Assembly: GCA_027061805.1 (NCBI GenBank) | Contig: JAMOWA010000064.1 | Coordinates: 1 to 64,000 of the forward strand | Source: Thermoanaerobaculia bacterium | GTDB taxonomy: Bacteria; Acidobacteriota; Thermoanaerobaculia; Thermoanaerobaculales; Sulfomarinibacteraceae | DNA length: 64,000 nt | Direction of reading: 5' to 3' | Shown: piece after piece, positions 1 through 64,000 of the stretch | How positions within the stretch are numbered: the first letter of the stretch is position 1 | How the letters are laid out: each line of letters starts with the position of its first letter | The notes under the pieces: generated by a model | The model's input: only the letters and a program-made list of their open reading frames with translations | The model's database searches: none | What the model was told of the DNA's origin: nothing | Position numbers and translations under genes: made by a program

Positions 1-49
1 CTTTCTCCATGAACACTCCTGTACAATCCGGCACCGGAACGGAGGCTGC

Positions 50-958
50 ATGAGCGACGCCGTGACCATCGATCTCGAGTTCTTCGGCAAGGAGCAGGTG
101 ATCGCCGCCTTCCTGATACCCGCGCCAGAGGGGGGCTTCGTCCTTCTGGATACCGGCCCCGGCAGCACCCTGGAGGCACTGGAGGCCGGGGTCGCCGCGG
201 CGGGCCACGGGCCAGGGAACCTCAGGGGGATCTTCGTGACCCACGTCCACCTGGACCACGCGGGCGCGGCGGGCGAGCTGTCCCGGCGGACCGGGGCCCC
301 GGTGTGGGTCCACCCGGAGGGTGCCCGCCACATGGCCGACCCCTCCCGCCTCCTGGCCAGCGCGGCACGGCTCTACGGCAGCGCCATGGACATGCTGTGG
401 GGCACCATGGAACCCGTCCCCGAGGACCTCCTCCGGACGGTGGAGCACGGGGAGACCGTCACCGTGGCGGGGCTCGGGGTCACGGGCTGGTACACGCCCG
501 GCCACGCCCGCCACCATGTGGCCTGGCAGGTGGGGACGCAGCTTGCCACCGGCGACGTGGGAGGGCTCCGGATGCCGGGATCGGCGCATGTGCTGCCCCC
601 GACGCCGCCCCCCGACATCGACGTGGCCACCTGGAGGGAGAGCCTCGGGCTCATCCGGGGGCTGGGTGTGGAGAAGCTGCTCGTGACCCACTTCGGGATC
701 CACGGTGACGTGGAGCGCCACCTGGACGATCTGGACCGGCGGCTCGTGCGCTGGTGGGAGCTGGCCACGGAGACCCTGGCCGCGGGCGGTGACGTGGGGA
801 CCGTCGAGGCCCTGCTCACCGAGATGGACGACACCGAGATGTCCGCCGGTGGCATCGGGGGCGAGATCCGCGAACGCTACCGTGCGGCCTGCCCCATGCC
901 CATGAACGCTGCCGGGCTCGTCCACGCCTGGGAGCGTGCCGACTCCACCGGGGCCTGA
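50..958 (+). CDS. MBL-fold metallo-hydrolase
   Basis: HVHLDHAG metal-binding motif, downstream His/Asp residues (GHARHH, TGD); RBS-like ggagg upstream. Confidence 0.9.
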   Translation: MSDAVTIDLEFFGKEQVIAAFLIPAPEGGFVLLDTGPGSTLEALEAGVAAAGHGPGNLRGIFVTHVHLDHAGAAGELSRRTGAPVWVHPEGARHMADPSRLLASAARLYGSAMDMLWGTMEPVPEDLLRTVEHGETVTVAGLGVTGWYTPGHARHHVAWQVGTQLATGDVGGLRMPGSAHVLPPTPPPDIDVATWRESLGLIRGLGVEKLLVTHFGIHGDVERHLDDLDRRLVRWWELATETLAAGGDVGTVEALLTEMDDTEMSAGGIGGEIRERYRAACPMPMNAAGLVHAWERADSTGA

Positions 959-1004
959 GCACGGGAACGGCATCCCTTCCGCGGCGGGGTCCGTCCGGGA
1001 GTGA

Positions 1005-2147
1005 TCAGCCGGCGAGCCTCCTCCTGAGGAGCGAGGCGGCCAGGGCGAGGGAGCCGGCGGCGAAGATCCCCATGTAGGCCACGTACCCCAGGAGCGCCGA
1101 GGGCGGGTCGTGCCACACCATGAGCCGGACGAGGGCGTGCATGGCCTGCCCCGTGGGCAACGCCAGCGCCAGGGTCTTCATGGCCGGCGGCAGGATCTCC
1201 AGGGGCCACCAGCACCCCCCCAGGGCCGAGAGGCCCAGGGTGGCGAGGATGCCCAGAGCCCCGGCCTGCCTGGCGTTGGTGAGCGTGCTGCCGAGGATCA
1301 CACCCAGACCACTTCCGGCCGCCACCATGAGGGCCAGGACGCCCAGCACGGCCAGGGGATGGGGGCCGGGGGAGAGCCCGAAGAGCCGCCCCAGGAGGAG
1401 GAAGTAGACCGCCTCCACCAGGCCGAGGAACCCGATGGAGAGGAACTGGGCCGTCACCACGGAGGCCGTGGAGATGGGCCAGGCCAGCATGCGCTCCAGG
1501 TGTCCCGCCTCCCGGTCCGTGAGAAGGCGCACGGCCCCGGTGACCAGCACCGCCATGAGCACGAACATGACCATGTTGCCCGGGATGGACTGCTTGAAGC
1601 CGGAGGGCACCTCCCGGCGCTCGCCCCACTCCGCGGTCTCCACCGTCACGGGGACCACCTGCAACGGCTCGCCGAGCGTCTCGGGGCCGACCCGCTCCCC
1701 GGCGGCGAGGCGGGCCAGGGCCTCCCCCCGCAATCTGAGAACCGCCTGCGCGAGCACCACGCGGACCCGCTCGGCCTCCAGACTGCCCCCCCGCGACCAC
1801 AGGGCGATCTCCCCGGTACACCCCTCCAGGATCGCCGCACCCAGCTCCGGGGGGAGGTCCACCCGCAGGCCCCCGGCGGGGAGGGGCTCGTCGTCGGTCC
1901 AGGCCCCGAGGACCGTGAGGTCGTACCCGGCCTCCTCCAGGGCCGCCACCACGCGCCGCGAGCCCCCGTCCGGGTGGGGCGCCACCACGGTGAGGGCGGG
2001 CTTCGCGGCGGGCTCCTCGTGGAAGGCCACCCCGAAGAACCAGGTGTAGGGCAGGGGCATGAGCAGCAGCCACACCAGGGTGTCCCGCCGCCTGAACACG
2101 CGCCTGAGGTCGGTGAACGCCACGGAGAGCACCTGACGCCAGCTCAC
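1005..2147 (-). CDS. ABC-2 type transporter permease
   Basis: N-terminal TM segment, large extracytoplasmic region, C-terminal TM cluster; GTG start overlaps upstream stop (GTGA at 2144-2147). Confidence 0.85.
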   Translation of the reverse strand: MSWRQVLSVAFTDLRRVFRRRDTLVWLLLMPLPYTWFFGVAFHEEPAAKPALTVVAPHPDGGSRRVVAALEEAGYDLTVLGAWTDDEPLPAGGLRVDLPPELGAAILEGCTGEIALWSRGGSLEAERVRVVLAQAVLRLRGEALARLAAGERVGPETLGEPLQVVPVTVETAEWGERREVPSGFKQSIPGNMVMFVLMAVLVTGAVRLLTDREAGHLERMLAWPISTASVVTAQFLSIGFLGLVEAVYFLLLGRLFGLSPGPHPLAVLGVLALMVAAGSGLGVILGSTLTNARQAGALGILATLGLSALGGCWWPLEILPPAMKTLALALPTGQAMHALVRLMVWHDPPSALLGYVAYMGIFAAGSLALAASLLRRRLAG

Positions 2148-3394
2148 GGGGTCACCGCCTTCCGGCCCATGTTCCAGGAGGCCACCGCGAAGGTGATGGC
2201 CGCCGTGACGGCGAGCAGCAGGATCCGGAGGGGCAGCGAGCCCATGGGGCCGGCCCATGTGGAGCCCTGGAGGATCAGGTAGCCCTGCACCGCCCATCCG
2301 GTGGGAATGAGGTCGGCGACCCTCTGGAGGAACGGGGGGAGGAAGACCGTCGGCATGAAGCACCCGCCGAGGAAGCCCAGGCCCACCATCACCCCCGAGG
2401 CCGCGGCCCCGCCCACCTCGGCGCTCCGGGTGAGCGACCGGAGCATCAGGGCCAGGCCGGTGAACGCCGCCGCGGTGGCCGCCGTCTGCACCACCACGAG
2501 GACGGGGCGCCCCGGCTCCCACCCCAGGGTCAGTGCCAGGGCCGCCACCAGGACGAGGCCGCTGCCCGTGGCCGAGAGGACCAGGGCGGCGGCCTTGGCG
2601 CCCAGGGACACCCACGGGTGGCTGGCGAAGGACCAGGCCCGGGCCAGGCGCCCCTGGAGCAGGTCCTCCTGGAGGTCCTGGCTCTGGCCGTTGCAGAGGA
2701 AGAGGAGCGCCAGGGCCACCATGCCCGGCGCGAACCAGCCCACCACCTCGCTGCGCGTGGGGGCGGTGTCCCCCTCGGGGTGGTGGTCCACCACGGGGAT
2801 GGCCTCGAGATCCAGGATCTTCCGGGTCTCCGGCCGGTCCAGGATGCCGTAGATACGGCGGGTCGCCTCGAGGACGGTCTCCAGCGAGGGACGGGTCTCG
2901 AGGTCACCGTCGAACAGGTCGCCGGCCACCGGGTGCAGGACCGCCCTGAGCAGCCCCCCGCTCTCGGCGAGGAAGGTGACGGCCTCCACGGCGATCTTCG
3001 GCAGGAGGGTCTCCTGGGGGTTCGTCCAGACCCTCAGCGTGACGGGCTCGTTGTGGAGGTAGGCCTTCGCGAAGCCCTCGGGAATGACGATCAGGGCCGA
3101 GGCCTTCCCACGCTCCATGAGCCGACGGGCCTCCTCCATCTCCACCACCCGGGCGTCGAAGAACTCCGCCAGCTGGGGGCTGTCCAGGGCGGAGCCCAGG
3201 AAGCCCGACAGCGCCCCACCGTCCTCGTTGACCACCAGCACCGTGATCCGGGGCAGCCCGGCGCTCCGGGGGCCGAAGACCACCACCAGCAGCAGCACGA
3301 GGAAGAAGGGGACGGCCATCCAGGTGAGGAAGGCCAGCGGGTCCCGCACCCGCCTGCGGAGCTCCAGCAGCGTGAGGGTTCCCAGCCGGCCCAT
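2144..3394 (-). CDS. ABC-2 type transporter permease
   Basis: Same architecture as neighbour; start overlaps stop of ATPase gene. Confidence 0.85.
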   Translation of the reverse strand: MGRLGTLTLLELRRRVRDPLAFLTWMAVPFFLVLLLVVVFGPRSAGLPRITVLVVNEDGGALSGFLGSALDSPQLAEFFDARVVEMEEARRLMERGKASALIVIPEGFAKAYLHNEPVTLRVWTNPQETLLPKIAVEAVTFLAESGGLLRAVLHPVAGDLFDGDLETRPSLETVLEATRRIYGILDRPETRKILDLEAIPVVDHHPEGDTAPTRSEVVGWFAPGMVALALLFLCNGQSQDLQEDLLQGRLARAWSFASHPWVSLGAKAAALVLSATGSGLVLVAALALTLGWEPGRPVLVVVQTAATAAAFTGLALMLRSLTRSAEVGGAAASGVMVGLGFLGGCFMPTVFLPPFLQRVADLIPTGWAVQGYLILQGSTWAGPMGSLPLRILLLAVTAAITFAVASWNMGRKAVTP

Positions 3395-4329
3395 CAGTCC
3401 CGGAGCTCCCGTCCGGTGAGCCTGAGGAAGAGCGTCTCCAGCGTGGGACGCTCGAGCGTGGCACGGTCCACCGGGTGTCCCGCGTCCTCCAGGGCGGCCA
3501 GCACGGCGGGCAGGGCCCGCGGCCCGTTGGGAACGGCCACCAGCAGCTCGCCCTCCTGGGCCGAGAGGACCTCCGCCCCGAGCCCGCCGGGGAAGGCCGG
3601 CTCGAAACGTTGGGGGAAGGCCCCCTCCAGCCGGAGGAGGTCCCGCTCGCCCAGCCCGGCCTGGAGCTCCTCCACCGTTCCCTCCGCGATGAGCTTCCCC
3701 CGGTCGATGATGCCGACCCTGGTGCAGAGACGCTGGGCGTCGTCCATGTCGTGGGTGGTGAGCAGGATGGCCCGGCCGCGGTCCCGGAGCCCCTCGATCA
3801 TGGTGATGAGGTGGGCCCGGGCCTGGGGGTCCACCCCCACGAGGGGCTCGTCGAGCAGCAGCACCGCGGGATCGTGGACCAGGGCCACCGCCAGGTGGAG
3901 GCGGCGCTTCATGCCCCCGGAGTAGGCTGCCACGCGGTCACGGGCACGGTCCGCCAGGCCCACGGTCTCCAGGAGCTCCGCCACCCGCGCCCGGATCCTG
4001 TTTCGCGGCACCCGGGCCAGGACGCAGGCCATGCGGAGGTTCTCCTCGGCGCTGAGATCGTCGTAGAGCGTGGTCTCCTGGCCGGCCCACCCCAGGACGG
4101 CCCGGGCCTTCAACGGCTCCACGAAGGGATCGTGACCGGCCACCCCCACCGAACCGGAGGTGGGGGGCAGCAGCCCGGTCAGCACCCTGATGGTGGTGGT
4201 CTTCCCCGCCCCGTTGGGGCCCAGGAGCCCGTAGATCTCCCCGGGGCCGACGGTGAAGGAAAGCCCGTCCACAGCCGTCCTTTCCCCGTACCGCTTGACC
4301 AGAGCCTCCACCTCGAGCAGGGACGACAT
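3394..4329 (-). CDS. ABC transporter ATP-binding protein
   Basis: Walker A GPNGAGKTT, signature YSGGMKRR, Walker B LLLDEPLVG; start MSSLLEVEALVKRYG. Confidence 0.93.
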   Translation of the reverse strand: MSSLLEVEALVKRYGERTAVDGLSFTVGPGEIYGLLGPNGAGKTTTIRVLTGLLPPTSGSVGVAGHDPFVEPLKARAVLGWAGQETTLYDDLSAEENLRMACVLARVPRNRIRARVAELLETVGLADRARDRVAAYSGGMKRRLHLAVALVHDPAVLLLDEPLVGVDPQARAHLITMIEGLRDRGRAILLTTHDMDDAQRLCTRVGIIDRGKLIAEGTVEELQAGLGERDLLRLEGAFPQRFEPAFPGGLGAEVLSAQEGELLVAVPNGPRALPAVLAALEDAGHPVDRATLERPTLETLFLRLTGRELRD

Positions 4330-4433
4330 GGGACCTCCCTCGTGTCTGCCGTGTTGTACCACTCTCCGGAAGATAACGTACGCAGGCCCGGGAAGGTTCT
4401 TCCCCGGAGCGGCGCGCAGGTCGAGGTCCACGC

Positions 4434-4657
4434 CCCTGACGGTGTCCGTGACCGTGACCATGTCCCTGACCGTGTCCGTGACCCTGTCCCCGCCCCCCCG
4501 CTTCTCGTGAAACGTGAAAGGTGAAACGTGAAACGAATGAGGCACTTCCAAACCGCTCGCTGGTCGCACCACGGTGCGACTCCAGCTCTCGCTCTCGTAC
4601 AGAGAAAGCCGGTGTCTCGAGGTACACCCCCTCTCCCCTGCTCCCCTGCTCCCCTGG
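4434..4657 (-). repeat. Modular intergenic repeat, site 1 (hexamer array + 7-bp array + conserved core + palindrome + CTCCCCTG array)
   Basis: Contains cgaatgaggcacttcc (4534-4549), the reverse complement of the 16-mer at 8838-8853 and 14025-14040; palindrome GTCGCACC-AC-GGTGCGAC at 4563-4580. Confidence 0.85.
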
Positions 4658-4755
4658 CCATGTCCATGCCGGGGCCCCGTTTCCCGGAGCGCTCCACGGT
4701 GAAGGATCCGCCATCGTTGCGGTATGATGCTGGGCTCCGGCACCTGCCGGGGACG

Positions 4756-6150
4756 ATGCGGAGGACCATGAGGGACTGGAGACCGGACTCGTGGCGGGAG
4801 TTCCCCGCGAGGCAGCAGCCCACCTACCCCGACGGGGAGGCGGTGGAGGAGGTGGTCCGTCAGCTGGCGGCGCTTCCGCCCCTGGTCACCTCGTGGGAGG
4901 TGGAGAGCCTCCGGGAGCAGCTGGCCGAGGCGGCCGCCGGGAGGCGTTTCCTCCTCCAGGGGGGCGCCTGCGCCGAGAGCTTCGCCGACTGCCGTGCCGG
5001 GCGCCTCACCAACAAGCTCAAGATCCTCCTCCAGATGAGCCTCGTGCTCACCTACGGCCTGCGCCGGCGCATCATCCGGGTGGGGCGGTTCGCCGGCCAG
5101 TACGCCAAGCCCCGCTCGGCGGACACCGAGACCCGCGACGGGGTGACCCTGCCCTCCTACCGGGGCGACCTGGTCAACGCGCCGGAGTTCACGCCCGGGG
5201 CCAGGACGCCGGACCCCGTCCGCATGCTCCGCGGGTACGAGCGCGCGGCGCTGACCCTGAACTTCATCAGGGCCCTGGTGGAGGGTGGGTTCGCGGACCT
5301 CCACCACCCCGAGTACTGGGACCTGGACTTCGTCCGGCACTCGCCCCGCTCGGCGGAGTACCAGCGCATGGTGGAGTCCATCGGCGAGTCGCTCCGCTTC
5401 ATGGAGACGCTGGCGGGGACCCGCCTGGAGGAGATGGGGCGGGTGGACTTCTTCACCAGCCACGAGGGGCTCCACCTGCACTACGAGCAGGCCCAGACCC
5501 GGCGGGTGCCGCACCGGGAGGGCTTCTACACCCTGAGCACCCACTATCCCTGGATCGGGATGCGGACGGCGGACCCCGGGGGCGCCCACGTGGAGTTCTT
5601 CCGCGGTGTCCGGAACCCCATCGGGATCAAGGTGGGACCCGCCATGACCCCGGAGTGGCTCCTGGACCTCCTGGAGATCCTGGACCCCGGGAAGGAGCCC
5701 GGCAGGATCACGCTGATCCACCGCTTCGGGCACGACCGCATCGCGGAGTGCCTCCCGCCGCTGATCGAGGCGGTCCGGCGCACGGGGCGCACGGTGCTGT
5801 GGTCCTGCGATCCCATGCACGGCAACACGGAAAAGGTCTCCAACGGCTACAAGACCCGGCGCTTCGACACGATCCTCTCGGAGCTGGAGCAGGCCTTCGA
5901 GATCCATCACCGCATGGGAAGCCGTCTGGGCGGCGTCCACCTGGAGCTCACCGGCGAGAACGTGACCGAGTGCATCGGGGGCGCCCGGGGGCTGTCGGAG
6001 TCCGACCTGGCCCGCGCCTACCACACCGAGGTGGACCCCCGTCTCAACCACGAGCAGGCCCTGGAGACCGCCATGCTCATCGCCCGGCTGGGCCGGGCCA
6101 ACGGTGGTGGCAGGCTGGAGACGGGCGCACCGGGGGCGGAACCGCGGTAG
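4756..6150 (+). CDS. Class II 3-deoxy-7-phosphoheptulonate synthase (DAHP synthase)
   Basis: Class II signatures: LLQGGACAESF, RVGRFAGQYAKPRS, NPIGIKVGP, WSCDPMHGNT, GGVHLELTGENVTEC; longer ORF start (4528) lies in repeat DNA. Confidence 0.95.
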   Translation: MRRTMRDWRPDSWREFPARQQPTYPDGEAVEEVVRQLAALPPLVTSWEVESLREQLAEAAAGRRFLLQGGACAESFADCRAGRLTNKLKILLQMSLVLTYGLRRRIIRVGRFAGQYAKPRSADTETRDGVTLPSYRGDLVNAPEFTPGARTPDPVRMLRGYERAALTLNFIRALVEGGFADLHHPEYWDLDFVRHSPRSAEYQRMVESIGESLRFMETLAGTRLEEMGRVDFFTSHEGLHLHYEQAQTRRVPHREGFYTLSTHYPWIGMRTADPGGAHVEFFRGVRNPIGIKVGPAMTPEWLLDLLEILDPGKEPGRITLIHRFGHDRIAECLPPLIEAVRRTGRTVLWSCDPMHGNTEKVSNGYKTRRFDTILSELEQAFEIHHRMGSRLGGVHLELTGENVTECIGGARGLSESDLARAYHTEVDPRLNHEQALETAMLIARLGRANGGGRLETGAPGAEPR

Positions 6151-6160
6151 ACTTCCGGGG

Positions 6161-7882
6161 ATGGACCACGTGAACACCCCGGCCCGTGCCGCCCGGACGC
6201 TCTGCCTGACGCTGCTCCTGGCCGCGGCCCCCCTCCCGGCGGCCCATCCGCCCGCGCCCCGTGGCGTGGGAGGTGCGGTGGCCTCGGCGGAGGACCAGGC
6301 CACGGACGCCGGCCTGGAGGTGCTGCGGCGGGGCGGCAACGCGGTGGATGCCGCGGTGGCCACGGCCCTGGCGCTGGCCGTGGTCCACCCCCAGGCCGGG
6401 AACCTCGGGGGTGGTGGCTTCGCCGTGGTCCGGATGGACGGTGCGGTGAGCACCCTCGACTTCCGCGAGACGGCGCCCGCCGGAGCGCGGAAGAACATGT
6501 TCCTGGACAGGCGTGGGGAGCCGGTGGACGGCAGCTCGCTGGTGGGCCCCCTGGCCGCCGGCGTGCCGGGCTCGCCGGCCGGCCTGCACGAGCTCCACTC
6601 GCGGTACGGGCGCCTGCCCTGGCCCACCGTGGTGGCCCCGGCCATTCGCCTGGCCTCGCGGGGCTTCGTGGTGGGCGAGCGGCTGGCCTCGGCCCTCGAG
6701 GAGCACGCGGACCTCCTGTCCAGATTTCCGGAGACCGCGTCGGTCTGGCTCCCCGGCGGGTCGCCGGCGGCGGCGGGAACCATCATGCGGCTTCCGGGGC
6801 TCGCCACCCTGCTCCGGCGCTATGCGGAGCACGGCCCTGCCGCGGTGACCTCGGGTCCCGCCGCCGCCGCCATCGAGCTGGTCTCCAGGCGGTACGGCGG
6901 GGTGCTCCGGGCCACGGACCTGGCCGCCTACACCCCGGTGTGGCGGGAGCCGGTGCGCTTCCGGGCGTGGGGCTGGGAGGTGGCCTCCATGGACCTGCCC
7001 TCCTCGGGCGGCATCATCCTGGCCGAGACGGCGGACCTGCTCCGGCGCACGGGGTGGGAGAGGGCGCCCAGGTTCGGGGCCGTCCAGGCCCATCTTCTGG
7101 CGGAGGCGTGGCGGAGGGCCTTCGCGGACCGCTTCCTGCTGGGGGGTCCTGGGAGCACCGGCGTCACCGCGGTCCGGCTGCTGGACCCGGCGTGGCTGCG
7201 GCGGCGGGCCGCGGGCATCCGCCGGGACCGTGCCACACCCTCGGACCGGGTGGAGCCGTGGCCGGGGAGGCGCCGCATGGAGAGCCGCGAGACCACCCAC
7301 CTGTCGGTGGCGGATGGCAAGGGCAACGTTGTGGCTCTCACCACCACGCTCAACGGGAGCTTCGGCTGCGGCCTCCTGGTGCCCGGCCTCGACCTGCTCC
7401 TGAACAACGAGATGGACGACTTCACCACGGCTCCGGGACGCCCCAACCAGTTCGGGCTGGTGCAGGGCGAGGCCAACACGGTGGCTCCGGGGCGGCGCAT
7501 GCTGTCCTCCATGTCACCCACCGTCCTGTGGCGGGACGGGGAGGTGGTGGCGCTGGGCTCGCCGGGCGGCTCGCGGATCCCCACGGCCACCCTGCAGGTG
7601 ATGCTCAACCTCGTGGTGTTCCACGACCCCCTCCAGGCGGCCGTGGACCGCCCGCGGATCCACCACCAGTGGCGGCCGGACCGGATCGATGCGGAGCCCG
7701 ACGCCCTGGCGCCGGAGACCCTGGCGGCCCTCCGGAGCCGGGGCCACACCGTCCTGTTCGTGCCCTCGCTGGGGAGGGTGAACGCCGTCCGCGTGCTGCC
7801 GGACGGCCACGTGGAGGCCGCCGCCGACCCCAGGGGCGGCGGGTCGGCCGGGGTGGCGGCCGAGGGGAGGAGCCCGAGATGA
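6161..7882 (+). CDS. ggt: Gamma-glutamyltransferase family protein
   Basis: GGNAVDAAVATALALAVVHPQAGNLGGGGF and the TTHLSVADGKGNVVALTTTLN catalytic Thr region; signal peptide-like N-terminus. Confidence 0.93.
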   Translation: MDHVNTPARAARTLCLTLLLAAAPLPAAHPPAPRGVGGAVASAEDQATDAGLEVLRRGGNAVDAAVATALALAVVHPQAGNLGGGGFAVVRMDGAVSTLDFRETAPAGARKNMFLDRRGEPVDGSSLVGPLAAGVPGSPAGLHELHSRYGRLPWPTVVAPAIRLASRGFVVGERLASALEEHADLLSRFPETASVWLPGGSPAAAGTIMRLPGLATLLRRYAEHGPAAVTSGPAAAAIELVSRRYGGVLRATDLAAYTPVWREPVRFRAWGWEVASMDLPSSGGIILAETADLLRRTGWERAPRFGAVQAHLLAEAWRRAFADRFLLGGPGSTGVTAVRLLDPAWLRRRAAGIRRDRATPSDRVEPWPGRRRMESRETTHLSVADGKGNVVALTTTLNGSFGCGLLVPGLDLLLNNEMDDFTTAPGRPNQFGLVQGEANTVAPGRRMLSSMSPTVLWRDGEVVALGSPGGSRIPTATLQVMLNLVVFHDPLQAAVDRPRIHHQWRPDRIDAEPDALAPETLAALRSRGHTVLFVPSLGRVNAVRVLPDGHVEAAADPRGGGSAGVAAEGRSPR

Positions 7883-8091
7883 GCGAGACGCCGGCCTGCC
7901 CGCTGTGCGGTGCTGCCATGGAGTGGGACCCGGCGGACGGGCGCTTCGAGTGCCGGGGCGTCGTCCCGCACTGCTTCACGGTGGAGGGGAATGGCCCGCA
8001 ACGGGAGCTGGTTCTGGTGGCCAGCGGGTCGGGTGAGGATGCGGAGCTCTTCTCCACATGGCCCTGGCCCGCGATGGGGAGGACCGGGTGA
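7879..8091 (+). CDS. Small zinc-ribbon-like protein (70 aa)
   Basis: CPLCGAAMEWDPADGRFEC; ATGA overlap with upstream stop and GTGA overlap with the next gene. Confidence 0.65.
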   Translation: MSETPACPLCGAAMEWDPADGRFECRGVVPHCFTVEGNGPQRELVLVASGSGEDAELFSTWPWPAMGRTG

Positions 8092-8702
8092 AGCTGCTGG
8101 AGCGATTCCACGAGGAGCACGAGTTCATCGAACGGGTGGCCGGGGCCCTGTACCGCTGGGCCGAGGAGGGTGGCGATCCCGCCGACGCCGGGCGCTTCGC
8201 ACACTTCCTGGCGGTCTACTCCGCCGGCTTCCACCACGCCCGTGAGGACGGAATCCTGATCCCGGCCCTGGTGGAGCACGTGGAGGTCCCCGCCGACAGG
8301 GGACCCATCATGGTCATCCAGGAGGAGCACCACCGCCTCGAGGAGCTTGCCGCGAGGCTGGGCTCCACGGCGGATCGCGAGGTGGCCCGCGAGATCGCCC
8401 GGATCCTGTGGGAGCACATCGACAAGGAGAACAGCGTGCTCTTCCCCGAGGCGGAGGAGCGCCTCCACAGGGAGGGCGTCCGGGAGCTGGAGGACCGCCC
8501 CATGACACCCGACGAGGAGGCGGCCCGCGCCCGGGGGGAGGCTCTCGTGGAGCGCTACTCGCCCCTGGAGGACCCCGACGTGGTCCGCGGCGAGGGTTGC
8601 ATCATCTGCTCCGCCTACGCCGAGACCTGCCGCGGCATCGAGGCCGAGTGGTGGAACCGCTGGGAGTGGGAGAACCACTTCCGCAAGGACCACGGGGGGT
8701 AG
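8088..8702 (+). CDS. Hemerythrin domain-containing protein
   Basis: HEEHEFIERV, HHAREDGIL, EEHHRLEEL, HIDKENSVLFPEAEERL; GTG start overlapping preceding stop (alternative ATG at 8058). Confidence 0.88.
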   Translation: MKLLERFHEEHEFIERVAGALYRWAEEGGDPADAGRFAHFLAVYSAGFHHAREDGILIPALVEHVEVPADRGPIMVIQEEHHRLEELAARLGSTADREVAREIARILWEHIDKENSVLFPEAEERLHREGVRELEDRPMTPDEEAARARGEALVERYSPLEDPDVVRGEGCIICSAYAETCRGIEAEWWNRWEWENHFRKDHGG

Positions 8703-8718
8703 GCCCCCCACCCGCCCG

Positions 8719-8890
8719 GGGAGCAGGGGCGCAGGGGCGCAGGGGAGCACCTCGAGACACCGGCGTTTTCTGTACGGGGGAGAGTGCGGGAGTCGCACAG
8801 GTGGGTGGGTGTCGCACCGTGGTGTGACCAGCGGTTTGGAAGTGCCTCATTCGTTTCACGTTTCACGTTTGACGCTTCACGAACGGGCGG
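8719..8890 (+). repeat. Modular intergenic repeat, site 2
   Basis: gagcaggggcgcagggg array, cacctcgagacaccggcgttttctgtacg block, gtcgcaccgtggtgtgac palindrome, ggaagtgcctcattcg core (8838-8853), tttcacg 7-mers; inverted relative to site 1. Confidence 0.85.
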
Positions 8891-8936
8891 GTGGGCGGGC
8901 GGGGCGGCGCACCTCGCACGGCGGTGCGAGCGGGCG

Positions 8937-9764
8937 TCACACGCCCCTGCGCCGCCTGCCCCTCCCGCCAACCTCCTGGAGCCTGCCCGGCCGGAGGCTC
9001 CCGTCGGGGGCCACCAGGCGCCGGGCCGCCCCGAAGGTGATCAGGATCGAGCCCATGGCGTTGGCGGCCGCCAGCATGAACATGACCACCACCTGGTAGG
9101 CCACGGCCTGCAGCGGGGGCGCCCCCGCCAGGATCTGCCCCGTCATCATGCCGGGCAGCGAGACCAGGCCCGCCGCGGTCATGGCGTTGACCACGGGAAT
9201 GAGGCCGGTCCGCAGGGCGGTCCGCAGGGGCTCGGAGAGGGCCTCGGAGCGGGTGGCCCCGAAGGCGAGGAAGAGCTCCACCTCGTGGGCCCTGGAGTGG
9301 AGGTGCTCGAGCAGCCGCTCCAGCGCCAGCGAGATCCCGTTGAGCGAGTTGCCGAGGATCATCCCCAGCAGGGGAATCACGTACTGCGGGTCGTACCAGG
9401 GCTCCACGCCCACCACCACCTGGGTCACCACGCCGCCCACCACCAGGCAGGAGGCCGCCATGGTGAACCAGGCGTCCATCCAGATCCCGGGGTACCGCCG
9501 GGTGGAGCGGGCCACCGCCTCCCGCCCCGCGAAGAAGATCATGGCCCCCAGCATGGCCAGGACGAAGACCGGCTTCCGGACGGCGAAGACCCGCTCCAGC
9601 ACCAGGCCCAGCAGGCCCAGCTGCACCACCGTCCGGAGTGCGGCGATCCCCAGCCGGCGTTCGATCCCGAGGCCCAGGACGATGGACAGGCCCGCGGCAG
9701 CCACCACCAGGAGCGTGGCCACCGCCAGGTCCAGGGGCGTCAGGTGGATCAGCGCCTCGCTCAC
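8937..9764 (-). CDS. FetB/UPF0014-family ABC transporter permease
   Basis: Multi-TM protein with LGMILGNSLNGISLALERL and GATRSEALSEPLRTALRTGLIPVVNAMTAAGLVSLPGMMTGQILAG. Confidence 0.9.
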   Translation of the reverse strand: MSEALIHLTPLDLAVATLLVVAAAGLSIVLGLGIERRLGIAALRTVVQLGLLGLVLERVFAVRKPVFVLAMLGAMIFFAGREAVARSTRRYPGIWMDAWFTMAASCLVVGGVVTQVVVGVEPWYDPQYVIPLLGMILGNSLNGISLALERLLEHLHSRAHEVELFLAFGATRSEALSEPLRTALRTGLIPVVNAMTAAGLVSLPGMMTGQILAGAPPLQAVAYQVVVMFMLAAANAMGSILITFGAARRLVAPDGSLRPGRLQEVGGRGRRRRGV

Positions 9765-10420
9765 GCCGCCTCCAGGCGCCCGCCCGCGAGCCGGAGCCTC
9801 CGGGCCCTCCCCATGCCGAGGGAGGGATCGTGCAGCACCGCCAGCACCGCCCTGTCCGGCCGGGCGGCGTGCTCCACCAGGAGCTCGGCACACCGGAAGG
9901 CCATGTCCGGGTCGAGGCCGGAGAAGGGCTCGTCGGCGAGCAGCACCGGCGGGTCCCACAGCAGGGCGCGGGCCAGGGCCAGGCGGTGCCGCTCCCCCCC
10001 CGAGAGCGTGCCGGCCCCACGCTCCATGGCGATCCCCCCCAGGCCCACTGCCTCCAGGATCTCCCGGGCGCGCCCCTCGTCGAAGCTCCGTCCCGCGGCG
10101 TTGCGGAGCCCGTAGGGGAACTCCAGGTTCCACCGCAGGCTTCCCGGAAGCACGGGGGCGTCCTGGGCCATGAGGGTCACCACGGAACGCCACCGGGGCA
10201 GGGATGCCCGGCCGTGGGCACGCCCCTGGAGCTCGCGCCGCACCCCGCGGGCGGGCACGAGCCCGGACACCAGCCGCAGCAGCGTGCTCTTGCCGCTGCC
10301 GGAGGGCCCCTCCAGCACGGTCACCCCACCCGCGTGCAGCCGAAGCTCCTGGTCCTCGAAGAGGACCCTCCCCTCGCCGTCGCGGGCGGAAAGCGGGCCG
10401 CAGCGCAGGAAGGGCTCCAT
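9761..10420 (-). CDS. ABC transporter ATP-binding protein (FetA-like)
   Basis: Walker A GPSGSGKSTLLRL, signature LSGGERHRLALARAL, Walker B VLLADEPFSGLD; overlaps FetB-like start. Confidence 0.9.
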   Translation of the reverse strand: MEPFLRCGPLSARDGEGRVLFEDQELRLHAGGVTVLEGPSGSGKSTLLRLVSGLVPARGVRRELQGRAHGRASLPRWRSVVTLMAQDAPVLPGSLRWNLEFPYGLRNAAGRSFDEGRAREILEAVGLGGIAMERGAGTLSGGERHRLALARALLWDPPVLLADEPFSGLDPDMAFRCAELLVEHAARPDRAVLAVLHDPSLGMGRARRLRLAGGRLEAA

Positions 10421-10436
10421 GGAGCCGCCGGGCCCC

Positions 10437-13091
10437 TCAGCCCCCGAGAAGGCGGGCCACAACCTCCGCCGCGGCGGCCATGGCCTCGTCCAGCTTCTCC
10501 GGATGCGGTCCGCCGGCCTGGGCCAGGTGGGGCCTGCCGCCGCCGCGGCCGCCCACGATCCCGGCCAGCTCCTTCACCAGGTCGCCGGCCCGCACGCGGT
10601 CCGTGAGGTCCTCGGTGACCGTGACGAGCAGCGTGGCCTTGCCCCCGGACTCCATGCCCAGCACCACCACGCCGGAGCCCAGCTTCTGGCGCAGGGTGTC
10701 GGCCAGGTTCCGGAGCTCGGAGGGCGACATCTCGGGGACGCGGCGCGCCACCACGGTGACGCCCTCGACCTCCGTGCGGAGCTCGGCCGCGCCCGCATCC
10801 CCGGAGGCCAGTTGCAGCTTGAGCTTCCTCACCTCCTCCTGGAGGCCGGCCAGCTGCTCCTCCCGGCGCTCGAGGACGGCCGGCAGCTGCTCCGGCGCGG
10901 TCTGGTAGCGACCCGCCAGCTCCCGGAGGAGCCGCGCCGCCCCCTGGACCCACTCCACGGCCCCGCGGCCCGTGACCGCCTCGATGCGGCGGACCCCGGC
11001 GGCGATGCCCCGCTCCCCGGTGATCTTGAAGAACCCGATGTCGCCGGTGCGCTCCACGTGGCAGCCGCCGCAGAGCTCCCGGGAGACCGAGCCGTCACCC
11101 ACGCTCACCACCCGGACCCTCTCACCGTACTTCTCGCCGAAGAGCGCCATGGCCCCGGCGGCCCGGGCCTCCTCGAGGCTCATGGTCTCCTTCCGCACCT
11201 CCTGGTTCCGCACGATCTCGGCGTTCACCAGCCGCTCGATCTCCTCCAGCTGCTCCCAGGACACCGGCCCGCCCCAGCTGAAGTCGAAGCGGAGCCGCTC
11301 CGGCTCCACCAGGGACCCCGCCTGCTGCGCCGCCTCCCCCAGCACCCGCCGGAGGGCGGCGTGGAGCAGGTGGGTGGCCGTGTGGTTCCGCTGGGTGTCC
11401 ATCCGGGCCCCCTCGAGCACGCGGGCCCGCACCACGAGGCCGGAGCGGAGGGAGCCCTCCTGCACCTCCACGTGGTGGACGATCAGCCCCTCGATGGGCT
11501 TCTGGGTGTCGGTGACCCGCGCCCGCCCCCCCTCCCAGAGGAGCTCGCCCGTGTCGCCCACCTGCCCGCCCGACTCCGCGTAGAAGGGCGTGCGGTCCAG
11601 CACCACCTCGCCCCGGGTCCCCGCGCCGAGGATGTCCACGGGGCCCTCGGTCCCCAGAAGGCCCACCACGGTACCCTCCGCCTCGAGCTCGTCGTAGCCC
11701 ACGAACTCCGACCTCACGCCCCGCTCCGCCAGGTCCTCGTACTCCGGGCGGAAGCGGGCCGCCGCCTCCCCCTTCCAGGAGGCCTGGCCCCGCTGCCGCT
11801 CCTCGGCGAGCGCCCGCTCGAAGCCCTCGCGGTCCACCGTGAGGCCCTCCTCCTGGGCGAACTCCTCCAGGAGCTCGAAGGGGATCCCGTGGGTCTGGTA
11901 GAGGTCGAAGGCCACCGGCCCCGGCACCACCGTCTCGCCGGCCGCCTTGAGGCGCTCCAGCTCCTTCTGGGCGATGTCGGTCCCCACGTTGAGCGTGCGC
12001 GCGAAGCGCTCCTCCTCCTGGGCGAGCTGGGTGGTCACCACACCCTGCCGCTCCCGGAGCTCGGGATAGAACTCCCCCATGAGCTCCACCACGGAGGGCA
12101 CCAGGGTGTGGAGGAAGGCGCCGTCCAGGCCCAGCTTCCGGCCGTACCGGAGGGCCCTCCGGACGATCCGGCGCAGCACGTAGCCCCGGCCCTCGTTGGA
12201 GGGGGTCACGCCGTCGGTCATGAGGAAGGTGGCGGCCCGGATGTGGTCCGCGATCACCCGGAAGGCCGGGGCCAGCTCGTCGCCCGGACGGTAGGGCCGT
12301 CCGGTCAGCTCCGAGATGGCCGCCAGGATGGGGGCGAAGAGGTCCGTGTCGTAGTTGCTCTCCACCCCCTGCATCACCGCGGCGATGCGCTCGAGGCCCG
12401 CCCCCGTGTCGATGGAGGGGCTGGGCAGTGGATGGAGATTGCCTTCCACGTCCCGCTCGTACTGCATGAAGACCAGGTTCCAGATCTCCACCACCTCGTC
12501 GCCCGGGCCGTTCACCAGCTCCCCGCGCCCCGGCGCGGCCGGGTCCGCCCCCCGGTCGAAGTGGATCTCCGAGCAGGGGCCGCAGGGGCCCGTCTCGCCC
12601 ATGGACCAGAAGTTCTCCTTCTCGCCGAAGCGGAGGATCCGGTCCCGCGGCGCCCCCACCTCCTCCCAGAGGCGGGCCGCGTCGTCGTCGTCCGTGTACA
12701 CGGTGAACCACAGCCGGTCCAGGGGCAGCTCCCACACCTCCACGAGGAGCTCCCAGGCGAAGGCGATGGCCTCGGCCTTGAAGTAGTCGCCGAAGGAGAA
12801 GTTCCCCAGCATCTCGAAGAAGGTGTGGTGGCGGGCGGTGTAGCCCACGTTCTCCAGGTCGTTGTGCTTGCCCCCGGCCCGCACGCACTTCTGCGAGGAG
12901 CAGGCCCGGCTGTAGGGGCGCGTCTCCCGGCCGGCGAAGACGTCCTTGAACTGGTTCATGCCGGCGTTGGTGAACAGCAGGGTGGTGTCCCCGGCGGGCA
13001 GCAGCGGCGAGGAGGGCACCACCTCGTGGCCCCGCTCCCGGAAGTAGTCAAGGAAGCTCTGGCGGATCTCCGCGCTCGTCATGGCTCGCAT
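10437..13091 (-). CDS. alaS: Alanyl-tRNA synthetase
   Basis: 884 aa; SPLLPAGDTTLLFTNAGMNQFKDVF, editing-domain HTATHLLHAALR, CGGCHVERTGDIG. Confidence 0.97.
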   Translation of the reverse strand: MRAMTSAEIRQSFLDYFRERGHEVVPSSPLLPAGDTTLLFTNAGMNQFKDVFAGRETRPYSRACSSQKCVRAGGKHNDLENVGYTARHHTFFEMLGNFSFGDYFKAEAIAFAWELLVEVWELPLDRLWFTVYTDDDDAARLWEEVGAPRDRILRFGEKENFWSMGETGPCGPCSEIHFDRGADPAAPGRGELVNGPGDEVVEIWNLVFMQYERDVEGNLHPLPSPSIDTGAGLERIAAVMQGVESNYDTDLFAPILAAISELTGRPYRPGDELAPAFRVIADHIRAATFLMTDGVTPSNEGRGYVLRRIVRRALRYGRKLGLDGAFLHTLVPSVVELMGEFYPELRERQGVVTTQLAQEEERFARTLNVGTDIAQKELERLKAAGETVVPGPVAFDLYQTHGIPFELLEEFAQEEGLTVDREGFERALAEERQRGQASWKGEAAARFRPEYEDLAERGVRSEFVGYDELEAEGTVVGLLGTEGPVDILGAGTRGEVVLDRTPFYAESGGQVGDTGELLWEGGRARVTDTQKPIEGLIVHHVEVQEGSLRSGLVVRARVLEGARMDTQRNHTATHLLHAALRRVLGEAAQQAGSLVEPERLRFDFSWGGPVSWEQLEEIERLVNAEIVRNQEVRKETMSLEEARAAGAMALFGEKYGERVRVVSVGDGSVSRELCGGCHVERTGDIGFFKITGERGIAAGVRRIEAVTGRGAVEWVQGAARLLRELAGRYQTAPEQLPAVLERREEQLAGLQEEVRKLKLQLASGDAGAAELRTEVEGVTVVARRVPEMSPSELRNLADTLRQKLGSGVVVLGMESGGKATLLVTVTEDLTDRVRAGDLVKELAGIVGGRGGGRPHLAQAGGPHPEKLDEAMAAAAEVVARLLGG

Positions 13092-13560
13092 GGCTCTCGG
13101 TCTCCCTCCGGCGGGCCAGGCGCTCCACGGCCTCCATGGCCGTGTGCGTCCCGAACCCGCGGTTGACGAGCGAGCTTACCATCCGGGCCCGCTCCTCGGG
13201 AAGTGCCCACCAGCCCGCCCGGCGTCCCCGCTCCGCCCTGGCGAGCGCCGTCTCCAGAGCCGCCCCGAGCAGCTCCTCCCCGAGCTCCGAGGCCGCCTCC
13301 GCGACCTCCCGCGGCGCACCCCGCCTCTGAAGCTCCGCGCGGAGCCGGCGCGGGCCCCACCCCCGCTGCACCGCCCGGACCTCCACGAAACGCCGCGCCA
13401 GCCGCTCCTCGTCCAGGTAGCCCAGCTCCCGGCACCGCCCGAGGGCCTCCGCGATCTCCTCCCCGGAGTACCCCCTCCGGCGGAGCTTCTCCGCGAGCTC
13501 CGCGGGAAAGTGGTCCCGGCGCGAGAGCAGGTCCACCGCCTTGTCGAAGGCGCTCACCAT
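13048..13560 (-). CDS. recX: RecX family regulatory protein
   Basis: RDHFPAELAEKLRRRGYSGEEIAEALGRCRELGYLDEERLARRFVE pattern; adjacent to alaS. Confidence 0.8.
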   Translation of the reverse strand: MVSAFDKAVDLLSRRDHFPAELAEKLRRRGYSGEEIAEALGRCRELGYLDEERLARRFVEVRAVQRGWGPRRLRAELQRRGAPREVAEAASELGEELLGAALETALARAERGRRAGWWALPEERARMVSSLVNRGFGTHTAMEAVERLARRRETESHASHDERGDPPELP

Positions 13561-13674
13561 GGGGGCATCATAGCCGCGGAACGGAGGGACCGGCCACCCG
13601 GTGGGGAGGTGGGGCGGCCAGGAGGTGAGGCCCTGAAGGGGTGACGAGGTGAAGGCGGCGCCCCCGTCCCGGGC

Positions 13675-14190
13675 GGTGACCGTGGCCGTATCCGTGGCCC
13701 TGTCCGCGTCCGTGACCCTGTCCGTGACCGTGTCCCTGTCCGTGACCGTGGCCCTGCCGCCGACCCCGATCCTGACCGTGTCCGTGACCGTGCCCCCTGT
13801 CCCTGACCGTGACGGTGTCGGTTTTTCTTACCTCGAGCGAAGCCATTCGCCCCCACTGTCCATCCCGAGCGAAGCGGGGTCGGGGCCAGGGGCAGGGGAG
13901 CGGGAGCGCCGGGGTGCAGGGGACGCCTCGAGACATTGACATTGGCGTTTCTCTAGTGCGGGGGGCTGTCACACCTCGCACGGGCGGGTGGGGGGCTGTC
14001 GCACCGTGTCGTGACCAGCGGTTCGGAAGTGCCTCATTCGTTTCACGTCTCACGTTTCACGTTTCACGAGAAGCGGGGGAGCAGGGTCGGGGTCGGGAAC
14101 GGGTCACGGACACGGCCGCACACGGTCAGGGTCGGGGTCAGGGGCGCGGGCAGGACCAGGGTCGAGGCCGTGTCCGTGACCGGGGACCTG
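13675..14190. repeat. Modular intergenic repeat, site 3, flanked by GTGACC/GTGTCC hexamer arrays on both sides
   Basis: gtgaccgtgtccctgtccgtgaccgtggcc arrays at about 13675-13820 and cacggacacgg type at about 14095-14190; core ggaagtgcctcattcg 14025-14040 and four tttcacg-like 7-mers. Confidence 0.85.
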
Positions 14191-14265
14191 ACGAACGCAG
14201 CCCTCACGAAGCACGCCTCCGGTGGGGCGGACGGAAGACGGCCCGTGGTCCTCTCCGCCGCTCCC

Positions 14266-15447
14266 CTACTCCGCGTTGCCGAACTCGAAGGGCGACTCCT
14301 CCGAGAAGGGATCCATGGAGGCCTCGCTCTCCAGCTCGAGCGAGCCCTCCATCTCCTCGCGGGAGACGTCCGAGGTGGACTGGATGCCCTGGATGCGCAG
14401 CCGGAACTCGTCCGGGTTCGTGGAGCGCCGGATGGCCTCCTCCAGCGTGATGAGGCCGTTCTTGTACAGCAGGTAGAGGGACTGGTCGAAGGTCTGCATT
14501 CCGTACTGGCTGGTGCCCTGGGCGATGGCGTCCCGGATGAGCTTGGTCTTCTCCTTGGTCTCCACGCAGTCCCGGATGTACGGGGTGGAGATCAGGACCT
14601 CCACGGCGGGCACCCGGCCCAGGCCGTCGGCCCGCGGGAGCAGGCGCATGGAGATGATGGCCTTGAGCACCGCGGCCAGCTGGATGCGGATCTGCTTCTG
14701 CTGGTGGGGCGGGAAGACCGAGATGATCCGGTTGATGGACTCGGTGGCGTCCAGCGTGTGGAGGGTCGAGAGCACCAGGTGGCCGGTCTCGGCGGCCAGC
14801 AGGGCCGTCTCGATGGTCTCGTAGTCCCGCATCTCGCCCACGAGGATCACGTCGGGGTCCTGGCGGAGCGCCGAGCGCAGCGCGGTGGAGAAGCCCTTGG
14901 TGTCCACGTCCACCTCGCGCTGGTTGATGATGGACTTCTTGTCGCGGTGGAGGAACTCGATGGGGTCCTCGATGGTCATGATGTGCTCGATGCGCCGCGT
15001 GTTGATGTAGTCGATCATGGAGGCAAGCGTGGTGGACTTGCCGGAACCGGTGGTTCCCGTGACCAGGACGAGGCCGCGCTGCTCCTCGCAGATCTTCTCG
15101 AGCACCGGCGGCAGCAGGAGCTCCTTGAAGGTCTGGATCCGGGCCGGGATGAGGCGGAGCACCAGCCCCACGGAACCACGCTGCTGGAAGATGTTGCAGC
15201 GGAACCGCCCCAGGCCGGGCACGGAATAGGCGATGTCGATCTCCAGCTGGTGCTTGAAGCGCTCCTTCTGCCGGGAGGACATGAGGGAGAACGCCATGGC
15301 GATGGTGTCCTCCTGCATGAGCCGCTTGAACTCGGTCATCACCTGGAGCCTGCCGTCGATGCGCATCACCGGGTGGGCTCCCACCTTCAGGTGCACGTCC
15401 GAGGCCTTCCGCTCTCCCGCCATCTTGAGGATGTCGTTGATGTGCAT
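14266..15447 (-). CDS. pilT: PilT-type twitching motility ATPase
   Basis: VTGTTGSGKSTTLASMIDYIN, ALRQDPDVILVGEMRD, AETGHLVLSTLHT. Confidence 0.93.
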   Translation of the reverse strand: MHINDILKMAGERKASDVHLKVGAHPVMRIDGRLQVMTEFKRLMQEDTIAMAFSLMSSRQKERFKHQLEIDIAYSVPGLGRFRCNIFQQRGSVGLVLRLIPARIQTFKELLLPPVLEKICEEQRGLVLVTGTTGSGKSTTLASMIDYINTRRIEHIMTIEDPIEFLHRDKKSIINQREVDVDTKGFSTALRSALRQDPDVILVGEMRDYETIETALLAAETGHLVLSTLHTLDATESINRIISVFPPHQQKQIRIQLAAVLKAIISMRLLPRADGLGRVPAVEVLISTPYIRDCVETKEKTKLIRDAIAQGTSQYGMQTFDQSLYLLYKNGLITLEEAIRRSTNPDEFRLRIQGIQSTSDVSREEMEGSLELESEASMDPFSEESPFEFGNAE

Positions 15448-15559
15448 GCCTCAACCTCCGCTGTGCCGGACCCGTCGCGCCCCGGACCCCGCGGCGCAGC
15501 ACGAGCGCACGCATCCTGATCCGGAGAGCTGCACGACCAGTGTACCGCAACCGGCGGGT

Positions 15560-15600
15560 GGGATCGTGAAACGCGAACGGTGAAACGAATGAAAGGGAAC
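15560..15600 (-). repeat. Partial modular repeat, site 4
   Basis: gggatcgtgaaacgcgaacggtgaaacgaatga; three degenerate 7-mers plus start of the core. Confidence 0.65.
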
Positions 15601-15733
15601 GGGTTGGGAGGTGGCCGGGTGTCGCACCCTCGGCCGGATCGGCGGGTCCCCGCGCCCTGTCGGCTTCACTCCTCGCCCTTCACCTCTTCACCCGGCGCGG
15701 ACGGGAGGGGGACCTCCTCCCGTCCTCACCTCC

Positions 15734-16195
15734 TCACGTCCTCACGTCCTCACCCTCCTCCACCGCGATGCTGCGGGTGCCGTCGTCGCGGACGGCGAGG
15801 CGGACGGTGAGGCACCGGGTGCCCCGGGGCCTCCAGGTGGTGAGGAGCTCCGTGGGCCACTCCACGGCCACCACGGAGGCGGGGTCCGAGAGGAGCTCCT
15901 CGAGGCCGATCTCCCGGAGGGCCGCCTCCCCGGCATCCGCCAGCCGGTAGAGGTCCACATGGTGGACGGTCCGGATCCCCCCGCGGTCCACGGGGTAGCT
16001 CTGCACCAGCACGAAGGTGGGAGAGCTCACCTCCCCCGGGTCACCCCCGAGACCCTCCACGAGGCCCCGCACCAGGGTGGTCTTGCCCGCGGCCAGGTCG
16101 CCCACGAGCAGGAGGAGGTCCCCGGGGAGCAGGCCGGCCGCAAGCCGCCGGCCCACGGCCTCGGTCTCCTCCGGGGTGGCGGTGACGCCGGTCAA
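15734..16195 (-). CDS. tsaE: tRNA threonylcarbamoyladenosine biosynthesis ATPase TsaE
   Basis: LLLVGDLAAGKTTLVRGLVEGLG, VSSPTFVLVQSY, HHVDLYRL; TTG start overlapping upstream stop (TTGA). Confidence 0.88.
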   Translation of the reverse strand: MTGVTATPEETEAVGRRLAAGLLPGDLLLLVGDLAAGKTTLVRGLVEGLGGDPGEVSSPTFVLVQSYPVDRGGIRTVHHVDLYRLADAGEAALREIGLEELLSDPASVVAVEWPTELLTTWRPRGTRCLTVRLAVRDDGTRSIAVEEGEDVRT

Positions 16196-17820
16196 TGGTC
16201 CTCCTTCGCCTCCGGGACCAGGATCGTGTCGCCCCTCTCCTCCACGATCCGGCGGTACCACGACTCGGGATACGGGGGGTGGCCAACATGGCCCGACCGG
16301 TCCTTCACGTTGCCGTCCACGTACTTGACCATGAGCTGCTCGCCCAGCTTCCGCCAGCGCCGGACCGTGGACTCGCCCGCCTCCACCGAGTAGCGCGTCA
16401 GGTAGTCGGCCGCCAGCCGGGGGGACTCGCCATACAGCTCGAGGGCGGCCTTCTCCACCGCCGCCTGGTCGGCGAGGAAGCGCCCCTCCAGCTCCCGTTG
16501 CACGGCCTGGATGTCCACGATGATGTCGCTGTAGCGGGCGTAGGCCATGTTGGCCACCCAGTTGAAGACCCAGAAGGCCGAGTCCCAGGAGAACCGCATG
16601 AGCGAGGCCACGCCCTCGCCGTAGCTGGGGGGCACCGAGGTGACCCCGCAGTAGACGGGCACGTACACCGTGGAGTAGGTGTCGTCCACGCCGAACCAGA
16701 AGACGCCGCCGATGGGGTCGGGCAGCGCGGCCCGGGACTGGGCCACGAAGGAGAAGCCGGTCTGCTGCGTGGAGATGGCCCGCTCGTGGAGGTACCGCTT
16801 CCCGTCCACCTCCCAGGTCATGGGGCGCCAGCGGTAGGGGCAGGCGTAGGGGCCGGCACCCACGCCCTTCGAGAGGTCCAGCGGAGTCCCCTCGTAGTGG
16901 TCCCGCATGAGGGACATCACGTCGGCCACGCCCAGGGGGCGGTCCGGCCGGATCCACAGGGGGAGCCGCTTGTCCGGGTGGGAGCCGTCGGCGTACTCCA
17001 CCCCCAGCCCCAGGGAGGGGGCCGCCCGCCGGAAGATGCTCCAGACCCGGGCCTCGCAGAACCTGATCCCGCCGAAACCCAGGGGGGCGTACACGTCGGC
17101 AAAGGAGAACTCCTCGTCGGGCCCGTCGTAGAACCCCTTCTCCCGCGCGAAGGAGATCACGTCGGGAGCGTGGAGGCAGCTGGCGGGGTCGTCCAGGGGG
17201 AAGGTCCGGATCCGCGCCTGGTTGGCGTGCGCCGAGATGAAGCCGTCGGGGACGCGGCGCGCCACCCACACCGCGCCCTTCTCACCCTCGCCCTTGCCGA
17301 TGATCTCGAAGATCCAGACCTCCTCGGGATCCGAGATGGAGAACGACTCCCCCGAGGAGTAGTAGCCGTACTCCGCCACGAGCTCCCCGATCACCCGGAT
17401 GGCCTCCCGCGCGGTGGTGGCCCGCTCCAGGGCCAGCTGCATCAGGCTGCCGTAGTCCAGGATCCCCGAGGGACCCCTCAGTTCCTTGCGGCCCCCGTAG
17501 GTGGTCTCGCCGATGGCCACCTGGTGCTCGTTCATGTTGCCCACCACGGTCCATGTCCGGGGCGCCTCGGGGATGTACCCCAGGTGTTTCCCGGTGTCCC
17601 ACTCGACGATCTCGCGGAGGGTGCCGGGGGCGTTGACACTGCCCGGCCGGTAGACCAGCTCGCCGTAGAAGTCGTGGGAGTCGGCCGCGTAGGAGATGAA
17701 CGCCGAGCCGTCGGCGCTGGCACCCGGGGTCACCAGGATGTTGGTGCAGGGCAGGGTGGTGGCTGCGGTCAGGGTGACGGCCAGGACCAGGGTGGTGACG
17801 CGGGGGAGGAGACCGGACAT
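16192..17820 (-). CDS. C69 family dipeptidase
   Basis: Signal peptide then C-T-N-ILVTPGASADGS (N-terminal nucleophile-type Cys), EVWIFEIIGKG; 542 aa; RBS aaggag. Confidence 0.88.
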   Translation of the reverse strand: MSGLLPRVTTLVLAVTLTAATTLPCTNILVTPGASADGSAFISYAADSHDFYGELVYRPGSVNAPGTLREIVEWDTGKHLGYIPEAPRTWTVVGNMNEHQVAIGETTYGGRKELRGPSGILDYGSLMQLALERATTAREAIRVIGELVAEYGYYSSGESFSISDPEEVWIFEIIGKGEGEKGAVWVARRVPDGFISAHANQARIRTFPLDDPASCLHAPDVISFAREKGFYDGPDEEFSFADVYAPLGFGGIRFCEARVWSIFRRAAPSLGLGVEYADGSHPDKRLPLWIRPDRPLGVADVMSLMRDHYEGTPLDLSKGVGAGPYACPYRWRPMTWEVDGKRYLHERAISTQQTGFSFVAQSRAALPDPIGGVFWFGVDDTYSTVYVPVYCGVTSVPPSYGEGVASLMRFSWDSAFWVFNWVANMAYARYSDIIVDIQAVQRELEGRFLADQAAVEKAALELYGESPRLAADYLTRYSVEAGESTVRRWRKLGEQLMVKYVDGNVKDRSGHVGHPPYPESWYRRIVEERGDTILVPEAKEDH

Positions 17821-17877
17821 GAAGAACTCCTTCGTCGGTAGTGGCGGCGGTGCCGCCGGGCGATGGTAGCAGACGGC

Positions 17878-19230
17878 TCAGGCCGTGCGCGCTCCCCGGC
17901 CGGCGAGCCAGCAGGCGATGGAAACGGCCAGCGCCGGGAACATGGGCTCGAGACCCAGGGGGTAGGCGCCGGCCCTCCCGGCGAGGATCCACGCCGCCGC
18001 CGTGGCGGCCGCGAGGACGATGGCCCAGGCAGCCGAACCTCCCCCGTAGCGCCAGCGTGGCGGCAGGTGGACCGAGAGCACCGGCAGGAGCAGCGCCGAG
18101 GTCACCACGGAACCCACGTGGTGCCACAGGGTGACCACCGAGCCGAAGGCCAGGGCGGCCGCCACGGCCAGGGCGGCCGAGACCACGAGCCCCCACCGGC
18201 TGGCGCGGCGCTCCGCGCCGGGAGCGGGGGGTGTGGCCGCGAGGTCGTGCCCCACGGTGGCCGCCGCCAGGAACAGGTAGGAGTCCAGGCTGGACATGAC
18301 CGTGGCGAAGAGCCCCAGCGTGAACAGGGCCCCAAGGGCCGCGGGGAGCACCCTGGCGGCCAGCGCCGGGTAGGCGGCCAGGGGGTCCGCCAGGTCCGGC
18401 AACAGGACCCGCGCCGCCAGGCCCGAGAAGGTGGTCAGGAAGTCGAACACCGCCCAGGCCCCCACCGACACCAGGACGCCGGTCCGGGCCACCCGGGGGC
18501 TCCTGGCCGCGAAGACCCGCTGGTAGAAGGCCGGCTCCACCATGGTCTGGAGCGCGATCAGGTACCAGACGAGCACGGCCTGGAGGCCCAGCCCGCCGTC
18601 CCAGCTCCGGTGGGCCGGGGGCAGGGCCCGCCACATGGCCTGGAGGCCTCCCGCCTCGTGGAGCGCTGCCGGAAGCAGGACGAGGAACCCCCCGTACATG
18701 AGCACCAGCTGGAGGGCATCGGTGCGGACCACCGCCCGGAACCCCGAGAGCCCCACGTAGAGGGCGGAGAAGGCCGCACCGGCCACCGCGGCGACCCACA
18801 GGGGCCACCCGGTCACCTGCCGGAGGAGCACCGCCAGCATGAGCACGTAGGCCGCGGGGACGGAGAGGGCCCAGACCCCGCCCGCCCCCAGCACCGCCGT
18901 CCGGCGGCCGTAGGTCCGGGACAGCAGCTCGGGGATGGAGATGGCCTCCGTCCTCCGGAGCCGCGGCGCCAGCACCAGGGCGAAGAGCACCGCCGCCAGG
19001 TAGTAGGGGAGGCCGAAGACCAGCCAGGTGGAGATCCCCCAGCGCCAGGCGTACTCGCCCACGCCCAGGATGCCGCCGTACCAGGTGGTCACCAGCGTGG
19101 CCACGAAGGCGGGCAGCGTGAGCCGCCGCCCGTCCAGCAGCCAGCCCACACCGGTCCCGCTCCCCCCCCGGGAGAGGAGGACCAGGACCACGGCGTAGAG
19201 TCCCAGCAGCAGCAGGGTCAGCTGGTTCAC
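17878..19230 (-). CDS. Sodium:solute symporter family protein
   Basis: Multi-TM SSS-like protein (TTWYGGILGVGEYAWRWG; LFATVMSSLDSYLFLAAATVGHDL). Confidence 0.85.
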   Translation of the reverse strand: MNQLTLLLLGLYAVVLVLLSRGGSGTGVGWLLDGRRLTLPAFVATLVTTWYGGILGVGEYAWRWGISTWLVFGLPYYLAAVLFALVLAPRLRRTEAISIPELLSRTYGRRTAVLGAGGVWALSVPAAYVLMLAVLLRQVTGWPLWVAAVAGAAFSALYVGLSGFRAVVRTDALQLVLMYGGFLVLLPAALHEAGGLQAMWRALPPAHRSWDGGLGLQAVLVWYLIALQTMVEPAFYQRVFAARSPRVARTGVLVSVGAWAVFDFLTTFSGLAARVLLPDLADPLAAYPALAARVLPAALGALFTLGLFATVMSSLDSYLFLAAATVGHDLAATPPAPGAERRASRWGLVVSAALAVAAALAFGSVVTLWHHVGSVVTSALLLPVLSVHLPPRWRYGGGSAAWAIVLAAATAAAWILAGRAGAYPLGLEPMFPALAVSIACWLAGRGARTA

Positions 19231-19292
19231 GGGAGAAGTGTACGGTGAAGCGAACCGTTACGCGAGACGGGAGGAGGTCTCCCGCCCGCCCG

Positions 19293-19480
19293 GATCGTGA
19301 AACGTGAAAGGTGAACCGTGAAACGAATGAGGCACTTCCGAATCGTTGGACACGACGCAGTGCGACAGCCACCCGCCCGCCCTCCCGCGCACTCCTGCGC
19401 CTGACCGCGACCCCGACCGTGTCCATGACCGTGGCCCTGTCCGTGACCCTGGCCCCGCACCCCTGCTCCCGGGGCCGGGC
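19293..19480 (-). repeat. Modular intergenic repeat, site 5
   Basis: atcgtgaaacgtgaaaggtgaaccgtgaaacgaatgaggcacttcc (core 19324-19339) followed by a gaccgtgtccatgaccgtggccctgtccgtgaccctg array. Confidence 0.85.
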
Positions 19481-19491
19481 GGGGGCCCTCC

Positions 19492-20235
19492 TCACCCCGC
19501 CATCATCCCTCCGTCCACGGGGATCACCGCCCCGGTCATCCAGGAGGCGGCCTCCGAGAGCAGGAAGCACACCACCTCCGCCACGTCCTCGGGACGGCCG
19601 ATCCTGCCCAGGGGGTGCAACGCCCCCATCCCGGCCACGTCCTCCGGCGTCATCCCCCGCCCCTCGTGGATGGGCGTGTCCACCACCGCGGGCATCACGG
19701 CGTTGACGCGCACCACCGGCGCCACCTCCAGGGCCAGGGACCGGGTGAGCTGGTTCAGCGCCGCCTTGGAGGCGTTGTAGGCCGCCATGCCGGGGATGGC
19801 CCGCTCGGCCAGGGTGGAGGAGACGTTGACGATGGCCGGGTCGTGCCCCTGCTCCAGGAGGGGCAGGAGCTCCCGGCACAGGAGGTAGGGCCCCCGCACG
19901 TTCACGGCGAACACGCGGTCCCACGTGGCGGGCTTCGTCTCGCGCAGGGTGCCCATGGGTGCGATCCCCGCGTTGTTCACCAGGCCGTCCAGCCGCCCCC
20001 ACCGCGACCGCACCGCCGAGGCCAGCTCCGCCACCCGGCCGGGGTCGGCCACGTCGCAGGCATGGCCCCAGGCCCGCTCCGGGCCGAGCTCCACCACGGC
20101 CCCGGCCAGGGGCTCCTCCCTCCGGGCCACCACGCACACCTCGCCCCCGAGCCGGATCACCGCCCGGGCCACGGCGAGGCCGATGCCGCTGGAGCCGCCC
20201 GTCACCACCACGCGCCTGCCCTGGAGATCCACCAT
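19492..20235 (-). CDS. SDR family oxidoreductase
   Basis: VTGGSSGIGLAVA, LVNNAGIAPMG, MAAYNASKAALN, PVDGGMMAG. Confidence 0.92.
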   Translation of the reverse strand: MVDLQGRRVVVTGGSSGIGLAVARAVIRLGGEVCVVARREEPLAGAVVELGPERAWGHACDVADPGRVAELASAVRSRWGRLDGLVNNAGIAPMGTLRETKPATWDRVFAVNVRGPYLLCRELLPLLEQGHDPAIVNVSSTLAERAIPGMAAYNASKAALNQLTRSLALEVAPVVRVNAVMPAVVDTPIHEGRGMTPEDVAGMGALHPLGRIGRPEDVAEVVCFLLSEAASWMTGAVIPVDGGMMAG

Positions 20236-20266
20236 GTCCCTCCCCCGTTCCGGGTTGTCCGCTTTC

Positions 20267-20282
20267 GCCGAGTATACTCGGC
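20267..20282. promoter_or_regulatory. Perfect 16-bp palindrome overlapping a putative -10 (TATACT) between divergent SDR genes
   Basis: GCCGAGTATACTCGGC equals its own reverse complement; TATACT lies 6 nt before ATG at 20285. Confidence 0.6.
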
Positions 20283-20284
20283 CC

Positions 20285-20584
20285 ATGGCGACACCACACT
20301 GGAACGACACCACCGCGATCATCACGGGCGCCTCCTCGGGGATCGGCGCCGCCCTGGCCCTCGAGCTCGCCGGCACGGGGGCCCGGCTCGTCCTCACCGG
20401 CCGGCGGGCCGACGCCCTGGAGGACGTGGCCGGGGCCTGCCGGGAGCTCGGGGCCCAGGCCGCCACCGTGGCCGGGGACCTCACCGGACCGGTGCACAGG
20501 GTGGCCCTCGTCCAGACGGCGCGGGAACGGTTCGGGGGCGTGGTCCTCTACGACCTGTTCATCACCAGGAACCTCCCGGAGTGA
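20285..20584 (+). pseudogene. Truncated SDR oxidoreductase (N-terminal Rossmann portion only, 99 aa)
   Basis: IITGASSGIGAALALELAGTGARLVLTGRR present; no NNAG or YxxxK catalytic region; ends 3 nt from the convergent glycyl radical gene. Confidence 0.7.
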
Positions 20585-20587
20585 GCC

Positions 20588-23500
20588 TCACAGCGCGCAG
20601 TGGCGCGTCCTGTCGATGATCTCCTGCTGCATGGCCGGGGACAGGTCGTTGAAGTAGGCCGAGTAGCCGGAGACCCGGACCAGGAGCCACGGGTGGGCCG
20701 AGGGGTCGTCCCGGGCCTCCTCCAGGACCCCGGGGTCCAGCACGTTCATCTGGACCTGCATCCCCCCCTGCAGGAAGTAGCCCCTGATCAGGCCCTCCAG
20801 GGCCCGGAGCCCCTGCCTCCCCCGCAGGGTGACCGCGTCGAGCTTCACGTTGACGTTGATCCCATTCCTGCCGTTTTCGACCTGGTTCGTGGCGGCCGCG
20901 GAGGCCAGCGCCGCCGTGGGGCCCCGGCGGTCCGCGCCGTTGGCGGGGGCGAGGCCGCTGGCCAGGGGTCTGCCCGCCAGCCGCCCCGACGGCAGGGCTC
21001 CCGTGGTCTCGCCGAAGGCCGCATGGGCGGTCACGGCGTAGAAGCCCGCCAGGTAGGGCCCGCCGCGGATGTTGGTGTGGCGCCCCAGGGAATCCGCGAA
21101 CGCGGCGCAGACCCTCTCGGCGAGGGCGTCCACCCGGGGCTCCCCGTTGCCGTACTTGGGCGCCTTGAGCAGGTACCCGCGCAGGGTGCCGAAGCCCTCG
21201 AAGTCCGACTTCAGGGCGCGGACCAGCTCCCCGAGGGTGGCCAGCCGCCGCCGGAACACCACCTCGTCGATGGCCATCAGGCTGTCGGTCACGTCGGGCA
21301 CGCCCACGCCCTGGACCCCGCTGGCGTTGTACCGGGCCCCGCCGGCCGTGGAGTCCACACCGGACTCGAGGCATCCCCCCAGCAACATGGAGGTCAGCGG
21401 CGTGGGGTGGAACCGGGCGTTGGCCAGCTCGATGGCCTTCAGGTCCGCGATCAGGAGGTCCACCAGATGGTCCAGCTGGACGCGCCAGGCGCCGAAGAAA
21501 CCCTCCAGGTCCACCACCCCCGCGGCCCGTCCCACCCCCGCACCCCCCCGTTTCAGGCCCAGCGCCCACTCCAGGGGAAGGGCCAGGTTCAGGAGCGCCG
21601 CGTCGGTGGAACCGAAGGTCTCGCCGCAGGCCACCGGCTCGATGCACCCCACCGGGGAGTAGTCCCGGGCGTCCTCCAGGGTGATGCCCCGGGAGACCAG
21701 CATGGGCACCACGGCCTCGTCGTTCATCAGGGAGGGTGCCCCCGACCCGCGGCGCAGCATGGAGGCGACCCGCTCCACGTACTCCGGCGGGCTCCCCCGG
21801 TGCAGCCTGGCGTGGTAGTTGGGCTGGCGCATCCTGAGCTCGTCCATGGCGTCGAGGAAGGCCCACGTGAGCTCGTTGGTGACGTCGCGGCCCTCCCGGT
21901 CCGTCCCGCCCACCACCACTGCCTGCCCGTTGAACATGCCCCCGTGGAAGCGGGTGAGCCGCCGGGAGAAGACGGGCACGATCTCGCTCATCTTCACGGT
22001 GAAGCAGCCCACCAGCTCCCGGAGGCCACGCTCGTCGAGCCGTCCGGCCTCCCTGTCCGCCTCCCAGTAGGGCGCGAGGACCTGGTCCAGCCGTCCCGGA
22101 GAGACCGCGTTGTCCAGGCTCTCCAGGTTGAGTGCGATCTGGGCGAAGAGGAGCGACTGGAAGGCCTCCCGGAGCGTCCGCGCGGGGTGCCGCGGCACCC
22201 GGTCGCAGACCTCGGCGATCTCCAGGAGCACCCGCCGGCGCTCCGGGCCGGTCTCCCGCTCCGCGAGCTCGCGCGCGAGCGTCGCGTACCGTGCCGCCAT
22301 CTCCTCGAGGCCCCGGCACACGATGCCGACGGCCTCCCAGAAGTCCCGGCGTTCGGGATCCGTGGTGACCTCCGCCCGGGAACGGGCCTCCGCAGCGATC
22401 CCCTCCGTGCCCTCGGCAAGGAGCCGTGCATAGTCGGGCACCAGGTGGGAGATGCCACCGCTCTCGTTGATCAGGTAGCGCTTCGCCGTGACCTGGTCCA
22501 CCACGAAGGCCAGTGCCCTGGGCACCGTGAAGGCCCGGAAGGCCAGGAAGCGCGTCAACCAGAAGGGCATCACGGAGAGGGCCAGCACCCGGCGCTCGCG
22601 CCGGCCGATCCGCAGCGGGTTGACCTCGCGGGAACCGAAGGCGAACAGGTCCTCCAGCATGGCCACCCCGTGGAGCTCGGGAAAGATGGAACCGCCAACG
22701 CGCTTGCTGGAGAAGGCCCCCACCAGGAGCTCGTCATCCCAGATCCGGGCACTGCGGTTGGCGAGGACGAAGCGGAGGGCCTCGGCCTTCCGGAGGATCA
22801 CCGGGCCCCGCCGGTTCTCCCGCTTCCGGAAGAAGCGGGTCACCAGCTCGGCCCGCTCGGAGCACACCTCGGGGTGCGCGGCCTGCACCTCCGCCCGGAG
22901 CCTCCAGACGCGATGCGGGAAGACCTCGGGGGAATCGCTGGGGGCCCCGTCGGGCTCGTGGCCCTCCACCGTCACGCCGATTCCCTGTCCCTCGAACCGT
23001 TCCCGGACCCTCTCCAGCGCCTCCCCGGCGCTCTCCGGTGGGATGCCCAGACGGGGCCGGGGGCTCGCCAGCCTCTCGATCTTGTCTTCCCCCGCCCGGT
23101 GGTAGGGCAGCAGCCGGATGGAGTCCACACCCAGCTCCCGGAGGAACCCGGCGATACCGTCCACGCAGCCCGCACCGTCGTTGTGACCGGGGATCACCGG
23201 CATCCGGAACACCACCCGGGCCCCGGACCGCACGAGCCGGCGGGCGTTGGAGGCGACCGTCGCCAGGGGGAATCCGGTGAGCTCGCGGTGCAGGCCGTCA
23301 CCCCATGCCTTGAGGTCGAAGTAGAAGAGATCGACCAGTGGCAGGACCCTCTCGAAGGTGGACCAGGGGACGCCCCCGGCGGTCTCCACCACCGTGTGGA
23401 GGCCCCGCTCCCGGCAGATCCCGAGGAGCTCCTCGGCGCCGCCCGCCTGGAGGAGCGGCTCGCCGCCCGAGAGCGTGATCCCGCCGCCGCTGGCCTCGAA

Positions 23501-23875
23501 CCAGGGCCCGTCGCGCAGGACCTCCTCGACGATCTCGGCGGGTGACCTCGGCTCCCCCACCCTCCGCAAGGCCTCGTGGGGGCACGCCTCGGCGCAGAGG
23601 CCGCAGGCGTCGCAGAGCTCGCGGTCGATCCGGGTCTCGCCCGCCGTGATGGCGCCCAGGGGGCAGGCCTCCGCGCACAGGAGGCACCCCACGCACCGCT
23701 CGGCGTAGAAGGCCATCTCGGGCCGCGCCCCGATGCCCTCGGGGTTCTGGCACCAGGGGCAGTCGAAGGAACATCCCTTGAGGAACACCACGGTCCGGAT
23801 GCCCGGCCCGTCATGGACACAGAACCGCTGGACGTCGAAGACGACGGGCGGGTCGATGGGAGCGGTGGCGGCCAT
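20588..23875 (-). CDS. Fused glycyl-radical-enzyme activase / glycyl radical enzyme (about 1095 aa)
   Basis: N-term radical SAM GCSFDCPWC (CX3CX2C), two ferredoxin-type clusters (CVGCLLCAEACP, CDACGLCAEACP), GGGITLSGGEPLL; C-term GRE with VGCIEP catalytic Cys and glycyl radical motif RVSGYSAYF; one uninterrupted ORF. Confidence 0.93.
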   Translation of the reverse strand: MAATAPIDPPVVFDVQRFCVHDGPGIRTVVFLKGCSFDCPWCQNPEGIGARPEMAFYAERCVGCLLCAEACPLGAITAGETRIDRELCDACGLCAEACPHEALRRVGEPRSPAEIVEEVLRDGPWFEASGGGITLSGGEPLLQAGGAEELLGICRERGLHTVVETAGGVPWSTFERVLPLVDLFYFDLKAWGDGLHRELTGFPLATVASNARRLVRSGARVVFRMPVIPGHNDGAGCVDGIAGFLRELGVDSIRLLPYHRAGEDKIERLASPRPRLGIPPESAGEALERVRERFEGQGIGVTVEGHEPDGAPSDSPEVFPHRVWRLRAEVQAAHPEVCSERAELVTRFFRKRENRRGPVILRKAEALRFVLANRSARIWDDELLVGAFSSKRVGGSIFPELHGVAMLEDLFAFGSREVNPLRIGRRERRVLALSVMPFWLTRFLAFRAFTVPRALAFVVDQVTAKRYLINESGGISHLVPDYARLLAEGTEGIAAEARSRAEVTTDPERRDFWEAVGIVCRGLEEMAARYATLARELAERETGPERRRVLLEIAEVCDRVPRHPARTLREAFQSLLFAQIALNLESLDNAVSPGRLDQVLAPYWEADREAGRLDERGLRELVGCFTVKMSEIVPVFSRRLTRFHGGMFNGQAVVVGGTDREGRDVTNELTWAFLDAMDELRMRQPNYHARLHRGSPPEYVERVASMLRRGSGAPSLMNDEAVVPMLVSRGITLEDARDYSPVGCIEPVACGETFGSTDAALLNLALPLEWALGLKRGGAGVGRAAGVVDLEGFFGAWRVQLDHLVDLLIADLKAIELANARFHPTPLTSMLLGGCLESGVDSTAGGARYNASGVQGVGVPDVTDSLMAIDEVVFRRRLATLGELVRALKSDFEGFGTLRGYLLKAPKYGNGEPRVDALAERVCAAFADSLGRHTNIRGGPYLAGFYAVTAHAAFGETTGALPSGRLAGRPLASGLAPANGADRRGPTAALASAAATNQVENGRNGINVNVKLDAVTLRGRQGLRALEGLIRGYFLQGGMQVQMNVLDPGVLEEARDDPSAHPWLLVRVSGYSAYFNDLSPAMQQEIIDRTRHCAL

Positions 23876-23932
23876 GGAACCTCCGTTCCCCAGTCTACTC
23901 CTGCGCCCTCCCGGTTGTGGTACAAGACTGCC

Positions 23933-24871
23933 ATGACGCCGAGCACCCCCCAGCCCCGCCCCGCCCTGGCAGCCCTGGCACTGCTGGCCCTGGCCGCCAC
24001 CCTGGCGTGCGGCCCCCGCACGCCCGCCGCCGACCCCTCCTTCGTGCAGGCCGAGGAGGCCTGGCGCGCCCAGCGCGAGGCCCGGCTGAACACCGACGAC
24101 GGCTGGCTCACCCTGGTGGGGCTGTACTGGCTCTCCCCGGGCGAGAACCCCTTCGGGTCCGGCGACGGCAACCCCGTGGTCCTGCCGGCAGCCGACGGCG
24201 TGGCCCCCGCCTCCGGCGTCTTCGTCCTCGGCGAGGACGGCTCCGTCACGGTCCGCTGCGCGCCCGGCGCCGGGGTGACCCTCCACGGGGAGCCCGTCAC
24301 CGAGGCGGTGCTCCGGGCCGACACGGACGAGGGCGGCCCCGACATCCTGCATGCGGGACGGATCCTCTTCTACGTGATCCGTCGGGGCGACCGGGTGGGG
24401 ATCCGGGTCAAGGACCCCGAGAGCCCCGCCCGGACGCAGTTCCGGGGCCTGTCCTGGTACCCGCCCGACCCCGAGTGGGTGGTGACGGGAACCTTCGTTC
24501 CCTTCGAGACGCCAAGGACCGTGGAGATCGCGTCGGCCGCGGGCACCACCGAGACCGCGGAGATCCCGGGTGCGGTGCGGTTCACCATCGGCGGCCGCGA
24601 GCTGGAGCTCCTTCCCATGTCCTCCGATGTCTCCGAGGGCCTCTTCTTCGTCTTCGCCGACGCCACCAGCGGGCCGGAGACCTACGGGGCGGGCAGGTTC
24701 CTGGACGTCCCGCCGCCCGACGGCGAGGGGCACGTGGAGCTGAACTTCAACCGGGCCTACAACCCGCCCTGCGTCTTCACGCCCTACGCCACCTGCCCCC
24801 TGCCCATCCCCGAGAACGTCCTGCCCATCCCCGTCCGGGCCGGGGAGAGGATGTACACCGGACACCACTGA
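23933..24871 (+). CDS. DUF1684-like lipoprotein
   Basis: Lipobox-like LAATLACG; AWRAQREARLNTDDGWLTLVGLYWLSPGENPFGS; C-terminal ELNFNRAYNPPCVFTPYATCPLPIPENVLPIPVRAGE. Confidence 0.85.
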   Translation: MTPSTPQPRPALAALALLALAATLACGPRTPAADPSFVQAEEAWRAQREARLNTDDGWLTLVGLYWLSPGENPFGSGDGNPVVLPAADGVAPASGVFVLGEDGSVTVRCAPGAGVTLHGEPVTEAVLRADTDEGGPDILHAGRILFYVIRRGDRVGIRVKDPESPARTQFRGLSWYPPDPEWVVTGTFVPFETPRTVEIASAAGTTETAEIPGAVRFTIGGRELELLPMSSDVSEGLFFVFADATSGPETYGAGRFLDVPPPDGEGHVELNFNRAYNPPCVFTPYATCPLPIPENVLPIPVRAGERMYTGHH

Positions 24872-25031
24872 GCCCCGGTTTCCCGTCTTCCCCGCCCGGG
24901 GGGCTCCACGCCTGGACCTCGCGGACCACCCCATGGTGCAGCCCGCGGAGATGGCCTGCCTCGTCCGGGAGATCCCCGGCCGCTGAGGCCCGGCCGGCAG
25001 GTATAATGCCGCAGGAGGAAAGGGGTCTCCT

Positions 25032-25994
25032 ATGAGTGGCGTCGTGTCGTTCGACATCTATCTCCTCGGGATGAAGGATCCCTCGCCGGACAACCGTGCG
25101 CGGCTCGTGGATGCCGTCTGCCAGCTCACGGGACGCGCCGAGTCGGACCTCCGGGCCGCCCTGCTGGAGCCCGAGCGTCCGCTCTTCGCGGGCCTGAGCC
25201 AGCAGCGGATCCGGGAGGTGGTGGAGGCACTGGACATGGCCGGTGCGCGGATCGAGATCCGCCCGCTCCACGGTGCAGCCGGTGCGGCCGGTGCGGCCGA
25301 GGCACCCGGGGTCGCCTCGGGTTGCCCCCGGTGCAACTTCTCCGTCACGCCCGACCTGGAGGAGTGCCCCCGCTGCGGCCTGGTCTTCGCCAAGTGGGAG
25401 CGGGAACAGATCCAGAAGATGCAGCGGGAACGCCGCCTGGAGGAGGCGCTCAACCAGGCCGTGCAGGCCCGCAGGGAGTGGGACGGGCGCGCCAAGATGT
25501 ACCTGGAGCGCCACCCCTTCCCCGAGCAGGACGAGAGGGGCTTCGAGAAGCACCTCAACCGCGAGGAGATCCCGTTCCAGAGGCTGGAGAGCGACCAGGG
25601 ACCGCTCCTGATGACCTCCCGCCGCCTCATGGTGCTCCGCGACGGCACCTTCCTCTCCATCCCCTACGAGCTCATCTCCGACGTGGACACGGGCGGCGGG
25701 TTGCTGGTGAAGAAGGACCGCGTCCGCATGCAGCTGAGCTTCCACGGCCCGCTCCAGGTGGACGACAGGGCGGTCAAGAGCCTCGCCTTCGAGCTGGACA
25801 AGGAGTCCTCCTTCCACAAGGACCTCGTCATGGACTGGGCCTTCGCCAGGAACTTCATCTGCGGCTCCTGCGGCGCCCGCGACCTGGACTACCGGGTCCA
25901 GAACGGGAAGACCCACGCCCGGTGCATGCACTGCGCCACCGACCACGAGATCGACCTCGAGGAGGCCGTGGCCATCCCCATCCTCCACGACTGA
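25032..25994 (+). CDS. Uncharacterised zinc-ribbon protein with a PH-like central region
   Basis: CPRCNFSVTPDLEECPRCG and CGSCGARDLDYRVQNGKTHARCMHC pairs; TATAAT at about 25002 and aggaggaaagg RBS. Confidence 0.7.
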   Translation: MSGVVSFDIYLLGMKDPSPDNRARLVDAVCQLTGRAESDLRAALLEPERPLFAGLSQQRIREVVEALDMAGARIEIRPLHGAAGAAGAAEAPGVASGCPRCNFSVTPDLEECPRCGLVFAKWEREQIQKMQRERRLEEALNQAVQARREWDGRAKMYLERHPFPEQDERGFEKHLNREEIPFQRLESDQGPLLMTSRRLMVLRDGTFLSIPYELISDVDTGGGLLVKKDRVRMQLSFHGPLQVDDRAVKSLAFELDKESSFHKDLVMDWAFARNFICGSCGARDLDYRVQNGKTHARCMHCATDHEIDLEEAVAIPILHD

Positions 25995-26015
25995 GCCCCC
26001 CGGAGGCCACCGGCA

Positions 26016-27197
26016 TTGGAACGCACCTTCGCCTTCGAGCGGGAGCCCCACCTCAGGGAGCTCGCCACCCGCATCCTGCGGACAGGGACGAGCGGGGGCA
26101 CTCCCTGGGCGGAGCTGGAGGACACGATCCTCTACCCGGAGGGCGGCGGCCAGCCCTCGGACACCGGCCGGATCAACGGCGTCCGGGTGACGGCCGCCGT
26201 TCGCGAGGGTGGCACGGTCCGCCACCTCCTGGACTCGCCCCTGGATCCCGGCCCCGCCACCGTCGAGCTGGACTGGGACAGGCGGTACGACCACATGCAG
26301 CAGCACACGGCCCAGCACCTGCTCACCGCCGTCGCCCAGGACCGCTTCGGCTGGCCCACCACGGCCTTCCACCTGGGCCCCTCGGTCTGCGACGTGGAGC
26401 TGGACGTGCCCTCCCTCGCCCCCGGCGACCTCCGGACCCTGGAGGAGGCCGTGGCCACCGAGCTCCGGGCCGCCCGGCCCGTGCGGGCGCGCCACGCCGA
26501 CCCCGGTGACCTCGACGCCCTGGGCGTCCGCACCCGCGGCCTTCCGGAGAACCACAGGGGGCCGGTCCGGCTCGTGGAGATCGAGGGTGTGGACCTCAAC
26601 ACCTGTGGCGGCACCCACGTGGCCTCCACCGCGGAGATCGAGTGCGTCGCGCTGCTCGGGACCCAGAGGATGCGCGGGGGCACCCGCGTCTTCTTCGTGG
26701 CGGGAGGACGGGTCCGGACGAGGATGGCGGAGCACGAGGCGCGCAACGCCGGGCTCCGGGAACAGCTCGGAGCTCCCGACGAGGAGCTCGTGGAGGCCCT
26801 CCGGATCAAGCTCGACCAGCTGAAGGAGGCCACCCGGCTGGCCCGGAGGCTCCAGGAGGCCCTGGCCGAGGAGCGGGCCCGCCGGCTCGCAGCGGCGCCG
26901 GAGTCCGTGGTGGCCCTCCACGACCCCGACGGCGCCCCGGCCTCGCTCCAGGCCCTGGCCCGGCGCCTCCTGGACCTCGCCCCGGGGAAGCTCTCCCTCC
27001 TCACAGCGGGCGGGAACCGCGAGGGGCACTTCCTCCTGGCCGCCGGACCGGAGTGCGGCCGTGACCTCCAGGAGGCCGGCACCGCCGTGGCCGCCATCCT
27101 GGAGGGCCGAGGCGGCGGCCGTCCCCCCTTCTTCCAGGGCCGGGCCACGCGGCTCGACCGCGTCCCCGAGGCCCTGGAGGCGCTCCGCAGGGGGTGA
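26016..27197 (+). CDS. AlaX-type alanyl-tRNA editing protein with DHHA1-like C-terminus
   Basis: LYPEGGGQPSDTG, HMQQHTAQHLLTAV, CGGTHVAST, C-terminal GRGGGRPPFFQG; TTG start. Confidence 0.88.
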   Translation: MERTFAFEREPHLRELATRILRTGTSGGTPWAELEDTILYPEGGGQPSDTGRINGVRVTAAVREGGTVRHLLDSPLDPGPATVELDWDRRYDHMQQHTAQHLLTAVAQDRFGWPTTAFHLGPSVCDVELDVPSLAPGDLRTLEEAVATELRAARPVRARHADPGDLDALGVRTRGLPENHRGPVRLVEIEGVDLNTCGGTHVASTAEIECVALLGTQRMRGGTRVFFVAGGRVRTRMAEHEARNAGLREQLGAPDEELVEALRIKLDQLKEATRLARRLQEALAEERARRLAAAPESVVALHDPDGAPASLQALARRLLDLAPGKLSLLTAGGNREGHFLLAAGPECGRDLQEAGTAVAAILEGRGGGRPPFFQGRATRLDRVPEALEALRRG

Positions 27198-27281
27198 GCC
27201 CCGCCCCCGGGAACCCGACCACGGAGTGCGGGGTCAGGGTCAGGGACGGGGGACACGATCACGGGCAGGGACAGGGTCACA

Positions 27282-27398
27282 GTCAGGGTCAGGGTCACGA
27301 ACACGGTCAGGGTCAGGGTCACGAACACGGTCAGGGTCAGGGTCACGAACACGGTCAGGGTCAGGGTCACGAACACGGTCAGGGTCAGGGTCACGGAC
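27282..27398 (+). repeat. 24-bp perfect tandem repeat, 4 copies plus a partial
   Basis: GTCAGGGTCAGGGTCACGAACACG at 27282, 27306, 27330, 27354; partial copy from 27378. Confidence 0.95.
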
Positions 27399-27417
27399 CA
27401 GCCGGGAGCGCTCGGAC

Positions 27418-27507
27418 ATGGTCACCACCGGATCGTTCATAGGGGTACGTAGCCTCCGGGCGTCCCGGAGGCTGGGGGGATCGCATGAACGACCCGGAGG
27501 TGACCAT
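27418..27507. repeat. Nested inverted repeat at the start of the four-helix-bundle gene
   Basis: Outer arms 27418-27440 and 27485-27507 match 21/23 as reverse complements; inner perfect stem AGCCTCCGGG-CGT-CCCGGAGGCT 27451-27473. Confidence 0.9.
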
Positions 27508-27856
27508 GAACCGCACGCGCTCCCAGACCGTCGTCCTCGACCTGGCCCTCGAGGCCGCGTCCATCGCCCTGAAGCTGGCCCAGCGGGTTCCGGTGACGCT
27601 CAGGCCCGTGGCCGACCAGCTGGTCCGCTCGGCCTCGTCCGTTCCCTCGAACCTCGCAGAGGGCCTCGGACGACCCGGCCGGGCAGGAGCCAACCACTGG
27701 CGCATCGCCTACGGCTCCGCCCGGGAGGCCGACGTCCAGCTCAGGCTCCTCGCCGGGGCGGGCGCCATCGATCCCCGGCAGGCCGCCACGGCCATCCACC
27801 TCCTCGACCAGGTCCGTGCCATCGCATGGAGGCACCTCCACCCACCCTCCCGGTGA
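27485..27856 (+). CDS. Four-helix-bundle protein (S23/23S rRNA-intervening-sequence protein family)
   Basis: ALKLAQRVPVTLRPVADQLVRSASSVPSNLAEGLGRPGRAGANHWRIAYGSAREADVQLRLL; alternative in-frame ATG at 27506. Confidence 0.85.
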   Translation: MNDPEVTMNRTRSQTVVLDLALEAASIALKLAQRVPVTLRPVADQLVRSASSVPSNLAEGLGRPGRAGANHWRIAYGSAREADVQLRLLAGAGAIDPRQAATAIHLLDQVRAIAWRHLHPPSR

Positions 27857-28159
27857 GGGAGTGAGGGCGTCAGGACGTGAGGGCGGCCCCCACCCACCCG
27901 GGAGGAGCAGGGGCGCAGGGGTGCGGGGGAGAACACCCCGACCGGGTGCGCTTCAACAACCGTATGGAGCCGGGGGCGCGCCCTGAAGGACGCGCCTACA
28001 CCTTCGAAGAAATCCTTCGCTTCCGCGCGCTTGCTCCACTCCGGCGCGCGGAGGGGCGAAGCCCCGGCGGGATGTCCGCGACGGGACAGCGGGCGCTCGC
28101 GCCCGGGTGGACCGGAGCGGGCAGCCCGCAGGCGCGGCATCGCCGCGCCCCGCGCGCCG

Positions 28160-28310
28160 TGACGTCACGGACAGGGACAGGACCATGGCCGGGGTCAGGG
28201 ACACGGACGGGATCAAGGACAGGGCCACGGTCAAGGGCACGGGCGGGTGGAAGGCGCACCTCCCCTCATCTTCATTCGTTTCACGTTTGACGTTTCACGA
28301 TCGGACGGGT
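28160..28310 (+). repeat. Modular intergenic repeat, site 6 (hexamer array + 7-mers)
   Basis: cacggacagggacaggaccatggccggggtcagggacacgg array, then ttcattcgtttcacgtttgacgtttcacgatcgg. Confidence 0.7.
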
Positions 28311-28638
28311 GGGCGGGCGTCGTACCGAACACCGCTCCGGCATCCCCCGAGGAAGGCCTGTTGCGGGGAGGGGGCCGGACGGAAGGCGCCCCGGGGCCAT
28401 CCCGCAGCGCGCCCCGGAGGGGGCGGGCGCAGGCCGCTTGGTCCGAGGCCGGGGCGGGCGGGGACGCGGAGCCGGCCGAGGATAAGCGGCCGAGCACGTC
28501 CCCTCCGGGGAGGCGATGCGGGTGCAGCACCGGGGCAACGCACCGGACGGCCCACGACCCGCAGGTCTCGCGCCAGCGAGACCGGGGGCGCAGCCCCCAC
28601 AGGCCAGGAGTCCGCGCTCGGAGAACCCGGACGGACGC

Positions 28639-28989
28639 TCAGTCCTCCGGACCGCTCCCCTGCTCCTCCTCTCCTCTGCTCCCCTGCTCCCCTGCTCCCC
28701 CTCTCCCCCGCTTCCTCCTCGCCCACTCGTCCACCTTCGGGAAGCGGCGGCGAAGGGCCTGGAGCACGCGGTGGGCCAGCGGAGAGTGGCGGGAGAGGAC
28801 CAGGAGGCCCGCGGCGATGAGCAGGATCCCCTGGAGGACGGGGACGAAGAGCCCCACGATGCCCAGGGCCACCAGGCCCCAGCCCAGGGCCAGCCCGAAG
28901 ACCCGCCCCAGCCAGGAGGAGGTGGGCTCCGGCCCCTCCCTCCCGGGGCCGCCGTCCGGCGGCACGGGACGCGGTCCGCCCTCAGTCAC
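28639..28989 (-). CDS. Small membrane protein (PGPGW/DUF454-like)
   Basis: LGWGLVALGIVGLFVPVLQGILLIAAGLLVLSRHSPLAHRVL; low-complexity tail GGAGEQGSRGEEEQGS is repeat-derived. Confidence 0.65.
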   Translation of the reverse strand: MTEGGPRPVPPDGGPGREGPEPTSSWLGRVFGLALGWGLVALGIVGLFVPVLQGILLIAAGLLVLSRHSPLAHRVLQALRRRFPKVDEWARRKRGRGGAGEQGSRGEEEQGSGPED

Positions 28990-31162
28990 GGCCGGCCTCC
29001 CCCGTCCCCCTCAGGTAACCGCCGAGGCCCGAGAGCACGGCGTCGAGCTCCCCCCGCGAGGCCAGGGAGGCCACCACCTCCCGCGAGGCCTGGAGGAGAT
29101 CCAGGTCGGCGGGGAGCCGGGCGTGCCGCAGGCCGTCGGCCCCCCACTGGCGGAGCCCCGCCACCTCGCCCGGCCCGCGGATCTCCAGGTCGGCCTCGGC
29201 CAGGCGGAAGCCGTCGGTGGTGGAGCGGAAGACCTCCAGCCGCCGCCGCGCCGCCTCCCCGAGGCGCTCCTCGTCCACGAGCAGGACACACCAGGAGGGC
29301 CGCGGGCCCCGCCCGATCCTGCCCCGGAGCTGGTGGAGCTGGGAGAGCCCGAAGCGCCGGGGCGACTCGATGACCATCACGGAGGCCTCCGGAACGTCCA
29401 CCCCCACCTCCACCACCGTGGTGGCCACCAGGACCTGGATCCCGCCGGCCCGGAAGGCCTCCACCGTGGCCCGCCGCTCCCCGGCGTCCATCCGGCCGTG
29501 GAGCGCCGCCACCGCCAGGCCGGGGAGCCGCCGCCGCAGCTCCGGCAGGTTGTCCTCCACGGCCTCGGCCTCCACCCCCTCCGAGCCCTCGATCAGGGGG
29601 TACACCACGAAGATCCTCCCCCCCTCCCGCGCCTCCCGGGCCACGAAGCTCCAGAGCTTCCCGGCCCGGTCCCGGGTCCGCACCACCGTCCGGACCGGCC
29701 GCCGGCCGGGGGGCAGCTCGTCGATCACGGAGAGGTCCAGGTCGCCGTAGGCCACCAGGGCGAGGGTCCTCGGGATCGGCGTGGCGGTCATGACCAGGAG
29801 GTGGGGCGCCCGCCCCTTCTCCACCAGGGACCGCCGCTGGGCCACCCCGAAGCGGTGCTGCTCGTCCACCACCACGAGGCCCAGCTCCGGGAGGGACACG
29901 GCCTCCTGGATCAGCGCATGGGTCCCCACCACCAGGCAGGGCCCACCGGACCCCAGCCTCCCGAGCACGCGCCGCCGCTCGGAAGCGCCCAGGCTCCCGG
30001 TGAGCAGGAGCGGCTCCCACGGCGTTCCGCCGAAGAGCCCCGAGAGCGTCCGGTGGTGCTGCTCGGCCAGGAGCTCCGTGGGCGCCATGAAGGCCACCTG
30101 GAACCCGGAGTGGAGGACCCTCCAGGCCGCCAGGGCCGCCACCACGGTCTTGCCCGAGCCCACGTCCCCCTGGAGGAGCCGGGCCATGGGGCGTTCCCCG
30201 GAGAGGTCCCGGGCGATCTCGTCGGCCACCCTCCTCTGGGCCGCGGTCAGCTCGAAGGGGAGAGGGAGCTCCGGCGCCCCCTCGGCGGCGCAGCGGGGGG
30301 CCCGCCGGGTCCGGCGGCGGGTCCGGATCCCCTCCACGGCGCCCGCCAGGGCCAGCAGCTCGTCAAAGGCCAGGCGGCGGTGGGCCGGCGTCCGGCGGCC
30401 CTCCAGCGCCTCCACGAGGGCCCGGCGGGCACCGGGATCCTCCGGCACCTCCGGCCGGTGGAGCGTGCGGAGCGCCTCGCGGATCCCCGGCAGGCCCAGC
30501 CTCGCGAGCACCGGCGCTGGGACCGGGTCGTCCAGCCTCCCGAGGGCCGGGAGGGCGTGCCCCACGAGCCGGCGGAGACGCCGTCCGCCCCAGGCACCCA
30601 GCCTCGGGTACACGGGAACGATGCGCAGGGCCTCCACCTCGCCCGCGTCCACGGGCTCCACCGAGGGGTTCACCACCTGGAGGACCTCCGTCCCGCCCCG
30701 CCGGCGGACCGTGCCGAAGAGGAAGACCTCGGGCTCGCCCGCCAGGCGGCCCGCGATCCACGTCTGGTTGAACCACACCACCGGCACCGTGCCCTCCGGC
30801 GTCACCAGCTCCGCGTGGACCACCCCACGCCCGCGGCCCCTTCGCCTGCCCACCCGGACCCGGCGGACGGTGCCCCGGAGGAGGGCGGCCTCGCCCTCCC
30901 GGAGCGACGTGACCGGCACCACCGCGGACCGGTCCTCGTACCTCCGGGGGGTGTGGAGGAGGAGGTCGCCCACACAGGCCACGCCGTGGTCCGCCAGCAT
31001 CCCCGCGGTCTTCGGGCCGACCCCGGGAAGCACGGTGAGGGGGTCGGACGGGCGCGGCGGCCTCTCTCGCCTGGCTGGGTCCCGGTGCCCCCGGCCGGCC
31101 CGGGCGCCGGTTGCGGGACCGCGAGCCGTCAGCTCGGGGCCTCCCCCACCTCGAAGCGGCAC
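28982..31162 (-). CDS. recG: ATP-dependent DNA helicase RecG
   Basis: LLQGDVGSGKTVVAALAAW, VVDEQHRFGVAQR, MTATPIPRTLAL, QLRGRIGRG; exact start uncertain. Confidence 0.93.
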   Translation of the reverse strand: MPLRGGGGPELTARGPATGARAGRGHRDPARRERPPRPSDPLTVLPGVGPKTAGMLADHGVACVGDLLLHTPRRYEDRSAVVPVTSLREGEAALLRGTVRRVRVGRRRGRGRGVVHAELVTPEGTVPVVWFNQTWIAGRLAGEPEVFLFGTVRRRGGTEVLQVVNPSVEPVDAGEVEALRIVPVYPRLGAWGGRRLRRLVGHALPALGRLDDPVPAPVLARLGLPGIREALRTLHRPEVPEDPGARRALVEALEGRRTPAHRRLAFDELLALAGAVEGIRTRRRTRRAPRCAAEGAPELPLPFELTAAQRRVADEIARDLSGERPMARLLQGDVGSGKTVVAALAAWRVLHSGFQVAFMAPTELLAEQHHRTLSGLFGGTPWEPLLLTGSLGASERRRVLGRLGSGGPCLVVGTHALIQEAVSLPELGLVVVDEQHRFGVAQRRSLVEKGRAPHLLVMTATPIPRTLALVAYGDLDLSVIDELPPGRRPVRTVVRTRDRAGKLWSFVAREAREGGRIFVVYPLIEGSEGVEAEAVEDNLPELRRRLPGLAVAALHGRMDAGERRATVEAFRAGGIQVLVATTVVEVGVDVPEASVMVIESPRRFGLSQLHQLRGRIGRGPRPSWCVLLVDEERLGEAARRRLEVFRSTTDGFRLAEADLEIRGPGEVAGLRQWGADGLRHARLPADLDLLQASREVVASLASRGELDAVLSGLGGYLRGTGEAGRD

Positions 31163-31935
31163 TGGACGGTGCCGAAGACCACGGTGTCACCCGGCTTGAT
31201 CTCGTGGGGCTTGCCGGTGGCCAGGCGCACCCCGTTGACGAAGGTCCCGTTCATGGTCCCCACGTCCTCGATCACCACGTAGGTGCCGTCGTCCTCCTTG
31301 CGGATCCGGGCGTGCCTGCGGGACACCGAGCGCTGGGGGTCCACGCCGGTCAGGTCCACCTCGGGCTGGATGCCCGTGACGGGGTCGGCACGGCCCACCG
31401 TGGTCTCCTTCTTCCCGGCGAGGGGGAACACGGTGCCGCCCCCCAGCTCCACGAGCCGGGCCAGCGGGTCCGGTGGAGGCGGCGGCGGCGCGGTGATCCC
31501 CGAGGACTCCACGTCCACCTCGTGGCCCACGGCCTCCTCCAGGAGCCGCGTGGTCTCCCGGAGTCGCCGGACCAGCTTGCGCATCATCCGCACGGCGATC
31601 TCGGGGTTGCGCTCCAGGATGAAGGTGAAGGCCGCCTGGTCGATCATGATGGCATCCACGTCGGTGATGGCCACCGCCGAGGCCGACCGCGGGATCTCGT
31701 CCTCCAGCATGCACATCTCGCCGAAGAAGTCGCCCTTGCCCAGCACGGCCAGGACCCCCTCCTCACCGCCGAACTTCTTGCGGATCTCCACCTCGCCCGA
31801 CTCCACGATGTACATGGCCAGGCCAAGGTCACCCTCGGAGAAGATCACCGCACCCTTCTGAAAGCGCGTCCTCATGGGCTCCAGGGAGTCGTGCGCCTCT
31901 CCGGAGGATCCCGATGTCGTCTTGAACTTCGCCAT
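31129..31935 (-). CDS. Cyclic-nucleotide-binding domain + FHA domain protein
   Basis: FSEGDLGLAMYIVESGEVEI...LGKGDFFGEMCMLEDEIPRSASA (cNMP) followed by TTVGRADP...SVSRRHARI...DVGTMNGTFVNG (FHA). Confidence 0.88.
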   Translation of the reverse strand: MAKFKTTSGSSGEAHDSLEPMRTRFQKGAVIFSEGDLGLAMYIVESGEVEIRKKFGGEEGVLAVLGKGDFFGEMCMLEDEIPRSASAVAITDVDAIMIDQAAFTFILERNPEIAVRMMRKLVRRLRETTRLLEEAVGHEVDVESSGITAPPPPPPDPLARLVELGGGTVFPLAGKKETTVGRADPVTGIQPEVDLTGVDPQRSVSRRHARIRKEDDGTYVVIEDVGTMNGTFVNGVRLATGKPHEIKPGDTVVFGTVQCRFEVGEAPS

Positions 31936-32906
31936 CAACTGCTCCAGGTCACACATCCCGCCGCGGTGTCCACCTCCAGGTGGGCTCCCAGGGGGAATGC
32001 CAGGTTCCGACTTCCATGACCGAAGGGACGGTCGACCACGATGGGAACACCGGGCGGTGCAGCGTCCAGCAGGAGCCTCTTCCACCTCGCACCCCTCTCC
32101 TGTGCCGGTCTGCAACCACGCAAGCTCCCACCAATCAAGGCGTTGACACAATGCAATCTACCAGAGGACCATAGCTGGGTCAACAGCCGGTCCAGCCGGT
32201 AGAGGGGCTCCCCCAGCTCCTCCAGGAACAGCACGCTCCCCTCCCATGGAGGCTCCCAGGGGGTCCCCAGGAGGGAGCAGAGCACGGTGAGGTTGCCGCC
32301 CACGGAGTGACCGGAGGCCCGTCCGGGGCGGACGACCGAGGACTCCCGAAAGCGGAACAGCTCCCGCCCCGGCACCTCGCCCCGGAGCACGGCCATGAGG
32401 CGCCGGAGGTTCTCCTGCCGGTCCAGCCCCACGCCGGCCATGGGGCCGTGCACCTGGACGGCCCCGCCCCTGGCCTGCAGCGGCGCCATGACCGCCGTCA
32501 GGTCGGAGAAGCCCACGAAGGTGACCCCCTCCCGGACCAGGCGGTCCCAGGGGAGCTCGTCGAGCAGACGCGAGACACCGTAGCCTCCCCGGGCGGCCAC
32601 CAGGACCCGCGCCCCGTGGTCCAGCACCCGCTCGAGACCTTCGAGTCGGGCGCGGTCGCTCCCGGCCAGGTAGCCCTCCCTGGCATGGACGTTCGGCGCC
32701 ACCACGAGGGGGTGCCCCGTGGCTGACAGGGCCTCGAGGCCCCGGGCCAGCCGCTGTCCGTCCACCGGCCCGGAGAGGGCCACGACACCGATGGATTCAC
32801 CGGGGGACAGGAGGCGGAAACCCGGGGCACGCACCCCCCAAGGATACGTCGCCGGAAGGCGCCTGGGAAGGGCCCGATCCGCACCGGGCGGTGCGCCGCG
32901 ACACAT
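31935..32906 (-). CDS. LD-carboxypeptidase (S66 family)
   Basis: AARGGYGVSRLLDELPW, FVGFSDLTAV, GGNLTVLCSLLGTPW, FLEELGEPLYRLDRLLTQL. Confidence 0.9.
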   Translation of the reverse strand: MCRGAPPGADRALPRRLPATYPWGVRAPGFRLLSPGESIGVVALSGPVDGQRLARGLEALSATGHPLVVAPNVHAREGYLAGSDRARLEGLERVLDHGARVLVAARGGYGVSRLLDELPWDRLVREGVTFVGFSDLTAVMAPLQARGGAVQVHGPMAGVGLDRQENLRRLMAVLRGEVPGRELFRFRESSVVRPGRASGHSVGGNLTVLCSLLGTPWEPPWEGSVLFLEELGEPLYRLDRLLTQLWSSGRLHCVNALIGGSLRGCRPAQERGARWKRLLLDAAPPGVPIVVDRPFGHGSRNLAFPLGAHLEVDTAAGCVTWSS

Positions 32907-32919
32907 TCCACCGTGGGGG

Positions 32920-32948
32920 TTGACAGGAGCGTATTAGAATGTTAGGAT
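32920..32948 (+). promoter_or_regulatory. Sigma70-type promoter TTGACA-N17-TAGGAT upstream of thioredoxin gene
   Basis: TTGACA 32920-32925, 17-nt spacer, TAGGAT 32943-32948; AT-rich relative to surroundings. Confidence 0.7.
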
Positions 32949-33007
32949 ATTCTTGAATGGTTATGAAGTGATGCTTCAATGACCATCGCCGCTGCCGTCG
33001 GCAACCC

Positions 33008-33406
33008 ATGAATCAGGAGGAACCACATATGCCTGTCACGACACTGACCATCGACAACATCAACGAGCTGATCGAGAACAACGAGATCCTGATCATCGAC
33101 TTCTGGGCCCCCTGGTGCGGACCGTGCCAGGCCTTCAAGCCCATCTTCGAGAAGGCTGCGGAGGACCATCCGGACATCACCTTCGCCTCGTGCAACACCG
33201 AGGAGCAGCAGGAGCTGGCCGCCATGTTCCAGATCCGGTCCATCCCCACCCTGATGGTGTTCCGGGAGCAGATCATGGTGTTCGCGCAGCCCGGCATGCT
33301 TCCGGCCGAGGTGCTGGAGGATCTCATCGGACAGGTCAAGGCCCTTGACATGGACCAGGTTCGCGCCGAGGTGGCGAAGCAGCAGGCCGACGCCGCCTCC
33401 GCGTAG
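33008..33406 (+). CDS. Thioredoxin family protein
   Basis: DFWAPWCGPCQAFKPIFEKAA active site; aggagg RBS. Confidence 0.93.
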   Translation: MNQEEPHMPVTTLTIDNINELIENNEILIIDFWAPWCGPCQAFKPIFEKAAEDHPDITFASCNTEEQQELAAMFQIRSIPTLMVFREQIMVFAQPGMLPAEVLEDLIGQVKALDMDQVRAEVAKQQADAASA

Positions 33407-33449
33407 GCAGAGCGACACGCATCAAACCGACCTCCTTCTTCTTCCATAC

Positions 33450-33475
33450 GGCCCGCCGCAAGGCGGGCCCCTCTT
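33450..33475 (+). terminator. Rho-independent-like terminator after thioredoxin gene
   Basis: ggcccgcc-gcaa-ggcgggcc stem followed by cctcttct. Confidence 0.6.
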
Positions 33476-33564
33476 CTGTGTCCGGACACGAACCGGGCCG
33501 TCCCGGCGGGGAGGCCCCCGTCCGGAACGGCCCGCAGGGAACAGGGTCGGTCCCCTCCCCCCGA

Positions 33565-35727
33565 TCAATCGTCCACGGGCAGCGGCGTCAGCACGCCATC
33601 CTGCAGCCTGTAGCCGACCCCCGTCATCACCTCGTCCAGCGCGTCGGGATCCTCGTAGAAGCTGGTCCCCACCAGGTCTGCCGGGTACTGCCGGTAGACG
33701 GCGGTGATGGCCCCCGAATCCACCTCGAAGGCGGCATAGCCCGCGCACAGCGTCTCGGCGTACACGAGGCTCGACGGCGTCACGTCGGGGTCGGAGGCCG
33801 AGACCATGAAGATCGGCGACAGCCGGGACAGGAGCGCCTCCAGCCCGGGGATCCCCCCGAGGATCGGGTCGTTCTTCACGGTGCCGGTCACGAGCTCCTG
33901 GAGCGACTCCGAGGAGATGGCCGGCGTGGTGAACTCGAACACGCCCTGGTGGTCCGCCACGAAGGAGGCGTGGATGTCGCCCGAGATCACCACCGTGTTC
34001 CCCGTCTGGCGGAACATGTCCAGCAGGGCGGCCCGCATGTTGGGGAAGCCCTCCCACTGGTCCACGTTGAGGTTGATCCTGGTGCGCAGCGCATCGGGGA
34101 ACCCCTCGGGAAGCGTGGGGGCGATGGCCGGGTTGGTGAAGTCCAGGATCATGGGGGCCATGGAGACCGAGCTGGCCACGACGTTCCACCGCGCGGTGCT
34201 CGTGCCCAGGGTCTGGGCCAGCCACGCCATCTGGGCGTCACCCAGCGCGTTCTCCGAGGCGCCCTGGGTCTCCAGGAAGCGGGCCCCAGCGTAGAGCTTG
34301 AAGGGGTCCCTCATGACCATGTAGCGGGACCCCAGGGAGCTGAACTGGCTGGTCTTGCCCAGGTAGAGGTAGCTGAGCCCGTGGGTCAGCCGGGCCATGG
34401 TGTCGGGCGGGAAGGGGGGATCGTACCCCGCCGCGGCGAAGAGCGCATTCACGTAGGAGGCGCTCACCCGCCCCCCGAGGAGCTCCTCGGCGATGCCCAC
34501 CGCCGTCTTCATGTCGAGCCCCGGGTTCGCCGCCAGGACCACCTGGGTGGCGATGAGGTACGCGGTGTGGGTCAGCACGTCGAGGCCCAGGTCCTGGAGA
34601 TCCACATGGCCGTCCAGGTGGGGCGCGATCTGCTCGAACATCTCGTCCCCCAGCATGAGGCGCAGGGTGTCCTCGTCCACCGCCACGGCCCCCGGGAAGG
34701 CGTTCTCCGGGATCAGGTGATCGGGACGATAGGTCCTGTAGTCGGTCATGAGGAGCTCGAGGTTGGCCCCGAAGCGGAGGTCCCGGTAGATCTTCGAGTT
34801 GGGGTAGAGGTCGTCCTCCCCGATGTCCAGGGTGCCGTCCTCGCCCAGGCCCACCTCGGTGGGAACCCACTCCATCCAGGCGCGCTCCGCGTTCCGCCGG
34901 CGCTCGGGATCGGCCTCGTCCTTCCGTCCGTCGAAGTAGGTGCCCACGTCGCCCCAGCAGTCGTCCGAGAACTCGTGGTCGTCCCAGATGACCACGAAGG
35001 GGTACTGTCGCCGCACGTCCTGGAGCACCGGGTCGGAGAGGAAGGTCCGGTAGAGGGTCCTGTAGTTGGCCAGGCTGGCAGCGGCGTGGTAGGGGTGCTC
35101 GGGATCACCCAGCTGGATGGCCCCCTCCAGGTCCTCGAACACCACCTTCCGCTCGTCACTGGGATCCTGGAAGGAGGGATCTCCCGTGGTCTCGTACACG
35201 AAGTCCCCCAGGTGGACGATGAAGTCCAGGTCGTCCGGATGGTCCCTGAGCAGCTGGAGGTAGCTGTTGTAGTACCGCCCCGCGTAGTCCTGTCCGTAGG
35301 CCACGGCGAAGCGCACCGCCTCGTCGGCCTCGGGGTCGGGGGCCGTCCGCGTGACGCCGGGGAGGGTCCACACCATCTCCTCCCCCACCGCGACACCGAA
35401 CCGGTAGTGGCAGGTCGTCCCCGGATCGAGCCCCGTGACCCTGACCTTCACGCAGTGGTCGTACTCCGCCAGGGCCGTGAGCTCCCGGGTGACCACCACA
35501 TCGGTGAAGTCGGGGTCGGTGGCGACCTCGAGCACCACCGGCACGTCGGCCCCGGCATCGTCCGGGTCCACCGCCCGGGTCCAGAGCACGACGCTGTCGG
35601 GGCGCGGGTCTCCGGACGCCACGCCATGGGTGAAGTGGGCCGGCTGAAGTGCGACGGCCGGGCCCGCGGCGAGCAGGGCCAGAACGGCCACCACCGCCAC
35701 CATCGGGTACATTCTGGATTGCATCAT
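33565..35727 (-). CDS. Alkaline phosphatase D (PhoD)-family protein
   Basis: FTHGVASGDPRPDSVVLWTRA, DFIVHLGDFVYE, VIWDDHEFSDD, GDIHASFV; signal peptide. Confidence 0.92.
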   Translation of the reverse strand: MMQSRMYPMVAVVAVLALLAAGPAVALQPAHFTHGVASGDPRPDSVVLWTRAVDPDDAGADVPVVLEVATDPDFTDVVVTRELTALAEYDHCVKVRVTGLDPGTTCHYRFGVAVGEEMVWTLPGVTRTAPDPEADEAVRFAVAYGQDYAGRYYNSYLQLLRDHPDDLDFIVHLGDFVYETTGDPSFQDPSDERKVVFEDLEGAIQLGDPEHPYHAAASLANYRTLYRTFLSDPVLQDVRRQYPFVVIWDDHEFSDDCWGDVGTYFDGRKDEADPERRRNAERAWMEWVPTEVGLGEDGTLDIGEDDLYPNSKIYRDLRFGANLELLMTDYRTYRPDHLIPENAFPGAVAVDEDTLRLMLGDEMFEQIAPHLDGHVDLQDLGLDVLTHTAYLIATQVVLAANPGLDMKTAVGIAEELLGGRVSASYVNALFAAAGYDPPFPPDTMARLTHGLSYLYLGKTSQFSSLGSRYMVMRDPFKLYAGARFLETQGASENALGDAQMAWLAQTLGTSTARWNVVASSVSMAPMILDFTNPAIAPTLPEGFPDALRTRINLNVDQWEGFPNMRAALLDMFRQTGNTVVISGDIHASFVADHQGVFEFTTPAISSESLQELVTGTVKNDPILGGIPGLEALLSRLSPIFMVSASDPDVTPSSLVYAETLCAGYAAFEVDSGAITAVYRQYPADLVGTSFYEDPDALDEVMTGVGYRLQDGVLTPLPVDD

Positions 35728-35840
35728 CGGAACACCTCCAACCGTGTTCGCCCCCGGACGTGCCGGGGAATCCTGGTCCAGGGATCTCCACTGCCTGCGA
35801 AAACCGGGTCCTCTCAAGTATACGCCCGTATAATCATGGA

Positions 35841-37115
35841 ATGGACAGCCTCGCCAACCACGTGCAGCCCGAGCTGGCCGGATTCATCCTGACGCTGGCC
35901 CTCTCACTGCTCATCGGCTTCGAGCGCGAGGAGCTCCGGGACGACCGGCCCCTCTCCTTCTTCGGCGGCGTGCGGACCTTCCCGCTCATCGGCCTCTCGG
36001 CCTTCCTCCTGCGTGCGGGTTTCCCCGGCACGGCCCTCCCCTTCTCCGTGGGCCTCGTGGTGCTGGGAGGCCTGCTGCTCCTGTCCCACTCCACCTCGCT
36101 GAAGACCACCCACATGGGCATCACCTCGGAGATGGCGGCCGTCCTCACCTACGGTCTCGGCGGCGTGGCCGCGGGCGGCCAGTACTGGCTGGCCGTGGCC
36201 GGCGGCGTGGTGGCGGTGCTCCTCCTCCACGAGAAGGAACGGCTGGAGGGCCTGGTGGACCGGATCCCCCGCGGGGAGCTGGGTACGCTGCTGCGCTTCC
36301 TCCTCCTCACCGGCGTGATCCTCCCGGTGGTCCCCAACCACCGGTTCACCGCACTCGACATCAACCCCTTCAAGATCTGGCTCGTGGTGGTGGCGGTCAG
36401 CGGCATCTCCTACCTGAGCTATCTGCTCCAGCTCCGGTGGGGCCGCGCCGGCCTCATCCTCGCCGGGCTCCTCGGCGGCGCCTACTCCTCCACCGCCACC
36501 ACCGTGGTGCTGGCCCGCCAGTCCAGGAACAGCACGCGGCGTCCCGTCCGGTTCGCCGGGGCGATCCTGGCCGCCACGGGGGTCATGTACATCCGGCTGT
36601 GGATCCTCATCCTGATCTTCGCGCGGCCCCTGGCGGCCCACCTCACGCTGCTCTTCTGGGGCTCCGGCCTGACCGCCATCGCCGTGGGCGCCCTGCTGGC
36701 CCACTCCCGCCGGGCCGAGCAGCCCGACGCCGACGCCACCGACGGAATCCGGCGCCCCTCGGAGAACCCCCTGGAGCTCACCTCGGCCTTCACCTTCGGT
36801 GCCATCTTCGTGGCGGTCCTGGTCCTCACCCGGTGGGTCGCCGGCCACTTCGGGACAACCGGCGTGCTGGCCCTGGCCGCAATCATGGGAGCCACCGACG
36901 TGGATCCCTTCATCCTGGGCATCACCCAGGCGGCGGGAGGCACCACGCTGCCCCTGGCCACGGCGGCCCTGGCCGTGGTGATCGCCGCCTCGGCCAACAA
37001 CCTCATGAAGGGCCTGTACGCCCTGTTCTTCGGCAGCCCCACCACCGGGCGGCTCTCCCTGGCGCTCCTCGCCCTGTGGGGCGCGGCGTCGCTGGGCGCC
37101 TTCTTCCTCCTGTGA
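35841..37115 (+). CDS. MgtC/SapB + DUF4010-type membrane protein
   Basis: LSLLIGFEREELRD...GVRTFPLIGLSAFLL (MgtC-like) and AYSSTATTVVLARQSRNS with C-terminal TM region. Confidence 0.88.
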   Translation: MDSLANHVQPELAGFILTLALSLLIGFEREELRDDRPLSFFGGVRTFPLIGLSAFLLRAGFPGTALPFSVGLVVLGGLLLLSHSTSLKTTHMGITSEMAAVLTYGLGGVAAGGQYWLAVAGGVVAVLLLHEKERLEGLVDRIPRGELGTLLRFLLLTGVILPVVPNHRFTALDINPFKIWLVVVAVSGISYLSYLLQLRWGRAGLILAGLLGGAYSSTATTVVLARQSRNSTRRPVRFAGAILAATGVMYIRLWILILIFARPLAAHLTLLFWGSGLTAIAVGALLAHSRRAEQPDADATDGIRRPSENPLELTSAFTFGAIFVAVLVLTRWVAGHFGTTGVLALAAIMGATDVDPFILGITQAAGGTTLPLATAALAVVIAASANNLMKGLYALFFGSPTTGRLSLALLALWGAASLGAFFLL

Positions 37116-37175
37116 CGTCGTCCCGTGGGGGTGCGGCCCCGTGCCTGATGCCGGTCCTCGGGCACGGGGCCGGAT

Positions 37176-37427
37176 TCAGTCCTCCAGACCCAGCTCCCCG
37201 AAGGTCGAGGCACACCCCCTGAAGCCGATGGAGACCCGTTCGTGGTCCACCACCACGGGCAGCCTGTGCTCCCAGCAGTGCCTCCGGAGCTCGGCCATCC
37301 CCCCGGGATCACGGCTGAGGTTCACCTCCCGGAACCGCACGCCCCTCCGGCGCAGGTCCTCGCACAGGGCCGCGCTGTGGGGGCAGCCGTCCGCCGTGAA
37401 CACCACGATCGTGAAAATGGGGCTCAC
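37176..37427 (-). CDS. Glutaredoxin-like protein
   Basis: IVVFTADGCPHSAALCEDLRRRGVRFREVNLSRDPGGMAELRRH, LPVVVDHERVSIGF; GTG start overlaps era stop. Confidence 0.7.
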   Translation of the reverse strand: MSPIFTIVVFTADGCPHSAALCEDLRRRGVRFREVNLSRDPGGMAELRRHCWEHRLPVVVDHERVSIGFRGCASTFGELGLED

Positions 37428-38392
37428 CCCTCCTCCGGCTCCCGGCCGCGCACCGGCGGAATCTCCAGCTCCGGGAGGTCCACGGCGCCGTCGATGACCG
37501 CCATGCCCGGCTCCATCTCGGCGAGCAGGCGGGCGTCCTCGCGCCACCGCGGGTGGACCTTCACGCGAAGCCCGAGGTAGATGCGGATTCCCAGCCTGGC
37601 CTCCAGCTCACGGCGGGCGGCGGTGCCGATCTCCCTGATCATGCGGCCGCCCCGGCCGATGACGATGGCCTTCTGGCTGGAGCGCTCCACGTAGATCACG
37701 GCGTCGATGGAGAGGAGATCGTCGTGCTCCTCGAAGCGCTCCACCAGGACCCCCGTGGTGTAGGGCAGCTCGTTCCGGGTCGCCGCCAGGAGCTTCTCCC
37801 GCACGATCTCGGCCACGAAGAAGCGCTCGGTCTGGGTGGTGGTGAGGCCCGGTGGGTAGAGCGGCGGCCCCTCCGGCAGCGCACCGAAGAGCCATTCCCG
37901 GAGCTCGTCGAGGCCCTCGCCTGACACCGAGGAGATGGGGAGGATCTCCGTTTCGGGCCGGAGCTCGCCGTGGCGCGCCATGAGGGGGAGGAGTGACGAC
38001 CGGTCCCGCACCAGGTCGATCTTGGTGAGCAGCGCCAGCACCGGCGCCTCCACGGGCTCCAGGAGCCCGAGCAGGTACTCCTCGCCCCGCCCCCACGGCT
38101 GGGAGGCGTCCACCAGGTGCAGCACCACGTCCACCTCCTCCAGCGCCGAGCGCACCTCGCTCATCATCCGGGCGTTCATGCGGTGGAGGGGCCTGTGGAC
38201 GCCGGGGAGGTCGAAGAACACCGCCTGGCCGCGGGGGTCGTCCAGGATGCCCACGATCCGGTTCCGCGTGGTCTGGGGCTTCGCCGAGACGATGGCCACC
38301 TTCTCCCCCAGGAGCGCGTTGAGGAGCGTGGACTTGCCCGCGTTGGGCCGGCCCACCAGGGCCACGAGCCCCGACCTCGGGCCCTCCGTCAT
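37424..38392 (-). CDS. era: GTPase Era
   Basis: GRPNAGKSTLLNALLG, PQTTRNR, DLPGVH, TKIDL, KH-type domain QKAIVIGRGGRMIREIG. Confidence 0.96.
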   Translation of the reverse strand: MTEGPRSGLVALVGRPNAGKSTLLNALLGEKVAIVSAKPQTTRNRIVGILDDPRGQAVFFDLPGVHRPLHRMNARMMSEVRSALEEVDVVLHLVDASQPWGRGEEYLLGLLEPVEAPVLALLTKIDLVRDRSSLLPLMARHGELRPETEILPISSVSGEGLDELREWLFGALPEGPPLYPPGLTTTQTERFFVAEIVREKLLAATRNELPYTTGVLVERFEEHDDLLSIDAVIYVERSSQKAIVIGRGGRMIREIGTAARRELEARLGIRIYLGLRVKVHPRWREDARLLAEMEPGMAVIDGAVDLPELEIPPVRGREPEEG

Positions 38393-39654
38393 TCTCCCGT
38401 CTCCCCCTGCCCGGCGAGCCGCTCCACCAGCACGGCGGCCACCCGGCGCTCGTCCACCTGCTCCACCACGAAGCGGAGGCCCAGGCCCTCGTCCACCACC
38501 TCGGCTCCCGTCTCGGGCACGGTGCCGTAGCGGGCGAACACGAGGCCGCCCACGGTGTCCACCTCCTCCTCGTCCACCTCCACGCCGAAGAGCTCCTCCA
38601 GGACCTCCAGGGGGGCGCGCCCCTGCAACCGGAAGACCCCCTCCCGTACCTGCTGCCACTCCGGAGGCTCTCCCGCCTCGTGCTCGTCTCGGATCTCCCC
38701 CACGATCTCCTCCAGCACGTCCTCCAGCGTGACCAGGCCCGCGGTGCCGCCGTACTCGTCCACCACGATGGCCATCTGCTGGTGCTGCTGCTGGAAGTCG
38801 CGGAGAAGGTCGCCGAGCTTCTTGGCCTCGGGCACCACCAGGCACTCCCGCGCCAGCTCCCCGGCGGCGGGGCGGTCCCCGTTCTTGAGGTGCTCCACCA
38901 CCGACTTCACGTGGACCACGCCCTGGATGTGGTCCACGGTCCCCTCGTAGACGGGGATCCGGCTCCGGTGGGTCTCGGCGAAGATGGCCAGGAGCTCGTC
39001 GAAGGAGGTGGTCCGCGGCACCGCCACCATGTCGGTCCGGGGCGTCATCACCTCGCGGACCGTGGTGTCGAAGAACTCCACCAGCGAGCCCAGGAGCTCG
39101 CCCTCCTCCTCCTCGAAGATCCCGGCGGCCTCCCCCACGTCCAGGAAGGCCTGGATCTCCCGCTCGCTGACCTCCTCCTCCTCGTCCTCCACGGGACCGC
39201 CCTCGGGCCCGGGCCGGCGCGCCACGGTCCGCAACAGGCCACGGAGGGCGGGACGGACCACGCGGAGGAGCGCCGCGAGGTGCTCCTCGGTGAGCGACCT
39301 GGCCAGGAGCCGGGCCACCACCACAGCAAGGATGGGGATGCCCGCCGCGAGGGCGATCCTGCGGGGAGCACCTCCGCCCACGAGCCTGGGGATCAGGAGC
39401 CACACCGCGCCGGCGCACGCCAGCTCCAGCCAGCGGAGCGCGTCCAGGACCTGGGAGAGGTGGACGGGCGGCTCCGTTGCGCCGGTGGGCAGCAGGGAGG
39501 GGTGGTCCTCCAGCAGGCCCTGGAACCGGACGTTGCCCATGTCGCCCAGGGCGGTGGCCAGCGCCTCCAGGATCACCAGGGCCATCCCCGCCGCCGCGAG
39601 CCCCAGCAGGAGCGTCACGGGATGGACGAACCACGCCGCGAGCTGCACGTTCAC
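38389..39654 (-). CDS. Hemolysin-family (CorC/TlyC-like) CBS-domain membrane protein
   Basis: VREVMTPRTDMVAVPRTTSFDELLAIFAETHRSRIPVYEGT, VDEYGGTAGLVTLEDVLEEIVGEI. Confidence 0.93.
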   Translation of the reverse strand: MNVQLAAWFVHPVTLLLGLAAAGMALVILEALATALGDMGNVRFQGLLEDHPSLLPTGATEPPVHLSQVLDALRWLELACAGAVWLLIPRLVGGGAPRRIALAAGIPILAVVVARLLARSLTEEHLAALLRVVRPALRGLLRTVARRPGPEGGPVEDEEEEVSEREIQAFLDVGEAAGIFEEEEGELLGSLVEFFDTTVREVMTPRTDMVAVPRTTSFDELLAIFAETHRSRIPVYEGTVDHIQGVVHVKSVVEHLKNGDRPAAGELARECLVVPEAKKLGDLLRDFQQQHQQMAIVVDEYGGTAGLVTLEDVLEEIVGEIRDEHEAGEPPEWQQVREGVFRLQGRAPLEVLEELFGVEVDEEEVDTVGGLVFARYGTVPETGAEVVDEGLGLRFVVEQVDERRVAAVLVERLAGQGETGE

Positions 39655-40076
39655 GGGAGGAGCTCCTCCCGGAGATCGAGCTCGAGCCTCTCCATCTCGC
39701 CCCCGTCGGCCTCGTGGTCGAACCCCGCCAGGTGCAGGACACCGTGCAGCGTCAGCTCCTCGAGCTCCCGCTCCAGGGAATGGCCCAGTCGCCGGGCCTG
39801 GGCGCGCGCCGTGTCCACGGAGATCACGATCTCCCCCAGGAAGCGCAGCCCGTCGGGCAGGGTCTCCCCGTCCGGAAACGACAGCACGTCCGTCGGAGCG
39901 CCGATCCCCCTCCAGGTGCGGTTCAGCTCCTCCAGGCGCCCGTCACCCGTCAGCACGAGGGACACCTCGGCATCGTCGATGCCGAGGCGGTCCAGGGTCG
40001 CGCGGACCACGCGGCGCAACCGCTCAGCCACCGGACCGGCCGGACGGCGTTCCATCGAGATGGGTATCCGAATCAC
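39651..40076 (-). CDS. ybeY: Endoribonuclease YbeY
   Basis: LNRTWRGIGAPTDVLSFPDG, HGVLHLAGFDHE. Confidence 0.93.
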   Translation of the reverse strand: MIRIPISMERRPAGPVAERLRRVVRATLDRLGIDDAEVSLVLTGDGRLEELNRTWRGIGAPTDVLSFPDGETLPDGLRFLGEIVISVDTARAQARRLGHSLERELEELTLHGVLHLAGFDHEADGGEMERLELDLREELLP

Positions 40077-42309
40077 TCCTGCGTTCCCTCCGGTTGAAGT
40101 CGAAACCGGGATAGTCGATACGGCTGTGGAACATGTTGGTCAGGACTCCCAGGAAGGCCTGGCTGACCTCCTCCAGCTCCTTGAAGGTGAGGTCGGAGTC
40201 GTCCAGCTGCCCGTCCTCCAGCGCGTCGTTGACGATCCTGGAGATCATGGCCCGGATCTTCGCCGGGGAGTGTGCATCCAGGGTCCGCGCCGCCGCCTCC
40301 ACCGCATCCGCCAGCAGGAGGATGCCCAGCTCCTTCGTGTGGGGCCTGGGACCCGGGTACCGGTACTCGTTCTCCTGGACCTGGTTGTCCTCGCCCGCCA
40401 GCTCCTTCGCCCTGGAGTAGAAGTATCGGATGAGCTTGGTGCCGTGGTGGGTGGCGATGGCCTGCCGGATGGGGAGCGGCAGCCTCTCCTTCCGGGCCAT
40501 CTCCAGCCCCTCCTTCACGTGGTTCCTGATGATGAGGGCGGACATGGAGGGGGCAAGGTTGTCGTGGGGGTTCTCTCCCCGCTGGTTCTCCACGAAGTAG
40601 TTGGGCTTGGCCAGCTTCCCCACGTCGTGGTAGTACGAGCACACCCGGAGCAGGAGGCCGTTGGCCCCCACGGCGTTGGCCCCGGCCTCCGCCAGGTTGC
40701 CCACGGCGAGGGAATGCTGGTAGGTCCCGGGAGCCTTCAGGGACAGCTCCTTGAGCAGCGGCAGGTTCTGGTTGGAGAGCTCCAGCAGCCGCAGGTCCGT
40801 GGTGATCCCGAAGAGGGCCTCGAAGACGGGAAGCAGGAAGGTCACCGTCCCCATGGCCAGGGGCCCTCCCAGGAGCGCCACCACGCCCTCCACCGCCATG
40901 GTGCTGGGGGACCCGCCCATGCCACCGTACAGCAGGAGCACCCCCATCACCACCAGGTTGGCGAGGCCCACCACCAGCCCCACCCGGGTGAACACCGAGC
41001 GCTCCTTGTAGCGCTGGGCCGCCATCACGCCCACCAGGCCGGCCGCCAGCGCGTAGATGGTCACCGACAGGTCCCCGCCCAGCATGAGGCCCACCAGGAG
41101 CGCCTGGGAGACTGCGAAGAGGATGGCTGGAGTCAGCCCCAGCAGGAGCAGCGCCACCACCGGCCCCGCCGCGTGGGGCAGGGCCCACAGGTAGGTCGCG
41201 GACGAGGAGAGCGCGGGGCTCTGGCTGTTGAGCGCCACAGCGGTGGACAGGAACAGGCCCAGGCGCTCGAGCCCCGTGAAGACCGCCATCAGCAGGAAGA
41301 CCGTGGAGAGGCTCACCCTGACCTCGCCGACGGAGGTCAATCGGTGGATCAGCTGCCACCATCCCAGCACGATGATCACCACCAGCAGCGCCGTTCCAGC
41401 GGAGGAGGCATAGGTGGTGAGCTCCATGCGTTGCTCGTTGAGGCTCCGGAGGAGCCGGGCCACCTCGGGGCTCACCGTGTCGCCCCTGCGGATCAGGACC
41501 TGGCCCCGCTTGAAGCTCTGAAGCCTGGGTGTCACCCCGGCCGCGGCGGCCTCCACCCTGGACGAGGTCTCGGCCCTGTTGAACACCAGGTCGGGCGCCA
41601 GGTTGGTCTCCAGGAAGCGGGTCACCGGCTTGATCCACCGTCGGCGGACCTCGGCCTCCTCCAGGAGGCTGGCACGCAGCGCCGGGCCCAGCTCGGTCCG
41701 GAGATCGATGGCCGACGACAGTTCCGCCAGGGAGACCACCTTCTCGCTGCGGTCCGGAAGGGTCCTGACCACCACGCCCCGCTGGCCCCGCCGCTCCAGC
41801 TCGCGCCGGTCGTCCAGGAGGTGGCGGGAGTAGACCTGGCCCACCACGCGCAGGAGCGCGCCCTCCAGGTCGGCGCTGCACTCGGCGCTCTGGAGCACCC
41901 GGACCATGTCGTCGTCCATGTGCATCCCGGAGGCCTGGGCCAGCTCCGCCCGGGACAGCCCTCCGTTGGTGATCTCGTCCCGGCACACCGAGAAGAGGAC
42001 GCTGATGGAGCTCTCGAACTCCTGCCGCACGCCGGGATCCAGGTCGTACACGGGCAGGACCGACGCCCGCGCCTCCTCGCGGAGACGCTCGGTGGCCTTG
42101 ATGTCGGGGATCGCCTGGTCGGACTGGACCACCACGTCGAAGGTGGCCACGTCGCCCGGCTCCCACAGGGGCAGGCGCGGCGCGGTGCGCGGCATCACCA
42201 GCCAGCTGCAGGCCACCGCGGCAACGAGCCCCCAGAGGAGCGGTTTCTCGAGCACCCGGTCCCACCACCCGGCCCGCCGCTGGAGCTCTCTCTCGATCCG
42301 GCTAGCCAT
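40024..42309 (-). CDS. 7TM-HD family phosphohydrolase (PgpH-like)
   Basis: TM region then SLAVGNLAEAGANAVGANGLLLRVCSYYHDVGKL, ATHHGTKLIRYFY, LLADAVEAAART. Confidence 0.9.
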   Translation of the reverse strand: MASRIERELQRRAGWWDRVLEKPLLWGLVAAVACSWLVMPRTAPRLPLWEPGDVATFDVVVQSDQAIPDIKATERLREEARASVLPVYDLDPGVRQEFESSISVLFSVCRDEITNGGLSRAELAQASGMHMDDDMVRVLQSAECSADLEGALLRVVGQVYSRHLLDDRRELERRGQRGVVVRTLPDRSEKVVSLAELSSAIDLRTELGPALRASLLEEAEVRRRWIKPVTRFLETNLAPDLVFNRAETSSRVEAAAAGVTPRLQSFKRGQVLIRRGDTVSPEVARLLRSLNEQRMELTTYASSAGTALLVVIIVLGWWQLIHRLTSVGEVRVSLSTVFLLMAVFTGLERLGLFLSTAVALNSQSPALSSSATYLWALPHAAGPVVALLLLGLTPAILFAVSQALLVGLMLGGDLSVTIYALAAGLVGVMAAQRYKERSVFTRVGLVVGLANLVVMGVLLLYGGMGGSPSTMAVEGVVALLGGPLAMGTVTFLLPVFEALFGITTDLRLLELSNQNLPLLKELSLKAPGTYQHSLAVGNLAEAGANAVGANGLLLRVCSYYHDVGKLAKPNYFVENQRGENPHDNLAPSMSALIIRNHVKEGLEMARKERLPLPIRQAIATHHGTKLIRYFYSRAKELAGEDNQVQENEYRYPGPRPHTKELGILLLADAVEAAARTLDAHSPAKIRAMISRIVNDALEDGQLDDSDLTFKELEEVSQAFLGVLTNMFHSRIDYPGFDFNRRERRSDSDTHLDGTPSGRSGG

Positions 42310-43279
42310 CGGCGCCCCTCTCCCCCCGGCCGCGGTGCCCCGCCTCCCACTGGTCGTACCGGTCCACGATGCGCTGGACCAGCCGGTGACGCACCACGTC
42401 ACGGTGGGTGAACTCGATGAGGGCGATCCCCTCCACCCCCTTCAGCACGTTGATGGCCTCCACGAGGCCAGAGGTCCTCCCGCCGGGAAGATCGATCTGG
42501 GTGATGTCGCCCGTGATCACGGTCCTGGAGTGGAAGCCCATCCTCGTGAGGAACATCTTCATCTGCTCCGGGGTGGTGTTCTGGGCCTCGTCCAGGATGA
42601 TGAAGGCGTCGTTGAGGGTCCGTCCCCTCATGAACGCCAGCGGCGCGATCTCGATCATCTGGCGCTCCATGAGCTTGGAGACCCGGTCGTAGCCGAGGAT
42701 GTCGTAGAGCGCATCGTAGATCGGCCGGAGGTAGGGGTTGATCTTCTCCACCAGGTCGCCCGGAAGGAAGCCCAGGCGCTCCCCCGCCTCCACCGCGGGC
42801 CGGGTCAGGATGATCCGGCGGACCTCCTGGTCCAGCAGCGCCGCGGCGGCCATGGCCACGGCCAGGTAGGTCTTGCCGGTCCCCGCCGGCCCGATCGCGA
42901 AGACGTAGTCGTGCTGGAGCACGGCATGGATGAACCGGCGCTGGTTGAGGTTGCGGGGTACCAGGTAGCGCTTCAGCGTCGCCGGGATCGTGGTGTCCAG
43001 GAAGAAGTCCACCAGGTCGATCTCCAGGTCCTCCTCCAGGACCCGGACGCCGGTCCGGAACTCCTCCCGGCCCACGGAGCCCCCCGCCTCCAGCAGGCGG
43101 TCGAAGGACTCCAGGAGGCGGACGACGATCTCCTCGGCCTCGGGGTCCCCCGACACCACCACGCGTCCGCCGCGGGCCTTGACGTCCACCCGGAGGCGGT
43201 CCGCCAGGTAGCGGAGGTTCTCGTCCCTCACGCCGAAGAGGGTCCCGGAGTGCCCCTCGTGGAGCTCGATGGTCCTCAT
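42302..43279 (-). CDS. PhoH family ATPase
   Basis: [64 protein letters not shown]. Confidence 0.95.
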
Positions 43280-43523
43280 GGCATCACCGGAGGCAGACTC
43301 CCACCGCGTGCGGCCGGAGGGGCGCCGCGGGCACCGCCGCCACCGGTGCCGGTGCGGCGCCAGGATCGGGGGTGAGGCTCACTCACAGCTGTTCGACGGA
43401 GAAACGGGGAGCGCGCCCGGGCCGACGACGCCCGCACACTCCCTGGAGTCCGGAGGGATCCGACCCGCCATAACGGCAGCATTGTAGCAGGAAGACCCCC
43501 GGAACCCCACCGGAAGGCATCCC

Positions 43524-44069
43524 TCAGCCCCCGCCACCGGCAGCTCCCCATGGAATGTCGGCGGCTCCGGAGCGCTGGTTGAGCAGCCTGGCCAGCAGGA
43601 AGAGGGCATCGGAGAGACGGTTCAGGTAGGCGAGGATGCCCTCGGGCACCGCCTCTCCACCGAGGGCCACCACCCTCCGCTCCGCCCTGCGGCAGACACA
43701 CCGGGCGAGATGGGCCAGGGCCGCCTGCCGCGTGCCCCCGGGGAGGATGAAGGTGGTCAGGGCCGGAAGCTCCGCCTCCATCCCATCGATCCAGGCCTCC
43801 AGCGGCTCCACCGCCCAGGCTTCCGGCCCGCCGGGCAGCTTCCCCCGGGGGTCGGCCAGGGCCGCCCCGAGCCCGAAGAGCGCCCCCTGGATCTCCCGCA
43901 GCCGCTCCCCGATGTCTCCGGGGAGGTCCTCCGCCGCCAGGAGCCCCAGGAGGGCGTCGAGCTCGTCCACGGTGCCGTAGGCCTCCACCCTGGGGTGGTC
44001 CTTGGGAACCCTCCCCCCCGAGATCAGCCCCGTCTCGCCCCCGTCGCCCGTCTTCGTGGAGATCTTCAC
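43524..44069 (-). CDS. Cob(I)yrinic acid a,c-diamide adenosyltransferase (PduO type)
   Basis: KISTKTGDGGETGLISGGRVPKDHPRVEAYGTVDELDALLG, LPGGTRQAALAHLARCVCRRAERRV, YLNRLSDALFLLAR; GTG start supported by TATGAT 6 nt upstream. Confidence 0.93.
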   Translation of the reverse strand: MKISTKTGDGGETGLISGGRVPKDHPRVEAYGTVDELDALLGLLAAEDLPGDIGERLREIQGALFGLGAALADPRGKLPGGPEAWAVEPLEAWIDGMEAELPALTTFILPGGTRQAALAHLARCVCRRAERRVVALGGEAVPEGILAYLNRLSDALFLLARLLNQRSGAADIPWGAAGGGG

Positions 44070-44182
44070 GGGGACATCATAGCCCACCACCGTGTCGCAG
44101 CGGGGAACCTCCCCCGACCCCTGAGTGGCCGGACACTCCCCCAGGGTGTGGAGGCTCCCGGCCTTCACGCTATGATGCTCCC

Positions 44183-46033
44183 ATGACGGCGCGGTCTCCC
44201 GTGGCATCCTTCGTGATGGCAGCCCTGGTCCTCCTCCCCGCGATCACGTCAGGAGCGGTGGAGATCTGGGAGATCCAGGGCAGCGGAACCGGCTCGCCCC
44301 TGGAGGGGCAGGTGGTCACCACCTCCTCCAACCTGGTGACCGCCACGGGACGCTCCGGGTTCTTCATCCTGACGCCGCCGGAGCGCTCCGACGGTGACCC
44401 GCGCACCTCCGATGGGATCCACGTCTACACCGGTGGCGCGCCGGGGGTGGCCGTGGGCGACCTGGTGGACGTGACGGGAACGGTCTCGGAGTACCACGGC
44501 ATGACCGAGATCGCCGGCTCCCCCACCGTCACGGTGCTCTCCCACGGCAACGCCCTCCCCGACCCGGTGGACCTGGACGCCAGCGATCCCTCGCCGGACG
44601 ACCCGCCCCCGGAGAACGTCCTGGAGCGGTACGAGGGGATGGTGGTCCGGATCCTCTCGGGGACGGTGACCGGCCCCGCCGAGGACTCCGGCCTCTTCTG
44701 GGCCGTGGCCCGCGACGGGAGGGCCTTCCGTGAGCCCGGGATCCCGTGGCCGGGGGTGGAGGGGCTCCCCGTGTGGGACGGCAACCCCGAGGTGCTCCAG
44801 GCGGACCCCTGGGGTCTCGCCTCGCCACCGGCCACGCCGCCCACGGCCCCGGCCGCCGGCCGGCACGTCACGCTGCTCCGGGGCCCCCTGGTCTACACCT
44901 GGGGACGGTACCGGGTCTGGGTCACGGACCTCGCGGTGGAGGACGGCGGAACGCCCACCACCGGACCCGTCCGGCCCCGCCGGCCCGGCGAGATCACCGT
45001 GGCCACCCAGAACCTCTGGCGGCTCGTGGACGGGGACGACGACCCCGACACGTACGACGACCCTCCGGTCTCCCTCACCCTGGAGCAGCGGCTCGCCAAG
45101 GACTCGCTGTGGATCCGGGAGGTCCTCGGCGCCCCCGACGTCCTGGCGGTGCAGGAGGTCGAGAACCTGGCAACCCTGGAGGCCCTGGCCGCCAGGATCG
45201 CCGACGACGACCCCTCCGTCCGGTACACGGCATGGCTGCTCGAGGGCAACGACCCCGGGGGTATCGACATCGGGTTCCTGACCCGGGAGAGCTTCCAGGT
45301 GGACTCGCTGATACAGCTGGGGGCTGACGAGCCGTTCCCGTTCGACGGCCGGGACTCCACCCTGTGGGACCGTCCGCCCCTCCTGCTCCGGGGGCGCGCC
45401 ACGGGCAACGGCGAGCCCTTCCCTCTGGTGCTCCTGGCCGTCCACCTCCGCTCCATGGGGGGGATCGACGGGGACAACGCCGCCTTCGTGCGCGAGAAAC
45501 GGCACCGGCAGGCCGTCTGGCTCTCCGAGGCCGTCCAGCAGATCCAGGAGGCCGACCCGGGGGTCCGGCTGGTGGTCCTCGGTGATTTCAACGCCTTCCA
45601 GTTCACCGACGGATGGGTGGACGTGATGGGACAGGTGACGGGCTCGCCCGATCCGCTCGGAGCCCTGCTCCCCGCCACCGACCAGGTGGAGCCCGACCTC
45701 AGGAACCAGGTCCTCACGGTGGACGCCGACAGGCGCCACTCCTTCGTTCACGAGGGATCGGCCCAGGTCCTGGACCATGTGCTCACCTCGGCGGCGCTGG
45801 ACCCGTGGGTCCGGGGGGCGGCCTTCGGCCGCGGCAACGCCGACGCCCCGCGGGCGCTCGCGGAGGTGCCCGGCACGGCGGAACGCTGCTCCGACCACGA
45901 CGGGCTGGTGCTCTACCTCATGACCGATGCCGACGGTGACGGCGTTCCCGACGACCGGGAGACCCGTCCGGTGCTGCGGCCCCGGCGGCGCCTCGTCCCC
46001 ACCGGTTCCGCTCCGCTCCCGTCCCGGCGGTGA
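44183..46033 (+). CDS. Secreted endonuclease/exonuclease/phosphatase family nuclease (ExeM/NucH-like)
   Basis: EIWEIQGSGTGSPLEGQVVTTSSN N-terminal domain, AVQEVEN, LGDFNAFQ, SDHDGLVLYL; C-terminal DADGDGVPDDRE. Confidence 0.85.
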   Translation: MTARSPVASFVMAALVLLPAITSGAVEIWEIQGSGTGSPLEGQVVTTSSNLVTATGRSGFFILTPPERSDGDPRTSDGIHVYTGGAPGVAVGDLVDVTGTVSEYHGMTEIAGSPTVTVLSHGNALPDPVDLDASDPSPDDPPPENVLERYEGMVVRILSGTVTGPAEDSGLFWAVARDGRAFREPGIPWPGVEGLPVWDGNPEVLQADPWGLASPPATPPTAPAAGRHVTLLRGPLVYTWGRYRVWVTDLAVEDGGTPTTGPVRPRRPGEITVATQNLWRLVDGDDDPDTYDDPPVSLTLEQRLAKDSLWIREVLGAPDVLAVQEVENLATLEALAARIADDDPSVRYTAWLLEGNDPGGIDIGFLTRESFQVDSLIQLGADEPFPFDGRDSTLWDRPPLLLRGRATGNGEPFPLVLLAVHLRSMGGIDGDNAAFVREKRHRQAVWLSEAVQQIQEADPGVRLVVLGDFNAFQFTDGWVDVMGQVTGSPDPLGALLPATDQVEPDLRNQVLTVDADRRHSFVHEGSAQVLDHVLTSAALDPWVRGAAFGRGNADAPRALAEVPGTAERCSDHDGLVLYLMTDADGDGVPDDRETRPVLRPRRRLVPTGSAPLPSRR

Positions 46034-46070
46034 GGAAGGCATCTGCGACCGGCACCCACCGCTTCCAACG

Positions 46071-46103
46071 GTTGACACCTGCCGTCAACAGGAGTTGACA
46101 CCT
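46071..46103. promoter_or_regulatory. Putative enhancer/activator sites: GTTGAC-N7-GTCAAC plus third GTTGAC
   Basis: GTTGACacctgccGTCAACaggaGTTGACacct, 75-105 bp upstream of the sigma54 -24 element. Confidence 0.5.
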
Positions 46104-46175
46104 CGGGGAGTCCTCCGTCACCCGGAGAGACCGGAAGCTCTCTTCCGACCACGACTTGGGAGATCGGCGTGTTCC

Positions 46176-46191
46176 TGGTACGGGACTTGCT
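46176..46191 (+). promoter_or_regulatory. Sigma54 (-24/-12) promoter
   Basis: TGGTACGGGACTTGCT: GG at 46177-46178 and GC at 46189-46190 separated by exactly 10 nt. Confidence 0.7.
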
Positions 46192-46244
46192 TTTCCCCGG
46201 TGCAGCCGTTGACCCGAAGATCGAGGAGGGAGGTTCCGGAGCTC

Positions 46245-46856
46245 GTGAGGAACGCAGGTGATCGCCGACCGCGGCCACCGGCCGAGGGAGCGTTCGCGGA
46301 GGCGCTGGGAGCGGGGCACAACCTCCTGGGACGACTCGGCTGTCCGGTCGTACCGGCAGGCGGGCGGCTCTCGTCCGTCGTTCTCCCGGCACGGACCTTC
46401 TCGCTCCTCGTCCTCGGAATCCCCATCCCGGTCTTCGGCTCCGCGGGCCGGAACAGCCCGGAGCTGCAACGGATGGCTGTCGAGCGGCTGAACGCCATCG
46501 TCCGGGATGAGCTCGAGAACGGCCACCGGGCGGCGCTTCACTCCTTCGCGCAGTGCTTCTGCGGGGTGGAGGCCGACTGCGTGATCCGCTGGTTCCCGGG
46601 GTTCGGCCGGCGGATCGGCAACCGCCGCCCCCCCCTCCTTGGAATTCAGCTCGTGACCCTCCACCCCTTCTCGACCCGCGAGATGGAGGACTGGCCGGAG
46701 GCCCCCCCCGAGGTCGTCCGCTGTGTCGCCCATATCGACGGCGCTCTTCCCGAACTGTTCCAGGAGCTGGACCACATTCTGGAACGGCAGGTTGAAATCC
46801 TCGGCCCCATGGCCGGGTCCGGTGTGTCCGGCTGGCAAGAACGACACGCTCTGTGA
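46245..46856 (+). CDS. Hypothetical protein (203 aa)
   Basis: Open frame downstream of the sigma54 promoter; gaggagggagg purine-rich region upstream; ends just before a strong terminator. Confidence 0.55.
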   Translation: MRNAGDRRPRPPAEGAFAEALGAGHNLLGRLGCPVVPAGGRLSSVVLPARTFSLLVLGIPIPVFGSAGRNSPELQRMAVERLNAIVRDELENGHRAALHSFAQCFCGVEADCVIRWFPGFGRRIGNRRPPLLGIQLVTLHPFSTREMEDWPEAPPEVVRCVAHIDGALPELFQELDHILERQVEILGPMAGSGVSGWQERHAL

Positions 46857-46878
46857 CACGACCCTCCATCCTCATTTC

Positions 46879-46927
46879 GTGGCTGCGAGCCCGTCCTCCC
46901 TCACACTCGCAGCCACACTTTTTGTTT
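46879..46927 (+). terminator. Intrinsic terminator between convergent genes
   Basis: GTGGCTGCGAG (46879-46889) pairs with CTCGCAGCCAC (46906-46916), 11 bp, followed by actttttgttt. Confidence 0.85.
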
Positions 46928-46984
46928 ACAGATACCCTGGCGGGCAACGCCACCCTGGGGCGGTCCGCCCCGGATGGTCCGGCC

Positions 46985-48793
46985 TCAGGAGATTCCCAGC
47001 TTCCGCATCTTCTTGTAGAGCCCGGCCCTGCTGAGACCCAGCCGTTCTGCGGCACGGGTCTGGTTGCCGCCACAGGCCTCGAGAGCCCTGCGGATCAGCT
47101 CCCGCTCCACGGCCCCGCGTGCCTCCGCGAGGGACAGGTTGGCGAGAGCCTCGATATCGAACCGCTCCCTTGCCATCGCCCCTCCCGTGAGCTCCGGTGA
47201 GAGATGGTCCACGTCGATGATCGCTCCCGGCGTGACCGCCGCAACTGCCCGGACGAGCTCGCTCCTGAGCTCGCGGACGTTGCCCGGCCACTCGTAGTCC
47301 ATGAGCACCTGGAGAGCCCGGACCGAGACACCGTTGATGTGCCGCTCCATCCGCCGCGCCGCACGGTCCAGGAACTCGTTGACCAGGACCGGGATGTCCT
47401 GGCGCCGCTCCCTCAGGGGAGGGACGTGGATGTGAAAGACATGGAGCCGGTAGAAAAGATCGGCCCGGAAGAGCCCCCGCTTCACGTCCTCGCGGATGCT
47501 CCGGTTGGTGGCGGAGATCACCCGGACGTCGCAGTGCACGGGCACGTCCTCACCCACCCTGTAGAGCTCACCCTCTTCCAGGACCCGGAGAAGCTTGGCC
47601 TGAAGCGGCGGGGGCAGATCCCCGATCTCGTCGAGGAAGAGGGTCCCTCCCTCGGCGGACTGGAACCTTCCCGGACGCGGGTCCACACCGGTGGCGGCGC
47701 CGGAGGCCACCCCGAACAGCTCGGCCTCCATGAGGTCGGGGGGGATGGCCGCACAGTTCACTGCCACGAAAGGACCGGAGCTCCGGGGTGAGAGGGCGTG
47801 GATGGCCCTGGCGAACAGCTCCTTGCCCGTGCCGCTCTCTCCGGTGATCATCACCGGCTCCTCCAGCCGGGCATACTCCGCCGCGACCTTCTTGCACTCC
47901 TGGATGGCGGCCGAGACACCCAGGATCTCCTCCATGGCATTCCCGGGCTCCGTGAGCACCACCGCCCCGCCAGAGGGGTGGGGAAGACCCATGGAATCGG
48001 CGGAGAGGACCACGCCCACCGCGGCCAGGATGGCCCTGAGATCGGCCACCGCCGGGGCACGCTCACCCGCCATCACGACGAGCTCGCACCCCTCTCCCAC
48101 CCCACCCGCCAGGTACACCCTCTCCCCGAGCGTCACCTGGCGGACCTTCCGGTCCCGGGCTCCGCCCTCTCCACCGGCCCCGTCAAGGATGCCAGACAGG
48201 ATGCCGGGATCGGTGAAGAGCCCTCCCGAATCCCCGGCGCTCGCCACGAGCGCGGCGTCGCCCCCGGGCTCGCGGTAGACCAGGAAGGCTCCCAGGAACC
48301 CGAAACGTCCCACCACCCGCATCAGCAGCTCACCGGCACCACCCTCCCGGATCGAGGCGGCCAGGTCCTCCAGGAGACCCACCATGTCCTCGACACCCGG
48401 CTCCTTGAGGTACTGGTGGGTCTCCCTGCTGTCCCGGTCCCGGCCCTCGACCCGGCTCGTGGGCTGGATCTCGGGGGCCACCGCGAACGTTCCCGAGGAG
48501 ACCTCGACCACGGTGAGCAGGGCGGACGACAGCCGGACCTCGTCACCGCACCGGAACTCGCAGGAGCTGATGCGGGTCCCGTTGACAAAGGTTCCGTTCT
48601 TGCTGTCCAGGTCCGTGATGTGGAACGAGTGCTCTCCCACGGAGATCACGGCATGGTTCCGCGAGACATCTTTCTGCGGGATGACGATGTCTGCGGAGCC
48701 CCTGGAGCCCAGGCGATAGCTCATGCCACGCCGGAGCTCGAACCGCTGCTCTCCCAGGTCGGGATGGATGTACAACAGGATGTACCTGGCCAC
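46985..48793 (-). CDS. Sigma54-dependent transcriptional activator with N-terminal FHA domain and C-terminal Fis-type HTH
   Basis: FHA: YRLGSRGSADIVIPQKDVSRNHAVI...LDSKNGTFVNG; AAA: ITGESGTGKELFARAIH, FLDEIGDLPPPLQAKLLRVLEEGE; HTH CGGNQTRAAERLGLSRAGLYKKMRKLGI. Confidence 0.95.
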   Translation of the reverse strand: MARYILLYIHPDLGEQRFELRRGMSYRLGSRGSADIVIPQKDVSRNHAVISVGEHSFHITDLDSKNGTFVNGTRISSCEFRCGDEVRLSSALLTVVEVSSGTFAVAPEIQPTSRVEGRDRDSRETHQYLKEPGVEDMVGLLEDLAASIREGGAGELLMRVVGRFGFLGAFLVYREPGGDAALVASAGDSGGLFTDPGILSGILDGAGGEGGARDRKVRQVTLGERVYLAGGVGEGCELVVMAGERAPAVADLRAILAAVGVVLSADSMGLPHPSGGAVVLTEPGNAMEEILGVSAAIQECKKVAAEYARLEEPVMITGESGTGKELFARAIHALSPRSSGPFVAVNCAAIPPDLMEAELFGVASGAATGVDPRPGRFQSAEGGTLFLDEIGDLPPPLQAKLLRVLEEGELYRVGEDVPVHCDVRVISATNRSIREDVKRGLFRADLFYRLHVFHIHVPPLRERRQDIPVLVNEFLDRAARRMERHINGVSVRALQVLMDYEWPGNVRELRSELVRAVAAVTPGAIIDVDHLSPELTGGAMARERFDIEALANLSLAEARGAVERELIRRALEACGGNQTRAAERLGLSRAGLYKKMRKLGIS

Positions 48794-48844
48794 TGTATCC
48801 TCCCCCTGACCGGTGTGCCATCCGCAAGCACGGCCCCGGTCTCC

Positions 48845-49525
48845 TCACACGACAGCACCTCCCAGCGTCACCATGTACCCCGAGAGCGACCCCGGCACGA
48901 ACCTGACGTTCAGCCGCTGGCCCGCATGGCGGACCTCCACCATGGCAGCATCGTCGCTCACCGTGTGGAAGCTCCGGCTCGCCCTGCGGAGGAGCCCGGA
49001 TCGCAGGAATCGCGAGACCTCGCCCAGGTGCTCCATGTGCTCCAGCAGCATCACCACGCGAAGCGGCCGGTCCAGGTTCGTGATCACCTCGAAGATGACC
49101 TCGTCGAACACGTCGGCCATCTCCTGGACCTCCAGTCCGGACATCTTCCAGAGGCCCAGCGGCTCCGTGGCCACCACCCGTGATCCTCTCCGGAGGGCGT
49201 CAGTCAGGATGCTCACCAGGCTCCGCCGCACATCGCCCGGCCGGCAGCTGGGGCTGAGGGAAAGATCGTGGACCACCGCCTGGTAGATCCACCGGGGACC
49301 CTCGTCCGGCGACCTCCACACCCGATACCGTCCCAGCGCCATGGGCAGCTCGGTGGCGGCGGTCTCCAGGGCCTCCTCCGAGTCGCGGACCTCCTCCAGG
49401 TCCAGCACGCTCGAGGGGCTCATCACGAGGTTCCGGTCCTCCTGAAGGATCAGGGCGTCCGGAACCAGCCGCGTCTCGAGGGCGTCCTTGAGGTCGAGAT
49501 CGAGGCGGAGCGTGGCGCGTTCCAC
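48845..49525 (-). CDS. Hypothetical protein (226 aa)
   Basis: ORF between the activator and AAA ATPase genes, same strand; TAGACT 6 nt before the GTG start. Confidence 0.7.
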   Translation of the reverse strand: MERATLRLDLDLKDALETRLVPDALILQEDRNLVMSPSSVLDLEEVRDSEEALETAATELPMALGRYRVWRSPDEGPRWIYQAVVHDLSLSPSCRPGDVRRSLVSILTDALRRGSRVVATEPLGLWKMSGLEVQEMADVFDEVIFEVITNLDRPLRVVMLLEHMEHLGEVSRFLRSGLLRRASRSFHTVSDDAAMVEVRHAGQRLNVRFVPGSLSGYMVTLGGAVV

Positions 49526-49567
49526 CGACCCAGTCTACAACGGTCCGGTGACGGGGGTGGCCCGGTG

Positions 49568-50734
49568 CTACCGTGCCGCGTCCAGGCCGAGCCGCCGCCG
49601 GACGAGATCCGCGCTGACCACCAGGCGGTACTGCCCCTCCCCGGTCTCCTCGAGCCCCTCGTACCGCCACGGGTCGAACTCCAGGCGGTTGATGATCTTC
49701 CCGAAGATCGTCCGCAGCGCCCTCGCCCCCGTCCGGGTGTGCTTCTCGGCCTTCTCCGCGATGAGCGAGGCGGCAAGGTCGTCGATCTCGAGGGAGATGT
49801 TGAGCACCTCGAAGTACCGGCGGGACCGCACGAACGGCGAGTCCACGGACCTGATCAGGATCTCCTTGAGAACCTCCACCGAGAGGTCCTGGAGCAACAC
49901 GATGTTGTCGAACCGGGCCAGGAACTGCGGGACCATCCCGTAGGTGAACAGGTCCTCGTCCCTGAGGAAGTCGCCCAGGGAGAACCGCTGCTCGATCCTG
50001 ACATCTCCGTCCGCAGTCCGGATGGCGTGGGACTTGAGCTTCTCGCCGCTCCCGGGCCTGGTCACCCGGAGGTACACCTGGTCGTAGAGCCCCTCGAAGG
50101 CACCACCGCAGATGAACATCATGCCCCTGGTGTCCACATCGAGCGTGATCTCGCGCTCCTCGCCGTCCACCACGGCGTGGGTCCGGTACGCGACCTTCTC
50201 CCCCTCCATGAGCGTCAGAAGCCCCTGCTGGAGCACCACCCCGATGGCGTTGGGTTTCCCGGCCACCACGGACGACATCTTGTCGACCTCGTCGATGCAG
50301 ACCGTGGCCCGCTCCATGGCGGCCTTCAGCTCCTCGGCCGTGGCCCGCGGACCGAGGATGGCCCGGGCCCGCTGCTCCGCCGCGGTGAGGAGGCGGTCGG
50401 GACGGAACTCCATGCGGTCCGAGTCCACCAGGAGGTTGGCGTTGATGATGGTCATGGCACGGAACGGTCGGTACTCGGGAACATCGTGGTAGAGCCGCTG
50501 GATGTTGTTCATGATGGTGGTCTTGCCGGTACCCGAGTTGCCGATGAGAAGCAGGTTGCCCGGCACCTTGCCGGTCACGTGCTTGAAGATCGCCACGGCC
50601 ACGAAGCGGAGCGCCGCGTCCTGTCCCAGGACACCCCGCCGGAGCTCCCCGAAGATCTCCTTCGGGGAGATCTCGGTCAGGGACCGGAGATCGCCATCGG
50701 TTCCGGAGTCCGGATCCACCGTGCTGTCCTTCAT
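49568..50734 (-). CDS. ClpX-like AAA+ ATPase lacking the N-terminal zinc-binding domain
   Basis: LLLIGNSGTGKTTIMNNI, ATVCIDEVDKM, IGVVLQQGLLTLMEGE, MVPQFLARFDNIVLL, GARALRTIFGKIINRLEFD. Confidence 0.85.
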   Translation of the reverse strand: MKDSTVDPDSGTDGDLRSLTEISPKEIFGELRRGVLGQDAALRFVAVAIFKHVTGKVPGNLLLIGNSGTGKTTIMNNIQRLYHDVPEYRPFRAMTIINANLLVDSDRMEFRPDRLLTAAEQRARAILGPRATAEELKAAMERATVCIDEVDKMSSVVAGKPNAIGVVLQQGLLTLMEGEKVAYRTHAVVDGEEREITLDVDTRGMMFICGGAFEGLYDQVYLRVTRPGSGEKLKSHAIRTADGDVRIEQRFSLGDFLRDEDLFTYGMVPQFLARFDNIVLLQDLSVEVLKEILIRSVDSPFVRSRRYFEVLNISLEIDDLAASLIAEKAEKHTRTGARALRTIFGKIINRLEFDPWRYEGLEETGEGQYRLVVSADLVRRRLGLDAAR

Positions 50735-50885
50735 GCTCGTTCCCCCATGCCCCGGACACCCCCGCTGGGTACCACGGTGACTCCATCGATGCTCACCGAT
50801 CGGCCGCACCCGGCCGGCCGGAGAGTGGTCCGACGGGAACCCCGCCCAGGTCTCCAGGCTCCAGGGGTCGATGGAGGCTCGAGCA

Positions 50886-52115
50886 TCAGCCGTTCTCCTT
50901 CCGGGGGACCGCCGTCGGGGCCGGGACGGGGGTTCCCACGGGCACCGGCGTTCCCGGAGCAGCCCTGAGGCGCACACCACCCGGCGGCGCCTGTACCGGG
51001 GTGTGCCTCACCGGCTCGATGGTCCTCCCGGGCCTCGCCCCGGACGGGAGCCGGCGTTCCACGATCATCCGGATCTCGACCTCCGGCGCCTTCGGTTCGT
51101 CGGTGCGCACCACGAGCTTCCCCCTGAGCGAGAGCGCAAGCTCCTTCGCGGCCGCCGTCCCGGTCACGCGGAGCGTGATGGTGTGCTGGGTGGCCTCCCT
51201 GTCGGGGTCGAACTCCACCTCCACGTCCCGGGGCAGGCTGTTCTCGATCCCCAGGATCCTGAAGGGCGTCCCCGTGGTGCTGGCGATCCGTACCATCCGG
51301 ACCGTGCCCGCGCCGCCCCTGGAGGGCAGGATCAGGTGGGCCTGCGGGGGGCTCACCTGGATCCGCGGCCGGACCCGGACCGACACCGGGATCTCGACGA
51401 CCGGCTCCTCGGGCACGTCGGTGGTGACCTCCACCACCGTCGCCCGCGAGGTCCCCCTGATGCGTTCCGCGGAGGTGATGACCAGCACCACATCCCCCCG
51501 GTCCACGGGGTACCCCGCGACCTGTCCCGGCGTGCCGACCTCCTCCCAGCGTGCCGTGAGCAGGCTCGGATCCCGCACCTTCAGTTTCTTCACCTGCAGG
51601 GGCTTCCCGTCCTTCCTGCGAAGCACGAGCCTCACCTCCGCCCTCTCACCCTCCACGACGCCGAGATAGGCCCTCCGCCGGGGGTACACCTTCACGGGCG
51701 CCTCCACGTCGGCCTGGAGCTTCAGGACGATGGTCCTGGCACCCGGGTCATCGGTCGTCACCCGGATGGTCTTGGAGATCTTCCCCTCCTGGGAGGCCCT
51801 GGTCCTGACCTTTGCAACGAGCTTTCCCGACCCACCTGCCGGGATCACCGAGTCGAACTCGGCGACCGTGCAGCCTCAGGAGGGTGCGGCGCGCAGGATC
51901 TTCACCTCCCTGTCGCCCGTGTTGCGGAACACGAAGGTTCCCTCCGCCACCTCGCCGGGCCTGATCTTCCCCACGTCGACCGTGGTGCTCTCGACCACGA
52001 GGATGGGTGCCGGCCTCTCCCTCTTCACCGGTCCGGCCGCAGCCGGGGGTGTCGGCACCGGAGTGGGTACCCCCACGGCCATACCTGCTGTCAGGACCAG
52101 GGATGTCAACATCAT
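50886..52115 (-). CDS. DUF1573-like secreted protein with in-frame TGA (candidate selenocysteine) at 51876-51878
   Basis: Track ORFs 51876..52241 and 50886..51848 are in the same frame, separated by TGA; joined reading VDVGKIRPGEVAEGTFVFRNTGDREVKILRAAPS-[TGA]-GCTVAEFDSVIPAGGSGKL matches the DUF1573 SCGCT pattern. Confidence 0.7.
51843..51867 (-). promoter_or_regulatory. SECIS-like hairpin 8 nt downstream of in-frame UGA
   Basis: GGUCGCCGAG-UUCGA-CUCGGUGAUC: 10 consecutive pairs including two G-U; lower CUGC/GCAG stem possible; UGA-to-loop distance 18 nt. Confidence 0.5.
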
Positions 52116-52259
52116 GATGCGCGTGCCTCCACTTCGATGTCTCTCGGATGCCCCGCCCCGGCCGTCGGCCCCGGAACGGTTCCGGCCGCCGATTGTAGCG
52201 CAACACTCCGATCGGGAGGATGCGCCTCCCCGGGTGGGCACGTCTTCCCGGACCCCGGG

Positions 52260-53372
52260 TCACCTCCGCGGCGCGGTCTCCAGCGCCTCGGCCACCTCCT
52301 CGTCCTCCAGGGCCCGGCGGAGCCTCAACGCCCTCGCCCGGTACCGGAGGGCCCGATCGGGCTCTCCGGCAGCCTCGGCCATGTCTCCCATGGCCTCCCA
52401 GACCTCCGGGATCGACGGGCCCTTCGAGCGTGCCCGCGAGAGGTATTTCCGGGCGTCCCGGTAATGGCCCCGGTCGGCCTCCAGGCGGGCGAGCGCCACC
52501 AGGGAGTAGGGGCTCGAGAACCCCCTGGCGGCCGCCAGCAACGCCAGGCGCGCCTCCTCGTGGCGTCCCTGCAGGGAGTAGAGGCGAGCGAGGTTCGTCA
52601 GTGCCGAGGCGTTCCCGGGGGAGGCCTCCAGTGCCTTCCGGTAGGCCTCGAACGCACCCTCCCGGTCTCCGAGGCGCCTCCGGACCACGCCCAGGTTCAC
52701 CCATGCCGAGGCCAGGCCGGGATCGAGACGGGTGGCCAGGATGAACTGGTTCAACGCCTCGGCATAGACCTCGTCCAGGAGCCACCTTGCACCGAGGTTG
52801 GTGTGGACCAGGGCGCTGGCGGTGACGTCGTCGGCGATCCGGTACCCGATGTACCGTGACTCAGCGTTCTCGTAGAAGTCGTAGATGTAGAGCTTCCCGC
52901 CATGGGGGTAGCCCGCAACCACGTGCCGGTTGATCACGACCAGGCCCTCCTCCCGGGAGGCCTCCAGGACGCGCTCCACCTCCACAAGCCGTACGGCGAA
53001 CCCCTGGGACCGGGCCAGGGCGACGAACAGGGACGTGAAGGAGAGGCAGTTCCCCTCCATCCTGCGGAAGGCCTCGCTCGCGGGGAGCGTCAGTTCTTCC
53101 ACGTAGCGGAAGGGGAACTCGTCATCGTCGAACAGACCGCGTTGCAGCTGGGCCAGCCGGCCCAGGACACCGGTGCCCCGGGTCATCGCCTCCCTGGCCC
53201 AGTCCTCCATCCGGGGTGTCACGGCGAAGGGGTAGATCACCTGCAGGGGGTCGAGGCCGCGCTCCCGCACCGCCGCATCCCAGGCCTCCTTCGTGTAACT
53301 GGGAGGACCGGAGGTGGAGGCGCACGCCGCCAGACCCAGCAGCGCCCCGACGGCGACGATCCGGAGCTTCAC
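52260..53372 (-). CDS. Transglutaminase-like / TPR lipoprotein
   Basis: Lipobox LAAC; GNCLSFTSLFVALARSQGF with RHVVAGY; repeated TPR units (ASAWVNLGVVRRRLGDREGAFEAYRKAL). Confidence 0.8.
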   Translation of the reverse strand: MKLRIVAVGALLGLAACASTSGPPSYTKEAWDAAVRERGLDPLQVIYPFAVTPRMEDWAREAMTRGTGVLGRLAQLQRGLFDDDEFPFRYVEELTLPASEAFRRMEGNCLSFTSLFVALARSQGFAVRLVEVERVLEASREEGLVVINRHVVAGYPHGGKLYIYDFYENAESRYIGYRIADDVTASALVHTNLGARWLLDEVYAEALNQFILATRLDPGLASAWVNLGVVRRRLGDREGAFEAYRKALEASPGNASALTNLARLYSLQGRHEEARLALLAAARGFSSPYSLVALARLEADRGHYRDARKYLSRARSKGPSIPEVWEAMGDMAEAAGEPDRALRYRARALRLRRALEDEEVAEALETAPRR

Positions 53373-53594
53373 ATCCGGTTGTTATGCCGGAATCGTTCGC
53401 AGGTTACGGCCTTGGCCCGGAATGCTCATGATGCTTCGACTGCGCGGTGCGATCCACCATTCCTGGCGGTGTTGTCTCGACCCGGTCGCCCGACGTGCTC
53501 AAACAAAGCACGCCTTCGCTCCCTCGCCGTGCGAGAACACCACCGGCAACGGCGTCTCGCACCGCTCGCTCCGAGCCCTCGTGAACACTCCGGG

Positions 53595-54371
53595 CTAGGT
53601 TTCCAGGGACGGGGGATTCTCGTGCAGCCAGCGAAGGTACCGCACGAGGATCTCCACCTCCACCGAGTCCAGGCGCTCACCGTAGGCCGGCATGGAGAGA
53701 AGGCTCCCCGGAACGCCCGGAACCGGCACCCTTCTCTGCCGGGAACCCTCGAGGATCACCTCCCGGAGCCGGCCATCCACCGTGAGGACCTTCCGGAAGC
53801 TCCCCCCGAGCCATCCGGGGATCCGTCCCTCCAGTGACCCGGGGTTGGGGACGCCCCCCGCCCCCAGGCGACCGTGGCACCCGAAACAGCCCATCTGGAC
53901 GGCGACGTCGTACCCGGAGGCGAGCTCGGGGTCCTCGGGAACGCCCACGAGGCCCTCGAGAACCCCGACGGCCAGCACCAGGGCCCTCCACTCCCCCACG
54001 TCGAGCCTGCCTCCCATGGGCGGCATGGCCCCGGGGAACTCCGGCGAGGCGGGGCGGCCGTTGAGGACCGCATCCCGGATCATCTCCACCGACACCGGGG
54101 CAGCCCCATCGGCACGCCACCTCCACGATCCCGAGATCCCGGTGTGGCAGGCAACGCACCCCTGCTCCCCGAGGAGCTCCATGCCCCGCGCCAGGGGGTT
54201 GGCCTCCTCCCGGGCCCACGACCACCGGTAGGTGGGGACACCCAGGACCGCCACAACGGCCACCACCCCCGCCAGGACCATGCCGATCCGCGAGGCGTTC
54301 CATCGCCTCGCCCGCTTCCCGCCCGACCGGCTCGAGCCCCTCGAACCTGATTTCCGCTGGCTGCGCGCCAT
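53595..54371 (-). CDS. Di-heme c-type cytochrome family protein
   Basis: Two CXXCH motifs: CVACH and CFGCH; N-terminal membrane anchor; distal Met candidates (AMPPMGG, LLSMPAYG). Confidence 0.85.
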   Translation of the reverse strand: MARSQRKSGSRGSSRSGGKRARRWNASRIGMVLAGVVAVVAVLGVPTYRWSWAREEANPLARGMELLGEQGCVACHTGISGSWRWRADGAAPVSVEMIRDAVLNGRPASPEFPGAMPPMGGRLDVGEWRALVLAVGVLEGLVGVPEDPELASGYDVAVQMGCFGCHGRLGAGGVPNPGSLEGRIPGWLGGSFRKVLTVDGRLREVILEGSRQRRVPVPGVPGSLLSMPAYGERLDSVEVEILVRYLRWLHENPPSLET

Positions 54372-54520
54372 GGTGCCTCCACGTTCCGGCGATCCCGTCC
54401 ACCCGCCGCCGGGCCATTCTACACGCCGCTCCCCTCCCCGGAGCGGGGCGCAGCGAACCCCGGAGGAGCCGGCCGGCGACCTCCGGGACGGCGCGACGGC
54501 AGGCGCTACAATGACCGGCC

Positions 54521-56923
54521 ATGGGAACCGTGGACCTGGAGCGCCTCCGGCTGGAGCTCAGCGTGACCGACCTGGTGGAGGGCTCGGGACGGCGGGCCAT
54601 CGGCCTCGGGGGCACCGGGCTGTCCCGACTGTGGCTGGGGCAGGAGCTCCACCTGCGGGTCCAGGAGGCCGCGGAGGCGGCGGAGGCGGGCTACCGGCGG
54701 GAGGTGCCGGTCCACGAGACCTTCGAGCTCGACGGGTGGACGGTGGAGGTGTCCGGCAGGGTCGACGGCGTCGTCCACGACGGCCGGCGGGTGGTCCGCG
54801 TGGACGAGATCAAGACGCTGCACTTCGCGGTGGACCTCCACAACCTGTTCGCCGACGAGCGCCTGGAGAGGTTCCGCCAGCAGGCCCGTCTCTACGCGTT
54901 CCTCCTCTCGCCCCCCGAGGACCCCTGTGCAGCACGGCTGGTGCTCGTGGACATCGCCACCGGCGAGGAGCGGACCGAGGAGGTTGCCTGGAGCCCGTCC
55001 TCGGTGTACGCGTGGCTGCGGCAGCAGGTCCACCGGAGGCTCGCGGCGGAGCGGCGCAGGCTCTCGGACCTGGAGGCGGCCCGGGACGCCGCGGCGACGC
55101 TGCCCTTTCCCCACGCCGAGCTGCGGCCGGCACAGGAGCGGATCACCCGGACCGTGGAGGACGCCCTGGAGAACTCGCGGAACCTCCTCCTCAGCGCCCC
55201 CACCGGATGCGGCAAGACGGCCGCCGTGCTGCACCCTGCCCTCAGGACGGCGCTGGCCCACGGCCGCAGGGTCATCTACCTGACGGCGAAGACCCTCCAG
55301 CAGCGCATCGCGGTGGCCACCTGCCGTGCCATGCAGGGGGACCGCTTCACCAGCCTCCAGCTCCGCGCCAAGAGCAGGATGTGTGCCCACAGCGAGATGG
55401 TCTGTCACGAGCAGTTCTGCCCCTACGCCAGGGACCACGGACTCAAGCTGGTGCGGAGCGGCGTGCTCGACTCCCTCGAGGAGGGTTCACGCCACCTCGA
55501 TCCCGACGAGATCTTCCGGCACGCCACGGCCCACGAGGTCTGCCCCTTCGAGGTGAGCCTGGAGCTCCTGGCCCGCGCCCGGCTGGTGGTCTGCGACTAC
55601 AACTACGTCTTCGACCCCACCATCGGGCTCGGTGCGCTCCTGGGCCGGGACGCCCTCCGGAACACCATCCTCATCATCGACGAGGCCCACAACCTCGCCC
55701 GGCGGAGCCGGGAGTACCACTCGCCCGAGCTCGGCACGGCGTCCACCGAGCGGACCCGGGCCTTCCTGGAGGGCCGCCACGGAGCCGTCTTCGAGCGGCT
55801 CGCCACCTGCGTCGCCTCCCTCGAGGACCTCATCCGCACCGGCGTGGAGAGCGCCTTCGACGCGGAGGCGCCACCTTCCACACCGGAGGCCCTCGCCTCC
55901 TTCGACGAGCGCGAGCTCGGCAACCTCCGCATGGAGATGGACGCCGCCATGCTGGAGTACTGGATGTACAAGAGGGAGAACGAGCTCTGGATCGCCGACG
56001 ACCCGGTGATGGACCTCTTCCTCGCGCTCACCCGTTTCCACCGGGTGCTCCAGCTCGGAGGGGAGGAGTTCGTCCACCTGGTCCGGCGGGATGCCGGGGA
56101 AGGCGCCACGTTCCGCATCTTCTGCCGGGACGCCTCCCGCTTCATCGCCGGGATCCTCGAGGAGTCCGCGGGGGCCGTGGCCATGTCCGCCACGCTCGAG
56201 CCCTTCGAGTTCCACCGGAACGTGCTGGGCTTCCCCGAGGAGACCACGGACACACTCAGGATCCCCTCCCCGTTCCCTGCGGAGAACCGCCTGGTGCTCG
56301 GGATCACCGACGTGGACACCACCTGGCGCCGGCGGCCCCAGAACTACGACCCCATCGCGAACTGGATCGCCCGCCTGGCCCACCCCCGCCAGAACGTGCT
56401 GGTGCTCTTCCCCAGCTACCGGTTCCTGGCCGCCGTCCACGACCGGTTGCCCGCGGTGCCCCACCGGGTGATCCGGCAGGAGCCCGGCTCGGACCATGCC
56501 AGCCACGCCGGGATCCTCCGCGAGCTCGAGTCGGGCAAGCCCACGCTCCTGCTGGCCGTGCTGGGGGGGATGTTCGCCGAGGGGGTGGACTACCCCGGGC
56601 AGATGCTGTCCCAGGTCATGGTGGTCTCTCCCGGGCTTCCCCAGTTCGACACCGAGAGGGAGCTCCTCCGGGACTGGTACCGCGACCGGTACGGTCAGGG
56701 GTTCGCCTACGCCTACCTGATCCCGGGGATGACCCGCGTGGTCCAGGCTGCGGGACGGCTGATCCGCTCCGCCGACGACCGCGGCGTCATCGTCCTCATC
56801 GGCCGCCGCTTCGCCCAGCCCCGCTACCTCTCCCTCCTCCCCGAGGACTGGGTGGACGACGACCCCTCCCTCCTCTTCCCCGAGGATCCCGAGCGCGCGG
56901 TTCGGCGCTTCTTCGGCGAGTAG
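54521..56923 (+). CDS. PD-(D/E)XK nuclease-like domain fused to XPD/DinG-like Fe-S helicase
   Basis: N-term GRVDGVVHDGRRVVRVDEIKT; helicase APTGCGKTAAVL, DEAHNLARR, Cys set MCAHSEMVCHEQFCPYA...EVCPFE, C-terminal QAAGRLIRSADDRGVIVLIGRRF. Confidence 0.85.
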   Translation: MGTVDLERLRLELSVTDLVEGSGRRAIGLGGTGLSRLWLGQELHLRVQEAAEAAEAGYRREVPVHETFELDGWTVEVSGRVDGVVHDGRRVVRVDEIKTLHFAVDLHNLFADERLERFRQQARLYAFLLSPPEDPCAARLVLVDIATGEERTEEVAWSPSSVYAWLRQQVHRRLAAERRRLSDLEAARDAAATLPFPHAELRPAQERITRTVEDALENSRNLLLSAPTGCGKTAAVLHPALRTALAHGRRVIYLTAKTLQQRIAVATCRAMQGDRFTSLQLRAKSRMCAHSEMVCHEQFCPYARDHGLKLVRSGVLDSLEEGSRHLDPDEIFRHATAHEVCPFEVSLELLARARLVVCDYNYVFDPTIGLGALLGRDALRNTILIIDEAHNLARRSREYHSPELGTASTERTRAFLEGRHGAVFERLATCVASLEDLIRTGVESAFDAEAPPSTPEALASFDERELGNLRMEMDAAMLEYWMYKRENELWIADDPVMDLFLALTRFHRVLQLGGEEFVHLVRRDAGEGATFRIFCRDASRFIAGILEESAGAVAMSATLEPFEFHRNVLGFPEETTDTLRIPSPFPAENRLVLGITDVDTTWRRRPQNYDPIANWIARLAHPRQNVLVLFPSYRFLAAVHDRLPAVPHRVIRQEPGSDHASHAGILRELESGKPTLLLAVLGGMFAEGVDYPGQMLSQVMVVSPGLPQFDTERELLRDWYRDRYGQGFAYAYLIPGMTRVVQAAGRLIRSADDRGVIVLIGRRFAQPRYLSLLPEDWVDDDPSLLFPEDPERAVRRFFGE

Positions 56924-56998
56924 GGGGCGGTCCGGGGTGTTCCCCGTCAGGGGGGCCCGGAGAGACGGGGGACACGGGCGACCGGAGGAGGCCTCGCC

Positions 56999-57862
56999 TC
57001 AGTTGAGGTAGCCCGCCAGGGCCCGCGTCTTGTGGCTGCGGCGGAGCTGCATGAGCGCGCGGTTCTCGATCTGCCGCACCCGCTCCCGGGACAGGCCCAG
57101 GATCTCCCCGATCTCCCGCAGCGTCCTGGGCTGGTCATCACCGAAACCGAAGCGGAGCTGCAGGACCTTCCGCTCACGTTCGGGAAGCTCGGCCAGCGCA
57201 TCCTGGAGAACCCTGAGGAAGGACTCCCTGAGGATCCGCTCGTCGGCATCGGGATGGACCGTCTGCTCCAGGAGGTCTCCGAACTCGGAGTCGTGCTCGT
57301 CGTCCACGGGGTCGTTGAGTGACAGGAGCGAGAGTGCGGCCCGGGCCAGCACGCGGACGTCCTCCACGGTGATCCCCAGCTCCTCCGCCAGCTCCTCGTC
57401 GGTGGGCGGCCGGCCCAGCTGCTCGGTCAGGGCGGAGCGGACCCGCTCCAGCCGGAACAGCATGTTCGCCTGCTTCTGCGGCAGGCGGAAGGAGCCCGCG
57501 TGCTCCGCCAGGGCGTGCAGGATCGCCTGCCGGATCCACCACACGGCGTAGGTGATGAACTTGACGTCCTGGCCGTCCTTGAAGGGGTCGTACTTCTTGG
57601 CCGCCTGGATCAGGCCCAGGTTGCCCTCGTGGATGAGGTCCAGGAAGGGCACGTTGGGGTTCCGGTACTTCTTGGCGTAGGCGACCACGAAGCGGAGGTT
57701 GGACTCCACCAGCTTGCGCAGTGCCTCCTCGTCGCCCTCCTGGATCCTCCGGGCCAGCTCCAGCTCCTCCTCGTGGGTCAGCTGGGGGTACCTGGAGATC
57801 TCCTTGAGGTACTGCCTCAGGGTCGCCGCCTCGGCATCCGCGCCCGATTCCCGATGGCTCAT
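56999..57862 (-). CDS. RNA polymerase sigma-70 family factor
   Basis: NLRFVVAYAKKYRNPNVPFLDLIHEGNLGLIQAAKKYDP, FITYAVWWIRQAI, TLREIGEILGLSRERVRQIENRAL. Confidence 0.93.
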   Translation of the reverse strand: MSHRESGADAEAATLRQYLKEISRYPQLTHEEELELARRIQEGDEEALRKLVESNLRFVVAYAKKYRNPNVPFLDLIHEGNLGLIQAAKKYDPFKDGQDVKFITYAVWWIRQAILHALAEHAGSFRLPQKQANMLFRLERVRSALTEQLGRPPTDEELAEELGITVEDVRVLARAALSLLSLNDPVDDEHDSEFGDLLEQTVHPDADERILRESFLRVLQDALAELPERERKVLQLRFGFGDDQPRTLREIGEILGLSRERVRQIENRALMQLRRSHKTRALAGYLN

Positions 57863-58233
57863 TCAGGTTCCGCGGGCTGGATGGTGGAGGGCCGCACCTT
57901 GACGATGGCGTGGTAGCGGGGCACTCCCTGGCCCTCGCCCACCTTCTGCTTGAGGAGACGCGACAGCGTCTCCACGTCCCGCTGGAGCTGGCGGACCTGG
58001 TCCCTCAGGTTCAGGATGATCTCCACGCCCGCCAGGTTGACACCGAGGTCCCGGGTGAGGGTCAGGATCGTCTCCAGCCTCTCGCAGGTCGCATCATCGT
58101 AGAGACGGGTGTTCCCCTTGGAACGGTGGGGGCACAGCAACCCCTCCCTCTCCCACAGGCGCAATGTCTGGGGATGAATGCCGTACTTCTCCGCGACCCA
58201 GGAGATCATGCGGTACCTCGGTTTGGAGCTCAT
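57859..58233 (-). CDS. hspR: MerR-family regulator, HspR-like
   Basis: YRMISWVAEKYGIHPQTLRLWEREGLLCPHRSKGNTRLYDDATCERL; located in an operon with hsp20 and dnaK. Confidence 0.85.
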   Translation of the reverse strand: MSSKPRYRMISWVAEKYGIHPQTLRLWEREGLLCPHRSKGNTRLYDDATCERLETILTLTRDLGVNLAGVEIILNLRDQVRQLQRDVETLSRLLKQKVGEGQGVPRYHAIVKVRPSTIQPAEPE

Positions 58234-58682
58234 GATCCGTCCTCCACGATGGAGACCACCTGGCGCCGCATCCCGGCGGCCTTGGGCAGCCGCACGGTCA
58301 GGACCCCCCGTTCGAGCCTGGCTCTCGGAGCACCCGAGAACTGGTCCACGGGCAACACGAAGTCGCGGAAGAAGGGCCCCGAGGGACGTTCCATCCGGAC
58401 GTACTGCCCGCCGGGCCCCGTGTCGGCTCGCACGATCTCGCCGGCCACCCGCAGCCGGTCTCCGTGGAGCTGGAGGTCGATGGACCCGGCCTCCACCCCG
58501 GGGATCTCCATGATGACCACGACCTCGTCGTCGGTCTCGTACAGGTCCGCGGTGGGGCAGTAGGGACCGCTGGAGGGCTCTCCCACGCCCATGGTCCTGT
58601 CCAGCAGCGCCTCGTCGAAGAGCTCGTTCAGCCTCTCCCGAAGCGTCAGCAGCTCCTTGATGACGGGCCATGCCAGCGCCAT
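58230..58682 (-). CDS. Hsp20/alpha-crystallin family protein
   Basis: PTADLYETDDEVVVIMEIPGVEAGSIDLQLHGDRLRVAGE, FFRDFVLP, LERGVLTVRLPKA. Confidence 0.9.
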   Translation of the reverse strand: MALAWPVIKELLTLRERLNELFDEALLDRTMGVGEPSSGPYCPTADLYETDDEVVVIMEIPGVEAGSIDLQLHGDRLRVAGEIVRADTGPGGQYVRMERPSGPFFRDFVLPVDQFSGAPRARLERGVLTVRLPKAAGMRRQVVSIVEDGS

Positions 58683-58735
58683 GAGACCTCCCCGGGAGGG
58701 GCGGCAGGGCCGCCCCTCCCAGACTCTACCACGGG

Positions 58736-60673
<1,938 letters not shown>

Positions 60674-60708
60674 GATGAAGTCCTCCTCAACTTTCATTGT
60701 CAGCTCAC

Positions 60709-60744
60709 AATATAGGACCTGAGCCGCTGATTGTCAAGTCTTGA
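60709..60744 (-). promoter_or_regulatory. dnaK promoter TTGACA-N17-TATATT with 11-bp inverted repeat overlapping -35
   Basis: Minus strand: ttgaca (60737-60732), 17-nt spacer, tatatt (60714-60709); TCAAG-T-CTTGA at 60734-60744. Confidence 0.75.
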
Positions 60745-60838
60745 GCGAGCCTCACATCTCGATTCCGGAACGACGACCGGGGCATCGTTCTTCAGCGCGG
60801 TGGCCGGGCCGTAAGGACACACCCGGCCAGCCTCATCA

Positions 60839-62128
60839 TCAGTCGAGCAGGACCACCCCTGGCCCGGTGCCCCGGCCCTGGTTCGGCCCTTCCCACGGGA
60901 GGGTGTCCGAGAAAACCAGTCGTGGTTCCGGCTGCCCGTCGGCATCGTTCCCCATGGCAAAGATCCGGTGTCCCCGGACGCTGAGGCGGTACGCCCTGCC
61001 CCACGGGTCCCTGGCGATGGACCGCGGCACGCCACCCACGGAGACGAGCTCCTCCACGCTCTCGGGCACGACCCCACTGAGGATCGCGGTCGTCTTGCAG
61101 GCCTCCACGAGCCCGTGCAGCCGGAACCACGACTGGCCCCGCACCACGTACCGCGTCCAGAGGCCGTTCTTCGAGAGGATCTCGGGATTGAGCGGGTTCC
61201 TGGAGACGAGCGTCAGCGAGATGCCCAGCAGGACCAGGAACGGGATCGCCAGCCACGGCACCGATCCCAGTCCCACGCGCGAACTCCTGACGGGAATGTG
61301 CTCCGCACTGAGCTCCTGGACGATCTCGCCCGGGGTGGCCTCCCGGATGTGGCCACGATCCAGGAGCTCGGCCAGTGCCTTGCACGTCTCGAATTCCAGG
61401 AGACTGCTCCTCAGGATGATCTCGTCGACCGAGTCCCTTCCGTTGACGAGGCTGTAGACCATGTGCTGGGCCGGGGTCACGAGGTCCTCGTCGGTCCCGC
61501 CCCGCGGCGCCTCCTCGGGGGCGTCGGTGAAGGCGAAGCCGAGCATCTCCAGCTCGTCCCTGTCCTCCGCCACCTCGAGCCTTCGCGCCGGATCGACCTT
61601 CCGGAACACCGCACTCCGGTCCGGGATCCTCTGCTCGATGAAGGGCCACTCATCGGTCATCCGGGCCCCCTCCATGATGATGGAGTCCACCACCATGGGA
61701 ACCATCAGGTCCCGGTCGAAGTCCACGTCGGTCTCCTGCGAGAAGTGGTACTCCCCGTCGGACCACCGGAACACGCGGTAGATGATCTGGAGCACCTGCT
61801 GCTCGAGCGCTCCCCGCACCACATCAGATGAGACCACCGCGTGGTCGATGAGGATCCGTCCCAGCCTCTGGAGGGTCTCCTCCTGCCGGCGGAGCGCCGC
61901 CTCCAGCGCCGCCTCGTCGAGCGCTCCCTGCTTGAGGAGGATGAGGCCCAGGCGATCCTGCGGATGCTGGTTGAGGGAGCTGGCAGCGATGATCTTCCCG
62001 TCCAGGAACGACACCGTGACCACGTCGCCCTCGTTCTTCAGCGTCAGGACCCCCGTCTTCCGCTGCAGGGAGATCAGCTGCAGGATATCGGCAAAGCTGA
62101 AGTCGCGAAGGGTCCCCTCGAGCGCCAT
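60839..62128 (-). CDS. DUF4388 (PatA N-term-like) domain protein with TM and pseudopilin-like C-terminus
   Basis: LEGTLRDFSFADILQLISLQRKTGVLTL...ASSLNQHPQDRLGLILLKQG; C-term ARDPWGRAYRLSVRGHRIFAMGNDA. Confidence 0.75.
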   Translation of the reverse strand: MALEGTLRDFSFADILQLISLQRKTGVLTLKNEGDVVTVSFLDGKIIAASSLNQHPQDRLGLILLKQGALDEAALEAALRRQEETLQRLGRILIDHAVVSSDVVRGALEQQVLQIIYRVFRWSDGEYHFSQETDVDFDRDLMVPMVVDSIIMEGARMTDEWPFIEQRIPDRSAVFRKVDPARRLEVAEDRDELEMLGFAFTDAPEEAPRGGTDEDLVTPAQHMVYSLVNGRDSVDEIILRSSLLEFETCKALAELLDRGHIREATPGEIVQELSAEHIPVRSSRVGLGSVPWLAIPFLVLLGISLTLVSRNPLNPEILSKNGLWTRYVVRGQSWFRLHGLVEACKTTAILSGVVPESVEELVSVGGVPRSIARDPWGRAYRLSVRGHRIFAMGNDADGQPEPRLVFSDTLPWEGPNQGRGTGPGVVLLD

Positions 62129-62129
62129 C

Positions 62130-63947
62130 CTACCTCCTGACCCACGACGTCACGATCGCACGGAGCCACACGAGGCCGGCCAGGCCCAGGAAGGTGACCT
62201 GGAGGGGCACGATGGAGATCGACGGCTCCAGCTCGGCCATGAAACGGGGAAGCCACACGAGAGCTCCCGCACCGAGGAACGACACGAGGAACGCCTCACC
62301 GATCCCCTTGCCCCACCGACCCAGCAGGATCGCGCCACTGCCGGGGGCGAGGATCGAGACCACGCGCCGTCCCAGTCCCGTCCACCTCTCCCAGCGCCGG
62401 ATCTGGTCCAGCTTGGCCGACTGCTGCTCGATGGCCACCATGTCTCTCTTGAGGAAGACCGAGATGCACTGGCTGCAGTAGGCATCACTCTCCACGGCGG
62501 TCTTGCAGCGGGGACAGAAGACGTTGCCGCACCGGGTGCAGGAGCTGGCCGTCCACATCCAACGCTTCCTCAGGATCACACCCACGAGACCCAGCAGGCC
62601 CGTCACCAGGAACACCAGTGGCGTGGGGGCCAGCACCAGCCCGACCACGTCGGGCAGCTCCCGACGGGCGAGACCGGCGACCCTCCACTGTTCCGGGGAG
62701 ACCTCGCTCTCGAGCCGTTCGATGTCGTCCCGGCCCACCTGCGGATCCACGATCTTCAGCTCTCTCCCCTCGCTCCGGAGCCTCGTGTACTCCCTGCCGG
62801 CGAGCTCCCTGGCCTTGATCCTCATGGAGTCCGCCTCCTGGAACCGGTAGCTCCTGTCAAAGGCGTAGCTCAGGTTGTAGTAGGCCAGGACGCACCGTGG
62901 ATCCCTCTGGATCGCGCTGCTGTAGAGCTGGATCGCCTCGGAGATGTTCCCCTCGGTGAATGCGATGTTCCCGAGGAAGACCAGGGGCCGGGGATCCGCG
63001 GAGTCAGCAAGCAGTGCCTTCTGGAAGTGCAAGCGGGCATCGAGACAGTCCCCGTGGAGGAGGAACAGCTTCCCCAGGACCAGGTGATAGATGGCGGACG
63101 TTCCCAGCTGCTCCTCGAGGTCGGCGAACCCCTGGAGCGTGGACAGGTCCGCCCGTTCCTCGGCGAGCATGGCCGTCGCCCTGGCCGGAATCGGCGCGGC
63201 CCCCAGCCCCGAGTCCACCCAGAGCTGAGACACGGGAACGAGGAGGAACGCCACGACCCAGAGAAGGCCCGCGACGACCCGCTGACGCCGGTCCAGGTAG
63301 GCCCAGATGAGCACGAAGAGCCAGGCCGCCAGCCAGATGAGCCCGAGGCCCGCGAAGACCGGCAGGGCCACGATCACCACGGCGAAGACCGCGGCGTCCG
63401 CCCGTCTGAACAGCAGCTGGCCAAGCTCCCACGCATCATGGACCAGCTCCGGGAGGAACCGGATCGTCTGGAACAGCGCCCCCACCACCACGGCGCCCAC
63501 GAGGCCCAACAGGAGCCAGGGCCAGAGGGACCGGAGAAGGAGGCGTCGCGAGCTCCAGTCCCGCAGCACGGCGATCCAGCCCGAAACAAACTGTCTCGCA
63601 CCGGTCACCGGGGAGCCCCCGTTCCAGCTGGCAGCGGCCATGAGGAAGTGCGGCGCCGGAAGATCGGGGTCGAGCTTCCCGGCGAGCCGGACCGCCAGGT
63701 CACCCCTCTTGCCCGGATGCGCCCGGGCCCACTGCACCAGTGCCATGGCATAGGGCGTCAGGCGCCGCACACCCAGCTCTGAAGCCGTGGTCATCAGGTC
63801 CTTGACGCCCCGCTCCAGCCCCTCCCCGTCGCCGGATTCCAGCGAGACCTGGACCCGTGCCCATACCTCGGGCAGGGAAACCACGCCGTGGCACGGGATC
63901 GCCGTGACCACCAGGAGCAGCACCAGGATGGGGAGGGTTCGCCTCAT
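62130..63947 (-). CDS. TPR-containing multi-TM protein with zinc-ribbon motif
   Basis: Signal peptide, TM segments, TPR-like segment, CTRCGNVFCPRCKTAVESDAYCSQC. Confidence 0.75.
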   Translation of the reverse strand: MRRTLPILVLLLVVTAIPCHGVVSLPEVWARVQVSLESGDGEGLERGVKDLMTTASELGVRRLTPYAMALVQWARAHPGKRGDLAVRLAGKLDPDLPAPHFLMAAASWNGGSPVTGARQFVSGWIAVLRDWSSRRLLLRSLWPWLLLGLVGAVVVGALFQTIRFLPELVHDAWELGQLLFRRADAAVFAVVIVALPVFAGLGLIWLAAWLFVLIWAYLDRRQRVVAGLLWVVAFLLVPVSQLWVDSGLGAAPIPARATAMLAEERADLSTLQGFADLEEQLGTSAIYHLVLGKLFLLHGDCLDARLHFQKALLADSADPRPLVFLGNIAFTEGNISEAIQLYSSAIQRDPRCVLAYYNLSYAFDRSYRFQEADSMRIKARELAGREYTRLRSEGRELKIVDPQVGRDDIERLESEVSPEQWRVAGLARRELPDVVGLVLAPTPLVFLVTGLLGLVGVILRKRWMWTASSCTRCGNVFCPRCKTAVESDAYCSQCISVFLKRDMVAIEQQSAKLDQIRRWERWTGLGRRVVSILAPGSGAILLGRWGKGIGEAFLVSFLGAGALVWLPRFMAELEPSISIVPLQVTFLGLAGLVWLRAIVTSWVRR

Positions 63948-64000
63948 GGAGCCGCCTGCACGAAGAGTGTCCGGAGCTGGAACAGGACGTCGGTGAGAAT
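63944..64000 (-). CDS. C-terminal end of a CDS continuing beyond the window
   Basis: Open frame ...ILTDVLFQLRTLFVQAAP*, stop overlaps next ATG (ATGA). Confidence 0.45.
   Translation of the reverse strand: MLTDVLFQLRTLFVQAAP

Follow-up and report, generated by a model that had tools for sequence, protein, structure and literature searches.

We found a single uninterrupted gene on the minus strand of a Thermoanaerobaculia bacterium contig (JAMOWA010000064.1, of which we analysed one 64,000-nucleotide stretch, here called the window) that encodes both a radical-SAM activase and the glycyl radical enzyme (GRE) on which such an activase acts (Table 1). Pfam identified Radical_SAM (PF04055, E 1e-17), two Fer4 stretches, PFL-like (PF02901, residues 322-955, E 2e-159) and Gly_radical (PF01228, residues 972-1076, E 2e-23) along the one chain; an N-terminal activase is followed by a linker of about 17 residues and then by a complete GRE. 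The frame, coordinates and motifs given in the initial annotation (GCSFDCPWC, CX2CX2CX3C twice, GGGITLSGGEP, VGCIEP and RVSGYSAYF) were all as it had them, and its description of a complete activase and a complete GRE in one chain is borne out by full Pfam domains and by the presence of all catalytic residues. The AlphaFold2 model of the protein as a monomer has a pLDDT of 88 and a pTM of 0.88, with each half folded. Since this DNA is GC-rich and the frame remains open well beyond the ATG, up to 25057 (1489 codons), an open frame is by itself weak evidence for a fusion; we accept the fusion because homology spans both halves and because an equivalent fusion is present in two other genomes, L081 and L082, described below. 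The genome to which the window belongs (G000) comprises 3.1 Mb and is 97% complete.

Table 1. Features of the fused activase-GRE gene (positions in the window)
Feature	Position	Strand	Basis or remark
Activase-GRE fusion ORF	20588-23875	-	Single frame, 1095 aa; ATG at 23875, stop 20588-20590
GGAGG ribosome-binding site	23880-23884	-	4 nt before ATG of fusion gene; read from sequence
Radical-SAM GRE-activase half, residues 1-304	22964-23875	-	TIGR02494 and PF04055
CX3CX2C radical-SAM cluster motif, C35/C39/C42	23750-23773	-	GCSFDCPWC; invariant in the three closest fusions
Two ferredoxin-type 4Fe-4S motifs, C61-C71 and C88-C98	23582-23695	-	Fer4, two stretches
GGGITLSGGEP (SAM-binding GGE motif)	23456-23488	-	Sequence motif; alignment of fusions
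In-frame GTG codons V301, V303	22967-22975	-	Only candidate internal GRE starts near junction
Linker, residues 305-321	22913-22963	-	Between activase and GRE halves; predicted disordered
Glycyl radical enzyme half, residues 322-1095	20588-22912	-	PF02901 and PF01228; Foldseek
H477 (glycerol dehydratase H164)	22445-22447	-	Alignment
N589-A590, replacing glycerol dehydratase H281-S282	22106-22111	-	Alignment
VGCIEP, C744 (thiyl) and E746	21635-21652	-	Motif; alignment of fusions and glycerol dehydratase
D758 (glycerol dehydratase D447)	21602-21604	-	Alignment
RVSGYSAYF glycyl-radical loop, G1070	20651-20677	-	Motif, Pfam, alignment of fusions

The activase half scores 294.6 bits against TIGR02494, the GRE activase family (cut-off 174.35; residues 12-293), and misses the cut-off for BssD (206.8 against 496 bits). 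Its tail matches the G-L-x-V-T-I-G-G with which unfused activases usually end, after which reading continues. In the linker, residues 306-314 have a pLDDT below 50 in the AlphaFold2 model, which predicts disorder.

The GRE half scores above the cut-offs of both PF02901 and PF01228 and has the catalytic C744 and the G1070 loop of a glycyl radical enzyme, but lies below every NCBIfam GRE equivalog cut-off. Assignment to pyruvate formate-lyase (PFL) fails (TIGR01255, 113.7 against 994 bits), and the active site has a single Cys; the suggestion in the initial annotation that the C-x-E context resembles dehydratases or lyases rather than PFL was right, as GCIEP lacks the adjacent Cys-Cys. The half also stops short of TIGR01774, the PFL2/glycerol dehydratase subfamily (637 bits against a cut-off of 678.2), and it reaches at most 459 bits with the models for CutC, HypD, sulfopropanediol dehydratase, and the indoleacetate and hydroxyphenylacetate decarboxylases, for which the NCBIfam cut-offs are 1000-1150. 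The Pfam hits of the fusion protein include no match to the NrdD family; the GRE half is PFL-like (PF02901).

Among solved structures, the best sequence match of the GRE half is PFL2 of Archaeoglobus fulgidus (2f3o, E 2e-149), and Foldseek gave TM scores (target) of 0.93-0.94 to 1r8w and 2f3o, or 0.91-0.94 with 9rco included. We aligned the active site with that of glycerol dehydratase, in which the roles of C433, E435, D447, H164, H281 and S282 are established. Four of the six residues are kept (C744, E746, D758 and H477 for C433, E435, D447 and H164), and the glycerol/propanediol dehydratase set is incomplete, as H281 is replaced by N589 and S282 by A590. Glycerol dehydratase (1r8w) and the propanediol dehydratases (5i2a, 9rco) thus share the fold (TM, target, 0.86-0.93) and those four residues with the window protein, but differ in having H281/S282 at the altered pair and a separate activase. 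The A. fulgidus enzyme has the same C, E, D and H and, like the window protein, lacks H281/S282, but it is unfused, sits on a long separate branch of the tree, and carries Q-A in place of the window's N-A.

Sequencing or assembly could have dropped a stop or introduced an indel and so merged two adjacent genes, an explanation suggested by the nearest same-family relatives, G010 and G004 (51-55% identity), in which activase and GRE are separate genes in different frames that overlap or nearly overlap. In G010, the ATG of the GRE falls within the activase gene, and in unfused relatives the two genes often overlap or sit a few bases apart. However, scanning 85,462 species genomes yielded two independently assembled MAGs with an equivalent single-frame fusion, which form a clade with that of the window: L081, a Deltaproteobacteria MAG from groundwater (64% identity over the full length), which a taxonomy service placed in Myxococcota, probably its true phylum, and L082, a marine Proteobacteria MAG (63% over the full length). 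Moreover, no start codon (ATG, GTG or TTG) occurs inside the window linker, and neither of the two alternative frames has a stop near the natural end of the activase, which also argues against an error. Because L081 and L082 carry the equivalent fusion, we regard a frameshift or misassembly, judged from these sequence comparisons, as excluded for practical purposes and as having scarcely any chance of being the cause. It is likewise very improbable that the gene is a fused but inactive relic, for which we found no supporting point. C35/C39/C42, GGE, C744, E746 and G1070 are invariant in the alignment of the window, L081 and L082, although these fusions are only 63-64% identical, and the gene has a good ribosome-binding site. 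The loss of a catalytic residue in alignment, which the initial annotation had named as evidence against its own reading, is seen in none of the three.

We also note that the first search, which covered activase-GRE pairs in the window's phylum, gave no further fusions. Matches L034-L039 in that phylum looked full-length and were ruled out as fusions, as a stop lies between the in-frame halves; activase and GRE there share a frame with only the stop and a few codons between them, one substitution from fusion.

A profile built from the three fusions with ferredoxin motifs (Fer4-type: window, L081 and L082) found the first members of a second group of fusions, and a profile of those found more. 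This second group has 12 members (L140, L172, L173, L174, L184-L190 and L193), 10 of them complete and two (L189 and L190) ending at contig edges; the activase keeps CX3CX2C and is without the ferredoxin insert, an absence confirmed by Pfam for L173 and L186. Carriers numbered 10 of 314 sampled genomes in the phylum of L081, 1 of 198 in that of L082, and 0 of 247 in the window's phylum. The second group comes mostly from the phylum of L081, although its phylum names are ones that we infer. With three Fer4-type and 12 second-group proteins, at least 14 fusions were found besides that of the window, all from the genome scan and profile searches, and the fusion is not a singleton. Among phages and plasmids, the annotated matches listed are either two separate genes or too sparsely annotated to judge. 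In Moraxella osloensis and Acinetobacter towneri, which belong to genera regarded as aerobic, plasmids (L179 and L180) bear a related pair of GRE and activase genes (41% identity), unfused and with the GRE first.

The junction has features shared by the fusions. From G298 to R322, the three Fer4-type proteins have 24-25 residues of divergent sequence. F[STP]xRV is found at the junction in all three of these and in six of the seven second-group linkers compared, the exception being L140 with L-S-T-R-V; the junction F is absent from all unfused GRE starts compared.

The GRE tree groups the three Fer4-type fusions in one clade (SH-aLRT 100), with five unfused pairs (L084, L087, L091, L106 and L127) as its sister. 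The concatenated and activase trees included 12 fused rows, three Fer4-type and nine from the second group. The concatenated tree placed all 12 together as a single clade (UFBoot 92, SH-aLRT 95), and both fused groups were united in the activase tree with support of 95 and in a quick mixture-model tree with support of 72. The GRE-only tree placed the second group elsewhere on a long branch, but did not reject a single clade (AU p 0.46). A single fusion event is the best reading of these trees and most likely, though unproven. The fusion would have been born from tightly coupled activase and GRE genes when the activase lost its stop and the GRE its start codon, then retained across phyla, with the ferredoxin insert later lost in one branch. 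The GRE subfamily as a whole is spread over Desulfobacterota-type, Myxococcota, Spirochaetota, Bacteroidota and Acidobacteriota MAGs, mostly as two separate genes. The proposal in the initial annotation of a possible new GRE subfamily is supported in part: the GRE half lies below all equivalog cut-offs and belongs to an uncharacterised subfamily, most members of which are unfused.

Across the fusion and subfamily loci compared, there was no conserved gene neighbourhood that would indicate a substrate. The fusion of L082 lies downstream of biotin carboxylase-type, BKACE, enoyl-CoA hydratase and acyl-CoA dehydrogenase genes. A GntR-family gene lies divergently upstream in five subfamily loci as grouped by clustering (GntR/FCD by Pfam in L094), another GntR/FCD gene adjoins the fusion of L193/L200, and second-group genes adjoin various transporters. 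In the window itself, a truncated short-chain dehydrogenase-like ORF (20285-20584, plus strand, about 99 aa, TGASSGIG) is convergent with the fusion gene, the stop of which lies 3 bases from the end of the ORF, and a full short-chain dehydrogenase gene follows on the minus strand. Dispersed tandem CGTTTCA heptamers occur between genes (at 4506, 8854, 14041, 19296, 28279 and other window positions), TTTCACGTTTCACG has 15 matches with up to 2 mismatches where 0.02 are expected in the window, and a 24-bp tandem repeat of 6.8 copies built on GGGTCA hexamers occupies 27231-27395.

We think it probable that this one gene specifies a self-contained GRE that activates itself and carries out a radical elimination, the fusion having most likely arisen once. 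In the host genome, at 97% completeness, there is no other TIGR02494 activase above the cut-off and no other Gly_radical domain; six weaker activase-family matches all fall below the cut-off, and one of them, in L002, reads by eye as an AmmeMemoRadiSam-type radical-SAM protein. As the genome thus offers the fusion neither a second above-cut-off activase nor another Gly_radical partner, self-activation is the presumed mode. The N-terminal radical-SAM domain, receiving electrons via the ferredoxin-like clusters, would cleave SAM and abstract a hydrogen from G1070, which lies in the C-terminal loop, either of its own chain or of its dimer partner. The glycyl radical would in turn give a thiyl radical on C744, which would set off a radical elimination from a small oxygenated substrate with the assistance of E746, H477 and D758. 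The kept four residues and the altered H281/S282 positions would suit an elimination on a substrate other than glycerol; we infer the elimination itself from the four residues (C744, E746, H477 and D758) only.

Other reactions are possible but rather unlikely, such as fumarate addition of the X-succinate-synthase type, decarboxylation, or C-N or C-S cleavage in place of dehydration. In favour of such chemistry, GREs as a class catalyse a wide range of reactions, the function of the tree neighbour 2f3o is unknown, and acyl-CoA enzymes or GntR/FCD regulators are encoded close to several relatives. However, C-x-E and the equivalents of H164 and D447 are retained as in the diol dehydratases, the nearest folds are 1r8w, 9rco and 2f3o, and the scores fall far below the cut-offs for the decarboxylases, CutC, HypD and sulfopropanediol dehydratase. 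We also considered that the gene might yield free GRE alongside the fusion, by starts at the GTG codons of V301 or V303 or by proteolysis of the linker, such that one activase would serve several GRE chains in trans, as it does in ordinary systems. An AGGGA precedes the V301 GTG, L081 likewise has GTG codons (at 301 and 305), the linker is predicted to be disordered, and the frequent overlap of the genes in relatives would make internal starts ancestral. Nevertheless, in L082 the codons after residue 295 (TTG) and before residue 344 include none of ATG, GTG and TTG, so that an internal GTG start is not conserved, and linker length is conserved though its sequence is not; we consider free GRE an improbable product. 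Returning to the self-activating enzyme, we put forward more tentatively, as possible though short of probable, that one old fusion gave rise to a bacterial lineage of self-activating GREs, with the two activities fixed 1:1 in one dimer, one branch without ferredoxin clusters, and a reaction new among characterised GREs.

Compared to the two-gene operons of PFL2/glycerol dehydratase-type GREs and separate TIGR02494 activases, the fusion is alike in the full homology of its halves, the activase-GRE order and C-x-E, but differs in being one polypeptide in which the GRE start is gone and the GRE half is under the TIGR01774 cut-off. A GRE-activase fusion is not without precedent, as eukaryotic NrdD-NrdG fusions (class III ribonucleotide reductase) have been deduced from sequence (PMC3019208; Trepomonas, PMC4967989). 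These likewise have GRE and activase in one frame, but belong to the ribonucleotide reductase family, and the name NrdDG implies that the GRE apparently comes first and the activase last. They were the only GRE-activase fusions found in our search of the open-access literature, and a bacterial activase-GRE fusion is unreported in the literature so searched. Sequence and fold searches of the PDB returned no solved fusion, and no chain among the matches listed covers both halves.

How an activase gains access to the glycine buried in a GRE has yet to be settled structurally. PFL and its activase (PFL-AE) bind weakly (KD about 1.1 uM), and a 2022 study (PMC9326890) had no model of the full complex at its disposal. 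The fusion, as a natural covalent pair joined by a short linker, bears on this question. It offers a system for studying how GREs are switched on, in which activation in cis or in trans can be tested, and the second group, without the ferredoxin clusters, allows the role of those clusters to be probed. The fusion marks an uncharacterised GRE subfamily as well.

Follow-up and report, generated by a model that had tools for sequence, protein, structure and literature searches.

A DUF1573 protein with a predicted selenocysteine belongs to a sizeable Acidobacteriota branch of a known selenoprotein family

A DUF1573 protein carrying a UGC motif, OS_HP2, was reportedly listed as a selenoprotein in 2007 in a study of the Olavius symbiont. 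In the GOS survey of 2008, OS_HP2 (pfam07610) was represented by two Sec and 354 Cys forms (PMC2398784), and DUF1573/PF07610 with a UGC or UxC motif appears in published selenoprotein tables (PMC9312934; PMC13188914). The gene described here had been proposed in an earlier note to encode a new selenoprotein, a claim that does not hold at the family level since DUF1573 proteins with UGC/UxC already occur in published lists and are described by the NCBIfam model NF041425. Its host belongs to the GTDB family FEB-10, for which the name Ca. Sulfomarinibacteraceae has been proposed (class Thermoanaerobaculia; PMC8528874), and a literature search of partial coverage returned no report of DUF1573 selenoproteins in Acidobacteriota.

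The protein resembles OS_HP2, as defined in the literature, in possessing PF07610 and a UGC motif with Sec predicted at the position of the first Cys, and 18/18 same-family members match NF041425 significantly. It differs in scoring 76.9 bits against this model, below the cut-off of 100, although NF041425 is still its best NCBIfam match. This cut-off is also missed by most of the TGA forms from Acidobacteriota that were scored, one that lies above it being L153 (127.3 bits), from which the clade of the protein studied here is separate, with no Cys member and with two covarying hairpins. Similarities are also found with DUF1573 proteins of the Cys type, namely the paralogue of the host (contig 59, 134606) and the orthologues of the sister family, which have the same domain and a similar length but read T-C-G-C-T, with Cys in place of Sec, have no hairpin element and fall in a separate clade.

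The window, that is the whole stretch of 64,000 nucleotides that was analysed, carries the gene and its internal TGA as follows.

50886..52115, minus strand: complete CDS of 409 residues with one predicted Sec and a Pfam DUF1573 match, ending at the stop TGA 50886-50888
51876..51878, minus strand: in-frame TGA read as predicted selenocysteine 80 in a U-G-C motif, at a column kept in 18/18 same-family copies and in 24 further Acidobacteriota copies

The sequence confirms the observation of the earlier note that the minus-strand frame running from 52115 to 50886 is interrupted only by the TGA at 51876-51878, and translation through it yields the expected product of 409 aa. A possible ribosome-binding GGAGG, read from the sequence, is located at 52126-52130, ca. 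10 bases upstream of the ATG. The residues flanking the TGA are ...ILRAAPS-U-GCTVAEFDSVIPAGGSGKL..., and the stretch across residue 80 reads ...APS-U-GCTVAEFDSVIPAGGSGK. The match to DUF1573 (PF07610) spans residues 41-137 with 72 bits (4.3e-20), passing the Pfam gathering cut-off of 26.1, and the TGA therefore falls within the domain. Pfam and the alignment of relatives agree with the previous placement of the TGA: within the S-C-G-C-T motif of DUF1573 it takes the place of the first Cys, the motif reading S/T-C-G-C(-T) in the aligned relatives.

Homologues have either Cys or TGA at this column, which the earlier note had proposed to inspect, and the TGA itself is conserved in relatives, in 18/18 same-family copies and in 42 copies phylum-wide. 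The gene was searched for in 60 related genomes, 20 of which, host included, belong to the same GTDB family. In this family, 18 of the 20 genomes (host included) have the gene with an internal TGA, and direct reading together with alignment A1 placed all 18 TGAs at one column, each followed by GC, a situation that is not due to chance. The two other genomes, which are 83% and 65% complete, were found to have the Cys paralogue only. A second DUF1573 match lacking this TGA occurs in 20/20 same-family genomes, host included; 19 of these are readable as Cys and cluster in a separate clade of the tree. Cys also occupies the TGA column in the sister family f2, and the Cys forms carry TGC or TGT at this position.

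The search was extended to the phylum with 396 Acidobacteriota genomes, followed by direct reading of the DNA, and resulted in a set of 42 TGA genes from nine families. For several matches of other families, such reading was needed to tell whether the counted "TGA" was located at the motif; G022, for instance, has a Cys there (L146). In the tree, 36 of the 42 genes (families f1, f18, f38, f64, f73 and f83) form one branch without any Cys member (support 96/90), and those of f28 and f53 sit elsewhere on long branches; f24 (L161) was left out because its sequence is too short. The TGA-type DUF1573 genes of f28 and f53 (L155-L158 and L153) possibly correspond to independent gains of Sec, or may be very old.

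Purifying selection acts on the frame downstream of the TGA, as indicated by dN/dS, in line with the good coding sequence that had been noted past the TGA. Downstream dN/dS values range from 0.12 to 0.31 in six of seven same-family pairs and reach 0.67 in the most distant one (with G004), for which dS is ca. 0.9 and close to saturation. Over the 19 codons that follow the TGA, dS is only 0-0.43 and mostly well below that of the flanks, the exception being one close upstream pair. This low dS is as expected for an RNA element located within the coding region, and two hairpins were indeed detected there.

51844..51866, minus strand: SECIS-like hairpin 1, GUCGCCGAG-UUCGA-CUCGGUGAU, with its loop 17-18 nt after the UGA, an MFE of -13.7 kcal/mol and covariation
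51826..51843, minus strand: SECIS-like hairpin 2, CCCGGC-AGGUGG-GUCGGG, whose loop contains GGU, with an MFE of -9.0 kcal/mol and a covarying loop-closing pair

These hairpins occur in tandem directly after the TGA and correspond to columns 13-35 and 36-53 of alignment A3. In the 37 distinct sequences compared, 89% of the cells pair and changes on both sides are found in 50 cells versus a shuffled mean of 17; the covariation score was reached by 0/500 shuffles and was lost when the partners were slid. Stem 1 exists as CCGAG/CTCGG, CCGGG/CCCGG and CCTCG/CGAGG, and the pair closing loop 2 as C-G, U-A or G-C. When MFE was compared with that of synonymous shuffles, used as a control for the protein code, the mean folding z of TGA forms was -2.02 in the own family and -1.64 in the others, whereas Cys forms gave 0.05 (own-family paralogues), -0.21 (other Acidobacteriota) and 0.20 (distant forms). 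Likewise, hairpin 1 reaches -7.5 kcal/mol or lower in 36/38 TGA forms versus 0/47 Cys forms.

Comparison with the bSECIS limits quoted in PMC13188914 indicates that hairpin 1 fits them with the pair G21-C27 open, which gives a 7-nt loop starting with G, 8 bp and a distance of 17 nt from the UGA; with this pair closed it departs from the bSECIS G rule, and it is to this fully paired form that the value of -13.7 kcal/mol relates. The loop of hairpin 2 is located ca. 38 nt after the UGA, the usual range being 16-37, and neither hairpin alone, when fully paired, conforms to all bSECIS rules. An Rfam search of the locus returned nothing above chance, and the double-hairpin model run against the host genome found no strong second site, the Cys paralogue being matched weakly.

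The genes selA, selB, selC and selD, which the earlier note had named as the machinery to look for, are all present in the host genome (96.85% complete), each above its curated cut-off. The tRNA-Sec occurs on contig 60 (22229-22323; 78.3 bits), with the anticodon TCA according to ARAGORN, SelB on contig 59 (311.7 bits), SelA on contig 14 (476 bits) and SelD on contig 67 (372 bits). No in-frame stop is found in SelA, SelB or SelD of the host, indicating that TGA is not reassigned genome-wide and acts as a stop elsewhere. In the sister family f2, the SelD matches (G021-G027) contain one in-frame TGA in seven genomes, while none is found in G020 or in the own family; this suggests a Sec-type SelD in f2.

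Since the UGA and the RNA fold that follows it are retained in every relative having the gene, we conclude by calculation that UGA 51876-51878 encodes selenocysteine, with a probability of roughly 0.93; this reading of the locus as a U-G-C selenoprotein, already put forward in the earlier note, is backed by every computational test that was run, and the product is, very probably, a true selenoprotein that belongs to a sizeable new branch of a family already known. A recent nonsense mutation turning TGC into TGA in a Cys-type DUF1573 gene, or an assembly error, would involve a single base, and TGC or TGT is indeed what the Cys forms use at this column; yet 42 genes share this TGA, in genomes that come from many families and were assembled separately, selection downstream is intact and the RNA pairs covary, so that the chance of such an accident is negligible and independent conservation in 42 genes rules it out for practical purposes. 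A true TGA lesion elsewhere in the host genome looks different. It is located on contig 64 (115234-115431, minus strand; L210, L211, L212), outside the window, in the truncated N-terminus of a molybdopterin oxidoreductase, where the TGA stands at the third Fe4S4 Cys (CALCEAI-TGA-GLEI). None of the matched relatives has a stop in that stretch, and this fragment is therefore probably a pseudogene.

A pair of genes, the first encoding a short protein that stops at the TGA and the second starting independently at GTG 51848, from which an ORF of 320 aa is listed, is extremely improbable: the break would fall inside one DUF1573 domain (residues 41-137) that is modelled as a single confident beta fold by AlphaFold2, and the two halves are conserved together, as a unit. 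This split of one domain led us to reject the two-gene reading. Finally, a TGA in a conserved frame does not by itself name the residue, and the codon could be read as another amino acid through general recoding or a suppressor tRNA. We regard this as very unlikely, given that tRNA-Sec and SelA/B/D are present in the genome, that homologues have Cys at the column and that the structured element is restricted to TGA forms; general recoding in particular is rejected because in-frame TGA codons are absent from SelA, SelB and SelD and because the gene itself uses TGA as its stop. Under the selenocysteine reading, SelB would bind the hairpin element that immediately follows UGA 51876-51878 and bring Sec-tRNA-Sec to this codon, so that Sec80 would come to lie in the U-G-C turn of the DUF1573 domain, the first of the protein.

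The predicted architecture of the read-through protein is given below.

52032..52115, minus strand: predicted signal peptide and linker, residues 1-28, from a by-eye reading of same-family leaders
51705..52001, minus strand: Ig-like domain 1 (DUF1573/ASH), residues 39-137, with U80 and C82 (Pfam; AlphaFold2)
51369..51695, minus strand: Ig-like domain 2, residues 141-249 (AlphaFold2, pLDDT mostly >90)
51054..51362, minus strand: Ig-like domain 3, residues 252-354 (AlphaFold2)

AlphaFold2, run on alignment A1, produced a model with a pLDDT of 83.7 composed of three tandem Ig-like domains and of a tail of low confidence past residue 360. In this model U80 occupies a turn that joins two strands of domain 1, and the surroundings of the Sec do not adopt a thioredoxin fold, all three Ig-like domains being all-beta. 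A sequence search of the PDB returned no relative of the protein. Its fold resembles that of the HYDIN/ASH Ig-like domains of the central apparatus of cilia (PF22544, 5.6e-12), which also provide the top Foldseek matches; these proteins are however structural and belong to eukaryotic cilia, and whole-chain TM-scores are as low as 0.2-0.3, so that the likeness exists at the domain level only. By eye, same-family leaders are hydrophobic, with mostly basic n-regions and often with A-x-A ends, and the leader of the protein studied here predicts its export. Sec80 and Cys82 are the sole Sec/Cys residues of the read-through protein, and in 38/42 TGA forms the U and C of the UGC are likewise the only ones over the stretch compared.

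The product would thus be an exported selenoprotein built of three Ig-like domains, in which Sec80 and Cys82 may act as a self-contained selenol/thiol pair cycling via a selenenylsulfide or via a mixed bond with a client. Predicted export and an isolated U-G-C pair together point to extracytoplasmic redox or metal chemistry, and we would give about even odds to a redox site exposed in the periplasm or at the cell surface. The main functional rival, which we consider possible but rather unlikely, is a selenoprotein in which the U-G-C would serve as a ligand for a soft metal or metalloid (such as Hg, Cu or As) with no redox cycling. The UxC turn, as modelled on an Ig fold and not on a thioredoxin fold, would suit such a site, and no partner reductase was consistently adjacent in the loci examined; on the other hand, no metal-resistance genes were recognised among the neighbours scanned, and DUF1573 proteins retain the Cys pair throughout, with no other obvious ligands.

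Neighbouring genes vary among clades and give no functional clue to the selenoprotein. In its own subclade, an AAA ATPase gene is found downstream (49571-50785 in the window, minus strand) and is conserved in six loci, three of which then have a gene for a protein with no Pfam match (48848-49525 in the window, minus strand). In a second subclade of the family (L057-L066), genes for a LarA-like protein (lactate racemase family), a 4Fe-4S ferredoxin and a rhomboid protein recur immediately upstream, and cmk-S1 genes downstream, of the selenoprotein gene. The neighbours in f18 are HD-domain, ParA-like or thioredoxin genes.

What is new here is a large Sec-only Acidobacteriota clade that includes Ca. 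Sulfomarinibacteraceae (FEB-10), together with its two-hairpin element; the family being already known, the main advance is that a recognised selenoprotein now extends to a large group of bacteria. We tentatively propose, at somewhat less than even odds, an ancient Sec-obligate DUF1573 branch of the Acidobacteriota with an unusual tandem double-hairpin SECIS, in which both hairpins are selected and which would serve an exported redox protein of Ig fold, not of thioredoxin fold, alongside a Cys paralogue of the same genome. Standard gene calling splits these genes and the protein is therefore missed in uncultured Acidobacteriota of marine sediments, among which are kin of the sulfur-cycling Ca. 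Sulfomarinibacter. The locus provides a clear case of an Ig fold predicted to carry Sec and to be exported, and its double hairpin a compact test of SelB recognition in bacteria unlike E. coli. Overall, a family listed from two GOS sequences and a worm symbiont appears Sec-only and widely kept in Acidobacteriota, which makes its function worth testing.
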